Shown in pieces: positions 1 through 64,000 of a DNA stretch of 64,000 nucleotides; the first letter of the stretch is position 1; each line of letters starts with the position of its first letter. The notes beneath the pieces are model-generated. The model searched no databases. It was not told where the DNA came from and worked only from the letters and a program-made list of their open reading frames with translations. The stretch lies in the IMG/VR virus record IMGVR_UViG_3300036886_000243, positions 27,509 to 91,508 of that record; one strand, given 5' to 3'. The translations under genes were made by a program, and so were the position numbers. The stretch is from a virus.

Positions 1-37
1 ATTACTTTTACAGTACCACTTATAACGTGCTAACCGA

Positions 38-48
38 CAAAGATAATT
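38..48 (+). promoter_or_regulatory. Putative late promoter motif (AAGATAATT)
   Basis: Variant CAAAGATAATT of a motif that recurs immediately before genes throughout the window (for example at 29670, 39196 and 43958). It lies 17 bases before ATG 66. Function as a promoter is inferred from recurrence and position only. Confidence 0.4.
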
Positions 49-65
49 CCAAGTCGGGGGATTAT

Positions 66-377
66 ATGAATCAAAATGACGTAGCCACGTTTACAAATGC
101 CATTACTCAAAAACTATATCAGATCTTAGTTGATCAAGCCAAGCAAATGAGTTTCGACGAAGTGCAGTCCAATATACTTGCCAATCAAATTGTTCCGCCT
201 TGGAAAGAGCGTATTCAAGCCAAGTTGGCCTCATCTACCGTAGCAAAGGCAACAATTGCCATGATTGAAATTAAACCCAGATCTGTGTACTATAAAGTAC
301 CACCTCAGACTCAAAAATTCAACAAACTTAGTGAACTGGCAAAGCTTTGTCTTGAGGCATGTTTTGCTAAATTATGA
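66..377 (+). CDS. Hypothetical protein, 103 aa
   Basis: Not recognised. The frame is open further upstream, but ATG 66 is preferred because it follows the AAGATAATT motif and a G-run at 56-60 that could act as ribosome binding site. The first half looks helical (TQKLYQILVDQAK); no membrane segment or signal peptide is visible. Its stop overlaps the next start (ATGA). Confidence 0.6.
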   Translation: MNQNDVATFTNAITQKLYQILVDQAKQMSFDEVQSNILANQIVPPWKERIQAKLASSTVAKATIAMIEIKPRSVYYKVPPQTQKFNKLSELAKLCLEACFAKL

Positions 378-544
378 AAACCCCAATTGATGTGAAATGT
401 CTTTGCGGACGCACAGTTAAAACAATGCAAGAAACTTTACCTATGTTAGTTGAGGTTGATGAAGATAAAGATTTGATCTTTATGATTTGTGGTCATGGCG
501 TCGTCCTTTTTGATAAGAAGTCTTTAGAGAAAAGACGTAATTAA
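374..544 (+). CDS. Hypothetical small protein, 56 aa
   Basis: Starts in the ATGA overlap with the previous gene and ends in TAATG shared with the next one, so it is translationally coupled on both sides. It has a CLCG near the N terminus and ICGHG in the middle, which could form a small metal site. No family recognised. Confidence 0.6.
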   Translation: MKTPIDVKCLCGRTVKTMQETLPMLVEVDEDKDLIFMICGHGVVLFDKKSLEKRRN

Positions 545-804
545 TGACTTACCCGACAATGAATGAATTGCATTCAGTTGTAAAAAAGCAAATAACTAAG
601 AATTTACTTAAAGACAGAATTTGTGATAATTGCAGACATCGTGGGAAAGGCGCAGACAGACCATGTCCGCATAATGAAACAATCACTTGCTGTCAATGGG
701 AAAAAGATGAACGCGTTTTATTCCAAGGTGGCGAAAGTGATTGGACGTGGGCTGACGGCACAGAATCGAGATGGAAGTGGTATACTGTTGACTCCGAAAG
801 ATAA
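544..804 (+). CDS. Cys-cluster small protein, paralogue A, 86 aa
   Basis: Contains TKNLLKDRICDNC, then RPCPH and a third cysteine group before a Trp (CCQW). The same order (KNLLKDRxCDNC, RPC, TCxxW) appears in the next gene, and a looser form in the genes at 1035 and 2053, so these look like tandem duplicates. The cysteines suggest a small zinc-binding module; the role is unknown. Confidence 0.65.
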   Translation: MTYPTMNELHSVVKKQITKNLLKDRICDNCRHRGKGADRPCPHNETITCCQWEKDERVLFQGGESDWTWADGTESRWKWYTVDSER

Positions 805-1042
805 AACAAAAAATCTTCTCAAAGACAGGACTTGTGATAATTGTGGCGCTGCATATCGTCCTTGTCATTCGATTGACAGAACCTGTAAAGATTGGGTGGA
901 ATCGAGTGCAGCTTGGACAGTAGAGTTTAAAGAAGCTATTGACCAAGAGGTCATAAAAAATCTTCAGCAGTGGATGAAATTAGCAACACCAGAACAAGAG
1001 CTATGGATACCCTCCGATATAATTGAAATCACACATGACTAA
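788..1042 (+). CDS. Cys-cluster small protein, paralogue B, about 84 aa
   Basis: Carries KTKNLLKDRTCDNC followed by RPC and TCKDW, closely matching the upstream paralogue. The frame is open back to 623, but there it would overlap paralogue A for 180 bases. TTG 788 starts the protein at the equivalent point of the alignment and has GGAAG about 12 bases upstream, so it is the likeliest start, though not certain. The 3' end overlaps the next gene by 8 bases. Confidence 0.55.
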   Translation: MTPKDKTKNLLKDRTCDNCGAAYRPCHSIDRTCKDWVESSAAWTVEFKEAIDQEVIKNLQQWMKLATPEQELWIPSDIIEITHD

Positions 1043-1274
1043 AGAGATCACGAAAAGCCTTCTTAAAAATGAGACATGCGACACTTGCATATTTAAATTT
1101 AAAAAGAATTGTTCGTGTCCCGAGCTAACTTGTAGTGGGTATTTCAAGGCAATTGAGATGAGCTGGGAACAACTAAATGGGACTAAGCATCATGGTATTA
1201 TTGTAGACATTGAGGATGATGCATTCTACATTTATTGCGACATCCACAATAAGGAGTGTTGTTGCTCATTATGA
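1035..1274 (+). CDS. Cys-cluster small protein, paralogue C, 79 aa
   Basis: Begins MTKEITKSLLKNETCDTC, the same opening as paralogues A and B (TKxLLKxxxCDxC), then CSCPELTC. It ends with an unusual CCCSL tail. ATG 1035 is preferred over TTG 1023 because the paralogous alignment starts there. The stop overlaps the next start (ATGA). Function unknown; metal binding is inferred. Confidence 0.6.
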   Translation: MTKEITKSLLKNETCDTCIFKFKKNCSCPELTCSGYFKAIEMSWEQLNGTKHHGIIVDIEDDAFYIYCDIHNKECCCSL

Positions 1275-1891
1275 AAGTTAAAGATCTAATAAAAGAACTA
1301 CAAGAAGCTGATCCCACTGGCGAATGTTATGTTCGCTGTGATGCTGGGGCTCCTTTCTTTGTCGAACGTAAAGAGGGATATTGGGATGGACCATACCACT
1401 ATATAGAAGATGGCAAATATCACATCTCTTCTACTCATGACAAAGTTGACATCCAATCTATGGACTATGAATCTTGGATATGGGATCACGACGGTGATTA
1501 CTCTAGCATTGAAGTAGATACTTCAGTCTATTGCGCATCGGCCGAACGAAAGAAAGAGTGGCTAGAAAAGTTTGAGAAGATTTCTAAAGAGTGCAAGAAG
1601 TTCAAAGAACAATGTCTCAAGGAAATGACTTTTGATGTTCTTAAGCGACTCAACGATGATTGGCACATTTATCAAGATACCGATAAACCAGTCGGTCACT
1701 ATAATGCAATGTATTATGAAAAGTATACTCCACTGCCAGGAAATCAAACAGAATTTGCGAGGGATAGACTTTGTCAAGGTGAAACTGAAGTTCTCTTAGA
1801 ATCTGGTCTATTTTGTATTAATCCAGCAAATATTCATGAGTGGGTTTTAGCGTCTCCAAATCATCAGAAGGGATACAAGAAAAATGGCTAA
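1271..1891 (+). CDS. Hypothetical protein, 206 aa
   Basis: ATG 1271 lies in an ATGA overlap with the previous gene. The N terminus, MKVKDLIKELQEADPTG, is a pattern common to small phage and bacterial proteins with a helix followed by a DP turn. The rest is acidic and aromatic with a helical, Lys-rich stretch in the middle (KEWLEKFEKISKECKKFK). No enzyme motif is visible. Confidence 0.6.
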   Translation: MKVKDLIKELQEADPTGECYVRCDAGAPFFVERKEGYWDGPYHYIEDGKYHISSTHDKVDIQSMDYESWIWDHDGDYSSIEVDTSVYCASAERKKEWLEKFEKISKECKKFKEQCLKEMTFDVLKRLNDDWHIYQDTDKPVGHYNAMYYEKYTPLPGNQTEFARDRLCQGETEVLLESGLFCINPANIHEWVLASPNHQKGYKKNG

Positions 1892-2090
1892 GCCACGTTT
1901 CGATAAAGACAAAGATCCTGCCCGCGCTCAGCAACGTTGGCATGAGCTGTGGAAAGAATGGTCGCCATATATGAATAGAGAAAGTTTTAATCTCGAAGAA
2001 AAAGAGGCCTTTATAGTTCAAAAATATTTCGAACGTAAATGGGCTGAAAAACATGTTCACCAAGAAACAACTGACAATTCTACTACTTAA
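1884..2090 (+). CDS. Hypothetical small protein, 68 aa
   Basis: Charged, Trp-rich small protein (RWHELWKEWSPYM). It overlaps the genes on both sides (8 bases upstream, 38 downstream). No family recognised. Confidence 0.5.
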   Translation: MAKPRFDKDKDPARAQQRWHELWKEWSPYMNRESFNLEEKEAFIVQKYFERKWAEKHVHQETTDNSTT

Positions 2091-2334
2091 AGGTGCAATT
2101 TGTAGTGATTGTATAAAATCGATGAATAGTGAATACTTGATTGATAATTCCTTTTGTATTCATAAACATCCAATGACGGTAGACAGCTTTGGATTAATTC
2201 GATTTGCGTTTGCTGATGGCAATTATTGTATAGACGAATTGGTAAGAGATAAAAAATTAGATTATAGACATACTGACCACTCAGAGATTAATAGAATATT
2301 TGAAAAATATTTTCCTGAATTGAAACACTTATAG
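2053..2334 (+). CDS. Cys-containing small protein, possible paralogue D, 93 aa
   Basis: Opens with MFTKKQLTILLLKGAICSDC, a looser version of the TKxLLKxxxCDxC start seen at 544, 788 and 1035, followed by CIHKHP. It overlaps the upstream gene by 38 bases. The shared opening suggests a fourth, more diverged copy of the Cys-cluster family. Confidence 0.5.
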   Translation: MFTKKQLTILLLKGAICSDCIKSMNSEYLIDNSFCIHKHPMTVDSFGLIRFAFADGNYCIDELVRDKKLDYRHTDHSEINRIFEKYFPELKHL

Positions 2335-2342
2335 GAGCTAAG

Positions 2343-2534
2343 ATGGAAAATAAATATGGCATTCTCCCTTACGCTTTTGAAGAAATGAACTCTGAAGTAT
2401 TTGCAGCTGCTGAAAAAGAGTGGGGCATAGTAATAATCAAGAGAAGAGATTTTACAAAACTTTCTATTTTACAAAAAGAATTAGTTTACGTCGAAGCCGA
2501 TAAGATTATACAGGCGTCAGAGTATTTACAGTAA
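2343..2534 (+). CDS. Hypothetical small protein, 63 aa
   Basis: Preceded by a good ribosome binding site (AGGAG, 2334-2338). Small acidic protein with no recognised domain. Its last 29 bases overlap the 3' end of the convergent minus-strand gene. Confidence 0.55.
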   Translation: MENKYGILPYAFEEMNSEVFAAAEKEWGIVIIKRRDFTKLSILQKELVYVEADKIIQASEYLQ

Positions 2535-2853
2535 TTCCCGCCAAATCAGGACTGTCTGTTAAATAAGCAGTCACGTAATAAGTAAAGCCACCGCTCGGCA
2601 TTTGAACTGCCCAACTACCATTTGAGCCTGAAGTGGTAGTAGCTGTTAGTATATTTGTGTCAGTTCTAAATACATTAACTGTAGCATTAGAAACTACCAT
2701 ACCAGTTATAGTATAAGTAAAACCCGCTAACGTCCAAGTATGAGAGGCATTATCTCCAGAGTGGATTGGGCCCTGGACAGGAACAAATCGTTGAGGCCGA
2801 AAAGGGCCCTGCCCAGGCCAAGAGTGGGTTCTAAATACGCGGGTCAATACCAT
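2506..2853 (-). CDS. Putative structural protein with Ig-like/carboxypeptidase-regulatory-like fold, 115 aa
   Basis: The C-terminal 75 residues read as a beta sandwich: ITGMVVSNATVNVFRTDTN, then TSGSNGSWAVQMP and YYVTAYLTDSPDLAGIT. This is the pattern of carboxypeptidase-regulatory-like domains on phage and surface proteins. Together with the next gene it is one of only two minus-strand genes in the window. It starts on the stop of its upstream partner (2853), so the pair is co-transcribed. Probably a virion decoration or adhesion component. Confidence 0.6.
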   Translation of the reverse strand: MVLTRVFRTHSWPGQGPFRPQRFVPVQGPIHSGDNASHTWTLAGFTYTITGMVVSNATVNVFRTDTNILTATTTSGSNGSWAVQMPSGGFTYYVTAYLTDSPDLAGITVNTLTPV

Positions 2854-3416
2854 TAGTTAGATGCCTCTAATACATAATCTAATAGAGTAATAGCGTTACC
2901 AGCGTTGTTTACGCTGAATTGGGCAAATAAGTTAGCCTGCTGAGTAGTAGTAGCGTCCCATCCTGCGCTAACTGCTGGAGCAGAAGTTGGGAACACAATA
3001 GAGCCAGAACCACCTGTTCCTGGGACTAGTGAGCCTACATAGCTCTCTGATTGGAATGTTCCAAAGAATATGTTATTGGTACTTGTTCCTGAACCTAACG
3101 CCCTTACAGTACCAGTCATCTCCAATTGCCAAGAGACGTTAGTTTTAGCTACAGCATTCATTTGTAAAGCACCGCTAGTGCAAACTACTACTGCACCAAA
3201 TTGAAAGTTAAAAGTTATTGTGCCAGGCGTAGTAACTATATTGCTCATTTGGCCATATGCCTTGAGATGCCACTTCTGTCCTATAAAAGAGAAAAAGTTT
3301 GCAGGAAAAGTGAATAGAGCCGAAGTCGGCAATATAGTAGTATTTGCAGTTGAGGCTGAAAGTGTTGTTCCAGCGGTCTGAGCTGTAGTTACAGCTTGCA
3401 TCCAAGATTGATTCAT
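2853..3416 (-). CDS. Putative virion structural protein, 187 aa
   Basis: Ser/Thr/Gly/Ala-rich, beta-rich sequence with almost no charged residues, typical of phage fibre or decoration proteins. ATG at 3416 has a strong ribosome binding site on the minus strand (AAGGAGAATTAAAC). It is divergent from the giant repeat protein at 3493, leaving a 76-base shared upstream region. Exact role unknown. Confidence 0.6.
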   Translation of the reverse strand: MNQSWMQAVTTAQTAGTTLSASTANTTILPTSALFTFPANFFSFIGQKWHLKAYGQMSNIVTTPGTITFNFQFGAVVVCTSGALQMNAVAKTNVSWQLEMTGTVRALGSGTSTNNIFFGTFQSESYVGSLVPGTGGSGSIVFPTSAPAVSAGWDATTTQQANLFAQFSVNNAGNAITLLDYVLEASN

Positions 3417-3492
3417 AGTTTAATTCTCCTTGGAGTTATCTTTCGATGCAATGTAGTAAATTTCTCAGCTCTTTTTCTCAAGTTAATAATAA
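3417..3492. promoter_or_regulatory. Divergent intergenic region
   Basis: The only head-to-head gene pair in the window meets here, so promoters in both directions are expected. On the plus strand it ends in CAAGTTAATAATAA just before ATG 3493, a relative of the CAAGATAAYT motif; the same 17 bases, ATG included, recur at 15933. No clear minus-strand motif was identified. Confidence 0.35.
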
Positions 3493-6024
3493 ATGCCTAC
3501 GACTACTACTTGGATCTACACTACACAAACTAATACTGGATGGACTAATGGCCCGAGAGCAGTAGATAATACTGGTGGAACTTTTGCAACTATTAGTATC
3601 GGCCCTCCTAACGGACTGCATACTACTACTCCTATAACTACTAGCGCTGGCAATTTTACAACAGCTCAACTACCTACGCCGACAGTTATACAATTGGGAA
3701 TTCAAGGATTAACGGCTAACACAGCCAACTGTCAACCCAGAGTAATACCACTTTTCAACGGCGTTACAGCTGGTGCAACTTATACTGTAACTTGGGCATT
3801 GGCAGAAACTACTGTTTTTGTAGATGTGACCAATGATGCTGCTGGCCCCGGTTCTGGTAACTGGACTTGGGCAGATGTTGACGCTCTTGAGTCGCGGGTT
3901 ATAGGAAACCGAGTAGCCGGTACTACAACTCTATCGTTAGACCAATTTTTTATTCAAGTTACTTACAACGATCCACCAGATCCTACAGGTGGAGGAACTT
4001 TTTCTGGTTCAGGCATTACTTCATATACACCTAACTATAAGTATACAGCCGATGAAGGTTTTGGTAGCAGTAATGTAACTCTACATAATGTTTCAAATTA
4101 CGTTAGTGGAAGTATAATAGTTTATCTTTATTCAACAGCGGACGTCAATCTTATAGCTTTTGGATCTGCACTTACGCAACAATTTTCTATAAATGCTGAA
4201 GTTTCTGGTGGAGCTGTACTTTCAGGAGCTGTTACTAACAATGTAGTTGATATAGTAGCTACTGTTCAAAGTGGCACAGCTCATCTATCGGGTACAGCTA
4301 CAACACAAGTCAATGTTATATATACAGCCTCAGGCACAGCCCACTTAAGTGGAGCTGTAACAGCTACATTAAATTTCTCTTACACAGCCTCAGGTACAGC
4401 CCATCTAAGTGGAACTGTTACTACTCAAGTCAATGTTATATATACAGCCTCAGGTACAGCCCACTTAAGTGGAACTGTTACTACTCAAGTCAATGTTATA
4501 TATACAGCTTCAGGTACAGCTGTATTAAGCGGTTCAGCTAATTATTCTCACGGCGCTGATTTTAGTTATACTGGTACGGGAACTGCTGTATTATCAGGTC
4601 ATATTACAGCTACATTAAACTTCTCCTACACAGCCTCAGGCACGGCTCACTTAAGTGGAACTGTTACTACTCAAGTCAATGTTATATATACGGCCTCAGG
4701 TACAGCTCATCTTTCAGGAACAGTTACAGCTACATTAAACTTCTCTTACACAGCTTCAGGCACAGCTCATCTTTCAGGAACAGTTACAGCTACATTAAAT
4801 TTTTCCTATACGGCCTCAGGCACAGCTCATCTTTCGGGAACTGTTATTAATAATGTAGTCGATATAGTAGCTACTGTTCAAAGTGGAACAGCTATATTAT
4901 CAGGAACAGTCACAGCCACACCGGACTTCTCTTATGCAGCATCTGGTACAGCTACACTATCAGGAGCTGCCGACCATACAATAGTATTCAGTTATACAGC
5001 TAGCGGTACAGCCCATCTATCAGGAGCTGCTATAACATCTTTTACTCCGACTGCTGTATATGTCGCATCAGGAACAGCTATATTTTCTGGTAGCGCCAAC
5101 CATACAATAGTGTTTTCTTATACAGCCACGGGAACAGTTATATTAAGTGGGACAGTTACAACACAAGTCAATGTTATATATATAGCGTCAGGCACGGCCC
5201 ATCTATCAGGGGCAGCTATAACATCTGCAGAGCCAGCTTTCACATATACCGCTTCGGGTACTGCAATATTATCGGGAGCAGCTAATTTTAGTTTCCCTGG
5301 TCAATTCCATTATATTGCATCAGGAACTGCAAATCTATCAGGAACTGCAATTACCCAGGTTAACGTTATATATATCGCCTCAGGTACGGCCCGTTTATCA
5401 GGTGCTGTAACTACACAGGTTATTGTTATATATATTGCTTCGGGTACAGCCATATTATCTGGAACTGCAATGGAACAGGAAAGTTTTTCTTATACAGCTT
5501 CAGGTACAACAATACTCTTAGGAACTGTAACAGCTACATTAAACTTTAGATACACAGCTTCAGGTACTGCCCATCTATCGGGCCATGTCACAGCGGAGTT
5601 AAATTTCTCTTACACAGCTTCAGGCACGGCCCATCTATCTGGGGCTGCTATAACTAGTAACTTAAGAAACTACTTCTATACTGGCTCTGGAACTGTAGTC
5701 TTATCAGGGTCAGTCAATTTTAGTTTCCCTGGTCAATTCCATTATATTGCTTCGGGCGATATATTCATGTCAGGTACAGTTGAAGCCAAATTGGAATTTT
5801 CTTACACAGCTGCAGGTACGGCAATATTAAGTGGTACAACTATACGAGTAGTCAATATAATTTACACAGTTGTACCATCTACTATGAATTTGTTTGGGGC
5901 TGCAATTACTAGCGGTACCAAGTTTATAGTTTATACTAACCCAATTGTAGGCTCCATGTTGGCCTTTGCTCCACCTGCAAAAGTTGCTGTTAGAGCTTTT
6001 TTCACGATAGTCCCTAACAGTTAA
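3493..6024 (+). CDS. Giant repeat fibre/adhesin protein, 843 aa
   Basis: Residues 1 to about 165 form a beta-rich, Thr-rich domain (DLESRVIG-like segment, then LSLDQFFIQVTYNDPP), typical of jelly-roll or Ig-like modules. From about residue 258 to 800 there are about 26 copies of a roughly 20-residue unit with core SGTAHLSGxVTxxxNxxYTA. Several units are nearly identical at DNA level. The C terminus leaves the repeat. No signal peptide. Most likely a virion fibre or baseplate-attached adhesin with a beta-solenoid-like shaft; the next gene carries diverged copies of the same repeat. Confidence 0.7.
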   Translation: MPTTTTWIYTTQTNTGWTNGPRAVDNTGGTFATISIGPPNGLHTTTPITTSAGNFTTAQLPTPTVIQLGIQGLTANTANCQPRVIPLFNGVTAGATYTVTWALAETTVFVDVTNDAAGPGSGNWTWADVDALESRVIGNRVAGTTTLSLDQFFIQVTYNDPPDPTGGGTFSGSGITSYTPNYKYTADEGFGSSNVTLHNVSNYVSGSIIVYLYSTADVNLIAFGSALTQQFSINAEVSGGAVLSGAVTNNVVDIVATVQSGTAHLSGTATTQVNVIYTASGTAHLSGAVTATLNFSYTASGTAHLSGTVTTQVNVIYTASGTAHLSGTVTTQVNVIYTASGTAVLSGSANYSHGADFSYTGTGTAVLSGHITATLNFSYTASGTAHLSGTVTTQVNVIYTASGTAHLSGTVTATLNFSYTASGTAHLSGTVTATLNFSYTASGTAHLSGTVINNVVDIVATVQSGTAILSGTVTATPDFSYAASGTATLSGAADHTIVFSYTASGTAHLSGAAITSFTPTAVYVASGTAIFSGSANHTIVFSYTATGTVILSGTVTTQVNVIYIASGTAHLSGAAITSAEPAFTYTASGTAILSGAANFSFPGQFHYIASGTANLSGTAITQVNVIYIASGTARLSGAVTTQVIVIYIASGTAILSGTAMEQESFSYTASGTTILLGTVTATLNFRYTASGTAHLSGHVTAELNFSYTASGTAHLSGAAITSNLRNYFYTGSGTVVLSGSVNFSFPGQFHYIASGDIFMSGTVEAKLEFSYTAAGTAILSGTTIRVVNIIYTVVPSTMNLFGAAITSGTKFIVYTNPIVGSMLAFAPPAKVAVRAFFTIVPNS
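4270..5850 (+). repeat. In-frame 60-base tandem repeat array
   Basis: About 26 head-to-tail units of about 60 bases, each encoding one 20-residue SGTAxLSG module. Many neighbouring units differ by only a few bases, so slippage or recombination could change copy number. Some units are 66 bases (AAITS, SANYS variants). There are no spacers, so this is a protein repeat and not a CRISPR array. Confidence 0.85.
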
Positions 6025-6034
6025 TAGGAACGAT

Positions 6035-6478
6035 ATGAATTACATTTATATAGCGTCTGGAATATTAAAATTTGATACTGGGGCTAATTGGCAATTTAAT
6101 GGTATTGAAACAATAAGAGCATATACTGTATCCAGCGATAGTACTAAATTTTCGGGCGAAGCTATAACTATTAAGTTCACAGCTAGCTATATTTATTTAG
6201 GCACAGGAACTGCTCATGTTTCTGGTACAGCTTCCAATATAGATATAGGTTATATCTATATTGTAATACCTGCTGCTGGAACTAGACTTGGCGGAGCTGC
6301 TATCTATTCTTTTAAAAACTTTCAAGCAAATTTTAATTATTTCGCATTTGGAAAAATCGTTCTATGGAATACTGGTGTAGATGTAGAACAAATTAGATAT
6401 TTTGGAAATGTGTATACTCGATTCGGACCGATCATATCTCCGTTAGTGAATAACAATCAGCCTTTTACTATTAATTAG
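6035..6478 (+). CDS. Fibre protein with diverged SGTAxxSG repeats, 147 aa
   Basis: Begins MNYIYIASGILKFDTG and contains LGTGTAHVSGTA, the same repeat core as the 843-residue protein 10 bases upstream. It reads like a detached C-terminal continuation of that protein. A preceding AGGAACG is a usable ribosome binding site. Probable structural partner; function inferred from context. Confidence 0.6.
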   Translation: MNYIYIASGILKFDTGANWQFNGIETIRAYTVSSDSTKFSGEAITIKFTASYIYLGTGTAHVSGTASNIDIGYIYIVIPAAGTRLGGAAIYSFKNFQANFNYFAFGKIVLWNTGVDVEQIRYFGNVYTRFGPIISPLVNNNQPFTIN

Positions 6479-6491
6479 CAAAGATAATAGT

Positions 6492-8072
6492 ATGGCTAGA
6501 GTATATATTGGTCAAACTGCTCTACAAATAAGGCTTAATTTAAATCAGAACATTACTGACGCCTACAAAAGAATTTTGATAAAGTATAAAAAACCAAATG
6601 GCGTTAGAGGTTTTTGGGAAGCCGATGTTTTAGATCCCAGTATTGGCTTGATTGCTTTCAATATGGATCCAAATAAAGATGGATTTACGGACATAGGCTA
6701 TTGGATGGTTTGGGCCCACATTTATTTTAAAGACGGTTCAGAGATAGCAGGCGAAAGAGTTCAAATAGGCGTTTATCAACAAGGTAAAACTTATGTAGCT
6801 TTTCCGTATGGCCAATTTTCTAGCGTTGGAGAGGATACAATAATGGCACAAGAAGCTTTTGAAATTATATACAACAATTCAGAATCAGCTTTAGCAGCAA
6901 CAAACGTTCAAGACGCGATAGACGAAGTTAAGTCTGATGTAGATCACGTAACTATACCTGACGCTGCCCAAATATCTTATAACAATTCTAGCTCTCACTT
7001 ACCAGCTATTGATGTACAATCGGCAATAGATTTAATAGACCAAACTATTGATAGAAGTTTAGCTCTAGTATCTAGTACTGACGGAACTATTTACATTGAT
7101 CCCAATAGAACGGATAATTATGTACCAACTGGTAATGTTCTGACACCTTTCAAAAGCATTGCAGCAGCTTTAATAAATATACCTTCTGGATCTTCTATAT
7201 CGCTTGCTCCTTTTACTTATTTTGAAAATGTTGCATTACCCGATGGTGTAAGTATGTTTGGAACAGAGCCAACTTTTACTATCATAAGCGGCGATATATC
7301 TACTGGAAACTATTTTACATTATTATCTAACTTTACACAGCGAGGCAGACTAACTACTTTTGGAACAGCAGTAGTCTCGAGCGTAGTAGTTAATGGAAAC
7401 GTAGTAGTCAATGGGGATTTTGATAGTTCTGATTTTTCGATATTCCCCACTAATGGGGTGCCATTAACTGTTAACACTGGTAATTGTAGTTTACACTTCG
7501 TAAGAACTACTGCTATAGATAATTCCTCTTCTATAATCCAACATGGTGGCGTCATACAATTTTCCTTTTGCCAAGCAAATAACAACAGTCCTGTTAACGC
7601 TACTATATTTTCCGATGGTGGTATAATAAGAACAATTTCAACTACTGCAATAAATATTGGTGGCGGACCATCATTAAATATAGATAATGACGGTAGTTTA
7701 ATATCGCCAAATGAGTTAACAGCTGTAGATTTTGTCGGCCGCATAGAAGCCGGTGATGCCTATACAATAGTAGAGCTTATTCACTTTGCTGTGCCAACTA
7801 CAATAAGTGGTACTAATATAATATTAAGACCAGCATCATTTATAGCATATGATACTAGTAATACACATCTGCCTTTACCAAACATAGATCCTGGGGCTCC
7901 AGCTTTTAATACCACTGTTCAAACAGCAATAGATTTTATATGGAGTTCTTGTAAAAGTGGTATAACAAATCCAGTTTATACGCCAATTAAAGCCCCAGAA
8001 CTATATGTAAATACAGCTACAAATACTTTGTGGATATGGACAGGTACATGGCACTTTGTCACACTAACTTAA
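6492..8072 (+). CDS. Putative tail fibre protein, 526 aa (fused form of a duplicated gene)
   Basis: The N-terminal domain (residues 1 to about 115, MARVYIGQTALQIRLNLNQ) resembles phage baseplate or fibre attachment modules. It is followed by two AFEIIYNNS/QISYNNS...NVQDAID units, a repeat typical of tail fibres, then a right-handed beta-helix-like region (SLAPFTYFENVALPDGVSM, VNGNVVVNG) and a C-terminal WIWTGTWHFVTLT cap. The next two genes repeat the whole protein in two pieces. AAAGATAATA just before the ATG resembles the late motif. Confidence 0.75.
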   Translation: MARVYIGQTALQIRLNLNQNITDAYKRILIKYKKPNGVRGFWEADVLDPSIGLIAFNMDPNKDGFTDIGYWMVWAHIYFKDGSEIAGERVQIGVYQQGKTYVAFPYGQFSSVGEDTIMAQEAFEIIYNNSESALAATNVQDAIDEVKSDVDHVTIPDAAQISYNNSSSHLPAIDVQSAIDLIDQTIDRSLALVSSTDGTIYIDPNRTDNYVPTGNVLTPFKSIAAALINIPSGSSISLAPFTYFENVALPDGVSMFGTEPTFTIISGDISTGNYFTLLSNFTQRGRLTTFGTAVVSSVVVNGNVVVNGDFDSSDFSIFPTNGVPLTVNTGNCSLHFVRTTAIDNSSSIIQHGGVIQFSFCQANNNSPVNATIFSDGGIIRTISTTAINIGGGPSLNIDNDGSLISPNELTAVDFVGRIEAGDAYTIVELIHFAVPTTISGTNIILRPASFIAYDTSNTHLPLPNIDPGAPAFNTTVQTAIDFIWSSCKSGITNPVYTPIKAPELYVNTATNTLWIWTGTWHFVTLT

Positions 8073-8073
8073 T

Positions 8074-8433
8074 ATGGCAAAAATATATGTAGGTCAGACG
8101 GCTTTACAAATAAGGTTAAATCTCAATCAAGACATTTCTAATGTTTATAATCGTGTCCTGATAAGATTTAAAAAACCTAATGGCATTATGGGATTTTGGC
8201 CAGCTGAAGTATTAGATCCAATCTGTGGAATAGTAGCTTACACAATTCCACCCGGAGGTATGGATTTAACTGACTCTGGACTTTGGATGGTTTGGCCCTA
8301 TGTTTATTTTAAAGATGGATCAATTACAGTTGGCGACCCGACACAATTAGAGGTATTTGAAGAAGGAGAAAGTTATATAGCTTATCCTTATGGTCAAGTT
8401 TCAAGCATAGGAGAAGGTGAGGTTCAACAATAA
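8074..8433 (+). CDS. Fibre N-terminal domain, separate gene, 119 aa
   Basis: A paralogue of the first 115 residues of the 526-residue fibre: MAKIYVGQTALQIRLNLNQD matches MARVYIGQTALQIRLNLNQN, and later KPNGIMGFWPAEVLDP matches KPNGVRGFWEADVLDP. It stops in TAATGG at the point where the fused copy reads straight on. It probably forms the attachment domain, with the next gene supplying the shaft. Confidence 0.75.
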   Translation: MAKIYVGQTALQIRLNLNQDISNVYNRVLIRFKKPNGIMGFWPAEVLDPICGIVAYTIPPGGMDLTDSGLWMVWPYVYFKDGSITVGDPTQLEVFEEGESYIAYPYGQVSSIGEGEVQQ

Positions 8434-9668
8434 TGGCAACATTTACACCCCAAGAAGCTTTTGAAATAGCTTACAATAATAGCGTATCACACTTAATATC
8501 TACTAACGTTCAAGATGCTGTTGACGAACTTAAATCAGACATAAACGGTATAACTCCAGCTGATGCATCTCATGTTCCATATAGTAATGCCGTCTCTCAT
8601 TTACCAGTCACTAACGTTCAGCAAGCAATAGACACACTCCATAGTAATGATGCATTTCAAACAGCGTTACTAGCTAACACTAATGGTGTATTATATGTAA
8701 ATCCAGCAAGAACTGACCCATATCAACCAACTGGTAATATCAACATGCCTTTCAAAAGCATATCTGCTGCTATCAATGCATCATCGTCTGGCTATCTTTT
8801 ATTTTTAGCACCCTTCACTTATTACGAAAATGTATTTTTGCCAGATGGAGTAAGTATAACTGGAACAGAGACTACATTTACAGTAATAACTGGTGATGTT
8901 AGAACTGGTAACTATGTAAGCGCTGTGTCTAATTTAACCGTAAACGGTAGTCTAACTACATTTGGCGATAGCGATCTTGATTCGGTGACAGTAAATGGAA
9001 ATGTTATAGTCAATGGGCGACTGGATACAGAAGAATTAGTAGTAACAGCAGCTATTGGCGCCCCTCTAACTATAAACGCCTCAGCGGGTACTGAAGAAGT
9101 TAATTTACATTTTGCCGTTTTCAATACGGGCGATGCTTCTTCATGTATAATTCAACACGGCGGTTTATTAAGAACTTCATTTGCTTTCTTTAAAAATAAT
9201 AGTCTTACTGCCCCATGTCTCTTGTCCGATAATGGATCTTTTAGAATAATAAGTTCTAATTTCCTCAACGTTGGTGGTGGACTTTCCATAAGTGGCAATA
9301 ATGGATCTACGATAAGTAGCCCTAACGTTTTAGCAGATCAAGTTATACAGGGTAATGCAGTTTTAGGAGATGCTTTTACTTATTTGGAAGCTATACACTT
9401 TGTAGGAGCTTCAACTATAACTGGCTCTCAGATAGTAACAAGACCAGCTACTTTGATAAGTTATAACGTTGCTAACACTGGTATTCCTTTAGTGTATCCT
9501 AATCAAACAGTTCAAGCAGCTATTGATTATACTTATTCTAGTTCGAAGAGCGGCATTACAGATCCAACATACACGCCTGTTAGAGCTCCAGAATACTTCT
9601 TTAATACTGTCAATCATAAGCTTTGGATTTGGGATGGTACAGGTTGGCATTACACAACATTGACATAA
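8433..9668 (+). CDS. Fibre shaft and tip, separate gene, 411 aa
   Basis: A paralogue of residues 118-526 of the gene at 6492: PQEAFEIAYNNS, NVQDAVDELKSD, the beta-helix segment with VNGNVIVNG, and the cap KLWIWDGTGWHYTTLT. The start overlaps the previous stop by one base (TAATG), so the two halves are coupled. Likely the host-contacting part of a second fibre variant. Confidence 0.75.
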   Translation: MATFTPQEAFEIAYNNSVSHLISTNVQDAVDELKSDINGITPADASHVPYSNAVSHLPVTNVQQAIDTLHSNDAFQTALLANTNGVLYVNPARTDPYQPTGNINMPFKSISAAINASSSGYLLFLAPFTYYENVFLPDGVSITGTETTFTVITGDVRTGNYVSAVSNLTVNGSLTTFGDSDLDSVTVNGNVIVNGRLDTEELVVTAAIGAPLTINASAGTEEVNLHFAVFNTGDASSCIIQHGGLLRTSFAFFKNNSLTAPCLLSDNGSFRIISSNFLNVGGGLSISGNNGSTISSPNVLADQVIQGNAVLGDAFTYLEAIHFVGASTITGSQIVTRPATLISYNVANTGIPLVYPNQTVQAAIDYTYSSSKSGITDPTYTPVRAPEYFFNTVNHKLWIWDGTGWHYTTLT

Positions 9669-9676
9669 GATAACTA
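9668..9676 (+). promoter_or_regulatory. Putative late promoter motif (AAGATAACT)
   Basis: Variant TAAGATAACT, 20 bases before ATG 9697, with a clear ribosome binding site (TGGAGGA) between them. The arrangement of motif, short leader and SD supports a promoter. Confidence 0.45.
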
Positions 9677-9696
9677 TACATTTGGAGGATTTTTAA

Positions 9697-10353
9697 ATGG
9701 CAGAAACTTTAGTTTTTTCTTCTCAGGGTCTTACAGAAGCTTTGCAAGCTGCAGTAGGTACTAGGAATGCATTGACGTATACACTGACAGATATAAGCTT
9801 TATAGCTTTAGACAACTCTATTAATACGGCAGGTGGTAACTTTGTAACAGCTGGTTTTGCAGTAGGACAAATAATAAATGTCACAGGCAGTGTATCTAAC
9901 AACATAATTGGCGGTCTAGTAGAAAGTGTCACAACTCTTAAAATCATAGTAGCTATTGTTACTTTAACTGATGAAAGCGACGCAAACAGTATTTCACTTC
10001 ATACAACTACACCAGCTACGACTTGGATTGCCCATTTAGCGAGCGTAGGTCCAGTAACGCCTGGATTTACTGATACTGTGTCAAGCTATACAGAATCCAC
10101 GGAAACGGGCTATGCCCCAGTTACATTAGCATACACAAACTATGTTTGGACTGTACTTAATCCTAACGCAATTGGTACTTATGCCAACTTCTCTTATACT
10201 TTTACAGTAGCATTTGCAACAGTTACACACGTATTCATTACAGACAACACTGGATTGATCCTAATTGGCGGTTCTAAGTTAACCACACCAAACGTATCAG
10301 GAACTGCTGGTGGAACGATAAATATCGACAGTTTAGCTTTTGCAATTAGTTAA
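9697..10353 (+). CDS. Putative virion surface protein, 218 aa
   Basis: Beta-rich and nearly uncharged. Residues about 28-85 (ALTYTLTDISFIALDNSINT, then GGNFVTAGFAVGQ and SNNIIGG) form a module that recurs in the 464-residue protein at 48364. The second half ends in TLAYTNYVWTVLNPNAIGTY and GTAGGTINIDSLAFAIS, a typical small phage beta-sandwich. Probably decorates the fibre or the capsid. Confidence 0.6.
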   Translation: MAETLVFSSQGLTEALQAAVGTRNALTYTLTDISFIALDNSINTAGGNFVTAGFAVGQIINVTGSVSNNIIGGLVESVTTLKIIVAIVTLTDESDANSISLHTTTPATTWIAHLASVGPVTPGFTDTVSSYTESTETGYAPVTLAYTNYVWTVLNPNAIGTYANFSYTFTVAFATVTHVFITDNTGLILIGGSKLTTPNVSGTAGGTINIDSLAFAIS

Positions 10354-10366
10354 TAGAAGAGGCTAA

Positions 10367-12307
10367 ATGGCCCTAAATACTTTCACAGGTGTAGGTAACT
10401 GGGAGAACGCGTCTAACTGGAGCTTGGGTGTACCAGCTGCCGGGCAATCAATTAAGATAAGCGGTAGTTGTACTATAAATGAATTTGAAACACTAGGCTA
10501 TACAGACCTAACTGTAGATACAGGTGCTTTATTATTATCCTCTAACACAGGTACTACTCTTTTAGAAGTTAATGGCTCTGTAGTTTTAAATGGACAAATT
10601 GGCAAGATAAACGACCAACAACTCCAGTTAGTAATTGCAAATACTTCCAGTGCTACATTAAGTAGCACAAACAACATTCTCAATAACATTTCTCTAACAG
10701 CCGCCGGAACGACATTAAACTTGGCCAGTAATATTGTTGTTGCTAGCTTGGTGTTGATGAATGGGATTTTAGACGTTACTCCCGCTAATTATCAAATTAC
10801 TACATCATATTTTGAAATATATCCAGGTACTTCCTTTAACCCCCAAAATGGTACAATAGTATTTGTAGGCAACGCTAGTCTAATAGTTAGTACTTCTTCA
10901 AATTTATCGTTTTGGAATTTGACCGTAGCTCCGCTGAGTAATCTAACAATATATGGTGATGATACGCCGCTAATAGGCAATACGCTAAATCACGCTGAAG
11001 AAATTATTTATAAAAGTGTTTTCGCAAGTTGGGCCAATCAGATTTGGTATCAGAATTTCAATCGCGCTCATTTAACTCTTACTTCAAATTTTTTAGATAG
11101 AAGAACATATGACAATACTTTTACAACGCAATTAATTATAGATAGCTCTTTCATTAACAGCAACATACAAATAGATGGCAACAACATATTTAGCCGATCT
11201 GACCACGCTTTAACAGGCTCGTTTGCCAATACATTTACAACAGATAGTACCGACACGTTTAATAGAACAAACCTGATAATAACTGAGTCTTATTTAGATT
11301 TAGTAGACAAGAGAACATATACAAATACTTTCAATACGACTAGCCTTAATATTGCAACTTCTTACAACGAGAGCGGTACAACTGATAATACAAATAATTT
11401 CGACGCAGCTAATCTTAGTATAGCTGCATCATTTACAGACAGCAACACGACCAACAGCGTAGATGTTATCAATGGTAATAGTTTCATAGCTGTATCATTT
11501 ACAGACAGCAACACGACCAGCAGCATGGACGTTATTAACGCGTCTTTAGTGGCTAGTGCGTCTTTTGTCAATTCTTATACAGTCGTTTATACCAACATAT
11601 TTAATACAGCGCAAGGTGTATTAACTGGATCTTATTTGGATCGAAGAACATACACTAATAGTTTTGATACCGCATTACTTTCCCTAGCTGGATCTTTTGT
11701 CAATAGCAACATAACAAGGAGCAACAATAATTTCTTGGCTAGTTCAAACTTAGTAGCGATTGATTCGTTTGCTGTAGTCAACATAACAAGTTCAGCCGAC
11801 ATATTTAACAGAGCTAATTTGATTGTGACTGACTCTTTTACAAATAACAACTCTAGAACATACACTAATACTTTCAATCATACTAATTTAGTTGTAGCGT
11901 CTAACACTTTCCATATTGATGAGCCTGTGAGAAACTATACTAATACCTTCAATCCTGCCACTTTAACAATTACAGGAACTCTTTTAGACATTTATCATAG
12001 AGTTAGTGTATATGTTTTCATAAGTGGTAGTTTCACAGATAGCAACGCAACTAACAACATAGACGCATTCAATACAACTGATTTAGTAATTGGTAGTTCT
12101 TTCGTAAAAGTATATACTTCTAATCCGACGTCTTCAACTAATACTAATACCTTTAACGCAGTGGATCTAACAATGACTGGTGTATTCACAAATGGCACCA
12201 AGATAAACTGGACTGATACTTTTGACCCATCCAATACTGTAGTTAGTAGTTCGTTTGTTAACAGCTACTCAACAGATTGGTTAGACGACTTTGACAGCTT
12301 ATCATGA
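10367..12307 (+). CDS. Repeat fibre/beta-helix protein, 646 aa
   Basis: Residues 1 to about 190 look like a beta-helix (NTFTGVGNWENASNWSLGVP, then TLDVTP/LNLASN ladders); the NW..A.NWS opening is common in autotransporter-like and phage adhesins. The rest is about 15 imperfect 25-residue repeats of the form YTNTFNxxxLxIxxSFxDSNxT, closing with DWLDDFDSLS. Asn/Thr/Ser-rich and acidic. Likely a tail fibre. The stop overlaps the MazF-like gene (ATGA). Confidence 0.65.
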   Translation: MALNTFTGVGNWENASNWSLGVPAAGQSIKISGSCTINEFETLGYTDLTVDTGALLLSSNTGTTLLEVNGSVVLNGQIGKINDQQLQLVIANTSSATLSSTNNILNNISLTAAGTTLNLASNIVVASLVLMNGILDVTPANYQITTSYFEIYPGTSFNPQNGTIVFVGNASLIVSTSSNLSFWNLTVAPLSNLTIYGDDTPLIGNTLNHAEEIIYKSVFASWANQIWYQNFNRAHLTLTSNFLDRRTYDNTFTTQLIIDSSFINSNIQIDGNNIFSRSDHALTGSFANTFTTDSTDTFNRTNLIITESYLDLVDKRTYTNTFNTTSLNIATSYNESGTTDNTNNFDAANLSIAASFTDSNTTNSVDVINGNSFIAVSFTDSNTTSSMDVINASLVASASFVNSYTVVYTNIFNTAQGVLTGSYLDRRTYTNSFDTALLSLAGSFVNSNITRSNNNFLASSNLVAIDSFAVVNITSSADIFNRANLIVTDSFTNNNSRTYTNTFNHTNLVVASNTFHIDEPVRNYTNTFNPATLTITGTLLDIYHRVSVYVFISGSFTDSNATNNIDAFNTTDLVIGSSFVKVYTSNPTSSTNTNTFNAVDLTMTGVFTNGTKINWTDTFDPSNTVVSSSFVNSYSTDWLDDFDSLS

Positions 12308-12660
12308 AATTAAGTAGAGTTCTTAAAGAAGCATTAGAACAAGAAATTCGAAAAGGCCATATTGCATTAGCGCCCTTTCCATATTCAGACAGAGATGAAT
12401 CTAAAGTTCGACCCTGTTTAGTGTTAGCCAAGAAAGGTGATGATATTCTGTGTGCTTATATGAGCAGTAAGCTGGAGCGCGAAGGTGTTCTAATAAAGTC
12501 GGTAGATTTGAGCTGGAGTGAATTGAAAGATCCAACTGCATTGATTCGACCAGACAAACTTGCTACTATAGACGTAAAACGAATAGAAAAAATAGTAGGC
12601 CACCTAATAGAGCCTAAACGAAAAGAAGTGGTCAACCGCATAAACAATCTAATACAATGA
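12304..12660 (+). CDS. MazF/PemK-like endoribonuclease toxin, 118 aa
   Basis: From residue 17 the protein follows the PemK/MazF fold: RKGHIALAPFPYSDRDESK, then VRPCLVLAK, a GV(L/I)xxSxxxWSEL segment, and LATIDVKRIEKIVGHL. These correspond to the conserved G-x-I/P, KxRPxLVL and LRTxDxxRI..xxG strands of the family, which cleave mRNA. It has an extra N-terminal helix (MKLSRVLKEALEQE) not needed for the fold. No antitoxin-like gene is adjacent. It is coupled to the fibre gene upstream. Toxin activity is inferred, not shown. Confidence 0.75.
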   Translation: MKLSRVLKEALEQEIRKGHIALAPFPYSDRDESKVRPCLVLAKKGDDILCAYMSSKLEREGVLIKSVDLSWSELKDPTALIRPDKLATIDVKRIEKIVGHLIEPKRKEVVNRINNLIQ

Positions 12661-12998
12661 AAGAGCCTGAAAAAATACTTGGTGGACTTTATTTGAGTAC
12701 GTGGTTTAACACGGAAGGGCTCTTCGTCTGTGTGAAAATAAATCAATACAAAGGAATAGCTAGTGTTAGCTTTCAATACACGAAAACAAAAAAACCTGAT
12801 TCTGTGGGCGGCTTCAAGCCAATCTGGCCACAAAGTTTAACAGACCATTTTAAAGCTATGAAATGGGCTCCGTCTTACCTTCCATCCGTTGGTATAGAGT
12901 GGGTCGATGTAGAGTTGGCCACTCCATCAAGCGCTAAAGATATCATAAACAAAATTGATAAGAGAAATTTTATCATAGACCTTTTCAAATATGAATGA
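12657..12998 (+). CDS. Hypothetical small protein, 113 aa (C-terminal helix family)
   Basis: Starts in an ATGA overlap with the MazF-like gene. It has beta-rich N-terminal and middle parts (LGGLYLSTWFNTEGLFVCVK) and ends ..IIDLFKYE, resembling the C-terminal motif shared by many small proteins in this window. It has no likeness to known MazE-type antitoxins, although its position would allow it to act as a partner. Confidence 0.6.
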   Translation: MKEPEKILGGLYLSTWFNTEGLFVCVKINQYKGIASVSFQYTKTKKPDSVGGFKPIWPQSLTDHFKAMKWAPSYLPSVGIEWVDVELATPSSAKDIINKIDKRNFIIDLFKYE

Positions 12999-13050
12999 AA
13001 TAATAGGCAAGCCCACTAATCTTTAGATTGAGGATAGTTCACTACTAGCC

Positions 13051-13069
13051 TCGACAGTTCTATATACTA
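13051..13069 (+). promoter_or_regulatory. Promoter motif TCGACAG-N5-TATACT
   Basis: TCGACAG, five bases, then TATACTA. The same two elements with exactly the same spacing occur at 13580, 14307, 18630, 19085 and 20889. Here the ATG of the methyltransferase begins 6 bases after the second element, so the transcript may be leaderless. Confidence 0.6.
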
Positions 13070-13075
13070 TATTAA

Positions 13076-13573
13076 ATGGGCGATTCAAAACGCTTTGATT
13101 TATTTGCAGAGTATATTGCTCGCAACTTTCCTGTTTCAAAATATAAGCGTGTAGCTGATATTGCTGGTGGCCAAGGTTACCTACAGCAAGCTCTCCGTAA
13201 GTTAAGCTATGATGTCACTACGTTTGATAAGCGCCATAAACATGTTAAGAGCAACAAGATTCAATACAAGTTCAAGTATTTCGACTCTAGTATAAAGGAC
13301 GACTATGATCTCTTAGTGGGAATGCATCCAGACGAAGCGACTGACATTATCATAGCTGAAGCTATTAAAAGGAACATTCCCTTTGTAGTTGTCCCTTGCT
13401 GCATTAAACCAACTGTCACGACATTCAAAGGTCAACAGGACTACAAAGCATGGGTCAATCATCTCAAGTTTTTTGCTATGCGACAAGGATATCACGTAGA
13501 GGAATACCAACTGAAAATGGCCGGAAAAAATATTCTTCTAAAAGGTTCGCCTAAATCTGCTTCACGGCGCTGA
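13076..13573 (+). CDS. Class I SAM-dependent methyltransferase, 165 aa
   Basis: KRVADIAGGQGYLQQALRK is the SAM-binding motif I (residues about 24-42), with VTTFDKR as the acidic end of strand 2 and YDLLVGMHPDEAT followed by PFVVVPCC. The HPDEAT and VVPCC pair recalls the Trm44/METTL-type class of tRNA or small-molecule methyltransferases. The substrate cannot be read from sequence. A promoter motif lies directly upstream with almost no leader. Confidence 0.75.
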   Translation: MGDSKRFDLFAEYIARNFPVSKYKRVADIAGGQGYLQQALRKLSYDVTTFDKRHKHVKSNKIQYKFKYFDSSIKDDYDLLVGMHPDEATDIIIAEAIKRNIPFVVVPCCIKPTVTTFKGQQDYKAWVNHLKFFAMRQGYHVEEYQLKMAGKNILLKGSPKSASRR

Positions 13574-13579
13574 GAAGTT

Positions 13580-13598
13580 TCGAACGCGGCATATATTA
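13580..13598 (+). promoter_or_regulatory. Promoter motif TCGAACG-N5-TATATT
   Basis: Same bipartite layout as the site at 13051, with the first element diverged in its last three bases. It lies about 38 bases before ATG 13637, which has a strong AGGAGG. Confidence 0.5.
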
Positions 13599-13636
13599 AG
13601 GCAAAGAGATTCACCATCAACCAATAGGAGGTAAAG

Positions 13637-14068
13637 ATGGACGACACCAAGAAGAAGACGACTCCGGCTCCGGTTGCAGAGCAGACCGATTCAACTCCGG
13701 CTGCGGCCTCCGCCGCCCCTGTAGTCGCCGCCCCCAAGAAGGCATCCCCCGCAAAGAAGCCAGTCGGCACCAAGCCCACCCAGGGCACGAAGGGCACCAA
13801 GCCCACGAAGTCGACCGGTGACAAGCCGAAGGCCCCGAAGGCTCCCAAGGCCCCCGTGGCCCCGAAGACTCCCCGGGTGAAGAAGTCCGCCGAGGACAAG
13901 AGACTCGCTCGCCGGGCCAGGGCCAAGAACCGACGGGTCAAGGCGAAGGCTGCCAAGCTCCACATTTCCGAAGCCGAAGTCCTGAAGCGCATGGCCGAAC
14001 GGAAGACCAATGCCGCGGCACGGAAGGCCGAGAAGGCCACCAAGATGGCCGCCAAGAAATCGGCCTAG
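13637..14068 (+). CDS. Histone H1-like Lys/Ala/Pro-rich basic protein, 143 aa
   Basis: Residues about 20-75 are low-complexity PAKKP/TKGTKPTKS/APKAPKAP sequence, like eukaryotic H1 tails and bacterial Hc1-type proteins. The rest is helical and very basic (LARRARAKNRRVKAKAAK, AARKAEKATKMAAKK). It should bind nucleic acid non-specifically, for example by coating host or phage DNA. Third codon positions are far more GC-rich than in neighbours, suggesting high expression. Strong ribosome binding site (ATAGGAGGTAAAG), own promoter and a hairpin downstream. Confidence 0.65.
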   Translation: MDDTKKKTTPAPVAEQTDSTPAAASAAPVVAAPKKASPAKKPVGTKPTQGTKGTKPTKSTGDKPKAPKAPKAPVAPKTPRVKKSAEDKRLARRARAKNRRVKAKAAKLHISEAEVLKRMAERKTNAAARKAEKATKMAAKKSA

Positions 14069-14084
14069 CTCCATCATCCTGATC

Positions 14085-14118
14085 ACTGAGGCTGCCTGGG
14101 TATTTCGGCAGCCTCAGT
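14085..14118 (+). terminator. Strong 12-bp hairpin after the basic protein
   Basis: ACTGAGGCTGCC pairs with GGCAGCCTCAGT around a 10-base loop. No T-run follows, so it may act as an mRNA-stabilising or processing stem and not as a classical intrinsic terminator. Confidence 0.6.
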
Positions 14119-14136
14119 CGCGTGTAAAGGGAAATA

Positions 14137-14316
14137 ATGGCTACCAAGGAAGAAGTCTTGGCAATGCTCAAGTGGAAACCAAATCCTGAGTACGTTTGCT
14201 TAGACTGTGGTAATACTTCTGATTTTCAAGCAATTCAGGCTGACTACGATCTTCAGCTAGAATGTCTAACTTGTGGGAGTAAGAGAGTAACGGAAAAACA
14301 ACAGCTTCGACAGTGA
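14137..14316 (+). CDS. Small zinc-ribbon protein, 59 aa
   Basis: Contains CLDCGN (residues 21-24) and CLTCGS about 23 residues later, a standard two-knuckle zinc ribbon. AAGGGAAATA precedes the ATG. Its last codons overlap the TCGACAG promoter at 14307. Role unknown. Confidence 0.65.
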   Translation: MATKEEVLAMLKWKPNPEYVCLDCGNTSDFQAIQADYDLQLECLTCGSKRVTEKQQLRQ

Positions 14317-14325
14317 TATATTATA
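14307..14325 (+). promoter_or_regulatory. Promoter motif TCGACAG-N5-TATTAT
   Basis: One of the two most canonical copies (TCGACAG, TGATA, TATTATA). An AGGAGG at 14332 and ATG 14347 follow. It overlaps the end of the zinc-ribbon gene. Confidence 0.65.
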
Positions 14326-14346
14326 AAGCATCAGGAGGAACCTGCA

Positions 14347-14922
14347 ATGGCTTTCGGTAGAAGAAGTCGGATAACTGGGGATGAGGCGGTAGTCGCCCAG
14401 TCCACCAGCAGCAAGCTTGGCGAGGAAATGCAGTGGTTCTATGATCAGGTCAGGACCTTCCGAGGCAAGGTGACCGATGAAGCTATTGCAAAGGTTGAGG
14501 CGGAAATCGAGGAAAGGCACATTTGCCACCTGGTCGATATCTGTACTCTCTTCGGCTGGGCAAAGGGAACTCACACAGAGCTTCGCAATAAACTGTCTCA
14601 CCTGTCCTATGTAATACTCATGAACAATAACGGCCAGGCAGATACAGCAACTATCCTCTTCTCCGCTATGAAGAGGGGTCTCAAGGATGACTACAAAGAC
14701 CCAGTTGACTTGGTCCTATCCAAGAAAGAGAGCCGGAAGGCCAGGAAGCTCAGGAAGTCCCTCGAGAAAAACGACATTGACCTTGCCAAGAAACTCAGAC
14801 TGCCCAAGACTGACGACGCCAAGGCGGCTTCTAGGAAGAAGAGGCAGGAAATTCGGAAGGCTGCTAAGGCTGCTGGACTTTCTACAGCCGACTACAAAGC
14901 GAAGATAGAGAAGGCAAGCTAA
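14347..14922 (+). CDS. Hypothetical basic protein, 191 aa
   Basis: Helical N-terminal two thirds without a recognised fold. The last 60 residues are very basic (SRKARKLRKSLEK, ASRKKRQEIRKAAKAAG) and end LSTADYKAKIEK, a layout similar to the tail of the basic protein at 13637 (LHISEAEVLKRM). GC-rich codons and a strong AGGAGG suggest high, probably early, expression. Nucleic-acid binding is inferred from charge. Confidence 0.6.
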   Translation: MAFGRRSRITGDEAVVAQSTSSKLGEEMQWFYDQVRTFRGKVTDEAIAKVEAEIEERHICHLVDICTLFGWAKGTHTELRNKLSHLSYVILMNNNGQADTATILFSAMKRGLKDDYKDPVDLVLSKKESRKARKLRKSLEKNDIDLAKKLRLPKTDDAKAASRKKRQEIRKAAKAAGLSTADYKAKIEKAS

Positions 14923-14924
14923 AA

Positions 14925-15161
14925 ATGATCTGGTTCATTCTAACCATATTTCTCACCTGGTGGCTGATCGGATTCACCGGAATTGCTTTTTGGTGGATGG
15001 GAGAATTCGGCGACCTCGAAGGATATGTCAACATGTCAATCGCGTTCGGATTGATAACTGGCATATTCTCTTGGCTCATTGGTATTTTCATTCACGAGCC
15101 GTGGAACTGGTATCATCCGTGGAGGTATGATCACCGTAAGCCGTTCTGGATAAATGACTGA
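14925..15161 (+). CDS. Small membrane protein, 78 aa
   Basis: Two hydrophobic segments (residues 2-24, FILTIFLTWWLIGFTGIAFW; residues about 38-55, AFGLITGIFSWLIGIFI), then a Trp/His-rich polar tail (EPWNWYHPWRYDHRKPFW). It starts 2 bases after the preceding stop. Probably inner-membrane; function unknown. Confidence 0.6.
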   Translation: MIWFILTIFLTWWLIGFTGIAFWWMGEFGDLEGYVNMSIAFGLITGIFSWLIGIFIHEPWNWYHPWRYDHRKPFWIND

Positions 15162-15229
15162 ATACATTTACGGTGAAGCTCTGCCTACTTCAAGCCAAAG
15201 CTAGACTTCTACGAAAAAGGAATGAGTCA

Positions 15230-15940
15230 ATGATCGAACGAACCATTGAATATATCCAAGACGACGAGAAGGCAACACTTCATATCATCGAGCGGCTCGC
15301 CGAATACTACGACGACGACAAAAAACATCTGAAAGAAATCAGTCTCATAGTAGACAATCAATTCAGTGGCGATCATAGAGGCTATTGGCCAAACGGCTCT
15401 ATCAAGTTCCGGCATCATTACACTCACGGCGTCTTTCATGGGGCCTACTATGAATACGACGAGAACGGCAAAATCATTACACGACTTTTCTATTGTAATG
15501 GCGAACTGTCTAATTCGCCGAATGCAAACAAGCCTATCACAATCAAAACTATCAACCAGTATGGCCTTCAGGAAATGTTGGAATGGCTCAAGCACGCCAA
15601 GAAGCCATTCGACTATTTGCCTGGAGGTTTCAAGGTTCACACCAACTCCAATCGGCTAAAGCTTTTCCGCCAAACTCAAACATGCGTAGCCTGTGGAATC
15701 AGAGGTGATCACTTCCAACTCAATTGGACAAAGAACGACGTCATTCCTCACTTGAATATGTACGCTACCAAAAACGGAGCCTCTATTCTGATGACAAGAG
15801 ATCATATCGAACCGAAGTCATTAGGTGGCGGTAACGGTTTGGCTAACTCTCAAGTCATGTGCTGCCATTGTAATAGTAAGAAGGGGAACAAAAGAGATCA
15901 CGAGCTAGCTCAGGGTTTTTGGAAAGTAAAAGCAAGTTAA
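15230..15940 (+). CDS. MORN-like repeat protein fused to HNH endonuclease, 236 aa
   Basis: Residues about 50-95 have the YwqK/MORN pattern GYWPNGSIKFRHHYTHGVFH followed by GAYYEYDENGKI. The C-terminal 90 residues are an HNH nuclease: CVACG, ILMTRDHIEPKSLGGGN, then NSQVMCCHCNSKKGN, giving the His-Asn-His core plus two zinc-binding CxxC pairs. ATG 15230 with AAAAAGGA upstream is preferred over ATG 15173. HNH genes of this kind are usually mobile in T4-like phages; the MORN fusion is unusual. Confidence 0.7.
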   Translation: MIERTIEYIQDDEKATLHIIERLAEYYDDDKKHLKEISLIVDNQFSGDHRGYWPNGSIKFRHHYTHGVFHGAYYEYDENGKIITRLFYCNGELSNSPNANKPITIKTINQYGLQEMLEWLKHAKKPFDYLPGGFKVHTNSNRLKLFRQTQTCVACGIRGDHFQLNWTKNDVIPHLNMYATKNGASILMTRDHIEPKSLGGGNGLANSQVMCCHCNSKKGNKRDHELAQGFWKVKAS

Positions 15941-15978
15941 TAATAAATGAGACATAAAAAAATGTCAAGGAGAATTTC

Positions 15979-16968
15979 ATGAGTTTGGGTTTTACAATTG
16001 CAATTGTTCTTTGGTTTCTTGCCTTTGGTTTTATAGGCTATCTAATCGGTAATTCAAAAAAGCAACCGATCCTTGGTCTTGTGTTGGGTTTTCTTTTGGG
16101 GCCGATTGGGATTGCTATCATTCTGCTTCTTAAATCAAAAGCGGCGCCTACTACAAGCGGAGGCAAGGCTACGCTTGAATTTACTCATAACGTTTCACCA
16201 ACAAGTATCAAGACAGCAGCAAGAACGCTAGCAGCACCAGCGAAAGTAGCTGCCGAATCTGTTGCTGTAATAGATCCGAATAGCGGAATGAATATTGTCA
16301 ATAATGATTTTCAAGCTGCGTATGATGCTCTGGATCAATATATGACAACAAATCAAACGGCCACTGTCGAATATCTTACGCCCTCAGAGTTTACAATCAA
16401 GACCTATGGAATAGACTTCTATGGCTCAGCTGGTAATAGCATTTTATTTGGAAATACTGATCAATCAATTGATTTTATTGATGCCCCAACATCTATTACA
16501 TCAGATATAAAATCCGACACTTATATTTGCTTTGAATTTGATTTAACCCAAGGAGGAGAAATTAAATTTGGTGGAAGTAACATTGTCACTACTTTTAAAG
16601 ACCTCCTTTCAAATTTCATAAATAGCGATTTGTTTGCTGTTATTGGTTACACTTCATGGCCGACAGATGATCCATATCTTGTACCAGATAATATCACAAC
16701 TTTCGCTTGGGCAAGCGATACGACACCACTTAGCTATCATAGACCAAGCGATCCGAATGGACATCTACCATTACTTCTTGGTAACAACAATAGTTTCCCA
16801 CTTCCAATTGATGCTGTAGCAAACAACTATACACTGACACTTAATTGGGATCTCGCCAATATCATTGCGCACTATAACATTAACGCAAAGGATTATTATA
16901 TTTTGAACAAAGATTTCATGGATAGGATGACTGTCACAGTTTTAGCAACTGCGATAGCGGCACAATGA
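15979..16968 (+). CDS. Membrane-anchored protein, 329 aa
   Basis: Two adjacent transmembrane segments at residues 4-26 and 30-52, separated by the short turn NSKKQP. A long, soluble, weakly acidic domain follows from residue 60, with LDQYMTTNQTATVEYLTPSEF and a SWPTDDPYLVPDN stretch. It may be placed in the host membrane to present the C-terminal domain. The RBS AAGGAGAA is good. No family recognised. Confidence 0.55.
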   Translation: MSLGFTIAIVLWFLAFGFIGYLIGNSKKQPILGLVLGFLLGPIGIAIILLLKSKAAPTTSGGKATLEFTHNVSPTSIKTAARTLAAPAKVAAESVAVIDPNSGMNIVNNDFQAAYDALDQYMTTNQTATVEYLTPSEFTIKTYGIDFYGSAGNSILFGNTDQSIDFIDAPTSITSDIKSDTYICFEFDLTQGGEIKFGGSNIVTTFKDLLSNFINSDLFAVIGYTSWPTDDPYLVPDNITTFAWASDTTPLSYHRPSDPNGHLPLLLGNNNSFPLPIDAVANNYTLTLNWDLANIIAHYNINAKDYYILNKDFMDRMTVTVLATAIAAQ

Positions 16969-17336
16969 GTAAAAAAGAACCAAAAGACCCAGTGAAATGG
17001 AATGGCTTCAATTACATGGAGCTGAAAGATTATGTGGGGCCGGAAGTCCGGCTCCATCCTTTTCTTTACGGAGATAAAATAGATCTTGACAAAGTAGTCA
17101 TTGAAGGTTTCATCGTCGAGCTTCACAACATAATTACAAAGACTGTTACACAGGATAATGGAGAGGCTATCTCTCCACCAACTGAATTGGAACTTAAAAA
17201 AGTCACAGTCTCGAAAAAGAAGGGTGTGAACCGAAGAGTAGAAATTGAATTTGCTCTTCCCGTTCAATCATACAAGCAGCATACGGTAGAAGAAGAGGCT
17301 TTAGATGACGACGACGGCGACCCATGCTCGATATAA
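16965..17336 (+). CDS. Hypothetical protein, 123 aa
   Basis: ATGA overlap with the membrane protein upstream; its last 32 bases overlap the PARG gene, so the three are coupled. Beta-rich middle (LDKVVIEGFIVELHNIITKT) and an acidic tail (EEEALDDDDGD). No family recognised. Confidence 0.55.
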   Translation: MSKKEPKDPVKWNGFNYMELKDYVGPEVRLHPFLYGDKIDLDKVVIEGFIVELHNIITKTVTQDNGEAISPPTELELKKVTVSKKKGVNRRVEIEFALPVQSYKQHTVEEEALDDDDGDPCSI

Positions 17337-18162
17337 TCTTTACAGGCAATTGCACATCTCAAGAAAGAAGGGTGTTCGTCTAGGTCAAGAAGCACTAGAC
17401 ATTTGTACCAATGGGTACTACATGGCACCTTCTGGCAACGAAGTTGATTTCACTTCCTTGCTTCTTCACGCTATGGAAGCGACATTATCCTATCCGGAAG
17501 ACCTAGAACTCTTACCGCCAAAGAATAACGGATTCACTACTACCTATGAAGTCCGCAACGAAACTACTCTCGCTGCAACCCGTAGATTAAACACTAAAGG
17601 CTTTCATCCAGTCGCTTTGAATATGGCATCAGCACACCGACCAGGAGGCGGCTTCCTTTCTGGAGCCGCCGCCCAAGAAGAATACTTGTGTCGGTCTTCC
17701 GCTCTTTATCCATGTCTTCTGGATAACCCAATGTATTCTTTGCCACGCGATCCATTCGCTACTGATTATACAATTTATTCTCCCGACGTTCCTATATTTA
17801 GGAACGATGAGGGAAGGCTGTTGGAAGCAGTAGAGCTTTATTCTGTCCTCACATGTGCTGCGGTCCACGCAAGAGTCATTGGCAGAGACATGCCAGAAAG
17901 AGTTTCTGAAATCAAGCCCGTTATGGAAAAGCGTATCAAAAGACTTCTCAACATCGCAGCTATCCAAAACCATAACTCTCTAGTTCTCGGAGCTTGGGGA
18001 TGTGGCGTTTTTGAAAATAGCGGAGAGCTGATTGCTTCTCTTTTCAAGAAAGCTCTCAGGCACGAATTTAAGGGCGTCTTCAGTAAGGTAGTCTTTGCTA
18101 TTGCTGATTGGTCTATAGAACAGAAATTCATCGAGCCATTTATCAAAGCTTTTGCAAAATGA
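17305..18162 (+). CDS. Bacterial-type poly(ADP-ribose) glycohydrolase (TIGR02452/DUF2263 family), 285 aa
   Basis: GGGFLSGAAAQEE at residues 114-126 is the PARG catalytic signature GGG-X(6-8)-QEE, and NMASAHRPGGG, YCRSSxLY-like and LGAWGCGVF segments match the microbial PARG family. Such enzymes remove ADP-ribose from proteins or nucleic acids in the cytoplasm. In a phage this could reverse host ADP-ribosylation defences such as DarT-type toxins, or recycle ADP-ribose for NAD; which one is inference. The length matches the family and the catalytic Glu pair is intact. Confidence 0.85.
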   Translation: MTTTATHARYNLYRQLHISRKKGVRLGQEALDICTNGYYMAPSGNEVDFTSLLLHAMEATLSYPEDLELLPPKNNGFTTTYEVRNETTLAATRRLNTKGFHPVALNMASAHRPGGGFLSGAAAQEEYLCRSSALYPCLLDNPMYSLPRDPFATDYTIYSPDVPIFRNDEGRLLEAVELYSVLTCAAVHARVIGRDMPERVSEIKPVMEKRIKRLLNIAAIQNHNSLVLGAWGCGVFENSGELIASLFKKALRHEFKGVFSKVVFAIADWSIEQKFIEPFIKAFAK

Positions 18163-18626
18163 AAAAGCCTCTATTCCTTTTGCTATTTTTTAGTGTCGCC
18201 CAACTTTTCGCTGATCCCATTATCGGCTCTCGGCAACTGACAATCGATGTTGCTTATGCATACGTCCTAACTCACATGACTTATGTCAGCGACACTGAAT
18301 TGTATAAGGTGCACGAGGGAAGCTATGCTCCCTCACAAGAAGAGGTAGTCGCTCACAACTTCAAAGGTGACTGTAAAGCCTATGCCGTTTTATTTGCATA
18401 TATTGTCCATCGTATGTTGCCAGATGCAAAGATCGAATTCGTAGCTGTATATCAAAAGCATCACACTATGGGACACATGGAAGTTGATGTAGATGGAACG
18501 CGATATTTCTGCGCCAAAGGCTACGCCATTGAAGTTCACAAGTGGAGCTATGATGAATATATGAACATAGTCCACTCAACGCATGATTTAGAAGTACCTG
18601 AATCAGATCTAATTAAAATACAATAA
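18159..18626 (+). CDS. Secreted transglutaminase-like cysteine peptidase fold protein, 155 aa
   Basis: Begins MKKPLFLLLFFSVAQLFADP, a clear signal peptide with a cleavage site near ALA-like FAD. The mature part has FKGDCKAYAVLFAYIV and then MGHMEVDVDG, the Cys and His motifs of transglutaminase-like domains. ATGA overlap with the PARG gene gives the start. Predicted to act in the periplasm or outside the cell, perhaps on cell-wall peptides. Substrate unknown. Confidence 0.6.
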   Translation: MKKPLFLLLFFSVAQLFADPIIGSRQLTIDVAYAYVLTHMTYVSDTELYKVHEGSYAPSQEEVVAHNFKGDCKAYAVLFAYIVHRMLPDAKIEFVAVYQKHHTMGHMEVDVDGTRYFCAKGYAIEVHKWSYDEYMNIVHSTHDLEVPESDLIKIQ

Positions 18627-18629
18627 GCA

Positions 18630-18648
18630 TCGACAGTGATTTATTATG
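18630..18648 (+). promoter_or_regulatory. Promoter motif TCGACAG-N5-TATTAT
   Basis: TCGACAG, TGATT, TATTATG; 16 bases before ATG 18665 with TGGAGG between. It starts just after the stop of the preceding gene. Confidence 0.6.
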
Positions 18649-18664
18649 TTCTTGTGGAGGACAC

Positions 18665-19066
18665 ATGAACCTTGAGATTCTTTCTGAAGACGTGAAAGAG
18701 TTTTGTCGAAGGGCTTCATCCAAGCAGGAGCTGGGAATGTCTTTCATCCAAGCAAACACAGAAGTCCTCAACGAGGTGCTCCCGAACTATGAAGCCTTTT
18801 GGCAGTTGGTCATCTTGGCCGTCATCTGCCGTCGCGGCGATTTTAGCGGCGACATTTTCATGGATTACTTCCTAGACCACACTGACCAGAAAATCCACAA
18901 ATTTGTATGGCAAGAGTTGGCTATCAATCGTCAGAATGGACTTGGTATTGGCAAGATGCACTTGAGCCACAAAGAGTGGAATGAAGAAGTCAAAGAGCTC
19001 ATGGACATCATGGCCCAGAAAGACAAACGGACCGCTACCACTTGGCCCCTGACTTCAGAGGCATAA
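18665..19066 (+). CDS. Hypothetical protein, 133 aa
   Basis: Helical, charged protein with no recognised motif. Good TGGAGG ribosome binding site and its own TCGACAG promoter. Its position between two promoter copies implies a monocistronic early-type transcript. Confidence 0.6.
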   Translation: MNLEILSEDVKEFCRRASSKQELGMSFIQANTEVLNEVLPNYEAFWQLVILAVICRRGDFSGDIFMDYFLDHTDQKIHKFVWQELAINRQNGLGIGKMHLSHKEWNEEVKELMDIMAQKDKRTATTWPLTSEA

Positions 19067-19084
19067 AATTCCCAGGGAAAAGTT

Positions 19085-19103
19085 TCGACAGAATGGTATT
19101 ATA
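19085..19103 (+). promoter_or_regulatory. Promoter motif TCGACAG-N5-TATTAT
   Basis: TCGACAG, AATGG, TATTATA; AGGAGG at 19111 and ATG 19126 follow. The terminator at 19754 closes this unit. Confidence 0.65.
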
Positions 19104-19125
19104 TTCTATCAGGAGGAAGAAGGAA

Positions 19126-19725
19126 ATGGCGAAGAACTTCATGGATCAGGCAAAGGCAGCGGCTTCTACGGCAAAACCGGCCGCGAAGAAATCTTCAGTT
19201 CCGGTCATCACCGACGCCCCGGCCGATGTCACGGCGGCAGTCAAGGCCTATGTCAAGGCAGTGGATTCCAAGAAGGAAGCCGAAGCCGAAATGGCCAACC
19301 AGTTCACGGTGGTCGATGAATTCGTCACCAAGGTCCAGGACGAGAAGGCTTTCAAGGGTTCCTTCTCCAAGTCCTACAAGGTTCAGCTTGACACCGGAGA
19401 CACGGTTCTCTACTCCAGCCAGAATCGCTTCAAGATCAACCCTGAGGCCGAAGAGGACATCAAGGCTCTCCTCGGAGACAACTTCGGGGCTATGGTCCAG
19501 GAGAAGCTCACGGTCACGGTCAAGGAAGAGGTTTTCGAGGACGAGGCTCTGATGAAGGAGCTCGGCGAACTCCTCGGGGACAACTTCTCCAAGTTCTTCA
19601 ACTCGAAGATGGAGCTCAAGGTCAAAGACAACTTCGACGAGAAGATCTTCGCAGTGGCCAAGACCGCCAAGAAGCTGGCCGAGGTCAGGACCTTCATCGA
19701 ACCCTGGAAGCACACCCTCAAGTAG
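19126..19725 (+). CDS. Highly biased hypothetical protein, 199 aa
   Basis: Unrecognised; an Ala/Lys/Pro-rich N terminus (KAAASTAKPAAKKSS) is followed by an alpha/beta domain. The DNA is strikingly GC-rich with C/G-ending codons, unlike most neighbours, and the gene has its own promoter, an AGGAGG and an intrinsic terminator. That combination implies an abundantly made protein. Start chosen at ATG 19126 because the open upstream frame overlaps the promoter. Confidence 0.65.
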   Translation: MAKNFMDQAKAAASTAKPAAKKSSVPVITDAPADVTAAVKAYVKAVDSKKEAEAEMANQFTVVDEFVTKVQDEKAFKGSFSKSYKVQLDTGDTVLYSSQNRFKINPEAEEDIKALLGDNFGAMVQEKLTVTVKEEVFEDEALMKELGELLGDNFSKFFNSKMELKVKDNFDEKIFAVAKTAKKLAEVRTFIEPWKHTLK

Positions 19726-19753
19726 GGCATACTTCCTACCAGGACAATCCAAG

Positions 19754-19780
19754 ATGGCCGGTTATCCGGCCATTTCTTTT
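19754..19780 (+). terminator. Intrinsic terminator
   Basis: ATGGCCGG, loop TTAT, CCGGCCAT, then TTCTTTT. A compact GC-rich stem with a T-rich tail, 29 bases after the stop of the preceding gene. Confidence 0.8.
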
Positions 19781-19796
19781 GCGTAAAGGATCACAT

Positions 19797-20105
19797 ATGA
19801 CTGAAGAAAACATTGGTATCGTAAGAGAGTTGAGGACGCACCAGGAGTGCACTCGACAGGATGCTAAGGTTGTGATCAAGATCTTGAAGGATAAGAACGT
19901 TACTGTCATGGATAAATTAGCCATGCTATTCGCGTTTTCTACCAACGATAGATTTCTTGAGACTTTCCTTGATCGGAAACCAGAAGTCGACTATTGGATT
20001 ATAAAAAATCTGAAAGATCTAAACGAAGGTAACGAAAACTACGAAGAAGATAGGTCATTACTATACAAAGCAATTGCCAATGAATGGCTGAAGGAGACGA
20101 CATGA
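19797..20105 (+). CDS. Hypothetical protein, 102 aa
   Basis: ATG 19797 with AAAGGATC upstream. Helical and acidic (NLKDLNEGNENYEEDRSLL). No family recognised. First gene of a coupled run, ending in ATGA with the next gene. Confidence 0.55.
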   Translation: MTEENIGIVRELRTHQECTRQDAKVVIKILKDKNVTVMDKLAMLFAFSTNDRFLETFLDRKPEVDYWIIKNLKDLNEGNENYEEDRSLLYKAIANEWLKETT

Positions 20106-20284
20106 AATGTGCTTGTGGTTTCAAAGGCAAGTTCGTTCCACTTGGGAATGTCAACTCAGCTAATTTGGGAATGTACTACATTCTCAAGCCTAAAATGGAA
20201 TCCAAGTATGAAGGCCTGGTAGAGCTTTACGTCTGCCCCAAATGCAAGACCGTTAAAGCTCTAACTGACAAGGAGGCTAAATGA
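20102..20284 (+). CDS. Small zinc-ribbon protein, 60 aa
   Basis: Begins MKCACGFKGKF and has CPKCKTVKAL about 45 residues later, forming two CxxC/CxC knuckles. ATGA overlaps on both sides. Function unknown. Confidence 0.6.
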   Translation: MKCACGFKGKFVPLGNVNSANLGMYYILKPKMESKYEGLVELYVCPKCKTVKALTDKEAK

Positions 20285-20463
20285 TTCTCTACCACGACAT
20301 TCCTGTACAGATCACAGATTCTTTCGTCAATAAGCTCAACGGCGAAATCTGTGTTAAGATTTCTACTGCTAATGAAAATCGTTGGTCAAACGGTTGGGTC
20401 CGAGGCAGCGATCTTACTTTTGTCGAGGGCGAAACTCTTGAATCTACTTTAAGGAGACTTTAA
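20281..20463 (+). CDS. Hypothetical small protein, 60 aa
   Basis: AAGGAGGCTAA precedes the ATG. Beta-rich, possibly a small SH3-like barrel (WVRGSDLTFVEGE). It ends in TAATG with the next gene. Not recognised. Confidence 0.5.
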   Translation: MILYHDIPVQITDSFVNKLNGEICVKISTANENRWSNGWVRGSDLTFVEGETLESTLRRL

Positions 20464-20903
20464 TGACAGCAAAAGAAATCGTAGACTTCGTCGTAGGTTG
20501 GCTTGAAGCTGGCCAAGCAAAGCGAACTCAGACGTTTTCTGAGGTAGCTCTCACCGGACAGTTCGGCACAGAAAGCCATTACAACCAGGATGATGTCGAG
20601 AATCTCTATCAGCGCCTTGTGAAGCTGGACGAAATGGATGCAGTTTTGGTTATCAAGTGCATCTTAGAAAAGCTGAACTTCGCCGATCCTTCTATCCTCG
20701 ACTCTGTCATGTCTTCGCACAACAGTCACTTTGATAAGACAGTCATCAAGATACTGAGCCAATACCAGCCGCTTTCACCGCCTACTCCTGTTTTGCTTGG
20801 GCGAATCCGGCGGTCCAAAAAGAATCCGCCAGTTGATAACCCTATGCGCAGCATCTTCGATCAACGGTGGGCAGAGGTTCAAGCCGCTTCGACAGTATCT
20901 TAG
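20463..20903 (+). CDS. Hypothetical helical protein, 146 aa
   Basis: Helical throughout (AKEIVDFVVGWLEAGQ; DDVENLYQRLVKLDEMD) with C/G-rich codons. The last bases overlap the TCGACAG promoter of the ligase gene. No family recognised. Confidence 0.55.
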   Translation: MTAKEIVDFVVGWLEAGQAKRTQTFSEVALTGQFGTESHYNQDDVENLYQRLVKLDEMDAVLVIKCILEKLNFADPSILDSVMSSHNSHFDKTVIKILSQYQPLSPPTPVLLGRIRRSKKNPPVDNPMRSIFDQRWAEVQAASTVS

Positions 20904-20907
20904 AATG
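20889..20907 (+). promoter_or_regulatory. Promoter motif TCGACAG-N5-TAGAAT
   Basis: TCGACAG, TATCT, TAGAATG, overlapping the end of the preceding gene. The ligase ATG starts 5 bases later, so this transcript may also be leaderless. Confidence 0.5.
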
Positions 20908-20912
20908 ATCGT

Positions 20913-21521
20913 ATGGAGATCACTACCTTTTCTTACTTCTATCCCGAAAAGCCGACCCTGATTTCAAAGGATCAGGATCTTTTCAAAAACATCATCAAGT
21001 CGGGTCAATATGTAGCGGAGCGGAAGTATAACGGAATGAGACTTCAACTCCACTATCTCAACGGAAAGTTTCAGTGCTGGAATCGCCATCATGAAGATCT
21101 GAGCCAGACGATCAAGTTCTGCCCCGAAGGTGCTTTGGCGGGAGCTCTGGCTGCTCTTCCTCTCAAAGGCTATTGTCTTTTTGATGGAGAGCTCCGCCAG
21201 AACAAGACCAAGGGTATCAAACAGAAGATGATGCTTTTCGATGTCTTCATCTGGCAAAACGAAATGCTTCTTGGAGTTCCCTTCGCTGAGAGGCGGCAGA
21301 TCCTGGCCGACTTGATTCAGGTCGATGGCGACCCGCTCGGTATTCCCTTCCAGTTCGAGGGCGACTTCGAAAAGGTTTTCAACCAGGTCGTCGTGGACGA
21401 AGAGATCGAGGGCTTGGTCATGAAGAAGAAACAAGGCCAGTTCAAAATCAGCCGGAAGAACCCAGTTGACTCCACCTGGATGTATAAGGTTCGGAAGGCT
21501 AACAACAAATATCGATTTTAG
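20913..21521 (+). CDS. Minimal ATP-dependent DNA/RNA ligase, nucleotidyltransferase domain only, 202 aa
   Basis: Motif I is KYNGMR (Lys38 is the likely adenylated residue), motif III LFDGEL (89-94), motif IV EGLVMKK (166-172) and motif V WMYKVRK (189-195). All lie in the adenylation domain; the usual C-terminal OB domain is absent and the protein stops just after motif V. It could be a stripped-down nick-sealing ligase or rely on another subunit. DNA versus RNA as substrate cannot be decided here. Confidence 0.8.
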   Translation: MEITTFSYFYPEKPTLISKDQDLFKNIIKSGQYVAERKYNGMRLQLHYLNGKFQCWNRHHEDLSQTIKFCPEGALAGALAALPLKGYCLFDGELRQNKTKGIKQKMMLFDVFIWQNEMLLGVPFAERRQILADLIQVDGDPLGIPFQFEGDFEKVFNQVVVDEEIEGLVMKKKQGQFKISRKNPVDSTWMYKVRKANNKYRF

Positions 21522-21528
21522 GAGCAAC

Positions 21529-21897
21529 ATGGACAAGGTAGTTTTGCATAACAAAGCAGTTAGCTTCTTTCTCCGCTCGTATTGGAGATATCAGAAGATT
21601 TCTGACTTTGTTGTAGAAAAAGACGGTGAGAAGTTCACCGTAATAACAAATTTCCCAAAAAACAAAAACACTGGCAATATCTCTTTTAATCCAAATAGGA
21701 TTGAGCAGATGTTGAGAGATGATTGCATAGGAGCAATCATTGTCCATTGCTTTGGATCAGACAACTTTGAGGTCTTTGGCATTACAACTATCAATGATCT
21801 TGCTAAAGGTATTGCTAAAACGTGGCAGCCAAACAAGTACGGTTACAATGATTACAAGCTGGCTGCTATTCGCCACCTTAACATTCAGGCGGCTTAA
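21529..21897 (+). CDS. Hypothetical protein, 122 aa
   Basis: Start at ATG 21529 with TTAGGAGC just upstream. Mixed alpha/beta, basic, no recognised motif. Follows the ligase by 7 bases. Confidence 0.55.
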   Translation: MDKVVLHNKAVSFFLRSYWRYQKISDFVVEKDGEKFTVITNFPKNKNTGNISFNPNRIEQMLRDDCIGAIIVHCFGSDNFEVFGITTINDLAKGIAKTWQPNKYGYNDYKLAAIRHLNIQAA

Positions 21898-21907
21898 GGA
21901 GAATTAC

Positions 21908-22213
21908 ATGGCAAAGAAGAAAACAACGAAGAGACCCAAGAGCTATTACCAGAAGGTAGTAGACAAGATCCGGAAAGATCTTTTGTCCAACGTGAAAGGT
22001 ATGCAGTCAGAATCAACTTCCGACGAAGAGCACGCCAGCTACGACGAAACCATCAGCAAAATCAAAGCAGCAAAGACAATCGGCGCTCTTTCAAACGTTG
22101 CCCAAGAAATGGCTTGGGACTACGAGTCCTTCATTGGCCTCTTGCTCGACTCTCTCGGTGGGAAAGAGCCGGTTGATTCGGCAATGTTTGACGCTTTCGG
22201 TTGGGACACATGA
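21908..22213 (+). CDS. Hypothetical protein, 101 aa
   Basis: AAGGAGAATTAC precedes ATG 21908. A basic start (MAKKKTTKRPKSYYQK) is followed by an acidic helical domain. It ends in an ATGA overlap. Not recognised. Confidence 0.55.
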   Translation: MAKKKTTKRPKSYYQKVVDKIRKDLLSNVKGMQSESTSDEEHASYDETISKIKAAKTIGALSNVAQEMAWDYESFIGLLLDSLGGKEPVDSAMFDAFGWDT

Positions 22214-22506
22214 ACAGCCAAGAGCGCATCAATGAGCTCCAGCAGGAGATCGAAAAAGAGCGTTACAAAATCGATCACTGCTGCCACATCTTCGGCGAGC
22301 CTTTCAGCAACCCTGAAAAATTCATGGAAGGCTACGGTTCGAAACTCATGCATCAAGGCTCTGATTGCTGGACAGAGTTCGAGGGCTACAAAGAGGCCTT
22401 CAAGCCACGTTGGACAAGAACCTGCAACAAGTGTGGTCATCAGGAACATACCTATAAACGGAAGCCGGTCATATCTGATTATGTGCCAGACTTCGGAAAG
22501 GAATAA
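22210..22506 (+). CDS. Small protein with zinc knuckle, 98 aa
   Basis: N-terminal coiled-coil helix (QERINELQQEIEKERYKID), then CC near residue 24 and TCNKCGHQEHTY near the C terminus. One CxxC plus the upstream cysteines could bind zinc. ATGA-coupled to the preceding gene. Confidence 0.55.
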   Translation: MNSQERINELQQEIEKERYKIDHCCHIFGEPFSNPEKFMEGYGSKLMHQGSDCWTEFEGYKEAFKPRWTRTCNKCGHQEHTYKRKPVISDYVPDFGKE

Positions 22507-22509
22507 TTC

Positions 22510-22632
22510 ATGTTCGTAGGAGCCGGAATAGTTCTAGCGTGTTTCGCCGCTTCGGGAGCTTTTCATGTCACCTGGTGGGCGGTGATTATTTGGATTTTGG
22601 GTAGCGCACAGCTCCTCAAGTGGATGCTCTAG
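22510..22632 (+). CDS. Tiny single-pass membrane protein, 40 aa
   Basis: Almost the whole sequence is hydrophobic (VGAGIVLACFAASGAF, then WWAVIIWILGSAQLL). It follows the previous stop by 3 bases. Probably an inner-membrane peptide; function unknown. Confidence 0.5.
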   Translation: MFVGAGIVLACFAASGAFHVTWWAVIIWILGSAQLLKWML

Positions 22633-22645
22633 AAAGGAGAATCAC

Positions 22646-22939
22646 ATGAAGGTCAACTTGGACATTCGAGACGACAAAGAGCTTCGTGACATGGTCAAGG
22701 ACATGATCCGCGGTCAGGTCAAGAGCGTTATGCGGACCGACATCGACGAGATCATGAAGGAAGTGGTCGGCGACAAGACGGCCAAGCTATCCGACGTCAT
22801 GGCTAAAGAGATCACCAAGGTCGTTCGGGACTTCTTCCAGAGCGGCTATACTCGCGGCCCTGGTTATGCCATGATCGAGAAAGAGATCAAGGAACAGGTC
22901 GCTCTCACTCTCAAGAAGGTCATCCAGGAAGCCCGCTAA
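22646..22939 (+). CDS. Hypothetical helical protein, 97 aa
   Basis: Preceded by AAAGGAGAATCAC. Highly charged amphipathic helices (DDKELRDMVKDMIRGQVKS; KEVVGDKTAKLSDVMAKEI), GC-rich codons. No motif recognised. Confidence 0.55.
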   Translation: MKVNLDIRDDKELRDMVKDMIRGQVKSVMRTDIDEIMKEVVGDKTAKLSDVMAKEITKVVRDFFQSGYTRGPGYAMIEKEIKEQVALTLKKVIQEAR

Positions 22940-23205
22940 TGCAGGATCGGTCAAACGACATAGAAGTTAGCGGCGTCAAGATCAAAGACGAATGCCTGCT
23001 CATGGTGCAAAAAGCCATGAGCGGGTTTCCGTCCATCCGTTTCCTCTACAATCCTATCAAGTATTTTCGAACTCCTTACTATGAGATTGCCTATGGCGGC
23101 AAGAGCAATGATGTACGAGCATTTGAAGTTGCCATCCAGGACTTCTACTGGAACCCACCTGAGCCACCCAAAAGAACCTTCTTCCAAAAGCTTTTCAACA
23201 TTTAA
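22939..23205 (+). CDS. Hypothetical protein, 88 aa
   Basis: Starts on the stop of the previous gene (TAATG). Mixed alpha/beta with a basic C terminus (PPKRTFFQKLFNI). Not recognised. Confidence 0.5.
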   Translation: MQDRSNDIEVSGVKIKDECLLMVQKAMSGFPSIRFLYNPIKYFRTPYYEIAYGGKSNDVRAFEVAIQDFYWNPPEPPKRTFFQKLFNI

Positions 23206-23215
23206 CAAGATAACT
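23206..23215 (+). promoter_or_regulatory. Putative late promoter motif CAAGATAACT
   Basis: Exact motif, starting just after the preceding stop and only 2 bases before ATG 23218. If this is a promoter the transcript would be leaderless or nearly so. Confidence 0.5.
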
Positions 23216-23217
23216 TC

Positions 23218-23547
23218 ATGTTGCTCTATGAAGATTTTGTATATAGAAAACCTGCATCTAGATATTTTGGAAAATGGCGTCTAAGTAGTTCTGGGCGATG
23301 GGGTCATTATGACTTATTCATAAAGGCCATCAAAGAGAATACTAATTCAGTCCACTTTTTAGTTTGGAGTCCAGGAGAACCAGAGTCGACTAATCCAAGT
23401 TTTAAAAAACCTTATCTGAGCGATGAATTTCACCAATGGACTGCTAATTATGGCGGCGAACTCATACCGCAACCAAGCATTAAAGTTTTAAGAAACCTTA
23501 TCAAATCCTTATTCGTCGAACATACTTATAGATTCATAAAGGACTAA
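23218..23547 (+). CDS. Hypothetical protein, 109 aa (C-terminal helix family)
   Basis: Beta-rich N-terminal part with GKWRLSSSGRWGHYDLFIKA, then a C-terminal helix RNLIKSLFVEHTYRF. The [LIV][IV][RK]xxF ending is shared by about ten small proteins in the window. No SD is visible; the motif CAAGATAACT lies immediately upstream. Confidence 0.6.
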   Translation: MLLYEDFVYRKPASRYFGKWRLSSSGRWGHYDLFIKAIKENTNSVHFLVWSPGEPESTNPSFKKPYLSDEFHQWTANYGGELIPQPSIKVLRNLIKSLFVEHTYRFIKD

Positions 23548-23549
23548 TT

Positions 23550-24020
23550 ATGAACGATGAAGTATTCGCAGCCAGACAGTTTGTGCTTGTCACGTTGAGG
23601 GAACGACATACAGGAACTCCATCTACAACTTTATCCGAACTAGGCGAGAAAGCCAATAAGCGCGGAAAGTCTTTCTCTTACGATACCATCAAACAAGCCG
23701 CATGCGAGTTAGTAGCTGATCATAAAGCCAAGTTCATTTACCCCGTGTCAGATGCCAAAGTTTCTGAGAGAATTGAGGCCACTCCTATGGATCATGTAGA
23801 AGAAGGTCAATCAGGAATCGCTTGGATGTCTGAATATTGGTCTGAGCTACAAGAAAAATATGGCGGCATGTGGGTAGCTATCAAAGACTTTGAAGTAAAA
23901 TTTGCCGCTAAAAATCCGAAGCAACTCAAAAAACTTCTTGATGCCCATCCCGGACTTTGTCCTCTCTTGCAACAAATTAGTAAACCCAACACTGAAAGGA
24001 AGTGGTTTGCAGTTTTCTAG
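23550..24020 (+). CDS. Hypothetical protein, possible winged-helix, 156 aa
   Basis: Residues 1-60 are helical with TTLSELGEKANKRGKSFSYD followed by TIKQAACELV, resembling a winged-helix arrangement. The rest is alpha/beta without a recognised motif. AT-rich codon use. DNA binding is only suggested. Confidence 0.45.
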   Translation: MNDEVFAARQFVLVTLRERHTGTPSTTLSELGEKANKRGKSFSYDTIKQAACELVADHKAKFIYPVSDAKVSERIEATPMDHVEEGQSGIAWMSEYWSELQEKYGGMWVAIKDFEVKFAAKNPKQLKKLLDAHPGLCPLLQQISKPNTERKWFAVF

Positions 24021-24022
24021 CT

Positions 24023-24033
24023 CAAGATAAATT
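24023..24033 (+). promoter_or_regulatory. Putative late promoter motif CAAGATAAATT
   Basis: One-base variant of the recurring motif, 15 bases before ATG 24049 with GGGAGGG between. It lies between the preceding stop and the next gene. Confidence 0.45.
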
Positions 24034-24048
24034 CTGGGAGGGATTCAT

Positions 24049-24573
24049 ATGATCCCAGATATGCATCGTGAAACACTAATGGCCATCCGGCAATTAGTGC
24101 AACAGCACATTATAGATGGAAATTCAATTTTAGTGGTACGACCTATAGATACTTATCAATACAACCAATGGCTTAACAGCGTTCTTTTTGATCTTAACTC
24201 TTGGTTGAAAGATGTCCCTTGGGGTCTCAAAGTTTTCAATTACTACACAGCCCACGTACCACCCAATCCCTCTACGAATCCAAACCTAATGACGCCGACG
24301 CCTCCGCCAAGATGGTCGTTTATTCACTTTGATCGTTTTGAAGAAGGTGATGCAGAATGGCCAGATGTTTATGATAATGACGGACAGTATTTTAACTTCC
24401 CATGCCGATTCTTTCCTCGTCCAGTTCCGCCTCCACCAACTCCACCTTTAGAGCCGCTGACTACAGAAGAGAGTGCAGTCCAATTATTAAAGACACAGAT
24501 TGTAGCCTTACAAGCAATTTACGCTCGACTCAACGCAGAGACAATACCTACTGGGTCTATTGTATTCCCATAA
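24049..24573 (+). CDS. Hypothetical proline-rich protein, 174 aa
   Basis: N-terminal helical segment followed by two proline-rich stretches (PPNPSTNPNLMTPTPPPR and PRPVPPPPTPPLEP) and a short C-terminal helix. Good ribosome binding site. Perhaps structural; not recognised. Confidence 0.5.
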   Translation: MIPDMHRETLMAIRQLVQQHIIDGNSILVVRPIDTYQYNQWLNSVLFDLNSWLKDVPWGLKVFNYYTAHVPPNPSTNPNLMTPTPPPRWSFIHFDRFEEGDAEWPDVYDNDGQYFNFPCRFFPRPVPPPPTPPLEPLTTEESAVQLLKTQIVALQAIYARLNAETIPTGSIVFP

Positions 24574-24833
24574 TGAAAGCTGGCGATATTACTTACAGAA
24601 AAGATAAAGAAGTACCTGGTGAATTTTGGCACATAGCCACTGACAGCTTTAACATTCTACGTTTTACATCTTTAGAACCAAACAGATTCTTATATTCTAT
24701 GCCAAGCGGATCTTATCCATCAGCTCGTTTTATTGCTGGTCGCTTTGTCAAAAATCCAGATCTACACAGAAAGAGAATAATAAAAGCTATCTTCAAAGCA
24801 AAAGTGTTTCAAGAGCATTCAGCTATGAGGTAA
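24573..24833 (+). CDS. Hypothetical protein, 86 aa (C-terminal helix family)
   Basis: Starts in TAATG with the previous gene. A beta-rich first part (GEFWHIATDSFNILRFTS) is followed by KRIIKAIFKAKVF, the C-terminal motif shared with the genes at 23218, 32786, 41296 and 41565. Function unknown. Confidence 0.6.
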   Translation: MKAGDITYRKDKEVPGEFWHIATDSFNILRFTSLEPNRFLYSMPSGSYPSARFIAGRFVKNPDLHRKRIIKAIFKAKVFQEHSAMR

Positions 24834-24851
24834 ACAGCATATTTCTATTGT

Positions 24852-25202
24852 ATGATCAAGTCACTAAAAAACGCTTGGTTTGGCTTAAGGTATACTTGGG
24901 CTACTCAAAGAAACCTCCGTGTCCAACTCATTATACTTTTCTTAGTAATAATTGCAGGATTTATATTTAGCATCACACCTATCGAGTGGATTTTTGTAAT
25001 GTCAGCTGGTTTTATGGTGATTGGTGCCGAAGTAGCAAACACTAGCGTGGAAAGACTAGTCGACCTTATAGAACCCAAAAGAAATATCAATTGTAAGCTT
25101 GTCAAAGACATTACTGCAGGACTCGTAATGATCGTTTGCGTTTACGCAGCAATAGTAGGAGGCATAGTCTTTATTCCAAAGCTGGTTGCTTTATTACTAT
25201 GA
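24852..25202 (+). CDS. dgkA: Prokaryotic diacylglycerol/undecaprenol kinase (DgkA family), 116 aa
   Basis: QRNLRVQLIILFLVIIAGF, then VIGAEVANTSVERLVDLIEP and CKLVKDITAGLVMIV match the family signature (N-terminal RN.R.h, E..NT..E..vDl, KD..Ag.v), with three transmembrane helices and the usual length. The enzyme phosphorylates a membrane lipid, diacylglycerol in Gram-negatives or undecaprenol in Gram-positives. The catalytic Glu, NT and KD groups are all present. A phage copy is unusual and may adjust lipid or cell-wall carrier supply during infection. Confidence 0.85.
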   Translation: MIKSLKNAWFGLRYTWATQRNLRVQLIILFLVIIAGFIFSITPIEWIFVMSAGFMVIGAEVANTSVERLVDLIEPKRNINCKLVKDITAGLVMIVCVYAAIVGGIVFIPKLVALLL

Positions 25203-25236
25203 GCATAGTTATTATTCACATTGAAAAGGTTGTCTC

Positions 25237-25734
25237 ATGGCAAGAAAAGAAACATTCCGAGAGGAGTGTAATCTTCTAATAGAAGAAGTTCGTTTGTTAA
25301 CGAATCTTTACAAAAATAAATATCTAAAAGACTGGAGTAAAAAATTAGCTGGTAAAGTTCTCTCTGATAGATTATGGAGATTCAAATCATCAGCCTATTG
25401 CGGTCTTATATCATTGAGCGCTTCGAAGTGGCCCGCTAAGGATAGGGTATTGGATCATGCTCTTGGGCGACTCAATAGCAGTCTTCAAATTGTGAAGATG
25501 ATTGAAGCCAATGACGACACAAGAAATATCATAGCTTTTATGCGTAGAGCCGTTTCTACTATTCGTGTAACAAAAGACGAAAATATGTTATTGAAGAAGT
25601 CTCAGAGGCATGGGCTCATGACTCTCAAAAATTATGAATCTGTTTGTGGTAAATTGTATTGGTTAGAAAAGAGCGCTCGTAAACATAAAATTCGTTTAGC
25701 CACAGCAAGAGAAAAAAGAAAATTATTTGGTTAA
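25237..25734 (+). CDS. Hypothetical helical basic protein, 165 aa
   Basis: All-helical, very basic (pattern KNKYLKDWSKKLAGKVL; KSARKHKIRLATAREKRK). No motif recognised. It could bind nucleic acid or act as an internal protein; neither is supported beyond charge. Confidence 0.5.
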   Translation: MARKETFREECNLLIEEVRLLTNLYKNKYLKDWSKKLAGKVLSDRLWRFKSSAYCGLISLSASKWPAKDRVLDHALGRLNSSLQIVKMIEANDDTRNIIAFMRRAVSTIRVTKDENMLLKKSQRHGLMTLKNYESVCGKLYWLEKSARKHKIRLATAREKRKLFG

Positions 25735-25742
25735 GCATAGTT

Positions 25743-25752
25743 CAAGATAATA
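25743..25752 (+). promoter_or_regulatory. Putative late promoter motif CAAGATAATA
   Basis: Nine of ten bases of the CAAGATAAYT consensus, 2 bases before ATG 25755. Another copy with virtually no leader. Confidence 0.45.
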
Positions 25753-25754
25753 TC

Positions 25755-26147
25755 ATGAAAGTATTTGTTTTAGAAGATGACGAGAATAGACTATCAGTGT
25801 TCCACAGAGAAATTCCAAGAATTTTTCCAAATTGTGAATATTATTTTTCAATAAGCGCTTCAGGCGCTAAGGCTATTTTGGCTCAACATAAAGTGTTTGA
25901 CTTGATTTGTCTTGATCACGACTTAGGCGGTCAAATCTTCGTAAATTCTTCAATGGAGAATACAGGATATCAGGTAGCTAAGTTCATACGGCAAAACGGC
26001 ATAAAAAGCCGATTTCTTATTTGCCATAGTTTAAATCCTGTAGGAACAGAGAATATTGTAAACGTTTTCCCAGGATGCTTCCGTGTACCATTTCCAACTT
26101 TAATGTCTTACTTACGCTTGTTAGCACAGGAGCTTAAAAATGAATAA
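25755..26147 (+). CDS. Receiver-like protein of the cyclic-phosphate-processing (cREC) type, 130 aa
   Basis: MKVFVLEDDENRLSVF places two acidic residues after strand 1, and ICLDHDLGG (Asp54, His55, Asp56) follows strand 3, then NTGYQVAKFI. The LDHDLGG...TGY pattern is that of the stand-alone cyclic-phosphate processing receiver domains seen in phages and bacteria. No output domain is attached. It may act on RNA or nucleotide ends; that is inference from the family. Confidence 0.65.
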   Translation: MKVFVLEDDENRLSVFHREIPRIFPNCEYYFSISASGAKAILAQHKVFDLICLDHDLGGQIFVNSSMENTGYQVAKFIRQNGIKSRFLICHSLNPVGTENIVNVFPGCFRVPFPTLMSYLRLLAQELKNE

Positions 26148-26391
26148 AAGCATAGAATACTATATGACTCTCAACTACGAAGTCAAGACTGAAAAGATAC
26201 CAACCGAAGAAGGTGGCGGATGGACTGCTTGGATTCCTTTGTTAGGTGAATATTTTTGCGTAGGTGATGGCGATACCGAGGAAGAGGCAATAAAGGATTT
26301 AATGAAGTGGAGGGCTGAGTGCTTCAAGATTCTCATTCAACAGGGAATACATATTCCTGAACCAGGGGGCAAAAATCTTGAAGATAATTAG
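26140..26391 (+). CDS. Orphan HicB-like protein, 83 aa
   Basis: WTAWIPLLGEYFCVGDGDTEEEAIKDL followed by LIQQGIHIPEP fits the HicB fold (short beta strands, acidic GDT..EA turn, IPxP end). No HicA-sized double-stranded-RNA-binding gene lies beside it, so if it is an antitoxin it could act against a host HicA. It overlaps the receiver-like gene by 8 bases. Confidence 0.65.
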   Translation: MNKSIEYYMTLNYEVKTEKIPTEEGGGWTAWIPLLGEYFCVGDGDTEEEAIKDLMKWRAECFKILIQQGIHIPEPGGKNLEDN

Positions 26392-27094
26392 CGCGCATGA
26401 CACTAAGATCGCTCAATTAGATTGCTCGTGTTGCAGCGACAATGAACATATAATAATTACTAAAACTAAAAACTGGGACCCCATCTGGGATCCGGAAGAT
26501 TATTGTTTTACATTCGAATTTATAGACAAAGATGAATACAAATCTCTTTGGCAAAGAATTAAAAGGGCTGTCTGGTATTTAAAAACTAAAGAAGGTAATC
26601 AACAGAACAGTGTCATGGTAGAGATCAGGGAGTTGAAGGAATTCTATAAATTACTCTATGAAGAGTCAAAAACATTCTTGGACCCTTCTCAATATCTTTT
26701 GATAAACGAACCAGTACCACCAAAAATTCGCAAAGAGTATGGAAACTGGAAGCCAAACGATATGCCGCCGAAAATGTATGATGCTTACCTTTTTGAAACT
26801 GTAGATTTTGCTTTTGGTTTTTTTGGCGACGAAAGAGAAGGCTTATCGGCTGATCAAATGGACATTGATACTTTCATTTTTGATTTCAAGAAAGAAAAGT
26901 ATTCATGGGAACGCCAACAAATTTGGGGTTGGTTACGTTGGGGTTATAAGAGCGGCATTGAACACCATGAAATTTGCATCAATAAGTATCAACTGATCAA
27001 CTTATTAGCTGCAATGAGTTGGTGCATTAAAAGTCACAGAGAAGATGCTAAGGATAAATACGGTCCAAAATATATCCAGCTGGAGATACTATGA
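26378..27094 (+). CDS. Hypothetical protein with internally duplicated domain, 238 aa
   Basis: Starts at TTG 26378, overlapping the HicB-like gene by 14 bases. The first half (CSCCSDNEHIIITK, WDPEDYCFTFEF, SLWQRIKRAVWYL) is echoed in the second half (YLFETVDFAFGFF, IDTFIFDFKKEKYSW, RQQIWGWLRWGY). The SLWxRIKxAWxxL pattern is familiar from phage proteins of unknown function. The start codon choice depends on the lack of an in-frame ATG. Confidence 0.55.
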   Translation: MKIISAHDTKIAQLDCSCCSDNEHIIITKTKNWDPIWDPEDYCFTFEFIDKDEYKSLWQRIKRAVWYLKTKEGNQQNSVMVEIRELKEFYKLLYEESKTFLDPSQYLLINEPVPPKIRKEYGNWKPNDMPPKMYDAYLFETVDFAFGFFGDEREGLSADQMDIDTFIFDFKKEKYSWERQQIWGWLRWGYKSGIEHHEICINKYQLINLLAAMSWCIKSHREDAKDKYGPKYIQLEIL

Positions 27095-27375
27095 CGTTTG
27101 TAGAAAAATGTGTCAACGGATTGGTTAAGCTCGAGGAAGTTGACGACTATGTTGAAGAGTGGCATAGAAATTCTGAGCATCACCACGAGTCTTTAAGAGA
27201 GTTCTTAGGAATGACCCAGAAAGAATTTGGTCGTTGGCTCAGAGAAGCAGAAGCTTTGCGTGAAATAATAAAAGAACATAAAATTCGAGAGGAGCCGTAC
27301 TTAACGACGGAGCGAGGAAGAACAAGAGTAGACGGAATAACTCCCCTCGATAAAATTGGGGACAACCCCGACTAA
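27091..27375 (+). CDS. Hypothetical phage protein of the short YVEEWH/SLREFLGMT type, 94 aa
   Basis: DDYVEEWHRNSEHHHESLREF followed by LGMTQKEFGRWLREAE is a pattern common in small prophage proteins of unknown function. ATGA overlap with the previous gene. Helical; no enzyme motif. Confidence 0.6.
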   Translation: MTFVEKCVNGLVKLEEVDDYVEEWHRNSEHHHESLREFLGMTQKEFGRWLREAEALREIIKEHKIREEPYLTTERGRTRVDGITPLDKIGDNPD

Positions 27376-27421
27376 ACGGAACTCATATAAATGATAATCT
27401 ACAGGAGGAAATATAGAAATT

Positions 27422-29226
27422 ATGGCACGAGTAATTGGAATTGATCTTGGAACCTCAAACTCAGCAGCAGCTGTTATGGAGGGTGATCGCCCGGTAATAA
27501 TCCCCTCAGCCGAAGGAGCCGGAGTTTCTTCAGGTAAGGCATTTCCATCATTTGTGGCCTTCACCAAAGAAGGAGATCGTTTAGTTGGTGAGCCCGCTAA
27601 AAGGCAGGCCGCCATTAACCCAGATGGTACTATTTACGCTGCAAAGCGAAAGATGGGAAGTGATCATAAGTTTAAAGTTTTTGGTAAAGATTATAGCCCT
27701 CAGCAAATCTCGGCGAAAGTGTTGAGGAAGTAGTCATTACATGCCCAGCTTACTTTGACGACAATCAACGTACAGCTACTAAAGACGCAGGCGAAATAGC
27801 CGGCCTGAAAGTTCTCCGTATTATTAATGAGCCCACTGCAGCGTGCCTTGCTTACGGTCTAGAAAAAGCAGGCAAAGAGCTTAAGATCCTCGTCTTTGAT
27901 TTTGGTGGTGGAACTCTTGACGTCACCATTATGGAGATGTGGAAAGAAGGCGGCTTCAAGGTCATTTCCACTAGCGGCGACACCCAACTAGGTGGTACCG
28001 ATATGGACAACGTTTTTGTAGATTACGTTGAAAAAGAATTCATGCGACAGACTGGTATCGATCTCAAAAAAGATACCATGGCTACACAACGAGTAAGAGA
28101 AGCAGTAGAGAAAGCCAAGGTAGAACTTTCTAGTACTCTCACTACCGACATTAGTCTACCTTTCATTACAGCCGACAATACTGGCCCTAAGCACCTTACA
28201 ATGAACATAAACAGAGCAAAGCTTGATGAACTCATTGAGCCCATTGTGCAACGCTGTAGGGCACCGCTAATGACTGCTTTACGTGATGCAAGGGCCGCCT
28301 TCCAAAAAGATGGTGCTCAATTCAGCGAAAATGGTGCCGAGATTGACAAAATTATCATGGTAGGTGGTCCCACTCGTATGCCAATCGTTCAGAAGTTTGT
28401 CGAGGACTTCTTCGGCAAGAAAATTGAACGCGGCGTAGACCCAATGGAATGTGTAGCACTAGGCGCAGCTGTTCAGGCTGCCATTATCAAAGGCGACGTC
28501 AAGGATATTCTACTTCTCGATGTTACCCCACTTTCACTTGGTATTGAAACACTGGGCGCCGTAAACACTAAGCTCATTGATCGCAATACTACAATTCCCA
28601 CACGAAAGAGCCAGATATTTTCTACTGCAGCTGAAAATCAAACAGAAGTTACTGTTCGAGTGCTTCAAGGCGAGCGTCAAATGGCTAACGACAACGTAGA
28701 GCTTGGTCGATTCAATCTGGTAGGTATCCCAGCAGCTCCGCGAGGCGTCCCTCAAATTGAAGTAGCCTTTGACATAGATGCTAACGGTATTGTAAGCGTT
28801 ACAGCTAAAGATCTTGGTACCAACAAGCAACAGTCTATCAAGATCACTGCACCAAAAAAGCTCTCCAAGGAAGAAATTGAGAAGATGGTTCGGCAAGCTG
28901 AACAATTTGCCTCAGATGATGCTAAGCGCAAAGAAGAAGTAGAGTCTACTAATCAAGCTGATGCCCTTGCCTACTCAGTAGAAAAATCACTTAAAGATTT
29001 CGGCGACAAAATAAGTCAGACTGAACGAGCCGACATTGAATCTAAGCTTAATGACTTAAAGACGGCTATCAAAGACAAGAATCTTGATAGGATCAAAAAG
29101 GCCTCAGAAGATTTGACTACAGCAGCGCATAAATTAGCTGAAGTAGTTTATCAGCAAAAACCTGGACAGCAACCAAAAAATAAGAAAGAGGGTGACGACG
29201 TTATAGACGCCGAGTTCCATGAATGA
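27422..29226 (+). pseudogene. dnaK: Hsp70 chaperone DnaK, interrupted by a frameshift/deletion
   Basis: Reads [19 protein letters not shown] at the start, [15 protein letters not shown] and [12 protein letters not shown] in the middle, and [10 protein letters not shown] at the end, all hallmarks of DnaK. Total span about 600 codons. The first frame stops at TAG 27731; the second is open from 27697 and carries [17 protein letters not shown]. Between QISAKVLRK and LGESVEE about nine family residues are missing, and the same bases 27706-27730 read sensibly in both frames, so a short deletion between similar sequences (real or from assembly) is the simplest explanation. The good ribosome binding site (CAGGAGGAAA) and intact ATPase motifs argue for recent breakage. 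A phage dnaK is itself rare. Confidence 0.85.
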
Positions 29227-29669
29227 AATTGATGATAGTGGGTGAAAGTCCTAGTAAAACGCGGCCAGATGGAATGCAAGAGGTAGCGTTCTCTGGCCGC
29301 ACTTCCCATATTCTTTGGGATGAACTTGCAAAGTATGGTATCACTCGTGAGAACTGCTATGTCACAAATATCATCACAGATCATATTGAGTGGAAAAATA
29401 TAACTGATGAAATTGCCAAATGCAATCATGACCGACTTGAAAAAGAAATACAAGAACAGAAACCACACGTTATCTTAGCAGTTGGGGCTAAAGCACGCGA
29501 GTGGTTTGGTAGAGGAAAATCATATGATGGTTTCCTACTCCATAGCAAGCTTTACAATTGTTGGATAACAGCTTGCGTCCATCCAGCGGCCGTAGCCAGG
29601 AACCCACAACTGAAAAATGAATTCATAGATTGTATCTACGTTTTATCGGAGGTTCTAAACTTAGTATGA
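29223..29669 (+). CDS. Uracil-DNA glycosylase superfamily protein, 148 aa
   Basis: [13 protein letters not shown] is motif 1 (GExPG/S-type) and [11 protein letters not shown] is motif 2 (HPSxxxR-type) of the UDG superfamily, with [10 protein letters not shown] between. The size suits the small family-4-like enzymes, though the iron-sulphur cysteines are not apparent. It excises uracil or a damaged base from DNA. ATGA overlap with the dnaK tail. Confidence 0.75.
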
Positions 29670-29679
29670 CAAGATAATT
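29670..29679 (+). promoter_or_regulatory. Putative late promoter motif CAAGATAATT
   Basis: Exact motif, overlapping the stop of the previous gene; ATG 29697 is 17 bases downstream with a GAAGG SD. Confidence 0.5.
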
Positions 29680-29696
29680 AGTGAAGGTATCTAACT

Positions 29697-29960
29697 ATGA
29701 ACTTACAAGAATTCATGCTTGAATTAGCAGGCAGCAAAGGTGATACTATAAAACTTGATGAATTATTAACATCAAAGGTAGAAGGCATCCAAGTAGTTGA
29801 AGATATGGATGATGGAATTAGGCTCTTAGTTGAAGAGCCAAAAAACATAACAACTATAAAAGAAAGAATAGTAGAAGTCTTAGATAAAGCTGGTTATGAT
29901 GAATACAAAATTACTATAGAAAAGGATGGGCCAGTTAGGCATATTTTTATAGAAGTATAG
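29697..29960 (+). CDS. Hypothetical protein, 87 aa
   Basis: Acidic alpha/beta protein (VEGIQVVEDMDDGIRLLVEE). Opens MNLQEFMLELAG, similar to the N-terminal helices listed as possible capsid-targeting sequences. No family recognised. Confidence 0.5.
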   Translation: MNLQEFMLELAGSKGDTIKLDELLTSKVEGIQVVEDMDDGIRLLVEEPKNITTIKERIVEVLDKAGYDEYKITIEKDGPVRHIFIEV

Positions 29961-29974
29961 AGGTCCAAAATAAT

Positions 29975-30433
29975 ATGAAGTTGAGTAAGCTATTAAGTAA
30001 TGTCTTAGACGGACAAAAATTAGTCGACAATCTACCCGATAAAAATGAAGAAGCAAAACCTCCAGTACAAGAAGAGGAGATAATAACAAAGAAATCCAAG
30101 ACAATAGAAACACCATCTGAACTTGAGCCTAAAGTAAAAGCTAAATCAACTAAAGTGAAGAAAACACCTGCTCCTGTTGCTGCACCAGTACCAGAACTTC
30201 CTACGCCAATTACGCCTGAAGCTAAACAGAAACATGATGAAGAAATTGCTGCAAAGATTAAAGCTCAGATTAAGAAGTCAACTAAGCCGGTAGAGCCGCC
30301 TGCCAGAACTATGAGCGTACCCGATTTTGCAAAGATAAGAGAGTTGACAAAGCAAGCTAAAAAGCCCGCTCCTCCTGTACAAGAAACTGCTGTTGAAAAA
30401 ACACCAATTAAAACAGACACTCCAAAAACTTAA
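29975..30433 (+). CDS. Lys/Pro/Glu-rich disordered protein, 152 aa
   Basis: Starts MKLSKLLSNVLDGQK, an N-terminal helix like that of the MazF-like gene and of several head-block genes, followed by a low-complexity linker (TKVKKTPAPVAAPVPELPTP). Such a layout suits an internal head protein. The 3' end overlaps the HNH gene by 41 bases. Confidence 0.5.
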   Translation: MKLSKLLSNVLDGQKLVDNLPDKNEEAKPPVQEEEIITKKSKTIETPSELEPKVKAKSTKVKKTPAPVAAPVPELPTPITPEAKQKHDEEIAAKIKAQIKKSTKPVEPPARTMSVPDFAKIRELTKQAKKPAPPVQETAVEKTPIKTDTPKT

Positions 30434-30941
30434 TATAGCTTTATATGACAAACAAGAGGAAAGGGTTCTTGAAAATGGCATATTTGAATTAACTGAGTTC
30501 ATTGAAGACAATATAACCGAAGAAGAGCTAATAAAACAGTTTGAGTTAATAAGATTCAAAAATCTCATCCAAGATTTTGAAACCAAAGATCCGAAAGAAT
30601 TTTATCGCCAACACAAAAGAACATTAGAGACAGACAAAGCCAAACAGATTGTTTTTTGTAAAGAGTTTGTGATTAATGATTTCACAGCCTTTAAAAAAAG
30701 CTTAGTAGAGGTGTATCCTGATGCTTTTTATGATGAGAGTCTAAGACACTTAATTTTAGAAGAACAGGATAACAGATGCCGCTTATGTCACAAGGATATT
30801 TCTTGGAGTGAGCCGCATTTACACCACGTGAATTACAACAAGCAAGACTGTGAAAGAAAGAATCTAGTTTTCTTATGCCCGCGGTGTCATAGTAAAACGA
30901 ACCGTAACAGAGAATACTGGATGAGTGTGTTAATATCTTAA
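30393..30941 (+). CDS. HNH endonuclease, 182 aa
   Basis: C-terminal HNH core: CRLCHKDISWSEPHLHHVNY, then LVFLCPRCHSKTNRN, with two CxxC pairs for zinc. The N-terminal 110 residues are helical and charged. Stand-alone HNH genes of this type in T4-like phages are usually mobile elements that cut related genomes. It overlaps the gene upstream, as newly inserted genes often do. Confidence 0.7.
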   Translation: MKKHQLKQTLQKLNIALYDKQEERVLENGIFELTEFIEDNITEEELIKQFELIRFKNLIQDFETKDPKEFYRQHKRTLETDKAKQIVFCKEFVINDFTAFKKSLVEVYPDAFYDESLRHLILEEQDNRCRLCHKDISWSEPHLHHVNYNKQDCERKNLVFLCPRCHSKTNRNREYWMSVLIS

Positions 30942-30956
30942 AATGTTGGAGTCAAT

Positions 30957-31910
30957 ATGTCTCTCGTTTGTATTTTGGATAAGACAACTAAAAATGAAAA
31001 GAGTGTTGAGTTAATAAAATCTAACGATATAGTCATTTTCATTTGTGATATTTGTTTTCGCAAATCCCAACGACAATATAGAAAAACTAAATATGGCTTG
31101 AAGCCTACTTGTCAAGAGTGTCTGACTAAACAAAAGTGGTTAAACAACTACAGTGTAGATAATCCATTCAAATATGGACCCATAATAGAGCGAGTTAAAA
31201 AAGCCGATAGATCTGAAAAAGTCCAACAAAAGAAGAGACTAACCTGTTTAAAGAAATATGGTGTAGACAATGTAAATAAGCTCAGCTCGACAAGAAGCAA
31301 AATAGATCGAACTAATTTAAAGAAATACGGCTCGAAGTTTCCTACACAGACGGATGCAATAAAAAATAGAACAAAACAAACTTGCTTAAAAAAGTATGGT
31401 GTTGAAAGCCATAACCAAGTTGAGTCAGTAAAAGTCACCAAACAAAAGGTTTGTTTAGAAAAATATGGCGTAGATAACGTAAGTCAAATTAGTGCAGTAA
31501 AAAATAAGAAATACCTAACTCATAAAAAGAATAATAGTTTCAATATATCTAAACCAGAAAGAGTCGCTGAATCAGCTTTGAGAGCTATATGTTCAGATTT
31601 GATTTGCCAACACAAGGAAGATAGATATCCATTTTCTTGTGATTTTTATTCTCCGACCAAAGATTTATTTATAGAATGTAATTTTCATTGGGCACACGGT
31701 AAAAAACCATTTGATTCCAACGATATGATCGACCTAGCAAAGTTAGGATATTGGCAAGAAAAATCTAAGAATTCTAAGTTCTATAAGCACGCTATAAAAA
31801 CTTGGACAGTAAGTGATCTAGAAAAAAGAAATATCGCTGCTAAGAATAATCTCAACTATTTGGTATTTTGGTCTTTGAAAGATTTATTAAAGTACTGCGA
31901 GGTAAAATGA
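30957..31910 (+). CDS. Putative EDxHD-type homing endonuclease with DNA-binding repeats, 317 aa
   Basis: A zinc-knuckle N terminus (CDICFRKSQ.., CQECL) is followed by five copies of a roughly 24-residue repeat with core KKYGVDNV at residues about 64-190. The C-terminal 120 residues (FIECNFHWAHGKKPFD; KTWTVSDLEKRN) look like the Vsr-related EDxHD nuclease fold of free-standing phage homing enzymes. TTGGAG precedes the ATG. The repeats probably track the DNA target. Confidence 0.65.
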   Translation: MSLVCILDKTTKNEKSVELIKSNDIVIFICDICFRKSQRQYRKTKYGLKPTCQECLTKQKWLNNYSVDNPFKYGPIIERVKKADRSEKVQQKKRLTCLKKYGVDNVNKLSSTRSKIDRTNLKKYGSKFPTQTDAIKNRTKQTCLKKYGVESHNQVESVKVTKQKVCLEKYGVDNVSQISAVKNKKYLTHKKNNSFNISKPERVAESALRAICSDLICQHKEDRYPFSCDFYSPTKDLFIECNFHWAHGKKPFDSNDMIDLAKLGYWQEKSKNSKFYKHAIKTWTVSDLEKRNIAAKNNLNYLVFWSLKDLLKYCEVK

Positions 31911-32782
31911 ATAAACATGTTGTTTCTACAAATGAAAATATAAATTGGCCCAGAGGGTTTACAATTTTAGATAATCGGATCCATGATGAGCTTCAAAGAT
32001 ATCTTAGGCCGTCTTCGTTTTGTATCTGGTGCCAATATCTTAGGTTTTGGGGTAGTGATAAAAAGAAAGCTTATCCAAGTTTATCCTATTTAAGTAATGT
32101 GACTGGTCTCGCTGAAAGAACAATCCGTAGTTGTAATACGGAACTTGTCGATAAGAAATTCCTAAAAAAGAAATCGGGTAGTTCTAACTCTTCAAATATT
32201 TACTACTATGTTCCTATTGATAAGATTCTTAAATACTACAAAGATGGGACTGAACCAGAAGCTGATAAAGAGAGCGTAAGTGAAACACAAGATATCAATG
32301 ACCTCTTGAAAGATGTAGCCAAAGGTAATCAAATATCAGCAGCATTATTCATAAAAGATTTTGAAGATGGTCATGGTGGACAATACAACCTTAACGACAA
32401 GGATATAGAGGCTCTTAACCAAAATTCAACTCAGCTAAGTCCTAAGCTTATAGACATTTTCTTCAAGACTAAGAACCCTTATATCGCAAACTCCGATCAC
32501 ACCATGTATTTCTTTTTCCGTCCGAAGACACAACAAGTATTAAAAGCTGAGTTTTTTAAGAGCGACATAGGACGCTGGACTAATCAAGCTGAAAGAGCAT
32601 GGGCTGGTATAATGCCAGTCCTAAGTAATCCACAGACACCTGAGCTCAAGACTACAATTCTCAATGATCTAAATACTTTCATTAAAACTTACGTAAAATT
32701 CAATCGCGGCAATTCAAGTAGAGATGCCTTTGTTTACAAATACTTAGAGCAAAAGATTGAGGCCTTCTTGAAAGATAAATAG
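31907..32782 (+). CDS. Helix-turn-helix replication/transcription protein, 291 aa
   Basis: AYPSLSYLSNVTGLAERTIRS is a classic helix-turn-helix (replication initiator/DnaD-like type) at residues about 58-78, followed by a wing (LVDKKFLKKKSG). The N terminus is WPRGFTILDNRIHDEL. The C-terminal 170 residues are helical. Start in ATGA overlap with the endonuclease. Likely binds DNA; its role in replication or regulation is not shown. Confidence 0.6.
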   Translation: MNKHVVSTNENINWPRGFTILDNRIHDELQRYLRPSSFCIWCQYLRFWGSDKKKAYPSLSYLSNVTGLAERTIRSCNTELVDKKFLKKKSGSSNSSNIYYYVPIDKILKYYKDGTEPEADKESVSETQDINDLLKDVAKGNQISAALFIKDFEDGHGGQYNLNDKDIEALNQNSTQLSPKLIDIFFKTKNPYIANSDHTMYFFFRPKTQQVLKAEFFKSDIGRWTNQAERAWAGIMPVLSNPQTPELKTTILNDLNTFIKTYVKFNRGNSSRDAFVYKYLEQKIEAFLKDK

Positions 32783-32785
32783 ACT

Positions 32786-33019
32786 ATGATCTTATATCGT
32801 TCTTCTAAAGGAGCTGTGCCTGGGGCATGGTTTATACCTATTTCTCGGCAAGGTAATTGGTACTCTTGGCTATCAATCACTAAGCGCGACGAACTCTTCC
32901 TAGAAGAAATTAAAATTAACGGTTCTCATATATCAGGCGGCAACTCAGCAACTAAAGGTGACTTGAGACGTCTCGTCAGATATCTTTTTTATTTGGATTT
33001 GAAGTATGAAGCAACTTAA
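32786..33019 (+). CDS. Hypothetical protein, 77 aa (C-terminal helix family)
   Basis: Opens MILYRSSKGAVPGAWFIPIS, similar to the first strands of related small proteins, and ends RRLVRYLFYLDLKYEA. The C-terminal motif is shared with the genes at 23218, 24573, 41296 and 41565. Confidence 0.6.
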   Translation: MILYRSSKGAVPGAWFIPISRQGNWYSWLSITKRDELFLEEIKINGSHISGGNSATKGDLRRLVRYLFYLDLKYEAT

Positions 33020-33293
33020 AGTTGGTGATAAAGTTTGGTGGGCGTGGTTTAAATATGGAGATAATGTCTTTGGCCGCGTTGAGATATTCGACTTCGCTAA
33101 AGATGTATCACCGACTCACTACATATTGAAACCAATCAAAATCTATTTTGACGAAGCTTTTTCTGCTGAGAATGGCGTTCCTTTAAAGGGCGTCGCTATA
33201 GAACGTAAGCACTTATTCACTGATGAAGAGTTCAATCACCTCAAAGCAAAACCTCATCTCATTATATCTATTTTTCATTACAGATGGGATTAA
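33006..33293 (+). CDS. Hypothetical protein, 95 aa (possible C-terminal helix family member)
   Basis: Overlaps the preceding gene by 14 bases. MKQLKVGDKVWWAWFKYGDN looks like a small SH3-like barrel, and the protein ends HLIISIFHYRWD. The terminal hydrophobic-IF pattern resembles the small-protein family. Function unknown. Confidence 0.55.
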   Translation: MKQLKVGDKVWWAWFKYGDNVFGRVEIFDFAKDVSPTHYILKPIKIYFDEAFSAENGVPLKGVAIERKHLFTDEEFNHLKAKPHLIISIFHYRWD

Positions 33294-33295
33294 CA

Positions 33296-33305
33296 CAAGA
33301 TAACT
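33296..33305 (+). promoter_or_regulatory. Putative late promoter motif CAAGATAACT
   Basis: Exact motif directly after the stop of the preceding gene. The 115-base non-coding leader at 33306-33420 follows. Confidence 0.5.
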
Positions 33306-33420
33306 ACAAAAGAGCCGCAAGGCATCAACGACGCTTGCGGCTTATAACAGATTAAGGAAAGAGCCTAAAAAGACCCTTTAGAAAGAAATATGCGAATGGC
33401 TCTTAATTTAGGGGTATATT
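33306..33420 (+). other. Structured non-coding leader (possible regulatory RNA)
   Basis: Longest untranslated leader after a promoter-like motif in the window. Hairpin 1 (33313-33342): AGCCGCAAG pairs with CTTGCGGCT around a 12-base loop. Hairpin 2: AAGAGCC (33359-33365) pairs with GGCTCTT (33398-33404). Between them lies a 23-base exact copy (33342-33364) of the start of the capsid gene. The SD-like AGGGG at 33410 lies just 3' of hairpin 2. An RNA role is inferred; no U-run follows the first hairpin. Confidence 0.5.
33342..33364 (+). repeat. 23-base exact match to the capsid gene start
   Basis: Identical on the same strand to 62493-62515, codons 4-12 of the major capsid gene. In the capsid gene it encodes YNRLRKE. 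No extended similarity on either side. Confidence 0.9.
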
Positions 33421-33723
33421 ATGGACGATATGGAGAATCCAGATAGCGGCAAAAGTAACAACAGTAAGGAAAACATTGCATGGTACGAAGCTGCTAGCAA
33501 AGGTAGGTTGCCCAGGGGAATAGACTTGATAAAGGAATATTCCAATGGCGGATGGGAAATTGTTATGGACGGCGAAATCAAGGAGATGAAGCCTTGTGAA
33601 ATAATAGATGAACTATTGAATAGGTTCTGTAAAACGATACCACACGAACCAGGAGTGGGTGAATCTTTGGAAACCCTTAACGATTTTCTGACTGAAGAAG
33701 TAAAGTCTTATAAGAAGAGGTAA
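33421..33723 (+). CDS. Hypothetical acidic protein, 100 aa
   Basis: ATG 33421 with AGGGG about 8 bases upstream. Charged, helical (CEIIDELLNRFCKTIPHEPG) without a recognised domain. It is the first gene after the structured leader and so the candidate target of any leader regulation. Confidence 0.55.
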   Translation: MDDMENPDSGKSNNSKENIAWYEAASKGRLPRGIDLIKEYSNGGWEIVMDGEIKEMKPCEIIDELLNRFCKTIPHEPGVGESLETLNDFLTEEVKSYKKR

Positions 33724-33726
33724 ATT

Positions 33727-33891
33727 ATGTTGGACGAAAAGAAACGCGAACCCTATCTCCAAGCAGGAGAGGGCGACGACGAAATGGCTGACACTACTTT
33801 CAAGAAGAAGAAGAACTGGCAAAAGTTCTGGAAAACATCGAAGAAAGAGTTAAGCGGTGGACGTAAGAACAAGAAAAAAACTAACCGTTAA
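33727..33891 (+). CDS. Small basic protein, 54 aa
   Basis: ATG 33727 to TAA 33891. Lys-rich C-terminal half (KKKKNWQKFWKTSKKE, RKNKKKTNR). Starts 3 bases after the preceding stop. Overlaps the next gene by 35 bases in another frame. Supported by position and coupling only. Confidence 0.4.
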   Translation: MLDEKKREPYLQAGEGDDEMADTTFKKKKNWQKFWKTSKKELSGGRKNKKKTNR

Positions 33892-34225
33892 ATACGTATT
33901 CATATTCCCCCAGCAGACTATACTGCCAGACCTATTTAAGAAAGGTGTTGAAGATATGCAAGACGTAGAGTATGGAGTAGAGTGGCCTGAAAGTTGGAAT
34001 GTAAAAGTAGAAAATATGGGCCGTGGCTATACTGGTCCCACTAACTACAAATTGCGATTAGTCGATAAAAACGAAGATCCTGGACCAGACGAAGAAGACC
34101 CATATGGCACAGCCACAAAATATACGTTTTTGATATGGTGCAATGAATCTAAATTGAAAGACGTAATTGATTTTCTGAAATACTTAGGTATGGGCCATAG
34201 CAACAATTTTTACAAGAGCATATAA
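33857..34225 (+). CDS. Hypothetical protein, 122 aa
   Basis: Starts at GTG 33857, within the preceding small gene. Alpha/beta with WPESWNVKVENMGRGYTG and a C-terminal helix (DVIDFLKYLGMG). Ends in TAATG with the next gene. Not recognised. Confidence 0.5.
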   Translation: MDVRTRKKLTVKYVFIFPQQTILPDLFKKGVEDMQDVEYGVEWPESWNVKVENMGRGYTGPTNYKLRLVDKNEDPGPDEEDPYGTATKYTFLIWCNESKLKDVIDFLKYLGMGHSNNFYKSI

Positions 34226-34611
34226 TGAAGAAGAAAGCATTAAGAGTCAACATTTTAAAAGATCTTGGACTAGGTAGGATGAACAGAGTTTACAAAAAGA
34301 AAATATTCATTACTATCTTCAAGGATCTTAAAAGTGGTAAAGGCATGCTAGAACAATTTAATAAAACTGGTTTACTTGTTGCCTATAGCCTTAGAAGCAA
34401 AGTGCTTTTAGAAAAGATAAATACTTGGCTCAGATCTAAAGACAAATATATAGACATCGTAGATAAAACTATTTATGTAGAATTCTTGGATGATGAAATA
34501 GAGATAAGTGGTAATTGGGATAATGAAAATTATGGACATAGTAATTTTTCAGTCTTTGCCGATTTATCTGGTAATTTAATTAACTTTGATATTGATGAAA
34601 GCACACATTAA
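34225..34611 (+). CDS. Hypothetical protein, 128 aa
   Basis: Coupled to the previous gene by TAATG. Basic first half and an acidic second half (YVEFLDDEIEISGNWDNENY). No family recognised. Confidence 0.5.
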   Translation: MKKKALRVNILKDLGLGRMNRVYKKKIFITIFKDLKSGKGMLEQFNKTGLLVAYSLRSKVLLEKINTWLRSKDKYIDIVDKTIYVEFLDDEIEISGNWDNENYGHSNFSVFADLSGNLINFDIDESTH

Positions 34612-34612
34612 A

Positions 34613-34678
34613 ATGAAGAGAGAAGAAAAACTCATACTCGACCCAAAATCAAAATTAACTAATGGGCTAACGGGATGA
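34613..34678 (+). CDS. Very small open frame, 21 aa
   Basis: MKREEKLILDPKSK... lies exactly between two genes: it starts 1 base after the previous stop and ends in ATGA with the next start. It may be a leader peptide that couples translation. Too short to be sure. Confidence 0.3.
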   Translation: MKREEKLILDPKSKLTNGLTG

Positions 34679-35823
34679 AGGAACTATTGAGTAATATACT
34701 TGATGAGGCTTTTGACGTTAAATCTAATTTGGGTCAGCTATTAGAAATCAAAGGTTCAAGCCTAGAAAAATTAGCCAAAACAGACGTCTTGCGAGTAATG
34801 ACTGATTTTCCAGTTGATATGGTTCGTATTTTATTTAACGCTTTAGAAGATGCTGATATAAAAATAAAGCCTTCAACTATAGAAGATTATGTTGGTAAAT
34901 TTGGTGAAAGCACTAAAGTTCCTTCATATAGTAAAAACCCATGGTTCGATACTAACAATAGAAATGAGTTTGAATTCGGAGATGAAAATTCTCTTGATAC
35001 TCGTGGTAAGCCAATTCGCATTAACATAGAGATAAAAATACAAGGGACTATAGCTCACTTTGGAATAGATGCCCATTTTCTTAGACGTATTAGTGTAGAC
35101 GAATCTAAACCAATAAGGCTAGCTAATTTATCTGCAAGTGATTTCGCCAAAGAGATTGCCAAGAAAACTAAAAGTTTAATGACTAAATTAGACCCAGATT
35201 GGGAAATTAGCATAAAGAGCGCAGAGCAAGCTATGAAGGATTTAGCTAAAGACAAACCTCCAATAGTTAATAAGTTGAAACCAATGGGTCAAGTTTATTT
35301 ACTATGGGTTGCTGGTGAAAAAGATAAAGAATCAAAAAATATAGATTTGGTTACTTTCTATCCAAGCTTTGCAAAATTTGGGATAGGTTGGCCAGATCAA
35401 AATCCAGATTGGGATGATATCAATAAAAACTGGGGCAGCTTTAGCAGCGATAGAAATAAATTCAGAAATTTTTCTTACAGCTTTCAAACTGAATTATTAC
35501 TTGAAGCAATACCCATAATTTTTAAACGGTTAAGAGAAAATAACTTGACAATTATGAGCGCGCATTTAGATTCAGAAAGTATGGGTATTTTAGTTGCAGC
35601 CGTTGACAGGAATGCTAAATTTCCAGCTAGATATCGAGTTGCAGAAGGCGAGCAAATAAAAAAGCCAACTTATGCTGACATAGAAGAAAGCAAAAGAAAA
35701 TTTATAATGGATCAAGCTCAAACTTTAAATGACAAAGCTATAAAAATGACTGTAGACGAATTTAGACATACAATAATTCAAAATGCTTTAGACCCGACAG
35801 TAAAGAAAGAACCTAAAAAGTAA
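34675..35823 (+). CDS. Hypothetical protein with possible capsid-targeting N terminus, 382 aa
   Basis: MKELLSNILDEAFD starts with a short amphipathic helix ending in L-D-E/A, the form of a gp21-type cleavage site. The rest is alpha/beta, charged and AT-rich in codons, with KLKPMGQVYLLWVAGEKDK and FPARYRVAEGEQ segments. No enzyme motif recognised. If the N terminus is a targeting signal, this would be a packaged internal protein. Confidence 0.5.
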   Translation: MKELLSNILDEAFDVKSNLGQLLEIKGSSLEKLAKTDVLRVMTDFPVDMVRILFNALEDADIKIKPSTIEDYVGKFGESTKVPSYSKNPWFDTNNRNEFEFGDENSLDTRGKPIRINIEIKIQGTIAHFGIDAHFLRRISVDESKPIRLANLSASDFAKEIAKKTKSLMTKLDPDWEISIKSAEQAMKDLAKDKPPIVNKLKPMGQVYLLWVAGEKDKESKNIDLVTFYPSFAKFGIGWPDQNPDWDDINKNWGSFSSDRNKFRNFSYSFQTELLLEAIPIIFKRLRENNLTIMSAHLDSESMGILVAAVDRNAKFPARYRVAEGEQIKKPTYADIEESKRKFIMDQAQTLNDKAIKMTVDEFRHTIIQNALDPTVKKEPKK

Positions 35824-36050
35824 TGACGACTAAATATAATGAAAGTGGCAATTTAGAGTCTTCACAGCGCTACATAATGTTGCATATTTTTGAGCCTGAT
35901 ATTTATGGTTTCGATGTCTCTTGGAAAGAAGGTTCAACGCATTACAAAATACAGGGCTGGCAGATTGGTGGCGAAGCGCATGGCCGTTTAAGTAAAGGTG
36001 AAATGGGAAGTGATTTTAAATTTTGGGGTGAAGTAATTAAGAGTTGGTGA
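35823..36050 (+). CDS. Hypothetical small protein, 75 aa
   Basis: Starts on the previous stop (TAATG). Beta-rich (YIMLHIFEPDIYGFDVSWKE) and ends FWGEVIKSW. Function unknown. Confidence 0.5.
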   Translation: MTTKYNESGNLESSQRYIMLHIFEPDIYGFDVSWKEGSTHYKIQGWQIGGEAHGRLSKGEMGSDFKFWGEVIKSW

Positions 36051-36051
36051 A

Positions 36052-36435
36052 ATGGCAATACTAAAGAAATATCAACTGAGTGGTCCAGAAATTAAACACT
36101 ATTTATTAAGAAAGGCGTGGGTAATTGATGACGAGTGGATACAACCAGAATTGATGGACCTTCTTAAAGAAGAGGCAGCTAAGCTAGGCATATATGATAT
36201 GGATGAGAGTCCTCTCGGTGGATGGGAATACGAACCACATGGCGAAAAAATTCCAGCTTGGTTTGTTGGTTTCCACGGAACTGATAGTAAAATTGCTCAA
36301 CAGCAAAAAGAAATATTAGTTAAGGATAAAAACTCAAAACTTGATCCTGATGAATTCGGGATGGCTTTCATATATTTCTATTTTAATTTGAAGAACGGTC
36401 GTCTATACAAAGTAGAATCTGAGTCCGTTCAATAA
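36052..36435 (+). CDS. Hypothetical protein, 127 aa
   Basis: Begins 1 base after the preceding stop. Acidic alpha/beta (IKHYLLRKAWVIDDEWIQPE; AWFVGFHGTDSKIAQQQKE). Not recognised. Confidence 0.5.
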   Translation: MAILKKYQLSGPEIKHYLLRKAWVIDDEWIQPELMDLLKEEAAKLGIYDMDESPLGGWEYEPHGEKIPAWFVGFHGTDSKIAQQQKEILVKDKNSKLDPDEFGMAFIYFYFNLKNGRLYKVESESVQ

Positions 36436-36462
36436 TTTTTAACAAGACATAGGATTGGTTTT

Positions 36463-37401
36463 ATGAAAAAAGTAGCACTTGTTTATAGCGCCGTGCCTGA
36501 GAGCGCTCCTATAGACGAACAAGACACATTAATTCAAGCAAACTTTATAAGACCAGCTATCTCTAAGTTGGGCTTTGAAGTAACAGACATTCCCATCACA
36601 GATTTAAGAATTGCTGAAAAGCAATTCAAAGAAGTTAAGCCAGATGTAGTTTTCAATCTAGCTGAGAGTATAAACGGTAAAGGGAAGCTCGTTCATTTGA
36701 TTCCTAATATGTTAGATACTTTAAGAATCCCTTACACTGGATCTTCTGCTAAAGCTTTATTCATAACTTCTAACAAAGTCCTCGCTAAGAAAATACTGAT
36801 GGCTAACAACCTCCCAACAGCTCCGCTCCTTAATGGACGTTTTGATCCGCCGTATATAGTTAAAGCTATTTGGGAACATGCATCTATAGGCATGACAGAT
36901 TCATCAGTAGTTTATACCGAAGAAGCTCTTAAGACAGAATTTCAAAAGAGACGCGCAGAAGAGCTCTTTGTAGAAAAATTTATTGATGGTAGAGAGATGA
37001 ACATAACTATGTTGAGTCAAGGTAAAGACATTCTGATATTACCAACACGTGAAATGGTGTTTAAAAAGTTCCCCGATGATAAGCCGCGTATAGTAGGTTA
37101 TGACGCTAAGTGGTTGACTGAATCTTTTGAGTATGTTAACACCTCGCTAAAATTTAGATTCCGAAATGCTGAAGCCGAGTTGATTGAAAACCTCATAGAC
37201 ATCAGCAAAAAGTGTTGGGACATTTTCGAGCTGAAAGGTTATGTACGAGTTGATTTTAGAATAGATAAAGACAACAAACCTCACGTTTTAGAAATTAATG
37301 CTAATCCTTGTTTAGCACCTGATGCTGGTTATATGATAGCTGCTAAAAGAATAGGACTCACAATACAAGATATCGTTCAATGTATAATAGAAGCTGCATA
37401 A
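36463..37401 (+). CDS. ATP-grasp ligase related to D-alanine-D-alanine ligase, 312 aa
   Basis: MKKVALVYSAVPESAPIDEQ is the N-terminal substrate domain; TSNKVLAKKILMANNLPTAP and PPYIVKAIWEHASIGM are ATP-grasp lid segments; RVDFRIDKDNKPHVLEINANP supplies the metal-binding Asp/Glu/Asn residues. Length matches Ddl (about 310). It could join D-Ala-D-Ala or another dipeptide; the Ddl omega-loop signature is not complete. CAAGACATAG upstream is a weak late-motif variant. A cell-wall role in a phage is inference. Confidence 0.75.
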   Translation: MKKVALVYSAVPESAPIDEQDTLIQANFIRPAISKLGFEVTDIPITDLRIAEKQFKEVKPDVVFNLAESINGKGKLVHLIPNMLDTLRIPYTGSSAKALFITSNKVLAKKILMANNLPTAPLLNGRFDPPYIVKAIWEHASIGMTDSSVVYTEEALKTEFQKRRAEELFVEKFIDGREMNITMLSQGKDILILPTREMVFKKFPDDKPRIVGYDAKWLTESFEYVNTSLKFRFRNAEAELIENLIDISKKCWDIFELKGYVRVDFRIDKDNKPHVLEINANPCLAPDAGYMIAAKRIGLTIQDIVQCIIEAA

Positions 37402-37410
37402 TTTTCTTAT

Positions 37411-38046
37411 ATGGACACGCATGCAACTTATTCTAAGATTAAGCGCGAAATAGATACACGGTTAGCTGAGTTTGCTCAATCAGCTAATAACGGTCAATCA
37501 ATCTTAACCGAAGCAGTCTTCTGTCTATGTACTCCGCAATCAGATGCACACAAATGCTGGAATGCCGCCATAGAAGTAATGCGACTTTTTCGGTCGAACT
37601 ATTTACCCTTAGATGTAGCGGAAAAAACTCTCAGGGAATATGGTGTCAGATTTCACAAAACAAAAGCCATGAGAATACATAAGCTCTTCTTCGATGACGA
37701 TAGTCTGGCAAAACTTTCACCGACTATTCTTGTGAGCATGTGTACGATCGTGGGCATCGCTAAGACTAGAGACTACTTGGCAGAGAGCATAAATGGCTGG
37801 GGTCTAAAAGAAGCTTCTCACTTCTTACGTAATATTGGGTTCAGCGATGACGTTTGTATTCTTGACAGACATATACTACGTAATCTACTTCGTCTTAAAA
37901 TAATCAACGAAATACCTAAGCTTAGTAAAAAGAAATATCACGAGATAGAACAGAAGATGATTAAATACGCTCACAAGATTAAAGTACCCGTAGCTGCTCT
38001 GGACTTAGTTTTTTGGTATAATGCAAAAGAGGAGATCTTTAAATGA
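37411..38046 (+). CDS. ogg: N-glycosylase/DNA lyase, archaeal Ogg (Ogg2) type, 211 aa
   Basis: GWGLKEASHFLRNIGFSDDV (residues 129-148) is the helix-hairpin-helix with the catalytic Lys133, and ILDRHILRNL supplies the catalytic Asp152. This is the compact HhH-GPD layout of Ogg2 enzymes, without the iron-sulphur cluster. It removes 8-oxoguanine and nicks the strand. Full length for the family. Confidence 0.8.
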   Translation: MDTHATYSKIKREIDTRLAEFAQSANNGQSILTEAVFCLCTPQSDAHKCWNAAIEVMRLFRSNYLPLDVAEKTLREYGVRFHKTKAMRIHKLFFDDDSLAKLSPTILVSMCTIVGIAKTRDYLAESINGWGLKEASHFLRNIGFSDDVCILDRHILRNLLRLKIINEIPKLSKKKYHEIEQKMIKYAHKIKVPVAALDLVFWYNAKEEIFK

Positions 38047-38061
38047 AGCTTAGAATAGGCC

Positions 38062-38571
38062 ATGACGAAAAACATGGTTATTGGGTTGAGCAAAAGTGGT
38101 GCTAACAATCCCATGTTTGGTAAGCCTTCGCCAAACGGCTCAGGTAATGGTTGGTCAGGCTGGTATAAAGGTTGGTTTTTTAGAAGTCTGAGAGAGTTAT
38201 CATTTATGATAAACTTTATAGAAAAAAACGGTATGAAATGGGTGAGCGCTGAGTCCAAAAAATATGCCATTCAATATCAAGATTATAAACACAATAAGAG
38301 AAATTATTTTGCTGATTTTATGTTAAACGATGTTGAGTTAATTGAAGTAAAACCTTATAAGTTACTAAAATCAAAGATTATACAAATAAAATCAGAAGCT
38401 GCTAAAATTTGGTGTGCTGAGCGTAATTTCTCATACAGAATAATGACTGATAAGGATTTCGAAGTTCTAACTGATAAAGAAGTTAATTTTTTAATAGAAA
38501 GCGGTAAAATAAAGTTTACAGATAGGTATATGGAGAAATATAATGCAAGACTTGCAAAAATTCAAAAATAA
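38062..38571 (+). CDS. Putative homing endonuclease with NUMOD3 motif and TnsA-like nuclease, 169 aa
   Basis: Starts near KSGANNPMFGKPSPNG, a NUMOD3 DNA-binding motif, followed by GWYKGWFFRSLRELSFM. NYFADFMLNDVELIEVKPYK is the PD-(D/E)xK core (D...ExK) as in the TnsA N-terminal nuclease. The reading frame is open only from 38062; an out-of-frame stub at 38043 (MKLRIGHDEKHGYWVEQK) hints at a lost N-terminal part. Overlaps the dTMP kinase start by 29 bases. Confidence 0.65.
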   Translation: MTKNMVIGLSKSGANNPMFGKPSPNGSGNGWSGWYKGWFFRSLRELSFMINFIEKNGMKWVSAESKKYAIQYQDYKHNKRNYFADFMLNDVELIEVKPYKLLKSKIIQIKSEAAKIWCAERNFSYRIMTDKDFEVLTDKEVNFLIESGKIKFTDRYMEKYNARLAKIQK

Positions 38572-39190
38572 ATTAATAGTTTTAGAGGGCCAAGACAATA
38601 CTTCAAAAACGACAGTTGCTCAGCTTCTAGTTAATAGGCTTAACGACAACAGTATACCAAGCATTTTCACATTCCAGCCCGGTGATTCTAATTATGGAAT
38701 ACTAGCACCGATCATGAGATCACTTTGTAAAGATAAGAGGTGGTGTTTACATCCTCTATCAAACATGTACGCTTTTTACCTTGATCGTGTAGAGCAAATG
38801 GATAAAGTAATAATACCAGCCCTTAATGAAGGTAAGACTGTAGTATCAGACCGGTGGTGGTACTCTACTTGGGCATATCAATACTCTGGTAAGCAGATCA
38901 CAGAAACTTATAAAATGCCACAATCAGTAGCCGATTGGTTTAGCGTTAGCTCAGAGCTAGACCATACACCCGATATTGTGTATTATTTTCCTGAGAAGAT
39001 CAAGAAACCAATGGGCGAACGGAAAAGCGACAGTGGTAAGAACGATCTATTTGAAACAGCTGGCTCATCCTTTGAAGATCGTGTTCATGAAGCCTATGAG
39101 CAATTAGCCCAAAAACTAAACTTCAAACGTGTGTATCCGGCGGCTACTCCAGAAGCAACTTTAGAGAACCTAATCAATATAGGTTTTTAA
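38543..39190 (+). CDS. tmk: Thymidylate kinase, 215 aa
   Basis: P-loop LEGQDNTSKTT (residues 14-24), then VVSDRWWYSTWAYQYSGK, the DR(Y/W)xxS motif of dTMP kinases, and a Lys/Arg-rich lid (KKPMGERKSDSGKND). It phosphorylates dTMP to dTDP to supply dTTP for phage DNA synthesis. The P-loop is non-standard (NTSKT) but functional in form. Confidence 0.8.
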   Translation: MQDLQKFKNKLIVLEGQDNTSKTTVAQLLVNRLNDNSIPSIFTFQPGDSNYGILAPIMRSLCKDKRWCLHPLSNMYAFYLDRVEQMDKVIIPALNEGKTVVSDRWWYSTWAYQYSGKQITETYKMPQSVADWFSVSSELDHTPDIVYYFPEKIKKPMGERKSDSGKNDLFETAGSSFEDRVHEAYEQLAQKLNFKRVYPAATPEATLENLINIGF

Positions 39191-39195
39191 CCGCT

Positions 39196-39205
39196 CAAGA
39201 TAATT
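39196..39205 (+). promoter_or_regulatory. Putative late promoter motif CAAGATAATT
   Basis: Exact motif 5 bases after the preceding stop and 2 bases before ATG 39208. Another case of very short or no leader. Confidence 0.5.
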
Positions 39206-39207
39206 CC

Positions 39208-39600
39208 ATGAAGCTCTTTGAAGCACTGGAACATAAGAAAATAGCATATAAAGGCTCACGGCCAAATTATAAAATCCATGATGGACACCCTAATGTTTTA
39301 ATCATAGACCCTGATTATTCGTATGATGGCCACGGTAAATCTATTCTTGGAATGAATCTAAACTATTTAGACCAACTAACCGAGAAACAAAAGAAACAGC
39401 TAATAGCCAAAGTCAACAAAATAGATGCTACAGTTATTAATATGGGTGCTATAAAAACATGGTTACGCACGTTATTTAACCGTGGTGACTATGACGGCTT
39501 AACTGTAGACAAGAAAATAGAACGCTATAGGAAAATGGTCAAGAATTTCCCAGAGTTAAAGAAAGTTATTAGGCGTTACAAATACTCGGCAATTGTATGA
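39208..39600 (+). CDS. Hypothetical protein, 130 aa
   Basis: MKLFEALEHKKIAYKG has a short N-terminal helix; then basic alpha/beta. No family recognised. ATGA coupling with the next gene. Confidence 0.5.
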   Translation: MKLFEALEHKKIAYKGSRPNYKIHDGHPNVLIIDPDYSYDGHGKSILGMNLNYLDQLTEKQKKQLIAKVNKIDATVINMGAIKTWLRTLFNRGDYDGLTVDKKIERYRKMVKNFPELKKVIRRYKYSAIV

Positions 39601-39692
39601 GAGTCAATAAAAACGACATTTTGTACTTTGACAGCAACAGTTATGAAAAATGGATGCTTGGTGATTTAAGTGTATGGCATCATTATCGATAA
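39597..39692 (+). CDS. Very small protein, 31 aa
   Basis: MRVNKNDILYFDSNSYEKW..., an ATGA-coupled short frame. Supported only by coupling with both neighbours. Confidence 0.3.
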   Translation: MRVNKNDILYFDSNSYEKWMLGDLSVWHHYR

Positions 39693-39834
39693 AATATCAT
39701 ATAACGTAATTCCAAGATTAATTGATAACCCAACTCCTGGAGATATAGCTAGTGTAGTGAACAAGTACAAGCTAATCAAATTAATTAACGACAGGGATGA
39801 CCTAAAGAGAAATTTTGTGAAGAGTATCTTATGA
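39670..39834 (+). CDS. Small protein, 54 aa
   Basis: GTG 39670 gives MYGIIIDKISYNVIPRLIDN... ending in an ATGA with the next gene. Well-formed alpha/beta sequence (GDIASVVNKYKLIKLIND). It overlaps the previous very small frame by 23 bases. A frame of this quality, with no ATG, implies a GTG start. Confidence 0.5.
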   Translation: MYGIIIDKISYNVIPRLIDNPTPGDIASVVNKYKLIKLINDRDDLKRNFVKSIL

Positions 39835-40052
39835 TCACGTTTGCACAATCAGAATCGCATGATTATAAGAGATGGACAATTAATGAATCGATAGTCATTT
39901 TATATCTTACTTTTGAGGGCGAAAAAAGATTAGAGATACTTCAACGGAGTAGCTTCGCCGACTTGAGGGACTTACCCATTTATTACCAAAAAGATTTTAG
40001 AGATCTTATTTCGAGTATATTCAAAGCCGAGGCAATAGTTAAAAAGATATGA
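39831..40052 (+). CDS. Hypothetical protein, 73 aa (C-terminal helix family)
   Basis: Ends RDLISSIFKAEAIVKKI, the C-terminal motif of the small-protein family. Beta-rich first half (KRWTINESIVILYLTF). ATGA-coupled on both sides. Confidence 0.6.
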   Translation: MITFAQSESHDYKRWTINESIVILYLTFEGEKRLEILQRSSFADLRDLPIYYQKDFRDLISSIFKAEAIVKKI

Positions 40053-40297
40053 TGTGGCGACAGTACAAAGATTTATCTCTCTATTATCTTATAGTTAAAC
40101 CTCAATGGGCTTTCATAGTGGATATGCCACAAGTCCATATTAGTTTTGATGGTTGGAGTGAAGGTGGCTGGGAAGATCTCCTCACTAAAACTGAACCGAT
40201 CAAGAAAATAGATCCACCTCAAAGTTGGACTCTTAGCGACTTAGGTAAATTTGTGATAATGTCAATCTTCGGGGAAAAGGAATTCATACATGAATGA
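40049..40297 (+). CDS. Hypothetical protein, 82 aa (C-terminal helix family)
   Basis: N-terminal strands (LSLYYLIVKPQWAFIVDMP) and C-terminal GKFVIMSIFGEKEFIH. Directly follows the related gene at 39831. Confidence 0.6.
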   Translation: MMWRQYKDLSLYYLIVKPQWAFIVDMPQVHISFDGWSEGGWEDLLTKTEPIKKIDPPQSWTLSDLGKFVIMSIFGEKEFIHE

Positions 40298-41306
40298 AGG
40301 ATTAGATTTTATAAAGGGTAGCGGCATCAAAGTAAAAGACGATGCAAAAGCGAAAGAAGAATTGAATAGTTGGTACGGCGTCGATGAATCTATTCTCGAT
40401 GTAGAGAAGAAAGAACTAAACCCTGAAATATGGAAGGATAAGAAACTCAAAAAAGATATCGTTGAACAGCTGATGACCATAATTAGAAAGATCTTGAAGG
40501 ATAGTAACATAGAAGAAGATAGGTTAACAGCAGCTTTTCTTGAAGGTTCAAACTTAACATACTACTACACCAAATATTCTGACATAGACGCCCACATGTA
40601 TATTGACGACATTAAAGACGAAGAGAAGGAAATCATAGACTCAAAGATTTACGACTTCAATAAAGAGACTGTTTTCGTAAAGGGTACAAAAAACAATATC
40701 GAACTTTATCTAATGGATGCGACTCAGAAGAAGAGAACTAATGGCCCACGCTATGACTTGATAGAAGACGAATGGGTAAAACCTCCAAACCGAATTAAGA
40801 TGCCTGCCGAAATGTATAAAGCTGCAGTTGAGATATCTATGACGTTTGCTAGAGATCTAGATTTAGCATTCGGCGAAATAAAACGAGATATCATAGAGTA
40901 TATGGTTCTAACTAAAGAACTCGAAGACGTTCTCAACATCGACATAAAAGAACTCGAAGATACTAGAAAAATGAAAGTAGAAGGACTCAAGGCTGATCTT
41001 GAGGCTTTAATCATAAAAGAAGAAAACATAAAAGCTATGAGACGTAAGGCCTTTATGGAAGACTACATTCCTAAGGATGAAACATTATACCACATTCCAA
41101 TAGGCGAAGGTGATAGATCTTACACACTACTCAACATGATATTTAAGATCCTACAAAGATTCGGTTACGTAGATTCTTTAAAAAAACTAAAGTACGACGT
41201 CTATAACAAGGCTATCGAGAACAAAGACTTTGACGGTAATATAGACTTTTACATTAAACGTATTATAGAAGTATTGAAGATTTTTAACAAATTAGATGAA
41301 ACTTGA
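40290..41306 (+). CDS. Nucleotidyltransferase-fold protein, 338 aa
   Basis: LEGSNLTYYYTKYSDIDAHMY (residues about 88-108) is the pol-beta-type GS...DxD motif, with a third acidic position likely in NIELYLMD. The C-terminal half is helical. It could transfer a nucleotide to a protein or RNA, as MNT-like and tRNA nucleotidyltransferases do; the acceptor is not readable. Overlaps its neighbours by 8-11 bases. Confidence 0.65.
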   Translation: MNEGLDFIKGSGIKVKDDAKAKEELNSWYGVDESILDVEKKELNPEIWKDKKLKKDIVEQLMTIIRKILKDSNIEEDRLTAAFLEGSNLTYYYTKYSDIDAHMYIDDIKDEEKEIIDSKIYDFNKETVFVKGTKNNIELYLMDATQKKRTNGPRYDLIEDEWVKPPNRIKMPAEMYKAAVEISMTFARDLDLAFGEIKRDIIEYMVLTKELEDVLNIDIKELEDTRKMKVEGLKADLEALIIKEENIKAMRRKAFMEDYIPKDETLYHIPIGEGDRSYTLLNMIFKILQRFGYVDSLKKLKYDVYNKAIENKDFDGNIDFYIKRIIEVLKIFNKLDET

Positions 41307-41565
41307 ACCTCCATATAAACAATACGAGGGAATGTGGCTAAGCGGCACAAGTAATTCCCCGTTCTATTTTGTGGCTAAATTTCTTCATAGCGAAATACCA
41401 AAGGGCTATACTATGCCCGTAATAGAATTTTTAGTTGTATCAAAAGGAGATGGAGCCAGTCATTTGAGCTGGTTTCCTGAACCATCAGAGATATACAAAT
41501 TTGAAAGTGAAGAAAAACATCGTGCCGTTATAAGAAACGTATTCGAAAAGAAGAACGAAAACTAA
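41296..41565 (+). CDS. Hypothetical protein, 89 aa (C-terminal helix family)
   Basis: Overlaps the nucleotidyltransferase end by 11 bases. Beta-rich (GMWLSGTSNSPFYFVAKF) and ends HRAVIRNVFEKKNEN. Function unknown. Confidence 0.6.
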   Translation: MKLEPPYKQYEGMWLSGTSNSPFYFVAKFLHSEIPKGYTMPVIEFLVVSKGDGASHLSWFPEPSEIYKFESEEKHRAVIRNVFEKKNEN

Positions 41566-41804
41566 TGTACTTCCAACTCAAAAACTTCATTTTTAATGTG
41601 ACTGCTAGCAGTCAGCGATACCCGCGCCGATGTATCGGCATAAACGTTGTTAAACGTAAAGATGAAGCGTGGTTGTACCTTAAGGCGATATGGGGCCAAG
41701 GAAATTTTATAGAACATGCCATACCTAAAACAACTTTAGACGAATGGGAATCTTGGGTACCAAGAGTAGTCGTAAAGAGTTTATTTAAATACAAGACAAG
41801 CTAA
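41565..41804 (+). CDS. Hypothetical protein, 79 aa (C-terminal helix family)
   Basis: Starts on the previous stop (TAATG). IGINVVKRKDEAWLYLKA strands and a C-terminal PRVVVKSLFKYKTS. Third member of this family in 2 kb. Confidence 0.6.
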   Translation: MYFQLKNFIFNVTASSQRYPRRCIGINVVKRKDEAWLYLKAIWGQGNFIEHAIPKTTLDEWESWVPRVVVKSLFKYKTS

Positions 41805-41809
41805 CTAAT

Positions 41810-42223
41810 ATGAACCTATACAAACTAATGAAGACTAATCTTTTCGAACAAGACGAGTTCGAAAAGGCAGAACTTACTACATATAACGAAGATGACATTA
41901 AGGATGCTCTTTCTGCTGAAAGGCCAGAAATTGAACTCAAAAGAGTTTTCGGGATGAGTTTCTGGCCCAAGGTTGAAAGGTATCTACAAAATGAGCTCAA
42001 AGTCGTCAAGCTAGACAAAGAAGATAAGAATGTAATAGGCGGCGAACTTAAAGCTAGGTTGAGCATCTTCTTAGAAAGAGATACACCTCGATTTGAAGAA
42101 AACCTAAAAGCTATGACTAGAGGTATAGTAAATTCTTATAAAAAATGGAGTGAAATGCAAAATAAGAGCATGGATCTACCAGATGATAATGTAATGAAAG
42201 GGGGCCAATATGGCAGAGAATAA
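41810..42223 (+). CDS. Putative internal head protein, 137 aa
   Basis: MNLYKLMKTNLFEQDEFEK begins with a helix ending in L-F-E/Q (Glu13), the kind of site a gp21-like protease would cleave. The remainder is helical and charged (KVERYLQNELKVVKLDKEDK). No enzymatic motif. Assignment as a packaged head protein is inference from the N terminus. Confidence 0.5.
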   Translation: MNLYKLMKTNLFEQDEFEKAELTTYNEDDIKDALSAERPEIELKRVFGMSFWPKVERYLQNELKVVKLDKEDKNVIGGELKARLSIFLERDTPRFEENLKAMTRGIVNSYKKWSEMQNKSMDLPDDNVMKGGQYGRE

Positions 42224-42356
42224 AGACAAAGATTTGGATCAAATGGCAAAGCAATTTGAAAAAGTCACGGGTATGAAAGTAATTCAGTCGCCTATCCCAC
42301 CAGATGGGAAAACCACATACGCCAAAGATGATCCGCAATACAAAGGAAAGCAATAA
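42210..42356 (+). CDS. Small protein, 48 aa
   Basis: ATG 42210 with GGGGGCC upstream; overlaps the previous gene by 14 bases. Lys/Asp-rich (ENKDKDLDQMAKQFEK). Not recognised. Confidence 0.45.
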   Translation: MAENKDKDLDQMAKQFEKVTGMKVIQSPIPPDGKTTYAKDDPQYKGKQ

Positions 42357-42359
42357 CAC

Positions 42360-43229
42360 ATGGATGTAGCCGCTATCATAACGCTATTATCAGCACTTAT
42401 TGGTGCTATTGGGTTATGGAATATAGTTCTGATAGCCATCATAATACTCACAGTATTTAATGCGCCTACTATTATAAATCAAATACTAAGAACACGAGAA
42501 CGTAGGTTAGACAAAAAGACAAAAAGCATGACAACGGAAGAAAATATTCTAACAATCCTATTGGATAGACTAGAAAAATTACAAAATACAGCTGAATCTA
42601 ATAATGACGCAATAATAACTAACAAAGTCAAATTAGATGAGCAACACGAAATAACTAAACTACACTTAGATGAACAGCACGAGGAAAGTGTAGCAATGGG
42701 TGTCGTGCTGAGTAAAATTTTAAATGCCATAGCATCTATAGATAGTGCAATGCGCCACGTTATTAGTGGCAGAGATGCGGTAGCGTTAGTAAGTATAAAA
42801 TTAGGCGTAGTTGAAAACCTTAAAAACAACATCTTGAGGCAAATAGCATGGACCATTGAATCTAACCCTGGACGACGAAATGGACAACTAAAGGCCGATT
42901 TAAGAAATGACCTAGATAATATATGGGTTGATTTTAAAAACGAATTCAAAGAATTTAAGATGCCTGTAGATATAAAAGAATTGATGAACTCTTTCGATAA
43001 TGATCTGTGGTCTGAGAGTGGCATGTTTACTTTAATAATAGATCTTGCAACTTCAGAACTCACTGGTGATAGGCGAAATGAGGCTATCTCTAGATTAATT
43101 GATTTAGAGACTAGAAAAATTCAGGCCAAAATAAGTACTTATTTAGAACAACTAGATAAGGATTGGAGTGGACAATATGGAATCTACAATTGGAAAGACG
43201 GCGACCAAAATGAGCGAAAGTATGACTAA
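42360..43229 (+). CDS. Membrane-anchored coiled-coil protein, 289 aa
   Basis: Residues 4-40 are one or two transmembrane segments (IITLLSALIGAIGLW, NIVLIAIIILTVFNAP). A long charged coiled coil follows (ENILTILLDRLEKLQN, KVKLDEQHEITKLHLDEQH) and a helical C-terminal domain. It could span the periplasm as a spanin-like or tape-like component, but no signature decides this. Confidence 0.5.
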   Translation: MDVAAIITLLSALIGAIGLWNIVLIAIIILTVFNAPTIINQILRTRERRLDKKTKSMTTEENILTILLDRLEKLQNTAESNNDAIITNKVKLDEQHEITKLHLDEQHEESVAMGVVLSKILNAIASIDSAMRHVISGRDAVALVSIKLGVVENLKNNILRQIAWTIESNPGRRNGQLKADLRNDLDNIWVDFKNEFKEFKMPVDIKELMNSFDNDLWSESGMFTLIIDLATSELTGDRRNEAISRLIDLETRKIQAKISTYLEQLDKDWSGQYGIYNWKDGDQNERKYD

Positions 43230-43347
43230 TGAAAAAATGGATCATTCTAGCCTAATTAGAAAGCTTGATCTTTTAGGTAAATTCGCTGATGATTTGGCTC
43301 GCCGAATTAAATCAGAAAAAACTAAACAATTTCGCATAGATAGTTAA
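43210..43347 (+). CDS. Small basic helical protein, 45 aa
   Basis: MSESMTNEKMDHSSL... then KLDLLGKFADDLARRIKSEK. Overlaps the end of the coiled-coil gene by 20 bases. Supported by coupling and clean helical pattern only. Confidence 0.4.
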   Translation: MSESMTNEKMDHSSLIRKLDLLGKFADDLARRIKSEKTKQFRIDS

Positions 43348-43377
43348 TAATATATCCCAATTTAAAAAGGAGCTCAT

Positions 43378-43812
43378 ATGAAAGTTGAACTTACAATAGC
43401 GGAAAGAATACTGCTTAGTCGAGTAATCAATATCGTAATCGATCACGCAACTCTAAAGGAACATATTTTACTTGAGCAGATATATGATCTTCTGAAATTA
43501 GAAGATGTTAAGTATCCTCAGGTAACAGATTTTATAAAGCCTGAAGAGGTTGAGCTATTTAATACATACAATGGCAAAAAGATTGATGAAATTGAAAATG
43601 AAGAGCATAGAAAAGTAATCAGCGAAGCAATGCAAAGACAGAGGATCGAGGAAGCAAGGATATGGTCAAATAGGGATGAAAATCTCTACGCGACTGTTAT
43701 CTCGCAAGATCAGCTTGATTTAATCAAGAGATTCTTCGAGCAGGATAAGAGAGAGTATGACCGCAACACGCACTTAGCTATTGTTTCCTTGCACAAGAAG
43801 CTATTTAATTAA
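43378..43812 (+). CDS. Hypothetical protein, 144 aa
   Basis: AAAAAGGAG precedes ATG 43378. Acidic, helical (DATLKEHILLEQIYDLLKLED-like, KVISEAMQRQRIEEARIW). No domain recognised. It is the last gene before the strong terminator at 43914. Confidence 0.55.
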   Translation: MKVELTIAERILLSRVINIVIDHATLKEHILLEQIYDLLKLEDVKYPQVTDFIKPEEVELFNTYNGKKIDEIENEEHRKVISEAMQRQRIEEARIWSNRDENLYATVISQDQLDLIKRFFEQDKREYDRNTHLAIVSLHKKLFN

Positions 43813-43913
43813 AAAGTAACAAATCCTATTTTTGAAGGTGGTGGTTTATCTTTGAGGTTGATAAATTTAAATTCTTGAGGGAGTTAGGTCAATCTCTCTT
43901 TCACAACTTACCT

Positions 43914-43946
43914 AGCTGAAAGCTTCTATTAGCTTTCAGCTTTTTT
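43914..43946 (+). terminator. Intrinsic terminator
   Basis: GCTGAAAGCT, loop TCTATT, AGCTTTCAGC, then TTTTTT. Perfect 10-bp stem with a six-T tail about 100 bases after the gene. It separates the accessory block from the head block; the next promoter motif starts 12 bases later. Confidence 0.9.
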
Positions 43947-43957
43947 GTGTGTGACAA

Positions 43958-43967
43958 CAAGATAATT
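43958..43967 (+). promoter_or_regulatory. Putative late promoter motif CAAGATAATT
   Basis: Exact motif placed between the strong terminator and the next gene (ATG 43981, GAGG in between). This is the best contextual evidence that the motif is a promoter. Confidence 0.65.
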
Positions 43968-43980
43968 CTGAGGTGTATTT

Positions 43981-44310
43981 ATGAGACTATCGACCGAAGG
44001 TAAAATTCCAGAAGCAGAGTACACAAAGACTAATTCGATCTATTCTTCAATGCGTCTTGTATTTATTAAAGTAGTAAAATTTTGGATTGTGCTTTCCACT
44101 ATTATAGTTATATCAATTGTAGGTTGTGCGATAGCAAGCGTATTCACACCAAAACCCATAGAATTACCTGTGACTGCTTTACTCGGCGTAATTGGGACTA
44201 TCGGCGTAGTTGCATTTGGCGGTAAGGCAGCTCAATCATTTTCTGAACCCGATGCGCTTGAAATAGATACCATGAAAGTTGATGGAACAAAAAAAGAGGG
44301 AAGTAGTTAA
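43981..44310 (+). CDS. Small two-helix membrane protein, 109 aa
   Basis: Hydrophobic segments at residues about 29-55 (FIKVVKFWIVLSTIIVISIV) and 62-82 (ALLGVIGTIGVVAFGG), with a charged tail. The layout suits a holin or small virion membrane protein, but there is no lysin next to it. First gene after the terminator and promoter. Confidence 0.5.
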   Translation: MRLSTEGKIPEAEYTKTNSIYSSMRLVFIKVVKFWIVLSTIIVISIVGCAIASVFTPKPIELPVTALLGVIGTIGVVAFGGKAAQSFSEPDALEIDTMKVDGTKKEGSS

Positions 44311-44624
44311 TGGCCCAAGAAGAACTTTGCAATCCGCTTACACAGAAAGATCTATTAGACAATGATATAGTCTACCCAGCTGAATTACCTAAAGTAGCTG
44401 ATGATATTCCCGCAAACGTATCTATTGGCGACGTAAAGGTTGATGGACCAATAGCTCCAGACGTAGTGATACTTGATCCCAAGTTGAGAAACATTTTACC
44501 AGATAAGGTTCCACTTAATACTAAATCACGAGCGCCATTACCTTCAGCGCCAGTAATAGGTAAGAGACATTTGAGTATTGTAGACTTCGGACCTCATCCT
44601 AATAAGGTCAACAATTACATATAA
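44310..44624 (+). CDS. Hypothetical proline-rich protein, 104 aa
   Basis: Starts on the previous stop (TAATG). Pro/Val/Asp-rich and probably disordered (ELPKVADDIPANVSIGD). Position suggests a virion or assembly role. Not recognised. Confidence 0.5.
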   Translation: MAQEELCNPLTQKDLLDNDIVYPAELPKVADDIPANVSIGDVKVDGPIAPDVVILDPKLRNILPDKVPLNTKSRAPLPSAPVIGKRHLSIVDFGPHPNKVNNYI

Positions 44625-44635
44625 AGAGGTTTTAG

Positions 44636-45151
44636 ATGAAAAAGTTAAATAAAGTTCTTGAAAATATATTGATGGAACAGCCTGAAGGAATTATACCCAG
44701 CATTCCAGAACTTGGTACTGGTTATGATATAGCAGTAGATTCTGAAACGAACATGCGCAAAGATGTATTAAGTCCAGCATACACGTATCATCCTAATATG
44801 GATTCTGATACTGAACCCGCCGATAAAATATTAATTCAGATCATAGATTATTTTATGAGAGGTGAATTCAGCAAAGCTAATATGCTTATTAAGAGTTGCC
44901 GAGATTTGAGAAACGGCACGTTCTTCTCTTGGTATCAAATGAATCAATTAATAGACTGGGTCAGAAATGTACACAAGTACACTAATATGGGTAGCCCCAA
45001 CGACTTAAGCAGAAACTATTATCAATATCAATGTGATAAAGACAAAGAGATATTGGGTGTTTCAGATTTAACTAAAGTACCAGTCGGAGAGGTTATGGTT
45101 GATAAATTTGTAAAAGATGTAGAAAACGTTTTGAGAAGGAATACAGATTAA
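44636..45151 (+). CDS. Putative internal/structural head protein, 171 aa
   Basis: MKKLNKVLENILMEQPEG has a helix ending in L-M-E/Q (Glu14), as in the capsid protein's YLME/D. The rest is helical. RBS AGAGG. Virion placement is inferred from this N terminus and the genomic position. Confidence 0.5.
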   Translation: MKKLNKVLENILMEQPEGIIPSIPELGTGYDIAVDSETNMRKDVLSPAYTYHPNMDSDTEPADKILIQIIDYFMRGEFSKANMLIKSCRDLRNGTFFSWYQMNQLIDWVRNVHKYTNMGSPNDLSRNYYQYQCDKDKEILGVSDLTKVPVGEVMVDKFVKDVENVLRRNTD

Positions 45152-45173
45152 TAATATTTCATAGGGAGATAAT

Positions 45174-45692
45174 ATGAAGGAATATATTTTAAGTGATGCG
45201 TCAAGAGAGGAGTTTGAACCAGAAGAAAAAGTACAGGCACCTGAACCTTTTCATCTAATAATATCACATGAGCTTTATGCTGCTATTCGCAACAATCAGG
45301 GTTTAGCCCATGCGAATAATAATCTCATCGACAAAGATTTTGCCCAAGAGTTTGAACAATTTAAAAACTCATTCAAGACTTTTTTAGATTTGCTTAACAA
45401 GAAAGACAATTCAGCATTTTCAGTTTTGTCTAACATAATGAATATGTGGGGGTATGGCCGACGATATTGTGGACAATGTGGTAAACCAATAATAGGTAAA
45501 TCAGGTCACATTGAAAACAGATTAGTATGTAATAGTTGCAATGAATCCTATCGAATTACAAACGAACTTTACAAACGAGATACCAGTCCATACCGTGCTG
45601 CAAAAAAGAAATTTGACTATAATAAAACCCAGCCGGCAAAAACTACTAATAAGTCCGAAAACGCCGCACCGACAGCGAAGAACAACGCATAG
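45174..45692 (+). CDS. Zinc-ribbon protein, 172 aa
   Basis: GGGAGATAAT precedes the ATG. A CGQCGKPII...LVCNSC (residues about 98-122) zinc ribbon follows a helical N-terminal part; a basic, Asn/Thr-rich tail ends the protein. It may bind nucleic acid or a partner in packaging or late transcription. Function unknown. Confidence 0.55.
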   Translation: MKEYILSDASREEFEPEEKVQAPEPFHLIISHELYAAIRNNQGLAHANNNLIDKDFAQEFEQFKNSFKTFLDLLNKKDNSAFSVLSNIMNMWGYGRRYCGQCGKPIIGKSGHIENRLVCNSCNESYRITNELYKRDTSPYRAAKKKFDYNKTQPAKTTNKSENAAPTAKNNA

Positions 45693-45736
45693 ATATAGAT
45701 GTCTCTGTTAATTATTAATAATGTGGAGGTTTGCCA

Positions 45737-46408
45737 GTGGACAGTAAACAAAGACTCGACGAGCTTATAACTCAAACTCTTTATGAACAAGATCCTGAAG
45801 AAGAGGAAGATGATACTGACACGTCTGACAAGGACGCTAAAAATAAAGAAAAAGATAAAGATGTAGATAAGAAAGAATTAAGTAGTGTGGATAAGAAAGA
45901 CTTAGATGACGAAGAAGGTAATGAGACTGATGACGATGAAGAAATAGTAGCTGCTATAAAATTTGACGATAATAAAGAAGAAGGTGGCCAGATAAGGTTA
46001 TTGAACGCCGAAAAACTTAGCTCAATGACTTCTATTGAAAATATTCTAAAGTTATTCAAAATAGACCCAGAAAACGTACCACAAGGATTTAAAGACAAAA
46101 TGGAAATCACAATCAATTCTCCGTTGAGTGATTTCAAAGACGATGAATATAAAATACTACTGATGGACAAGATCGGACAAATATCAATTAAGCGCCCAGA
46201 CTTTAAAACAACAATCACTAAAAAATCAAAAGGCAATCTAGGACAAGAAGTACAAAACCAAATAGGTGGCGGTGAAGAAGTTCCAGGGGCGGAAGGCGCA
46301 GAAGAAAAACCGGCTGAAGAAGTAGATCTTAGTTATCTACCTGAGCTGGACACAGAATTCGCTAGAGCTGTAAAGGCTGAATTCTTTGATAGAATCCTCC
46401 AGCGATAA
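45737..46408 (+). CDS. Acidic prohead-core-like protein, 223 aa
   Basis: GTG 45737 is chosen because GGAGG lies 7 bases before it; TTG 45731 is too close. MDSKQRLDELITQTLYEQDPE ends a helix in L-Y-E/Q (Glu17), then a long Asp/Glu/Lys run (KEKDKDVDKKELSSVDKK). Another acidic stretch comes near the C terminus. This resembles the acidic core proteins of T4-like proheads. It overlaps the sigma gene by 23 bases. Confidence 0.55.
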   Translation: MDSKQRLDELITQTLYEQDPEEEEDDTDTSDKDAKNKEKDKDVDKKELSSVDKKDLDDEEGNETDDDEEIVAAIKFDDNKEEGGQIRLLNAEKLSSMTSIENILKLFKIDPENVPQGFKDKMEITINSPLSDFKDDEYKILLMDKIGQISIKRPDFKTTITKKSKGNLGQEVQNQIGGGEEVPGAEGAEEKPAEEVDLSYLPELDTEFARAVKAEFFDRILQR

Positions 46409-47189
46409 TGAAATAACGCCTGTCCCTAAGAACTATTACTTCATAGAATCACAGATTTCACCACTTATATTAGACTGGCAAAAATTTTACAGAAAACAAA
46501 AAGACGTTGAAGAATATATCAAAAATGAGAAAAGTACAGACCCAGAAGTTGGGTATTACGAACTAACCATCAAACAAAGAGGCGACTTGCAATTCGAGTT
46601 GCAAGAATCGATTAGATTAGCCAAGCCGTTGTTAGAAACAATAATGACGGAGACTTACAAAATAATAAAAGGCGTCATCTTTAGAGCTGAGTTTCATAAG
46701 AGAGAAAAGTATAATATATGTTTTCAAATAGCTGTTGAGGCCTGCATTAAAGCCTTACCAAGATTTGATCCAGCACAAGGTACTGCATTTAATTACCTAT
46801 CGCTAACTGCAAAAAAATCAATCATATACTATCTCATAAAAAGGGCAAAGAAAAAGCATTTGTCGTTGGACTACGAGTATCTAGACGATGACAATTTGAA
46901 GCTAGAAAACATATTGAAACAAGATGAAAAGTCTATCCGCAATTTAGAAATAGAAAACTTGAGCGATTCAATATTCAATTTAATAGAAGAGAAAAGCGAA
47001 TTTAGAGGCTTAGCTGGCGTCAATAAGGAATTACGAAATTTCTTATTTTATACTCGTGGTAAATATGAAAAGAAAGAATTCTTTAAATGGTGTAGGTCGC
47101 AGGGCTATTCTTCTAACTTACTAAGGAAGTTTATTAAATTCTTGAAGGAGAACAAGGGCGAACTTTACAAAGAAGTTGGTGTGTATTGA
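46386..47189 (+). CDS. gp55-like late sigma factor, 267 aa
   Basis: Region 2-like core: QIAVEACIKALPRFDPAQGT followed by FNYLSLTAKKSIIYYLIKRA and KKKHLSLDYEYLDDD. This is the pattern of T4 gp55 and other phage late sigma factors (helix, RFDP, AFxYL, basic helix). No region 4 is seen. It would direct host RNA polymerase to late promoters, probably the CAAGATAAYT sites. TTG start at 46386, overlapping the acidic protein gene; no better ATG is available. Confidence 0.75.
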   Translation: MIESSSDNEITPVPKNYYFIESQISPLILDWQKFYRKQKDVEEYIKNEKSTDPEVGYYELTIKQRGDLQFELQESIRLAKPLLETIMTETYKIIKGVIFRAEFHKREKYNICFQIAVEACIKALPRFDPAQGTAFNYLSLTAKKSIIYYLIKRAKKKHLSLDYEYLDDDNLKLENILKQDEKSIRNLEIENLSDSIFNLIEEKSEFRGLAGVNKELRNFLFYTRGKYEKKEFFKWCRSQGYSSNLLRKFIKFLKENKGELYKEVGVY

Positions 47190-47199
47190 TAAGATAATC
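47190..47199 (+). promoter_or_regulatory. Putative late promoter motif TAAGATAATC
   Basis: Variant of the motif just after the sigma gene's stop; ATG 47216 follows with AGAGGG. Confidence 0.4.
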
Positions 47200-47215
47200 A
47201 AAAGAGGGATTTGTA

Positions 47216-48034
47216 ATGAAACTAGACGAGGCAATGGAATTAGACGAAGTAAAAGGCAAAGGTGGATTCGATTATCGCTTTTGGTACTGGGCTAAAAAAG
47301 GTACATCTTCGTATGGCTTAGGTTATGCTAGACAATCAGTAGATGTAGATTTGACAAGAGCCAGTCATGATGCAGAAGAAGCTATAAAAAATATTGCTCA
47401 AGCATCAGATGCTTTAGATAAACTTAGCCCAGAAGAACAAAAGAAACAACATCCCATAGTAGAGAAGAAGCACCTTGAGAATGTGAAAAGGTTAAAAACA
47501 ATGGTAGACCAATTCGGTTCACCAATTGTAATCCATTGGCTAAGTAGTATTCCCACTGAAAAGGCGGGTGATGAACTAAGAGAACCCACTGGCGAACGAC
47601 CTACAATAGCGACAGTACCGTTAAGACGCAAAGATGATGTCACAGATTATTCAGGCCAAGATCTGAATTTTGCCTTACTTTATAGACAATCCAATACTAA
47701 AAAAGTTATTGAAATGAACGTTAAGTGGAACGCTATCAAAATAAATGATGCCGCTGGAGATACACAGAATACCCTAATTGCTAAATTTGCCAAAGAAGTA
47801 ATTACAAAACACGGTAAAACACGCGAGGCTACATATGGTCGTGCCACGGCTATACCCGACATAATGAAAACATTACATTTTAAGGATGAAGCCTCCGGTA
47901 CAGAAATTAAACCCTTTAGTACAGCAGATTACAAATTTATTGAAGGTGTAGGTTCAGAAATTGGTAAATTACGCGATGTAATCAAAGGTAAGTTCCCACA
48001 AATATTAAAGAGAGTCCGAGCGATATTTACATAA
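47216..48034 (+). CDS. Putative head protein with cleavable N terminus, 272 aa
   Basis: MKLDEAMELDEVKGKGGFDY carries L-D-E/V at Glu11. The rest is mixed alpha/beta and basic (VKWNAIKINDAAGDTQNTLI). No enzyme motif recognised. Position in the late block supports a virion or assembly role. Confidence 0.5.
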   Translation: MKLDEAMELDEVKGKGGFDYRFWYWAKKGTSSYGLGYARQSVDVDLTRASHDAEEAIKNIAQASDALDKLSPEEQKKQHPIVEKKHLENVKRLKTMVDQFGSPIVIHWLSSIPTEKAGDELREPTGERPTIATVPLRRKDDVTDYSGQDLNFALLYRQSNTKKVIEMNVKWNAIKINDAAGDTQNTLIAKFAKEVITKHGKTREATYGRATAIPDIMKTLHFKDEASGTEIKPFSTADYKFIEGVGSEIGKLRDVIKGKFPQILKRVRAIFT

Positions 48035-48054
48035 AATTTTTCAAAGGAGTTAAT

Positions 48055-48348
48055 ATGGTTAACGAAATTAAGGCAGATTTTGAGTATGCTGCTAAGGTGG
48101 GTCATAATAAATTAGGCAACGAAGAAAAAAGAGAACGTTTAAATAGCTTCCCAGCTCAAAATGATAAATTGAGTTTACATGATAAGGCCTTACAAGAAAG
48201 AGTATTGGCCAGGGTAAAGCTACCTAATGTCGTTTGGGATAACTTGATAAAGGATTTAAAGAATAAAGAAACCAAAGCGACAATTTGTAGCACGTACCGT
48301 ATAAAACCGGCAGATCTAAAACAGATACGTAGGTGGCTCGGTTATTAA
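48055..48348 (+). CDS. Hypothetical protein, 97 aa
   Basis: AAAGGAG precedes the ATG. Basic, helical; the C-terminal 45 residues (VVWDNLIKDLKNKETKATIC, then STYRIKPADLKQIRRWLGY) look like a helix-turn-helix DNA-binding domain. Could regulate head genes. Not recognised as a named family. Confidence 0.5.
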   Translation: MVNEIKADFEYAAKVGHNKLGNEEKRERLNSFPAQNDKLSLHDKALQERVLARVKLPNVVWDNLIKDLKNKETKATICSTYRIKPADLKQIRRWLGY

Positions 48349-48363
48349 AAAGAGGTTTAAGAA

Positions 48364-49758
48364 ATGAATACTACAGAAACAGTTACTCTGACTACAGACT
48401 CTAACTATATACCTGTAAAATATCGCATTGTTGAAATGGTTCCAGCTGCTACAGCTGCCACAACTTATTGTACTCTTCAGGTTGTAGATTATGGTTGGGA
48501 CACAGAGGCGCACTGGAGAAATTATATAGGACATGCCATAACGTCGCAGAATCCTAGACCTACTGCCCCCAATGCATCAGTAAATTATTATCCTGGTGGC
48601 TATATTTATGGATTTGGGGGTGGAACTACAGCCGGCATACAAGGTACACTTGGAGTTCTTTCTGTAGCGCCATTAAGCACCGTAATAGAATATCCAATCA
48701 TAATTCATAAATACTTCGTGAATTATAATGACAATTTTTCAACTACCGGTACAGCCCCATATGATTCTAGTTTTTATGCTGGTGGCGATACTGTCACAGT
48801 CAAAGGAAACCTTGGTACAGGTGGGGCGGCGTATTCACGTACAGATATTAGCTTTGTTGGACTAGAAACTCTAACGCGGGCAGATATAAGTTTTTCAGCA
48901 ACTGACAATTCTATTAATACAGTTGGTGGTAGTTTCACAGCAGCTGGATTTGCAAACGGCCAAACAGGATTAACAGTTTCAGGCAGTTTATATAATAACT
49001 TCAATGCTTTTGCTGGCGCATCAATAGTTACAACTACAGCGACTAAACTTATAATCACTGGATACACAATAACAACTGAAGCGGCCACCGCCCAAGTTAC
49101 AGTTACTTCAGGCAATCAAATTGTTACAGCAGCTGGTAACTTCTTGACTGCCGGATTCGGTCCGGGTCAAACAGGATTAAAAATTACAGGTAGTGGATCT
49201 AACAATATTACTTCTGGCACAATAGTAACAGCTACTACACTAGTTCTGACATTAGATCCTAGCACTGTACTTGTAGATGAAATTGCTGGAGCCACTGATG
49301 TACTCAGTACTCCTCTAGTTGCACCAGGTTATACATTTGGTGGATGGAGTACTTCTACTGATTGGAAGAGAGGTACGTTAGGTGCCGAACCTACGGGCGG
49401 CAAGATTTATGCTCCTTCGGCTACATTTGCTATGCCACCCCAAGATTTAATTTTGTGGGCTGTTTGGAACCCAATATATACTTTGACCGTATTGGCATCT
49501 GCTAGCACATGGGGAAGTGTAACGCCAAATACACCAACTGTAGTTACATTCAACTCACCACAAGCTATTACAGCTACAGCAAACGTTGGATATCAATTTG
49601 TAAACTGGACAGTAGTTCGAACACCGGCTATGACTAACGATACACAATTTTCAACAGGTGTTATATTTGCAAATCAAACATCAGCAACTACAACAGTCAC
49701 ATTAACTGATTACGCATTAACTAATGTGACTATACAGGCAAACTTTACTAAGACTTAA
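48364..49758 (+). CDS. Putative virion surface/adhesin protein with InlB-type B-repeats, 464 aa
   Basis: Residues about 160-315 contain two modules with ISFSATDNSINTVGG/SFTAAGFANGQT and GNFLTAGFGPGQTGL, the same module as in the protein at 9697. The C-terminal third (VAPGYTFGGWSTSTDWKR; TLTVLASASTWGSVTPNTP; VGYQFVNWTVVR) follows the InlB B-repeat or Listeria-Bacteroides repeat pattern of surface proteins. No signal peptide. Likely a head fibre or decoration protein that binds cell surface or mucus glycans; the last point is inference. Confidence 0.65.
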   Translation: MNTTETVTLTTDSNYIPVKYRIVEMVPAATAATTYCTLQVVDYGWDTEAHWRNYIGHAITSQNPRPTAPNASVNYYPGGYIYGFGGGTTAGIQGTLGVLSVAPLSTVIEYPIIIHKYFVNYNDNFSTTGTAPYDSSFYAGGDTVTVKGNLGTGGAAYSRTDISFVGLETLTRADISFSATDNSINTVGGSFTAAGFANGQTGLTVSGSLYNNFNAFAGASIVTTTATKLIITGYTITTEAATAQVTVTSGNQIVTAAGNFLTAGFGPGQTGLKITGSGSNNITSGTIVTATTLVLTLDPSTVLVDEIAGATDVLSTPLVAPGYTFGGWSTSTDWKRGTLGAEPTGGKIYAPSATFAMPPQDLILWAVWNPIYTLTVLASASTWGSVTPNTPTVVTFNSPQAITATANVGYQFVNWTVVRTPAMTNDTQFSTGVIFANQTSATTTVTLTDYALTNVTIQANFTKT

Positions 49759-49760
49759 AT

Positions 49761-50054
49761 ATGATAAATCTGAAGAAATTAGTAAGAGGGCAGATTTTAA
49801 AATCTGAGCAAGATGCTTTAAAAGGATATTATATAATCAAGGATTTACCTATAGTATTAGATCTTATTTGGGCTAGAAAAACTAATACTTTGTTTTTTGC
49901 AGATATGTCTATAAAGGAAACTGAAAAGGAATTTAAACAGGAAACTTATATAGCTGAAGACCAAGTATTAGCCCGAAAAGAAATAATTAGATTGGTATAT
50001 ACCGCTATGTCAGTTAAGCCGAGCGATATCGCAGAAGTATTTAAGAGTATATAA
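49761..50054 (+). CDS. Hypothetical protein, 97 aa (distant member of C-terminal helix family)
   Basis: Starts 2 bases after the preceding stop. Beta strands (YYIIKDLPIVLDLIWARK) then KEIIRLVYTAMSV and a further helix. The IIRLVY segment resembles the shared C-terminal motif. Confidence 0.5.
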   Translation: MINLKKLVRGQILKSEQDALKGYYIIKDLPIVLDLIWARKTNTLFFADMSIKETEKEFKQETYIAEDQVLARKEIIRLVYTAMSVKPSDIAEVFKSI

Positions 50055-50057
50055 GAA

Positions 50058-50447
50058 ATGAGTGAAAATAACGAATTACAAGTTACCAAAAACGAAATAG
50101 CTAAATTAGACGAAACAGCTAAGCAGATAATAACTCAAAGTCAGGATGACCGTTTAAAGGCCGACGATTTATATAGCTACTATCAGGGTCTAATAGCTAA
50201 TGGGGATACAAAAGGTGAAACACGAATTGCTTTAGCCAAGTCGTTAGAGCTTAGAGAAATGAGTGTAGGCAACTTAATAGAAGTATTGAAGTTGAAAACA
50301 CGTCTAATGGAAAAGCAACTCTTATATGAAATAAAACGCCAGGACAATAGTAACATGAGTATAGGCAAACGTAATAGCGGATATGATACGACGAATATTA
50401 TAATGGACATAGACCATGAGGTAAACGCAGATGAGCAAAATACGTAG
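50058..50447 (+). CDS. Possible terminase small subunit, 129 aa
   Basis: Helical, with a central coiled coil (KGETRIALAKSLELREMSVGN, LIEVLKLKTRLMEKQLLYEI) and polar ends. Size, helical content and placement four genes before the large terminase recall T4 gp16. No sequence signature allows certainty. Its 3' end overlaps the next gene by 17 bases. Confidence 0.45.
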   Translation: MSENNELQVTKNEIAKLDETAKQIITQSQDDRLKADDLYSYYQGLIANGDTKGETRIALAKSLELREMSVGNLIEVLKLKTRLMEKQLLYEIKRQDNSNMSIGKRNSGYDTTNIIMDIDHEVNADEQNT

Positions 50448-50877
50448 AGATGACGACAGTAGAAATTTTCTACGAAGTATGAAAGAAGAATGGAATCCAG
50501 ACAGAAGTCTGCCTTCCCAAAGTTACTCTTTTATTACTCCAGAACTTCCAAAAGATTTCATGGACGAATGTATGGAGATAGTAGAAAAACTAGATAAACG
50601 TCAAACTAAAACTGACGTAGTAAATTGGAAAGAGCGAGCTGAGATGGATGCTGTCACGAAAAGAAGTGGTAAATATTTAACGGTAGATGAAGATGAAACA
50701 TACACTGATGTAATGCCAACCAAAGAAGAAAGAGAAGCTAGAAAATCTAGTAAGAAGCCATCAGCAATTAACGAAGAAACAAGAAGACCAGCAGCACCCA
50801 AAGTTCAGGTGTCTAAACAAGAGCAAAATCTAATGGATTATTTAGGTGGCGTCATGGACCTCCTGGGAGACAAGTAA
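50431..50877 (+). CDS. Hypothetical protein, 148 aa
   Basis: Charged and mainly disordered (MPTKEEREARKSSKKPSAIN) with a C-terminal helix (EQNLMDYLGGVMDLLGDK). Couples terminase-region genes by overlaps. Function unknown. Confidence 0.5.
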   Translation: MSKIRRDDDSRNFLRSMKEEWNPDRSLPSQSYSFITPELPKDFMDECMEIVEKLDKRQTKTDVVNWKERAEMDAVTKRSGKYLTVDEDETYTDVMPTKEEREARKSSKKPSAINEETRRPAAPKVQVSKQEQNLMDYLGGVMDLLGDK

Positions 50878-51119
50878 TGAGCGTTAGAGGTAAAAACTTT
50901 TACAGTCAATTTGAAGATGAAATGGAAGCCATTGAGGGTATGTTTGTTAATACTGATGAAGATATTAGTAATCCTGCCACTGCTGATTTAGTAGCTAACT
51001 TTGAAAGACAAAAAGCTGTTTTAATGGCCAAGAAGACTAAGCTCACACAAGAGTTAGATGCTACTGATAAAGAAATACAAAAGATAGACGCACAGATTGG
51101 TTTGAAAAAGAGCACATGA
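50877..51119 (+). CDS. Small coiled-coil protein, 80 aa
   Basis: Starts on the previous stop. The second half is a regular coiled coil (KAVLMAKKTKLTQELDATDKE). Followed by an ATGA overlap. Possibly an assembly factor. Confidence 0.55.
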   Translation: MSVRGKNFYSQFEDEMEAIEGMFVNTDEDISNPATADLVANFERQKAVLMAKKTKLTQELDATDKEIQKIDAQIGLKKST

Positions 51120-51541
51120 GCATGAGTAAATGGGATGAAGACGAATTTGACGATGAAGAGGAGCATTATAGAAAGAAGCGTGAACGTGTAGATAAAGAAC
51201 ATATAGAAAGAGAAAAAGAAAGAGAGCGAACTCTCAAAAGTCTCCATAAAGGCCAAGTGCTACAACACTCTGGTAGTTGGAACGTCACAAGCCCAGGCCA
51301 TCCCGCGCTAGACAGTTTTGTTGTATTTTTAATCATACGTTCTTTAGACGAAGATAATATATATGGCGCAATCATAGCCAAAGCATCAACTGGTAAAAAG
51401 TTCTTATACCCAGATGTGAAAGTTGGACGTGATGAAGATATCGAACTTAATTTTGCTAATGTGGGTGGCTCAATCTTTTGGCCCAAAGATATGAAAGACA
51501 CAAAAGATTTTCATAAAGTTGTAAGAACGGTATTTGAATAA
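51116..51541 (+). CDS. Hypothetical protein, 141 aa (C-terminal helix family, extended)
   Basis: N-terminal highly charged helix (RKKRERVDKEHIEREKERER), then a beta-rich domain and a C terminus HKVVRTVFE. The final motif is that of the small-protein family, here with an added N-terminal helix. ATG 51116 and ATG 51122 are both possible. Confidence 0.55.
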   Translation: MSMSKWDEDEFDDEEEHYRKKRERVDKEHIEREKERERTLKSLHKGQVLQHSGSWNVTSPGHPALDSFVVFLIIRSLDEDNIYGAIIAKASTGKKFLYPDVKVGRDEDIELNFANVGGSIFWPKDMKDTKDFHKVVRTVFE

Positions 51542-51813
51542 TGAACCTTGAAGTTGGAAAACTTTACTATAATGACTTTAAAGAGTGTATAGTAAAAGTT
51601 ACTAGTAAAATTGAGAAGCCCGATGAAACTGGCGTAGATAAGCCATCCTCATATACGGCTACAGTTTTAATTGGCAATTTGACATTTGGCGAGCGCAATT
51701 TATTTTTTGCTGCTGATTCTAAGTTTGATAATCATTTAGAAGAAATCATAACACTGCTTGAGACTCGAAAAAAGAAAGTAATAAGATCTATTTGGAATAC
51801 TATTCATGGCTGA
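51541..51813 (+). CDS. Hypothetical protein, 90 aa (C-terminal helix family)
   Basis: MNLEVGKLYYNDFKECIVKV begins a small beta barrel; the C terminus is KKKVIRSIWNTIHG. TAATG start. It overlaps the terminase start by 8 bases. Confidence 0.55.
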   Translation: MNLEVGKLYYNDFKECIVKVTSKIEKPDETGVDKPSSYTATVLIGNLTFGERNLFFAADSKFDNHLEEIITLLETRKKKVIRSIWNTIHG

Positions 51814-53698
51814 AGATAATAAGAAGCACGTCCTTCGACGACTACAAGAAAAAATAATCGAATTCAATTTGCCCATAACTGTCGATAAAATACCTTTATC
51901 TGGCGAGTATGTCAAAGTAAAATATAACGATGATACTGTAGATACCGTAGACTGGAAAGCAGAGTTTTATCTTTGTAAAAATTTCTTTGAATACTTTGCT
52001 GATCAATATGGTTATATTTTAGACCCTAAAAACAAAAGAGTCTTTGCTTTTAAATCACACAAGTTCCAAAGGGAATTGATAATTCCCACGATATTAAACA
52101 ATCTACACGTAATATTTAGAAAGTGCCGACAACAAGGCTTGAGTGTCATTTGTGGTATCTACGCTATATGGAAAGTAAATTTCAATATGGCCCAGGACGT
52201 AATGATAATTTCACGAACTGGTAAAGATGCACGAGACTTCAAAGCAAAGGCTATGGTAACCTACGATAGATTACCAGAGTTTTTGAAAACGAAAGCTACT
52301 CGCGATGGACAGAACATGTCCACACTAAAACTACTCAACCAATCTAAAATGGAAGTTAGAACAGCTGCCCAGGATTCAGGACGTGGTGTTACTGCTTCTT
52401 TATTGATACTTGATGAGTGTGCTTTCATGCAATACGCTGATGACATCTGGGGTTCAGCTTATCCTTCATTGTCTAACACTGGCGGTCAATGCTTTATAAT
52501 TTCCACTGCAAACGGAGTAGGAAACTTTTATCATCAAAAGTGGTTACAAGCTGAAAATGGCGAAAGTGATTTTGCAGCAGTATATGTACCATGGTGGAAG
52601 TACCCTGGTCGAGATAACGATTGGTCTGAATATATTAACGATCATCAACAAGACTACATAGAAAATGAATTAGGTACTATTTCTGTAGAACAATTAAAGA
52701 AAGACTTAGCCGAAGAAAAAGAAAATGTACCAGATGCTTATTGGAAAAGATTAGCAGATCTTTATGTCCAGAAAAAAGAAGAAGAAGCGTTAAACTATAA
52801 CGGCACAGGTAAAAAACCTTGGCTCAAGATTCAAAGAGATGAACTAGGACCCAGAAAATTTAATCAGGAAATTTTATCTAGATTCTTAGGATCAGGTAAT
52901 ACAGTAATAAGCATAGAAGCTCTTGAAAGAATAAACGAGCAGATAAGGGAACCAGTATTCACAGACAGCTTAGACGGACGTGAAACCATTAAAGGTTTGA
53001 ATGTTTTTCAGTCACCAGTAAATGATATAACTTATACAATGACCGTCGACGTTGCATCCGGATCTGGTAGCGACTATAGCACTTTTCAAATTTTTAGAGA
53101 TGATAGCTTAGAACAGGTAGTCGAATACAAACAGCAAATAGATAATAAATCATTTTCTGCAATAATAAAGAAAGTTGGTAAGCGTTACAATTTAGCCTAT
53201 GTAATAGTAGAAACTAACCAAGGTATGTCTGTCTTTAATGAATTATATCTAGATGTAAATGATCCTTATCAGAATATGCTATATGAGTTTAAGAATAGAT
53301 CTTATCGAGGTTTACATACTGGTCCAGCCAATAAGAAACTAATGCTTGATGAATTCATGATGAACATAGAAAACAACCATATTAAGATTTATGGTAAACG
53401 CACTTTAGAAGAAATGCAGGTTTACATTTGGCACAATAATAAGCCACAAGCTAGTACTGGTTATAACGATGACTTAGTATTGCCCATAATGTTCTTAGCC
53501 TATTTATTGAAGTACGGGGAACAAAGAATGACTACGCTTGGTTTTGCAACCGCTACACAAACAGTAGGCGTTCCTCAAGAGACCATGGCGGACGAACGCG
53601 TAGAAGAGATGAAATATTTCAAAGAAGAAGAGGCAAAGAGGGCAGTTAAAGATCTCTATGGCCTTGATTGGGAGACGTATAATTGGGTAAGCAAATAA
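51806..53698 (+). CDS. Terminase large subunit (gp17-like), 630 aa
   Basis: ATPase: FRKCRQQGLSVICGIYAIW at residues 104-122 sits at the Walker A position, LLILDECAF (199-207) is Walker B with the catalytic Glu, and FIISTANGVGNFY is the coupling motif. Nuclease: MTVDVASGSGSDYSTF (Asp415), VIVETNQG and GYNDDLVLP supply the acidic residues. It powers DNA packaging into the prohead through the portal and cuts the concatemer. The Walker A Lys is replaced by Leu112, as in some terminases with RQxGxS. No intein here. Confidence 0.92.
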   Translation: MAEDNKKHVLRRLQEKIIEFNLPITVDKIPLSGEYVKVKYNDDTVDTVDWKAEFYLCKNFFEYFADQYGYILDPKNKRVFAFKSHKFQRELIIPTILNNLHVIFRKCRQQGLSVICGIYAIWKVNFNMAQDVMIISRTGKDARDFKAKAMVTYDRLPEFLKTKATRDGQNMSTLKLLNQSKMEVRTAAQDSGRGVTASLLILDECAFMQYADDIWGSAYPSLSNTGGQCFIISTANGVGNFYHQKWLQAENGESDFAAVYVPWWKYPGRDNDWSEYINDHQQDYIENELGTISVEQLKKDLAEEKENVPDAYWKRLADLYVQKKEEEALNYNGTGKKPWLKIQRDELGPRKFNQEILSRFLGSGNTVISIEALERINEQIREPVFTDSLDGRETIKGLNVFQSPVNDITYTMTVDVASGSGSDYSTFQIFRDDSLEQVVEYKQQIDNKSFSAIIKKVGKRYNLAYVIVETNQGMSVFNELYLDVNDPYQNMLYEFKNRSYRGLHTGPANKKLMLDEFMMNIENNHIKIYGKRTLEEMQVYIWHNNKPQASTGYNDDLVLPIMFLAYLLKYGEQRMTTLGFATATQTVGVPQETMADERVEEMKYFKEEEAKRAVKDLYGLDWETYNWVSK

Positions 53699-53895
53699 CA
53701 ATACCATCGGGCATTCCCAATCCCAACTACAACAACAAATTGGTTAAAGCTAATTTTCTATTACTACATGATCTGCTTAAAAACAAAGCATGGTTGGTCT
53801 TTCAGCAAGTAGTAAAAGAGGGTTACAAAAACGGATGGATCCGTGAAATTACTCCCGATCTATTTAAAGCTATTTTTAGTGGCGCTTATAAATGA
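53683..53895 (+). CDS. Hypothetical small protein, 70 aa (possible C-terminal helix family)
   Basis: TTG 53683 with GGGAGACG eight bases upstream, overlapping the terminase end by 16 bases. The C-terminal helix TPDLFKAIFSGAYK resembles the small-protein family motif. Not otherwise recognised. Confidence 0.5.
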   Translation: MGKQITIPSGIPNPNYNNKLVKANFLLLHDLLKNKAWLVFQQVVKEGYKNGWIREITPDLFKAIFSGAYK

Positions 53896-54137
53896 AAATC
53901 AATGTCAAAAACATTATAAGCGATTGGGAATACGAGATTCATAAGTGGAAGGGATTTGATATATCGCACAGTCCAAGACCGAAATGGGAATATAGTCTTA
54001 GTCGAGATGGTTATGAAGTTTTTGAATTTAGTCGGGGTGGGTATTTAACATTAGAAAGTATAGTCGAAAATCTTGAAAAAGCCTTAGATGAAGAGAAGAA
54101 CAAAATAGCAATGATCCGAGCTTGCTTCGAGAACTAA
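53892..54137 (+). CDS. Hypothetical protein, 81 aa
   Basis: ATGA start. Trp-rich alpha/beta protein (WEYSLSRDGYEVFEFSRGGY) with a C-terminal helix. Function unknown. Confidence 0.5.
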   Translation: MKINVKNIISDWEYEIHKWKGFDISHSPRPKWEYSLSRDGYEVFEFSRGGYLTLESIVENLEKALDEEKNKIAMIRACFEN

Positions 54138-54148
54138 AGGTTTTAAAA

Positions 54149-54730
54149 ATGTCTAATTATTATTATGAACTACATAGAGAAGAAATATTGAAAAGCCGTA
54201 AAGTCTACTACGCAAAAAATAAGACAGCAAAATTAGAATATCAAAATGAATACATAAAACAACCGGACGTGATAATAAAACGTAAAGAATATATGAAGAA
54301 ACGTAGAAAAACGAAGTCCTATAAAGACAACCATTATATAAGCCATAAAAAATATAGACAGACTGATAGTTATAAAGTTCATCTTGAAGCTCGAAATAAA
54401 AAATACAGCCAAGACCCAAAATTTAGATTGAATCATAGTATGAGTGTTGCAATAGGTGATGCTCTGACCAAGAATAAAAATGGTAGACATTGGGAAGATT
54501 TAGTGGGCTACAAGATGCCTGAACTAAAACAGCATTTAGAAAATTTATGGTCATCAGGGATGTCTTGGAATAATTATGGTAAAAACGGTTGGGTCATAGA
54601 TCACATTATACCCAGAAAGTTATGGGAGTATAAATCATCTAACGACATTGAATTCAAGCAATGTTGGTGCTTAGCCAATTTACAGCCATTATGGGAAATA
54701 GACAACATAAAGAAAGGTGATGCCTGTTAA
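54149..54730 (+). CDS. HNH endonuclease, phage homing type, 193 aa
   Basis: A basic N terminus with many Tyr/Lys (YAKNKTAKLEYQNEYIKQPD) is followed by SWNNYGKNGWVIDHIIPRKL and FKQCWCLANLQPLWEIDNIK. This is the HNH-like WxIDHIIP..FxxCWxLxNLQPLW pattern of phage homing enzymes. ATG 54149 is preferred over TTG 54122. It sits between terminase and portal together with two more nucleases. Confidence 0.75.
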   Translation: MSNYYYELHREEILKSRKVYYAKNKTAKLEYQNEYIKQPDVIIKRKEYMKKRRKTKSYKDNHYISHKKYRQTDSYKVHLEARNKKYSQDPKFRLNHSMSVAIGDALTKNKNGRHWEDLVGYKMPELKQHLENLWSSGMSWNNYGKNGWVIDHIIPRKLWEYKSSNDIEFKQCWCLANLQPLWEIDNIKKGDAC

Positions 54731-54744
54731 TTTCGATATAAAAA

Positions 54745-54757
54745 CAGTAAGATAACT
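54745..54757 (+). promoter_or_regulatory. Putative late promoter motif TAAGATAACT
   Basis: Located in the 62-base gap after the HNH gene; ATG 54793 follows with AGGAGAACG. Would restart transcription of the portal block downstream of the inserted nuclease. Confidence 0.45.
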
Positions 54758-54792
54758 TAAAGTTGAATACTGAACAGAATAGGAGAACGAAT

Positions 54793-55104
54793 ATGGGTAT
54801 GACGTTACACAACTTCTTCCAGGAGCTGAATTACGTGTTGGACGAGCAACACTCTGAGTATATACATAATCTTACTGAAGTAAATTTGAAGCTTCTGACT
54901 AAGAGAGTTTACGAAAACTCGGAACTGGTAAGAAACGAGATCAACCGCCAGGTAAAGCTAACCAAGTATGCTAACCTTCAAGAAGTTATGCAGAGCCTTG
55001 ATAAAGAAGAAGCAGCTAAGTTTGTTACTTGGATGGGTGAGAACATCTTTGGCGCTAACCAAATAATTATTGAAGAACTAGAAAAAATCCTAGTAAAAGG
55101 TTAA
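54793..55104 (+). CDS. Hypothetical helical protein, 103 aa
   Basis: ATG 54793 preferred over the upstream in-frame start (54763) because of AGGAGAACG. Helical, acidic (TLHNFFQELNYVLDEQHSEY; LQEVMQSLDKEEAAKFV). Probably a head assembly factor by position. Not recognised. Confidence 0.55.
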   Translation: MGMTLHNFFQELNYVLDEQHSEYIHNLTEVNLKLLTKRVYENSELVRNEINRQVKLTKYANLQEVMQSLDKEEAAKFVTWMGENIFGANQIIIEELEKILVKG

Positions 55105-55320
55105 ATGACGGACCTAACTGGATTAGTGTCTAACTTAAGCAACGAACTTGGTGAAGCATCTGAAGAAAAACCGCCGGCAAAATTAGTTTTAACGGCTAAA
55201 AAAATAGTGACATCAGTTCTAAGCAATCCAGATTTTAGGATGACTACTAGCGATAAAAAGCTAGAGAAACTCGTTGAAAATTATATCAAAAAGCTAGAAG
55301 CTTATTTAAAAACTCTTTAG
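55105..55320 (+). CDS. Small helical protein, paralogue 1, 71 aa
   Basis: MTDLTGLVSNLSNELGEASE and ENYIKKLEAYLKTL are matched by the gene at 55576 (MVDLDKFVLDLNNELNEKF and DYIKKLKTYLGAL). The two flank a zinc-ribbon gene. Role unknown. Confidence 0.6.
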   Translation: MTDLTGLVSNLSNELGEASEEKPPAKLVLTAKKIVTSVLSNPDFRMTTSDKKLEKLVENYIKKLEAYLKTL

Positions 55321-55335
55321 AGTGAGGGATCTATA

Positions 55336-55569
55336 ATGACAAAGAAATGCAAAGGCTGTGGCACTAAAATGTATAATGATGAAAAGTATTGCAAGAAATG
55401 TGCCAAGGGCAAATTAAAAGAACAGCTTGAATTGAATACTTTCTTGGCCACCTTAAACAAAGACTTAGAAGAAAATAAGGATTGCCTCGTGAAAGACGGC
55501 AAGAAGGGTATGGCAAAAGGTAAGAAAGTTAAGATGTTGGGCGGCAAGAAACCGATTGCCGGATATTAA
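55336..55569 (+). CDS. Zinc-ribbon protein, 77 aa
   Basis: CKGCGTKMYNDEKYCKKCAK has two CxxC pairs (residues 5-8 and 19-22). The Lys/Gly-rich C terminus (KKGMAKGKKVKMLGGKK) is basic. GTGAGGGATC precedes the ATG. Probably nucleic-acid or partner binding. Confidence 0.6.
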   Translation: MTKKCKGCGTKMYNDEKYCKKCAKGKLKEQLELNTFLATLNKDLEENKDCLVKDGKKGMAKGKKVKMLGGKKPIAGY

Positions 55570-55575
55570 AACTAA

Positions 55576-55812
55576 ATGGTAGATTTAGATAAGTTCGTAC
55601 TTGATTTAAATAACGAACTAAATGAAAAATTTGATTTGGCTACTACAAAAAAACCAGCAATGGTCAAAGTGGCCAAAATATTTTTAGATAACGTACTAAC
55701 CAGCACATTAGAAAATATACAAGGGCACCGATATCACCATATGGGCCAGGAAGAAGCTAAAGTAACTACTGACTATATTAAAAAATTGAAAACTTATCTA
55801 GGCGCTCTATAA
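55576..55812 (+). CDS. Small helical protein, paralogue 2, 78 aa
   Basis: Shares the N-terminal MxDLxxFVxxLxNELxE and the C-terminal YIKKLxxYLxxL with the gene at 55105; the middle differs. A duplicated pair, possibly heterodimer-forming. Confidence 0.6.
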   Translation: MVDLDKFVLDLNNELNEKFDLATTKKPAMVKVAKIFLDNVLTSTLENIQGHRYHHMGQEEAKVTTDYIKKLKTYLGAL

Positions 55813-55819
55813 AGGATTT

Positions 55820-56155
55820 ATGAGTCGGACTACAGAGCTAATAGAATACAGAAAACAAAAGCACTGGAAACAATTAAAGAAACTATACTCTAATGTGGGT
55901 TGTGAGCTTTGTGGAGCTAAAAGAAAAAAAGGCCGCGCCTTCGTAATACATCATCAGCATTATAATTCTTTAAACAACGAACAGCGTGAGGATTTGCAAA
56001 TTCTTTGCCGCCGTTGCCACAACATGTGTCATGATATTATTAAGATGAAAGATGGATCTGATTTTGTGGCAGGTCTAAAAGACTATGTCAGAAAATATTT
56101 TATATACTGCGATACCAAGAAAAGTGTTAATATAATTAGCGAGGTGAAAATATAA
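55820..56155 (+). CDS. HNH endonuclease, 111 aa
   Basis: CELCGAKRKKGRAFVIHHQHY (residues about 28-48) and LQILCRRCHNMCHD give the zinc CxxC pairs and the HH...N/H catalytic core. Short stand-alone HNH protein. Its stop abuts the GIY-YIG start. Confidence 0.7.
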   Translation: MSRTTELIEYRKQKHWKQLKKLYSNVGCELCGAKRKKGRAFVIHHQHYNSLNNEQREDLQILCRRCHNMCHDIIKMKDGSDFVAGLKDYVRKYFIYCDTKKSVNIISEVKI

Positions 56156-56725
56156 ATGGTTGGTATAATCTATTTAGCAACTAATCAGGTTAATGGGAAA
56201 GTATACGTGGGGCAAACCATCAAAACGCTCACTTGGAGAAAGGGCAAACACTATAACAGATTATCTGACGATGACAATGCTCATTTTCATAACGCTTTGA
56301 GAAAATACAAAAGAACAGATTGGACTTGGGAAATTTTAGAAGAAGTTATTAGTGATACCAAAAAAGAAGCTAAAGAAATTTTGACTAAATACGAAAAATA
56401 TTATATAAAAGTATTAGATTCTAAAAATCGATTAATTGGCTATAACGGCACAGTGGGTGGCGACGGAGTCGTAGACCCTTCTGAAGACGTTAGATATAGT
56501 ATGGGAAAATCTTGGAGAGGTAAGCGATTACCCAACGATATGAAAAAACTCATGAGCGAATCGCACAAAGGAAAACCATGTCCTGAAAGTGCAAAAATAA
56601 AAATAGGTAACGCTTTACGAGGAAAATCAAATTGGTGGAAAGATCGGCCCAAATCAATTGAGCAAAAAGAAAAAATGAGACAATCAGCTCTTAAGCGTTA
56701 TACAACAGTTAAGGAGATAATATAA
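56156..56725 (+). CDS. GIY-YIG homing endonuclease, 189 aa
   Basis: GIIYLATNQVNGKVYVGQT (residues 3-21) is the GIY-YIG motif, with a conserved Arg in TWRKGKHYNR and the catalytic Glu in KYEKYYIKVL. The C-terminal half (SWRGKRLPNDMKKLMSESHK; GKPCPESAKIKIGNALRGKS) is built of NUMOD3-type DNA-binding helices. It ends 1 base before the portal GTG. It would spread itself, and perhaps the portal intein, by cutting related genomes. Confidence 0.85.
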   Translation: MVGIIYLATNQVNGKVYVGQTIKTLTWRKGKHYNRLSDDDNAHFHNALRKYKRTDWTWEILEEVISDTKKEAKEILTKYEKYYIKVLDSKNRLIGYNGTVGGDGVVDPSEDVRYSMGKSWRGKRLPNDMKKLMSESHKGKPCPESAKIKIGNALRGKSNWWKDRPKSIEQKEKMRQSALKRYTTVKEII

Positions 56726-56726
56726 A

Positions 56727-59102
56727 GTGGATCGAAACAGGGAGATACAAAAGAAAAGCGAAATTATCCAGTCCTATTTCAACAAACTTGGAATCTCCAA
56801 GATTCGAGATTTAGCAACTATTGATCCTAATAAAAATAACGATGCTTTTCAGGCCTTTGGATCTTATCGAACAAATGTCGAATCATTTACTTCAATAGAT
56901 CAAAGTAGAATGATGCGATATAGACAATATGAGCAGATGTGTATAACTCTAGATACTAAAATCGATTTATTAGATGGTAGATCAATTTCGCTTTCAGATT
57001 TAATAAAAGAATATGAGGCTGGTAAAGAAAACTGGACATATTCAATAGACACTAACAATGGTAACAAAGCAGTTTCAGGTAAGATTGAGTGGGCAGGAAT
57101 AACAAGAAAAAACGTTGAGTTGGTTGAAGTTTTTATAGACAATAAATCAATTCGTTGCACTCCTGATCATAAATTCATGTTAGATGATGGTACTTACAAA
57201 GAAGCCAAAGATTTACAACCCAACGAACTTCTAATGTCGAAAGACCAAAATCATAGAGTAATAAAAGTTGAAGAACTTAGCGTTACAGAAGATACTGGCT
57301 GTATTACAGTAGCTGAATATCACAACTTTAGTGTATTAGACTCTATATACATAAAAAATTGTTATGTTCCAGAACTAAACGGTGGTATAGAGCTTTATGC
57401 TGATGATAGCTCTTTATATAACGAACAAGACAAGACTATAAACATAGAATCAGATAATCAAGAAGTAGTAGACGCTTTAGACAATTTATTTTTTAAATCG
57501 CTAGATCTTAATTCAGTGTTATGGCACATCGTATATAACACTTGTAAATATGGTGATTCATTCTACGAAGTAATTCCTGACAACTTTAAGAACCCCAGAC
57601 GAATAAAATATTTAAGATTCATACCTCCTCAATTTGTTGGACGAAAAGAAAGAGACGGAAACTTACTAGAGTTCATAGTAAAAGTTCCAGAAGATGTGAC
57701 GGTGGGATCGACAAGTTTTACATCTACGCAATCTCAAGAAATAAGTCTTAAACCTTGGCAAATAGTTCACTTCAAGCTGGATGACAAAGAGTTTGAACCC
57801 TATGGTAAATCAGTATTGGAGCCTGGACGTTTAGCATTCAAACAAATGAAATTGATAGAAGACGCAATGCTAATTTATAGGATCTCAAGGGCGCCTGAGA
57901 GGAGGGTTTTTAACATACCAGTTGGTAATTTGCCATATAGAGAATCAATGGCAAGAGTAGCTGACTTCCAGCAGAGGTATAGGAAAACTCCTTGGATAGA
58001 CCCTCAAACTGGAGAAATAAGCTATAAAGAGAATCCCTTAAGTATTAACGATGACTTCTTCCTACCTAAGAGACCAGATGGCTCAGGAGTAACTATTGAA
58101 TATCTACCTGGTGGCCAACAATTAGGTGAGATTGACGACGTTCGGTATTTCAAAGAAAAAATCCTACGAACCATGAGAATTCCCATAGCTTATTTGACTG
58201 GGGAGCTAACAGGTGATGTAGCTAAGACTTCTTTGGCTGCAATGGACGTAAGATTTGCTAAAACTATTGAAAGAGTTCAAAAACAAATATTACGTGGTCT
58301 AGAAAAACTGGCCACTATTGAATTAGCTTTTAAGAGATTTAGCTTAGATGACCTACAATCATTTGTGCTTAAACTAACTCCTGCTTCGAAAATTTATGAA
58401 TTACAGAACTTGGAAATGATGACACAAAGAATTAATGTCATACAAGCTGCCATGAATTTGAAGGACGAAGCGGGTAATTTATACCTACCTACCGAGTGGA
58501 TGTACAAGAATATTAGTAAATTCACAGACCAAGAAATATCTGTTATCAAACTAATGCAACAATCTGAAGCTGCTCACAAGGCGGAGATCGCCGCAGCAGC
58601 GGCTCAAGCTACAGCAGGGGCAGAAGGCGGCGGAGCACCTGGCGGTGGTTTAACTACAGAAGTACCAGGTGGTGGATTAGGTGGCGGAGCACCTGGTGGT
58701 GGATTAGAGGCTGGAGCTTTACCAGGAGCTGAAGCAGGCGCTGTACCTCCTGGTGGAGAAATCGCTCCTGCTCCAGGGGCCGCAGGAGTCGGTGGACCGG
58801 CCCCCGAGAATACCCCCGCTCCTACAGGTGGAGGTGCTGAATTGGCAGTAGCTGGACAAATACTAAATATAGCGAGTGAACAGTTCTTACTTGAAAATGA
58901 GAATGATATTAAGAAACTGATAAAATATGTGAAAGAGCAGCAAGAAAATCAAAAGATAACTAAAGATAAATCTGTAACTAAAGTCAGAGGAAAAATGTAC
59001 GAAAACCATTTCAACCAACTCTTTATTGCTGGCGAACTCAAAGGATTGATTCGACGCAAAAATGGAGAGAACAATAACAAAAAGGAAATGTTAGAGGACT
59101 AG
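56727..59102 (+). CDS. Portal protein (gp20-like) containing a mini-intein, 791 aa precursor
   Basis: GTG start with AAGGAGATAAT upstream. Extein: MMRYRQYEQM (to residue 71) and then CYVPELNGGIELYADDSSLYNE (from 212), matching the T4-like portal segment YxxMxxxPxLxxAlxIYADEat. DSFYEVIPDNFKNPR, GKSVLEPGRLAFKQMKLIED and LTGDVAKTSLAAMDVRFAKT follow. Residues 72-211 are an intein. After splicing about 651 aa, longer than T4 gp20 because of a Gly/Ala/Pro-rich low-complexity stretch (about 629-708) and a C-terminal helix. It forms the DNA channel at the head vertex and docks the terminase. Confidence 0.9.
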   Translation: MDRNREIQKKSEIIQSYFNKLGISKIRDLATIDPNKNNDAFQAFGSYRTNVESFTSIDQSRMMRYRQYEQMCITLDTKIDLLDGRSISLSDLIKEYEAGKENWTYSIDTNNGNKAVSGKIEWAGITRKNVELVEVFIDNKSIRCTPDHKFMLDDGTYKEAKDLQPNELLMSKDQNHRVIKVEELSVTEDTGCITVAEYHNFSVLDSIYIKNCYVPELNGGIELYADDSSLYNEQDKTINIESDNQEVVDALDNLFFKSLDLNSVLWHIVYNTCKYGDSFYEVIPDNFKNPRRIKYLRFIPPQFVGRKERDGNLLEFIVKVPEDVTVGSTSFTSTQSQEISLKPWQIVHFKLDDKEFEPYGKSVLEPGRLAFKQMKLIEDAMLIYRISRAPERRVFNIPVGNLPYRESMARVADFQQRYRKTPWIDPQTGEISYKENPLSINDDFFLPKRPDGSGVTIEYLPGGQQLGEIDDVRYFKEKILRTMRIPIAYLTGELTGDVAKTSLAAMDVRFAKTIERVQKQILRGLEKLATIELAFKRFSLDDLQSFVLKLTPASKIYELQNLEMMTQRINVIQAAMNLKDEAGNLYLPTEWMYKNISKFTDQEISVIKLMQQSEAAHKAEIAAAAAQATAGAEGGGAPGGGLTTEVPGGGLGGGAPGGGLEAGALPGAEAGAVPPGGEIAPAPGAAGVGGPAPENTPAPTGGGAELAVAGQILNIASEQFLLENENDIKKLIKYVKEQQENQKITKDKSVTKVRGKMYENHFNQLFIAGELKGLIRRKNGENNNKKEMLED
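56940..57359 (+). mobile_element. Mini-intein within the portal gene, 140 aa
   Basis: Starts at Cys72 (block A: CITLDTKIDLLDG), block B IRCTPDHKFM with Thr145-x-x-His148, block F ITVAEYHNFSVL and block G SIYIKN/C with terminal Asn211 and Cys212 as the +1 residue. The penultimate residue is Lys, not the usual His. There is no homing endonuclease domain between blocks B and F (about 40 residues). Removal restores a continuous portal sequence. Exact in-frame length 420 bases. Confidence 0.9.
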
Positions 59103-59115
59103 GAGGAAGGTCTCA

Positions 59116-60372
59116 ATGGAATTTACATACAGTGATATTCGAATGGCTATGGCAGGCAACAATGAGAACGTAGCTAAATTAATAAAACAAAAGATAGCTG
59201 AGTCAGAGAACGCTGCCGTCGCTCTCGTTTTTGATGATAAATTGATTGTGTTAGACGAAGAGAATGATAAGTTCTACTCTGTTGATTACGCAATCGAAAG
59301 CGTCAACAAGCACGAGAAAGCTCTACTCTTGAAGACCTGGGAGCCGATCAATTTCATAGCTGATAATGAGTCAAGACTCGATCAGTTAGCCGAAGAGTTC
59401 TTCGATCCCACGTCGCAAAAAGAGATAACAGTTGGCAAACTGGTGGAAGCTTTTAAAATGAAATTTGCCGATGAGCCCCTAAAGAGGCTCTTAAACAGAA
59501 CCTCCTGCGAAAAGAAAGTAATGCAGGAATCTGTAGAAAAGATAAAGGCTCTGAAGGAAATCAGAGATGTAAGAGAGTATTTTACTGACGACATTATAGA
59601 CATCATTGAAGACCCTAAGATTGGGTCACTATATATTAGAATCAGTGAGAATGCCCCCGTACAAAGCACCGTTTCTAAAATCGATTTCAAATCACCTATA
59701 TCCGTTTCACTATTTAGTGAATCATCTGGTAAGGTCGTTAATATGTCTGAGGCTAAGAAGATGAAGAAGAGATCGATGAATGTAAAACAGAAGGTCATGA
59801 ATTCAACTTGGACCTCTGAGTCATTCAAAGATGATTTCAAGAGCTTCCTAAACGAACTAGCAGAAGCCGATGACGCAAAGAAGGTCATGGATAATTTTAT
59901 AAAGCAACACGTTGAGATTACTATTCTAGAAGCTGACGAACTTGAGGATCTAATCCTAAAGACAGCCTTGATGATTGGTGAGAGTCAGAAAGCCGATTCA
60001 GTAGTTGAATTATTCAAAGAGTATTACACGTTGGATGAGTTCCAGGCTCTAAAAGATGAATTCATAACTAGAAATAATATCACAGCTGATGGAACAATGA
60101 CTACCGAAGAGCCAATTGATGAAGAAGAAGAGGAAGATAAATCAGCTAAAGAAACTGCTATTGACGAAGATTCAATAAACAAGATTCTAAAAGTCCTCAA
60201 CAAGATTAGTGAAAACTTAAAAGAGAAGACTTTGGAATTCAGATATACAAAGGGATTTATCTCCGCTCTAGAAGATGCTAAGGTCGGATCCATCTCAGAG
60301 GGTAAACTTAAAGAAATCCTAGACTTCTTGACTGCAATATACGAAGAGGCCAAATCCGAACAGGAGGACTAA
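59116..60372 (+). CDS. Putative prohead core/assembly protein, 418 aa
   Basis: Follows the portal by 13 bases with AGGAGGAAGG. Alpha-helical, strongly acidic (IDEEEEEDKSAKETAIDED), with LDQLAEEFFDPTSQKEITVG and SSGKVVNMSEAKKMKKRSM in the middle. It sits where T4 has gp67/gp68 but is much longer and not recognisably related. The C terminus ends with a Glu-rich helix. Late, structural role inferred from position. Confidence 0.5.
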   Translation: MEFTYSDIRMAMAGNNENVAKLIKQKIAESENAAVALVFDDKLIVLDEENDKFYSVDYAIESVNKHEKALLLKTWEPINFIADNESRLDQLAEEFFDPTSQKEITVGKLVEAFKMKFADEPLKRLLNRTSCEKKVMQESVEKIKALKEIRDVREYFTDDIIDIIEDPKIGSLYIRISENAPVQSTVSKIDFKSPISVSLFSESSGKVVNMSEAKKMKKRSMNVKQKVMNSTWTSESFKDDFKSFLNELAEADDAKKVMDNFIKQHVEITILEADELEDLILKTALMIGESQKADSVVELFKEYYTLDEFQALKDEFITRNNITADGTMTTEEPIDEEEEEDKSAKETAIDEDSINKILKVLNKISENLKEKTLEFRYTKGFISALEDAKVGSISEGKLKEILDFLTAIYEEAKSEQED

Positions 60373-60373
60373 T

Positions 60374-60853
60374 ATGTCATTTGACAAAACTAGGGCCAGA
60401 GCCACACTAGAAGAACTTCTAGATCTTGCTGGTGTACCTCAACCGGAACTCTTCGAAAATCGCGATCAGCAACAAGAAGAAATTGAAGCTGATTATATTG
60501 AAGAAGATTTAAGTGAGGCTGATGATGCTGAGCCAGGCGAAGAACCTGACGAAGACGAACCTGAAGCCGAAACTATGAAACCGCCTAAGGGTAAGAAAGA
60601 AGAAAGACCTGATGAAGAAGAACCCGAAGAGGGCGAAGAGGAACCCGACGATAAAGAAATTCATGATACTTGGAAAGTATCAATCAAAACGGGTGGACCT
60701 TTCAAGTTTGATATGTACGAAAATTATTTTTATATTTGGTATAGAAGCAAAAAGAGCGAACGAATAGATATACCACCTAAGTTCAAAGCTTTCCGCAAAG
60801 AAATGGCTAAACTCTTTAATAAAATTATGACGTACGTCGAGAAGGCAAGCTAA
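60374..60853 (+). CDS. Acidic prohead core protein (gp67/gp68-like position), 159 aa
   Basis: Residues 10-30 (ATLEELLDLAGVPQPELFEN) hold an L-F-E/N cleavage-like site at Glu28, then a Glu/Asp/Pro-rich stretch (DEEEPEEGEEEPDDKE). The final 60 residues are a folded aromatic domain (FKFDMYENYFYIWYRSKKSE). The motif LLDLAGV also ends the scaffold protein (MLDLAGIK). Likely a core protein removed or cleaved during head maturation. Confidence 0.6.
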   Translation: MSFDKTRARATLEELLDLAGVPQPELFENRDQQQEEIEADYIEEDLSEADDAEPGEEPDEDEPEAETMKPPKGKKEERPDEEEPEEGEEEPDDKEIHDTWKVSIKTGGPFKFDMYENYFYIWYRSKKSERIDIPPKFKAFRKEMAKLFNKIMTYVEKAS

Positions 60854-60854
60854 A

Positions 60855-61493
60855 ATGGAAGAAAAAAATTTACTTACCGAATTTCAGGATTTCACTTACC
60901 AAGTAATCACTGAAGACAGAGAAGGCGGCGGACCTAAGAAAACTATGCTAAAAGGATTATTCCAACATGGTGATATTAGAAATGGTAATGGTCGAATGTA
61001 TCCGAGACCTATTCTCGAAAGAGAAATAAATAAAAATATAGAAAAAGTAAAGACTAGAAATATGTTAGGCGAATTGGACCATCCTACGGAAGGAAAGATT
61101 CACTTAGACAAAGTATCTCATGTCATTACTGAACTTAATATACAGACTGATGGCCGTGTAATGGGTTCACTAGAAGTATTTGATGGACCGGATGAAGTTG
61201 GTGGAACACCTAAGGGTAGAATTCTTGGTTCATTAATTAGGAGAAATATCAAACTTGGTATCTCTTCTAGAGGCTTTGGTACTACAAAAGAATCTGGTGA
61301 CGTTAACGAAGTACAGGACGATTTCAGACTTATAACGTTTGATATAGTCGCTGATCCTTCAACACCGGGTGCATATCCATCTGCAGTATATGAAGAAAAG
61401 AGTGTAGAGAGTTGGATGAGTGAACCACTACCACCACCTCCAACTAAGCCTTTTTCAGAAGTACTAAAAGAAAGTTTAGTTTTAGATAATTAG
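60855..61493 (+). CDS. Prohead protease (gp21-like), 212 aa
   Basis: NGRMYPRPILEREINKN, then LGELDHPTEGKIHLDKVSHV containing the catalytic His, and KLGISSRGFGTTKE with the catalytic Ser, and FDIVADPSTPGA. This is the T4 gp21/herpes-type prohead serine protease pattern. It cleaves scaffold and capsid proteins after the shell assembles. The C-terminal proline stretch (PLPPPPTKP) and tail may be removed on activation. Start 2 bases after the core protein. Confidence 0.88.
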   Translation: MEEKNLLTEFQDFTYQVITEDREGGGPKKTMLKGLFQHGDIRNGNGRMYPRPILEREINKNIEKVKTRNMLGELDHPTEGKIHLDKVSHVITELNIQTDGRVMGSLEVFDGPDEVGGTPKGRILGSLIRRNIKLGISSRGFGTTKESGDVNEVQDDFRLITFDIVADPSTPGAYPSAVYEEKSVESWMSEPLPPPPTKPFSEVLKESLVLDN

Positions 61494-61507
61494 GAGGTTA
61501 GTTTTTC

Positions 61508-62452
61508 ATGAATATATTGAGTGAGATTGAGCTTAATGAAAGGCAAGTCAAGGCCTTTAATGAAGAACTCAACAGATGGAAGGAAAAGAAGACTACCCAG
61601 ATAGCTGAGGAAGTTAAGACACAACTCCAGGCTGAGTTCGATGTTAAGGCACGAGAGGCCGAAGAAGAGAAAGAGAATTTCAAAAGAGAACAAGAAGACT
61701 TAGTAGAAGAAATCAAAACCAAGATGCAGAAAGTTATGGTGAAGAGATTCACCTCTGCTCTCCAGAGCATGTACGAAGAACTTAAAGTTGAAGCTAGAAA
61801 AGATGTACTCGGTGACCCGAGGATTGTAGCCCTTGAAGAAATTAAGAACGTTGTATATCCATTAATGGATGAGACCGTTACCAAGGGATATGTAGATGAA
61901 CTTGCTAGAGCTCTACAGATGATCGAGTCTAAGGAAGATGAGGTTGATAGACTGAAGGCCAAGCTAAAGCTAAAGGAGATTACATCCGCACTATCTCCAG
62001 TAGTTGCCGAAGCTGTTGAAGCTTTCGTTGGTGATGCCGCTTCCGAAGAAGAAGTCGTAGAGAAATACTCCAGACTAAAGAGCCTTGTAAACGAGGCAAC
62101 TTATTCCGATATCGCCGAAGCCAAGAAGAAGGACAAGGACGACGAGGAAGAGGAAGAAGAGGAAGAAGAACCTTCCGAAGAAGAAGAGGACGACTCTGAG
62201 GAACACGAAGAGGGCGAGTCCGAAGAAGAGGAAGAGGAAGAACATAAGGGAAAGAAAGGAAAGAAGGGAAAGAAAGGAAAGAAAGACGACGAGGAAGAAG
62301 AGGAAGAGCCTGAGGAAGAAGAACCAGAAATGGAAGAGGAGGAGCTAGAAATCCGCCCATCCGTTCACTACGAGAAGAATGATTCTGACGAGACCAAGCA
62401 GAGATATGTAAATGAGCTTAATGAAATGCTAGATCTCGCTGGTATTAAGTAA
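61508..62452 (+). CDS. Scaffolding protein (gp22-like), 314 aa
   Basis: Long coiled coil (residues 1-170, LNRWKEKKTTQIAEEVKTQL-like and ESKEDEVDRLKAKLKLKEI), a very acidic segment (about 205-290, EEEEEEEPSEEEEDDSEEHE with a KGKKGKKGKK break), and a C-terminal NELNEMLDLAGIK. Order between protease and capsid is that of T4. It forms the internal core of the prohead and should be digested by the protease; LxE sites such as ILSE and ELNE are present. Confidence 0.85.
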   Translation: MNILSEIELNERQVKAFNEELNRWKEKKTTQIAEEVKTQLQAEFDVKAREAEEEKENFKREQEDLVEEIKTKMQKVMVKRFTSALQSMYEELKVEARKDVLGDPRIVALEEIKNVVYPLMDETVTKGYVDELARALQMIESKEDEVDRLKAKLKLKEITSALSPVVAEAVEAFVGDAASEEEVVEKYSRLKSLVNEATYSDIAEAKKKDKDDEEEEEEEEEPSEEEEDDSEEHEEGESEEEEEEEHKGKKGKKGKKGKKDDEEEEEEPEEEEPEMEEEELEIRPSVHYEKNDSDETKQRYVNELNEMLDLAGIK

Positions 62453-62481
62453 AGCAATTAGAACACTTTTGGAGGTAAATA

Positions 62482-64000
62482 ATGCTTTTTGATTATAACA
62501 GATTAAGGAAAGAGCAGAAGGAGAAGATCCTCGGAAAATGGAAGCCGTTCCTCAAGGGAATAGAGGACGAATATCTACGAGAATCCACTGCTATGCTTCT
62601 GGAAAATGAAGCACAATATCTAATGGAAGACCCAGCTACACAGTCTACGGACGTAGTTGGTATCCAGAAGATCCTTCTACCCATAGTAAGAAGGGTATTC
62701 CCCAACTTAGTCGCAAATAACCTAGTTTCAGTACAGCCTCTGGCTGGACCTACTGGTGTTATATTCTGGCTAAAATATGAATTCGCTAGTTCGAAGTCTA
62801 CTACAATTGCTGGATCTGAGTATTCGGCATTCGGTACTAACCCCAATAACGTAGCTGAGGGTTACAACCCGTACTATTCTTCTGATAGCGTAGAAAGCTA
62901 CACAGTGTCACTAGTCGATGGTGCTGGTGCTGCTCACTCTCTAGTACAGTTCAATGGCGATCCAAACTGGCTAAACGGTATTCAAGGTTCTAACTGGACT
63001 AACGCTACCAACGCTCTATTGAGCAGAGTTATCGTAAGGTTCACCGTTAGCGTAACCGCTACTCCTACTACATTCTCTACCTACTTGGTAGCATTCAATG
63101 GTAGGGCCGGCCAGAATTATTGGCAGATTAAAGAAACTGATCGAGGTGGAGCCGGAGTTCCTCTAGATTCTGCATTCACTACTCTAGTTGAACCAACAAT
63201 TCCGTACACATTCCCAGTTCCTAATACACCAGGTGGACCATATGCATGGATTCCACAGAGCGGTGTACTACCACAGCTAACAGTAACTTATACTGACGCA
63301 ACGCAACTATTCTCAGTAGACCTATTTGGACAGAACACTGACTTTATCAACGCTACTTATACGTTCACCGGTCTACAGTCATTCTATGCCTACCTACAGG
63401 AAGGGTCAACCGAAATCCCCGATATGAAGATCGCAATTTCTCAGTACCCCGTAACTGTAAAGTCTAGGAAGCTAAAGGCTACCTGGACGAACGAAGCTGA
63501 GCAAGACTTGAAGGCATACCACGGCCTAAACGCCGATGCAGAATTAACTGCATTGGTTTCAAACGAGATGATCGCTGAAATTGACCGTGAAATTGTCAAC
63601 ACTTGCTTGGACATTGTTCCTATTTCCTCATTCCGATTCTTGGACTGGACCTCTGATGTTTCTAACAACACCACTGGTAACTACCTTGATAGGAACAGGA
63701 ACTTGGTTCAGGTCCTAGTAGAGCTCAGCAATGAAATATACCGAAAGAGCAAGATCGGACCAGGGAACTGGATCATCACATCTCCTAAGGTATCAGCTTA
63801 TCTAGAAGTCCTTGAGGGATTCATCGCTGCACCGGCAGCTACTCAGGGCGGCCTTGGAATCGTAAAGGCTGGAGACTATAGAGGCACATTCGCAGTTTAC
63901 AAGGATCCTCTATTCCCACCTAACAAGATTCTAATGGGTCACAAGAGCCCCAGCTCCCCATTCGGCGCTGGAGTAGTCTACGCGCCTTATGTCACGCAGG
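62482..64000 (+). CDS. Major capsid protein (gp23-like), truncated by window end
   Basis: GGAGGTAAATA precedes the ATG. The first 49 residues (KILGKWKPFLKGIEDEYLRE, then AQYLMED) match the T4 gp23 prodomain (LLNKWKPLLEG...), which is cut by the protease; Glu49 in YLME/D is the likely site. Then QKILLPIVRRVFPNLVANNL and VQPLAGPTGVIFWLKYEF give the capsid fold, and WTNEAEQDLKAYHGLNAD the C-terminal part. About 506 codons are visible. Residues about 120-300 include a Thr/Pro/Ser-rich insert not expected in a minimal gp23. Confidence 0.92.
   Translation, partial: MLFDYNRLRKEQKEKILGKWKPFLKGIEDEYLRESTAMLLENEAQYLMEDPATQSTDVVGIQKILLPIVRRVFPNLVANNLVSVQPLAGPTGVIFWLKYEFASSKSTTIAGSEYSAFGTNPNNVAEGYNPYYSSDSVESYTVSLVDGAGAAHSLVQFNGDPNWLNGIQGSNWTNATNALLSRVIVRFTVSVTATPTTFSTYLVAFNGRAGQNYWQIKETDRGGAGVPLDSAFTTLVEPTIPYTFPVPNTPGGPYAWIPQSGVLPQLTVTYTDATQLFSVDLFGQNTDFINATYTFTGLQSFYAYLQEGSTEIPDMKIAISQYPVTVKSRKLKATWTNEAEQDLKAYHGLNADAELTALVSNEMIAEIDREIVNTCLDIVPISSFRFLDWTSDVSNNTTGNYLDRNRNLVQVLVELSNEIYRKSKIGPGNWIITSPKVSAYLEVLEGFIAAPAATQGGLGIVKAGDYRGTFAVYKDPLFPPNKILMGHKSPSSPFGAGVVYAPYVTQ
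62493..62515 (+). repeat. 23-base exact match to the leader at 33.3 kb
   Basis: Same sequence as 33342-33364, here coding for YNRLRKE near the start of the capsid protein (bases 12-34 of the gene). Confidence 0.9.

Follow-up and report, generated by a model that had tools for sequence, protein, structure and literature searches.

The portal gene of a phage of the T4 type encodes an insert of 140 residues that, judged by its sequence and its modelled structure, is a class 1 mini-intein. Very likely, it is a splicing-competent element that descends, as a likely ectopic copy, from the HNH-bearing inteins of a second portal site (site b, its own position being site a), and that is now vertically inherited. 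The window, meaning the whole stretch of DNA that was analysed, comprises 64,000 nt and forms the end of a viral contig of 91.5 kb. The features needed here are as follows.

51806-53698, upstream of the portal gene: terminase large subunit
55820-56155, + strand: free-standing HNH endonuclease, 111 aa (Pfam HNH, 22 bits, cut-off 21.4; PHROG HNH families)
56156-56725, + strand: free-standing GIY-YIG homing endonuclease, 189 aa, with a NUMOD3-like tail (Pfam GIY-YIG, 29.5 bits, cut-off 22.6; PHROG 314, 8e-24)
56727-59102, + strand: portal protein gene, T4 gp20-like, GTG start, precursor of 791 aa
56727-56939, + strand: N-extein, residues 1-71, ending in YEQM (by alignment with site-empty portals)
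56940-57359, + strand: predicted mini-intein, 140 aa, precursor residues 72-211 (by profiles, fold and the empty site in relatives)
57360-59099, + strand: C-extein, starting with Cys212 (putative +1 nucleophile), CYVPELNGG

The portal ORF matches Pfam Portal_T4 (E 3.5e-79, from residue 215 onward), PHROG 213 portal (E 2e-76) and the T4 gp20 structures 3ja7/6uzc. Downstream of it, comparison with T4 suggests that genes for prohead protease, scaffold and major capsid protein follow in their expected order, assignments that were made by gene order and reading only. A long Gly/Ala/Pro-rich low-complexity stretch of variable length among relatives lies near the portal C terminus (58600-58830), and within the window no match to a known family of structured RNA was found.

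Boundaries and class of the mini-intein

The translation of 56727-59102 reads ...RYRQYEQM / CITLDTKI...IRCTPDHKF...EYHNFSVLDSIYIKN / CYVPELNGG..., with the slashes at the extein-intein junctions; in intein numbering its key residues are C1, T74xxH77, C121 (F:4), H128 (F:13), K139 and N140. Comparison was made with 19 distinct IMG/VR contigs whose encoded portals share about 60% identity or more. Three of these carry the insert, at sizes of 140 (L003, identical to the window), 144 (L004) and 142 residues (L005), and the other 16 portals are uninterrupted at this exact point, where they read YEQM-CYVPEL or a close variant (the Cys after the junction is replaced by Thr or Ala in L011 and L017). 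Because portal homologues without the insert are continuous at the exact point, residues 72-211 are, on this sequence comparison and far beyond chance, an insert and not a portal domain. A preliminary description of this DNA had placed a mini-intein at 56940-57359, which proves right to the base, with profiles, fold and empty site in agreement. Its residues (Cys72, TxxH, HN, Asn211/Cys212 and a penultimate Lys) are all correct on the translation, its expectation that removal rejoins YEQM to the portal agrees with the exact extein junctions, and its statement that the element has no endonuclease of its own is likewise borne out, no such domain lying between blocks B and F (as seen from the length of 140 aa, from profile searches and from the HNH part that is missing relative to the site-b intein of L013).

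Two checks suggested there were run. Aligned homologous portals proved continuous at residues 72-211, the insert of 140-144 aa being confined to the three carriers. Profile searches placed Pfam PF14890 Intein_splicing (41.7 bits, cut-off 35.8, residues 82-170 of the portal ORF) and NCBIfam TIGR01445 intein_Nterm (29.5 bits, cut-off 24.5) above their thresholds and TIGR01443 intein_Cterm below (12.9 bits, cut-off 15.6), the low value for the last plausibly fitting a penultimate residue other than His. Solved mini-inteins were also matched by sequence (DnaE, 8e-8; NrdJ-1, 8e-6), and the AlphaFold2 model, with a mean pLDDT of 96.9, has the HINT fold, Foldseek pairing it with Npu DnaE, Ssp DnaB and NrdJ-1 at TM 0.81-0.88. 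The nucleophiles of class 1, Cys72 and Cys212, are common to the three carriers, in which C1, T74, H77, C121, H128, K139, N140 and Cys+1, and likewise block B as T74-P-D-H77, are invariant; the C-terminal Asn (N140) is kept in all 23 aligned portal inteins. The penultimate His, common and not obligatory in class 1, is absent, its place being taken by Lys139. Given that class 1 inteins of mycobacteriophages can lack this His (PMC5050341), the lysine is not disqualifying for class 1. Cys at F:4 raised the alternative of a class 3 intein, which was rejected: C1 is present, and the triplet's Trp and Thr are replaced by F79 at B:12 and I138 at G:5, so that only Cys F:4 is shared.

Predicted splicing and the penultimate lysine

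The mini-intein is probably functional, as far as its sequence and model can tell. In the 791-aa precursor, the HINT domain (140 aa) would fold, Cys72 would attack the N-junction with the assistance of the block B Thr and His, the N-extein would pass to Cys212, and Asn211 would cyclise, aided by the block F His instead of a penultimate His, so that a portal of 651 aa would be released. With neither a penultimate His nor the usual Asp in block F, the rate of splicing and its side reactions may depart from the typical. The preliminary description had likewise allowed for modified chemistry on account of the penultimate Lys. That residue is real and the active site is atypical, but neither is peculiar to this element, being shared by larger relatives at another site. 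A penultimate Lys or Arg is also found in the large site-b inteins, in site-c inteins and in one intein of LR756508; all 13 inteins of this kind keep His at F:13 and lack Asp at F:4, a residue present in nine of ten inteins with a penultimate His. Co-variation of F:4 with the penultimate position was considered and set aside, as it comes down to two or three changes on the tree and is not significant once relatedness is counted. Among inteins at large, F:4 is most commonly Asp, then Cys, and F:13 is most commonly His (PMC4031507), while mycobacteriophage inteins may have Gly, Lys or Ser at the penultimate position, and a block F His is able to substitute for the penultimate one (PMC5050341). 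Since Lys or Arg occurs in the large relatives, all with a block F His, the lysine is, by this comparison, an inherited variant that accompanies Cys F:4 and His F:13, and not decay. The modified active site is thus a family trait inside the known range of inteins, and a compact intein with Cys F:4 and a penultimate Lys is useful for studies of splicing.

Two other readings of the element bear on whether and when it splices. It was earlier suggested that splicing could gate head formation. On a regulatory reading of this kind, slow or conditional splicing would delay portal maturation. One part of this stands: site a maps onto the wing domain of T4 gp20, at residues 82/83 (site b to 328/329 in the clip domain; domain limits in T4 gp20 are 70-254 for the wing and 279-358 for the clip, PMC4493910), an insert in the wing would probably disturb assembly, and an unspliced portal would probably misassemble. 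Non-His penultimate residues, moreover, modulate the rate of splicing in a mycobacteriophage intein (PMC5050341), and two conserved cysteines, Cys73 and Cys121, might respond to redox conditions. Nothing, however, indicates that splicing is conditional: no conditional feature was found in the mini-intein, most relatives do without an intein at site a, and the atypical residues are common to large HNH inteins at another site and are therefore inherited, not tuned to site a. A regulatory role is accordingly improbable. Slightly less probable still is a dead remnant, which would have stopped splicing and persist in the portal as an inert domain. Loss of the endonuclease and the atypical penultimate and block F residues would fit such a remnant, but the pairwise dN/dS values of the intein among the three carriers (0.17, 0.07 and 0.12, NG86) indicate purifying selection, all nucleophiles are invariant across these diverged sequences, the large inteins have the same atypical residues, and the insertion lies in a conserved part of an essential protein.

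The portal gene as an intein target

More broadly, the T4-type portal is a recurrent target of inteins. Reading of portal ORFs revealed at least ten intein positions across T4-type portals, among them YEQM/C (a), KANPL/S (b), WIDPT/S (c), GLELY/S (d), IYADE/S, QYDRL/S, RYADF/S, VEYLK/S, PYGK/S and WKQL/T, and site h, which is a cluster of neighbouring positions near EEAIG/S. At least one portal intein is present in 11 of the 19 close contigs; none was found in 23 more distant contigs (about 40% identity), where the portal ORFs are of ordinary length, though contig ends cut a few of them. LR756508.1 (L001:5749-9909) has a single portal ORF of 1386 aa with three inteins, of which two are mini-inteins (150 and 141 aa) and one has a large insert; the split intein that the order of matches had suggested in this genome was rejected, the portal being one ORF with three separate inteins. 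The view that portals are uncommon hosts consequently does not hold in this phage group, and portal inteins of mycobacteriophages have been published (PMC5050341). Among the papers searched, none dealt with inteins in T4-type portals, which may nevertheless have been described before. Portal genes with inteins at multiple sites will mislead automatic annotation.

Inteins also occur in neighbouring terminase genes. In L030 (283-2449) and in L031, an intein divides the gene for the terminase large subunit into two ORFs. Its N-part is very short (about 31 aa, CLWGESTVMVFDEFTGEERWITLSDLYDILE), and its C-part, about 110 aa long, ends in VSHN/C. From its sequence this looks like an atypically split intein, and we take it to resemble the AceL-TerL type. 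In L004 (335-3331), L005 and L009, the terminase large subunit contains a LAGLIDADG intein (FRK/C). The window's terminase is without it, though the portal intein is common to the window, L004 and L005.

Probable origin from inteins at a second portal site

Searches with the intein and with the portal both returned, as the closest relatives, large inteins at the second portal site KANPL/SINDD (site b), which are carried by L013, L014, L015, L016, L022, L023 and L047, measure 372-409 aa and have an HNH motif; that of L013 matches HNH PHROG families. Identity across the splicing columns is 75% with the site-b intein of L013, in place of whose HNH part the mini-intein keeps only a few residues, and 62-70% with the other site-b inteins. 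On the intein tree, the three site-a inteins form one clade (100/99) beside the site-b intein of L013 (92/87) and within the site-b group, a nesting that is moderately supported, in that a tree holding the site-b inteins together is only marginally rejected (p-AU 0.05). On the tree of portal exteins, the carriers again form one clade (100/99), with L013 in the same supported group (98/92), and the site-b label is scattered, with five changes. The window's own site b is empty.

The simplest history, and the most likely on these trees and alignments, is that in this lineage the intein moved from site b to site a, losing its HNH part, and was then inherited vertically. A site-b HNH intein (KANPL/S) would have been copied ectopically to a position before the conserved Cys of YEQM/CYVPEL, the copy would have lost its HNH part, and it would then have descended within a single clade. 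This reading is based on three known carriers, and from them we infer both the direction of the jump and the order in which the endonuclease was lost. Two search patterns found no such mini-intein in bacterial and archaeal genomes. Here an intein that has no endonuclease can be set directly against its large, endonuclease-bearing relatives elsewhere in the gene and against empty sites, and this comparison bears on how inteins change site and how mini-inteins originate.

The upstream endonucleases and possible mobility

One base separates the stop codon of the GIY-YIG gene from the portal GTG, and the HNH gene abuts the GIY-YIG gene. Each of the three carriers has this pair immediately before the portal. 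Upstream sequence is available for 15 site-empty relatives, and among these no close homologue of either enzyme occurs, 14 of the 15 having a PDDEXK resolvase-like gene in that place. A gene of this kind (PDDEXK_15/RusA-like, about 180 aa) usually precedes the portal, as in L008, L009, L010, L011, L012, L013, L016, L017, L022 and L035; it is missing from the upstream position in all carriers of the mini-intein and in L014, which have endonuclease genes there instead. Between terminase and portal, the window also holds an HNH-like ORF at 54122-54730 (recognised by eye from WVIDHIIPRKLW). It shares 41% identity with an ORF that precedes the portal in L022/L046 and is possibly another free-standing homing gene.

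It is possible, if doubtful, that the intein is mobilised in trans by the adjacent HNH enzyme, the GIY-YIG enzyme or both, a process that would add to the history given above. The enzyme would cut the portal genes of competing phages at the uninterrupted site, an intein within the target would shield the phage's own genome, and repair would copy endonuclease genes and intein together. The presence of the pair in every carrier and in no site-empty relative is consistent with such collaborative homing, as is the finding of close homologues of both enzymes only in intein carriers; both enzymes are intact and conserved (dN/dS 0.06-0.08 for the GIY-YIG gene), and the arrangement is known for phage introns (PMC10448857). 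The carriers are a single clade, however, so that the association counts as one evolutionary event. Moreover, the same spot attracts such genes anyway: among site-empty phages, it also holds a different GIY-YIG gene in L006 and L013, a different HNH gene in L014 and a short GIY-YIG-like ORF in L047. The portal mini-inteins of L027 and L030, for their part, have the terminase directly upstream, with no nuclease gene between. Nor is there a sign of separate transfer: at synonymous positions, neither the intein nor either nuclease gene is more diverged than the terminase background. A recent transfer of an HNH-GIY-intein cassette was considered and rejected, the dS that looked high against the exteins (window and L005) being ordinary against the terminase; the central C-extein is unusually conserved between these two. 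An alternative drawn from the intron literature, turnover of endonucleases next to an element that has been purged of its own (PMC10448857), fits as well as homing in trans. The fuller scenario, in which the mini-intein jumped between two sites of one hot-spot gene, shed its endonuclease and passed its mobility to the HNH/GIY-YIG pair, is somewhat more doubtful again.

Comparison with known systems

Fused Npu DnaE, Ssp DnaB and NrdJ-1 share with the mini-intein the HINT fold and a size of about 140 aa at the TM scores given above, but are only about 24% identical to it, and the aligned DnaE inteins have Asp where it has Cys F:4. Much closer are the site-b HNH inteins, with the same host gene and the same catalytic set (C1, TxxH, Cys F:4, His F:13, penultimate Lys or Arg, and Asn); they differ in an endonuclease part of about 230-270 residues, in a position 227 extein residues further into the portal, and in Ser at +1 where the mini-intein has Cys. 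The inteins known from portals of mycobacteriophage cluster C1 (PMC5050341) likewise reside in a phage portal, but in another phage group, and are likened here by description, not by sequence or insertion site. Finally, collaborative homing of introns (PMC10448857; PMC6083498) offers the same juxtaposition of a splicing element without its own endonuclease and a free-standing homing endonuclease gene, with the difference that the element there is an intron and here a protein intein, for which cleavage of the site is putative.
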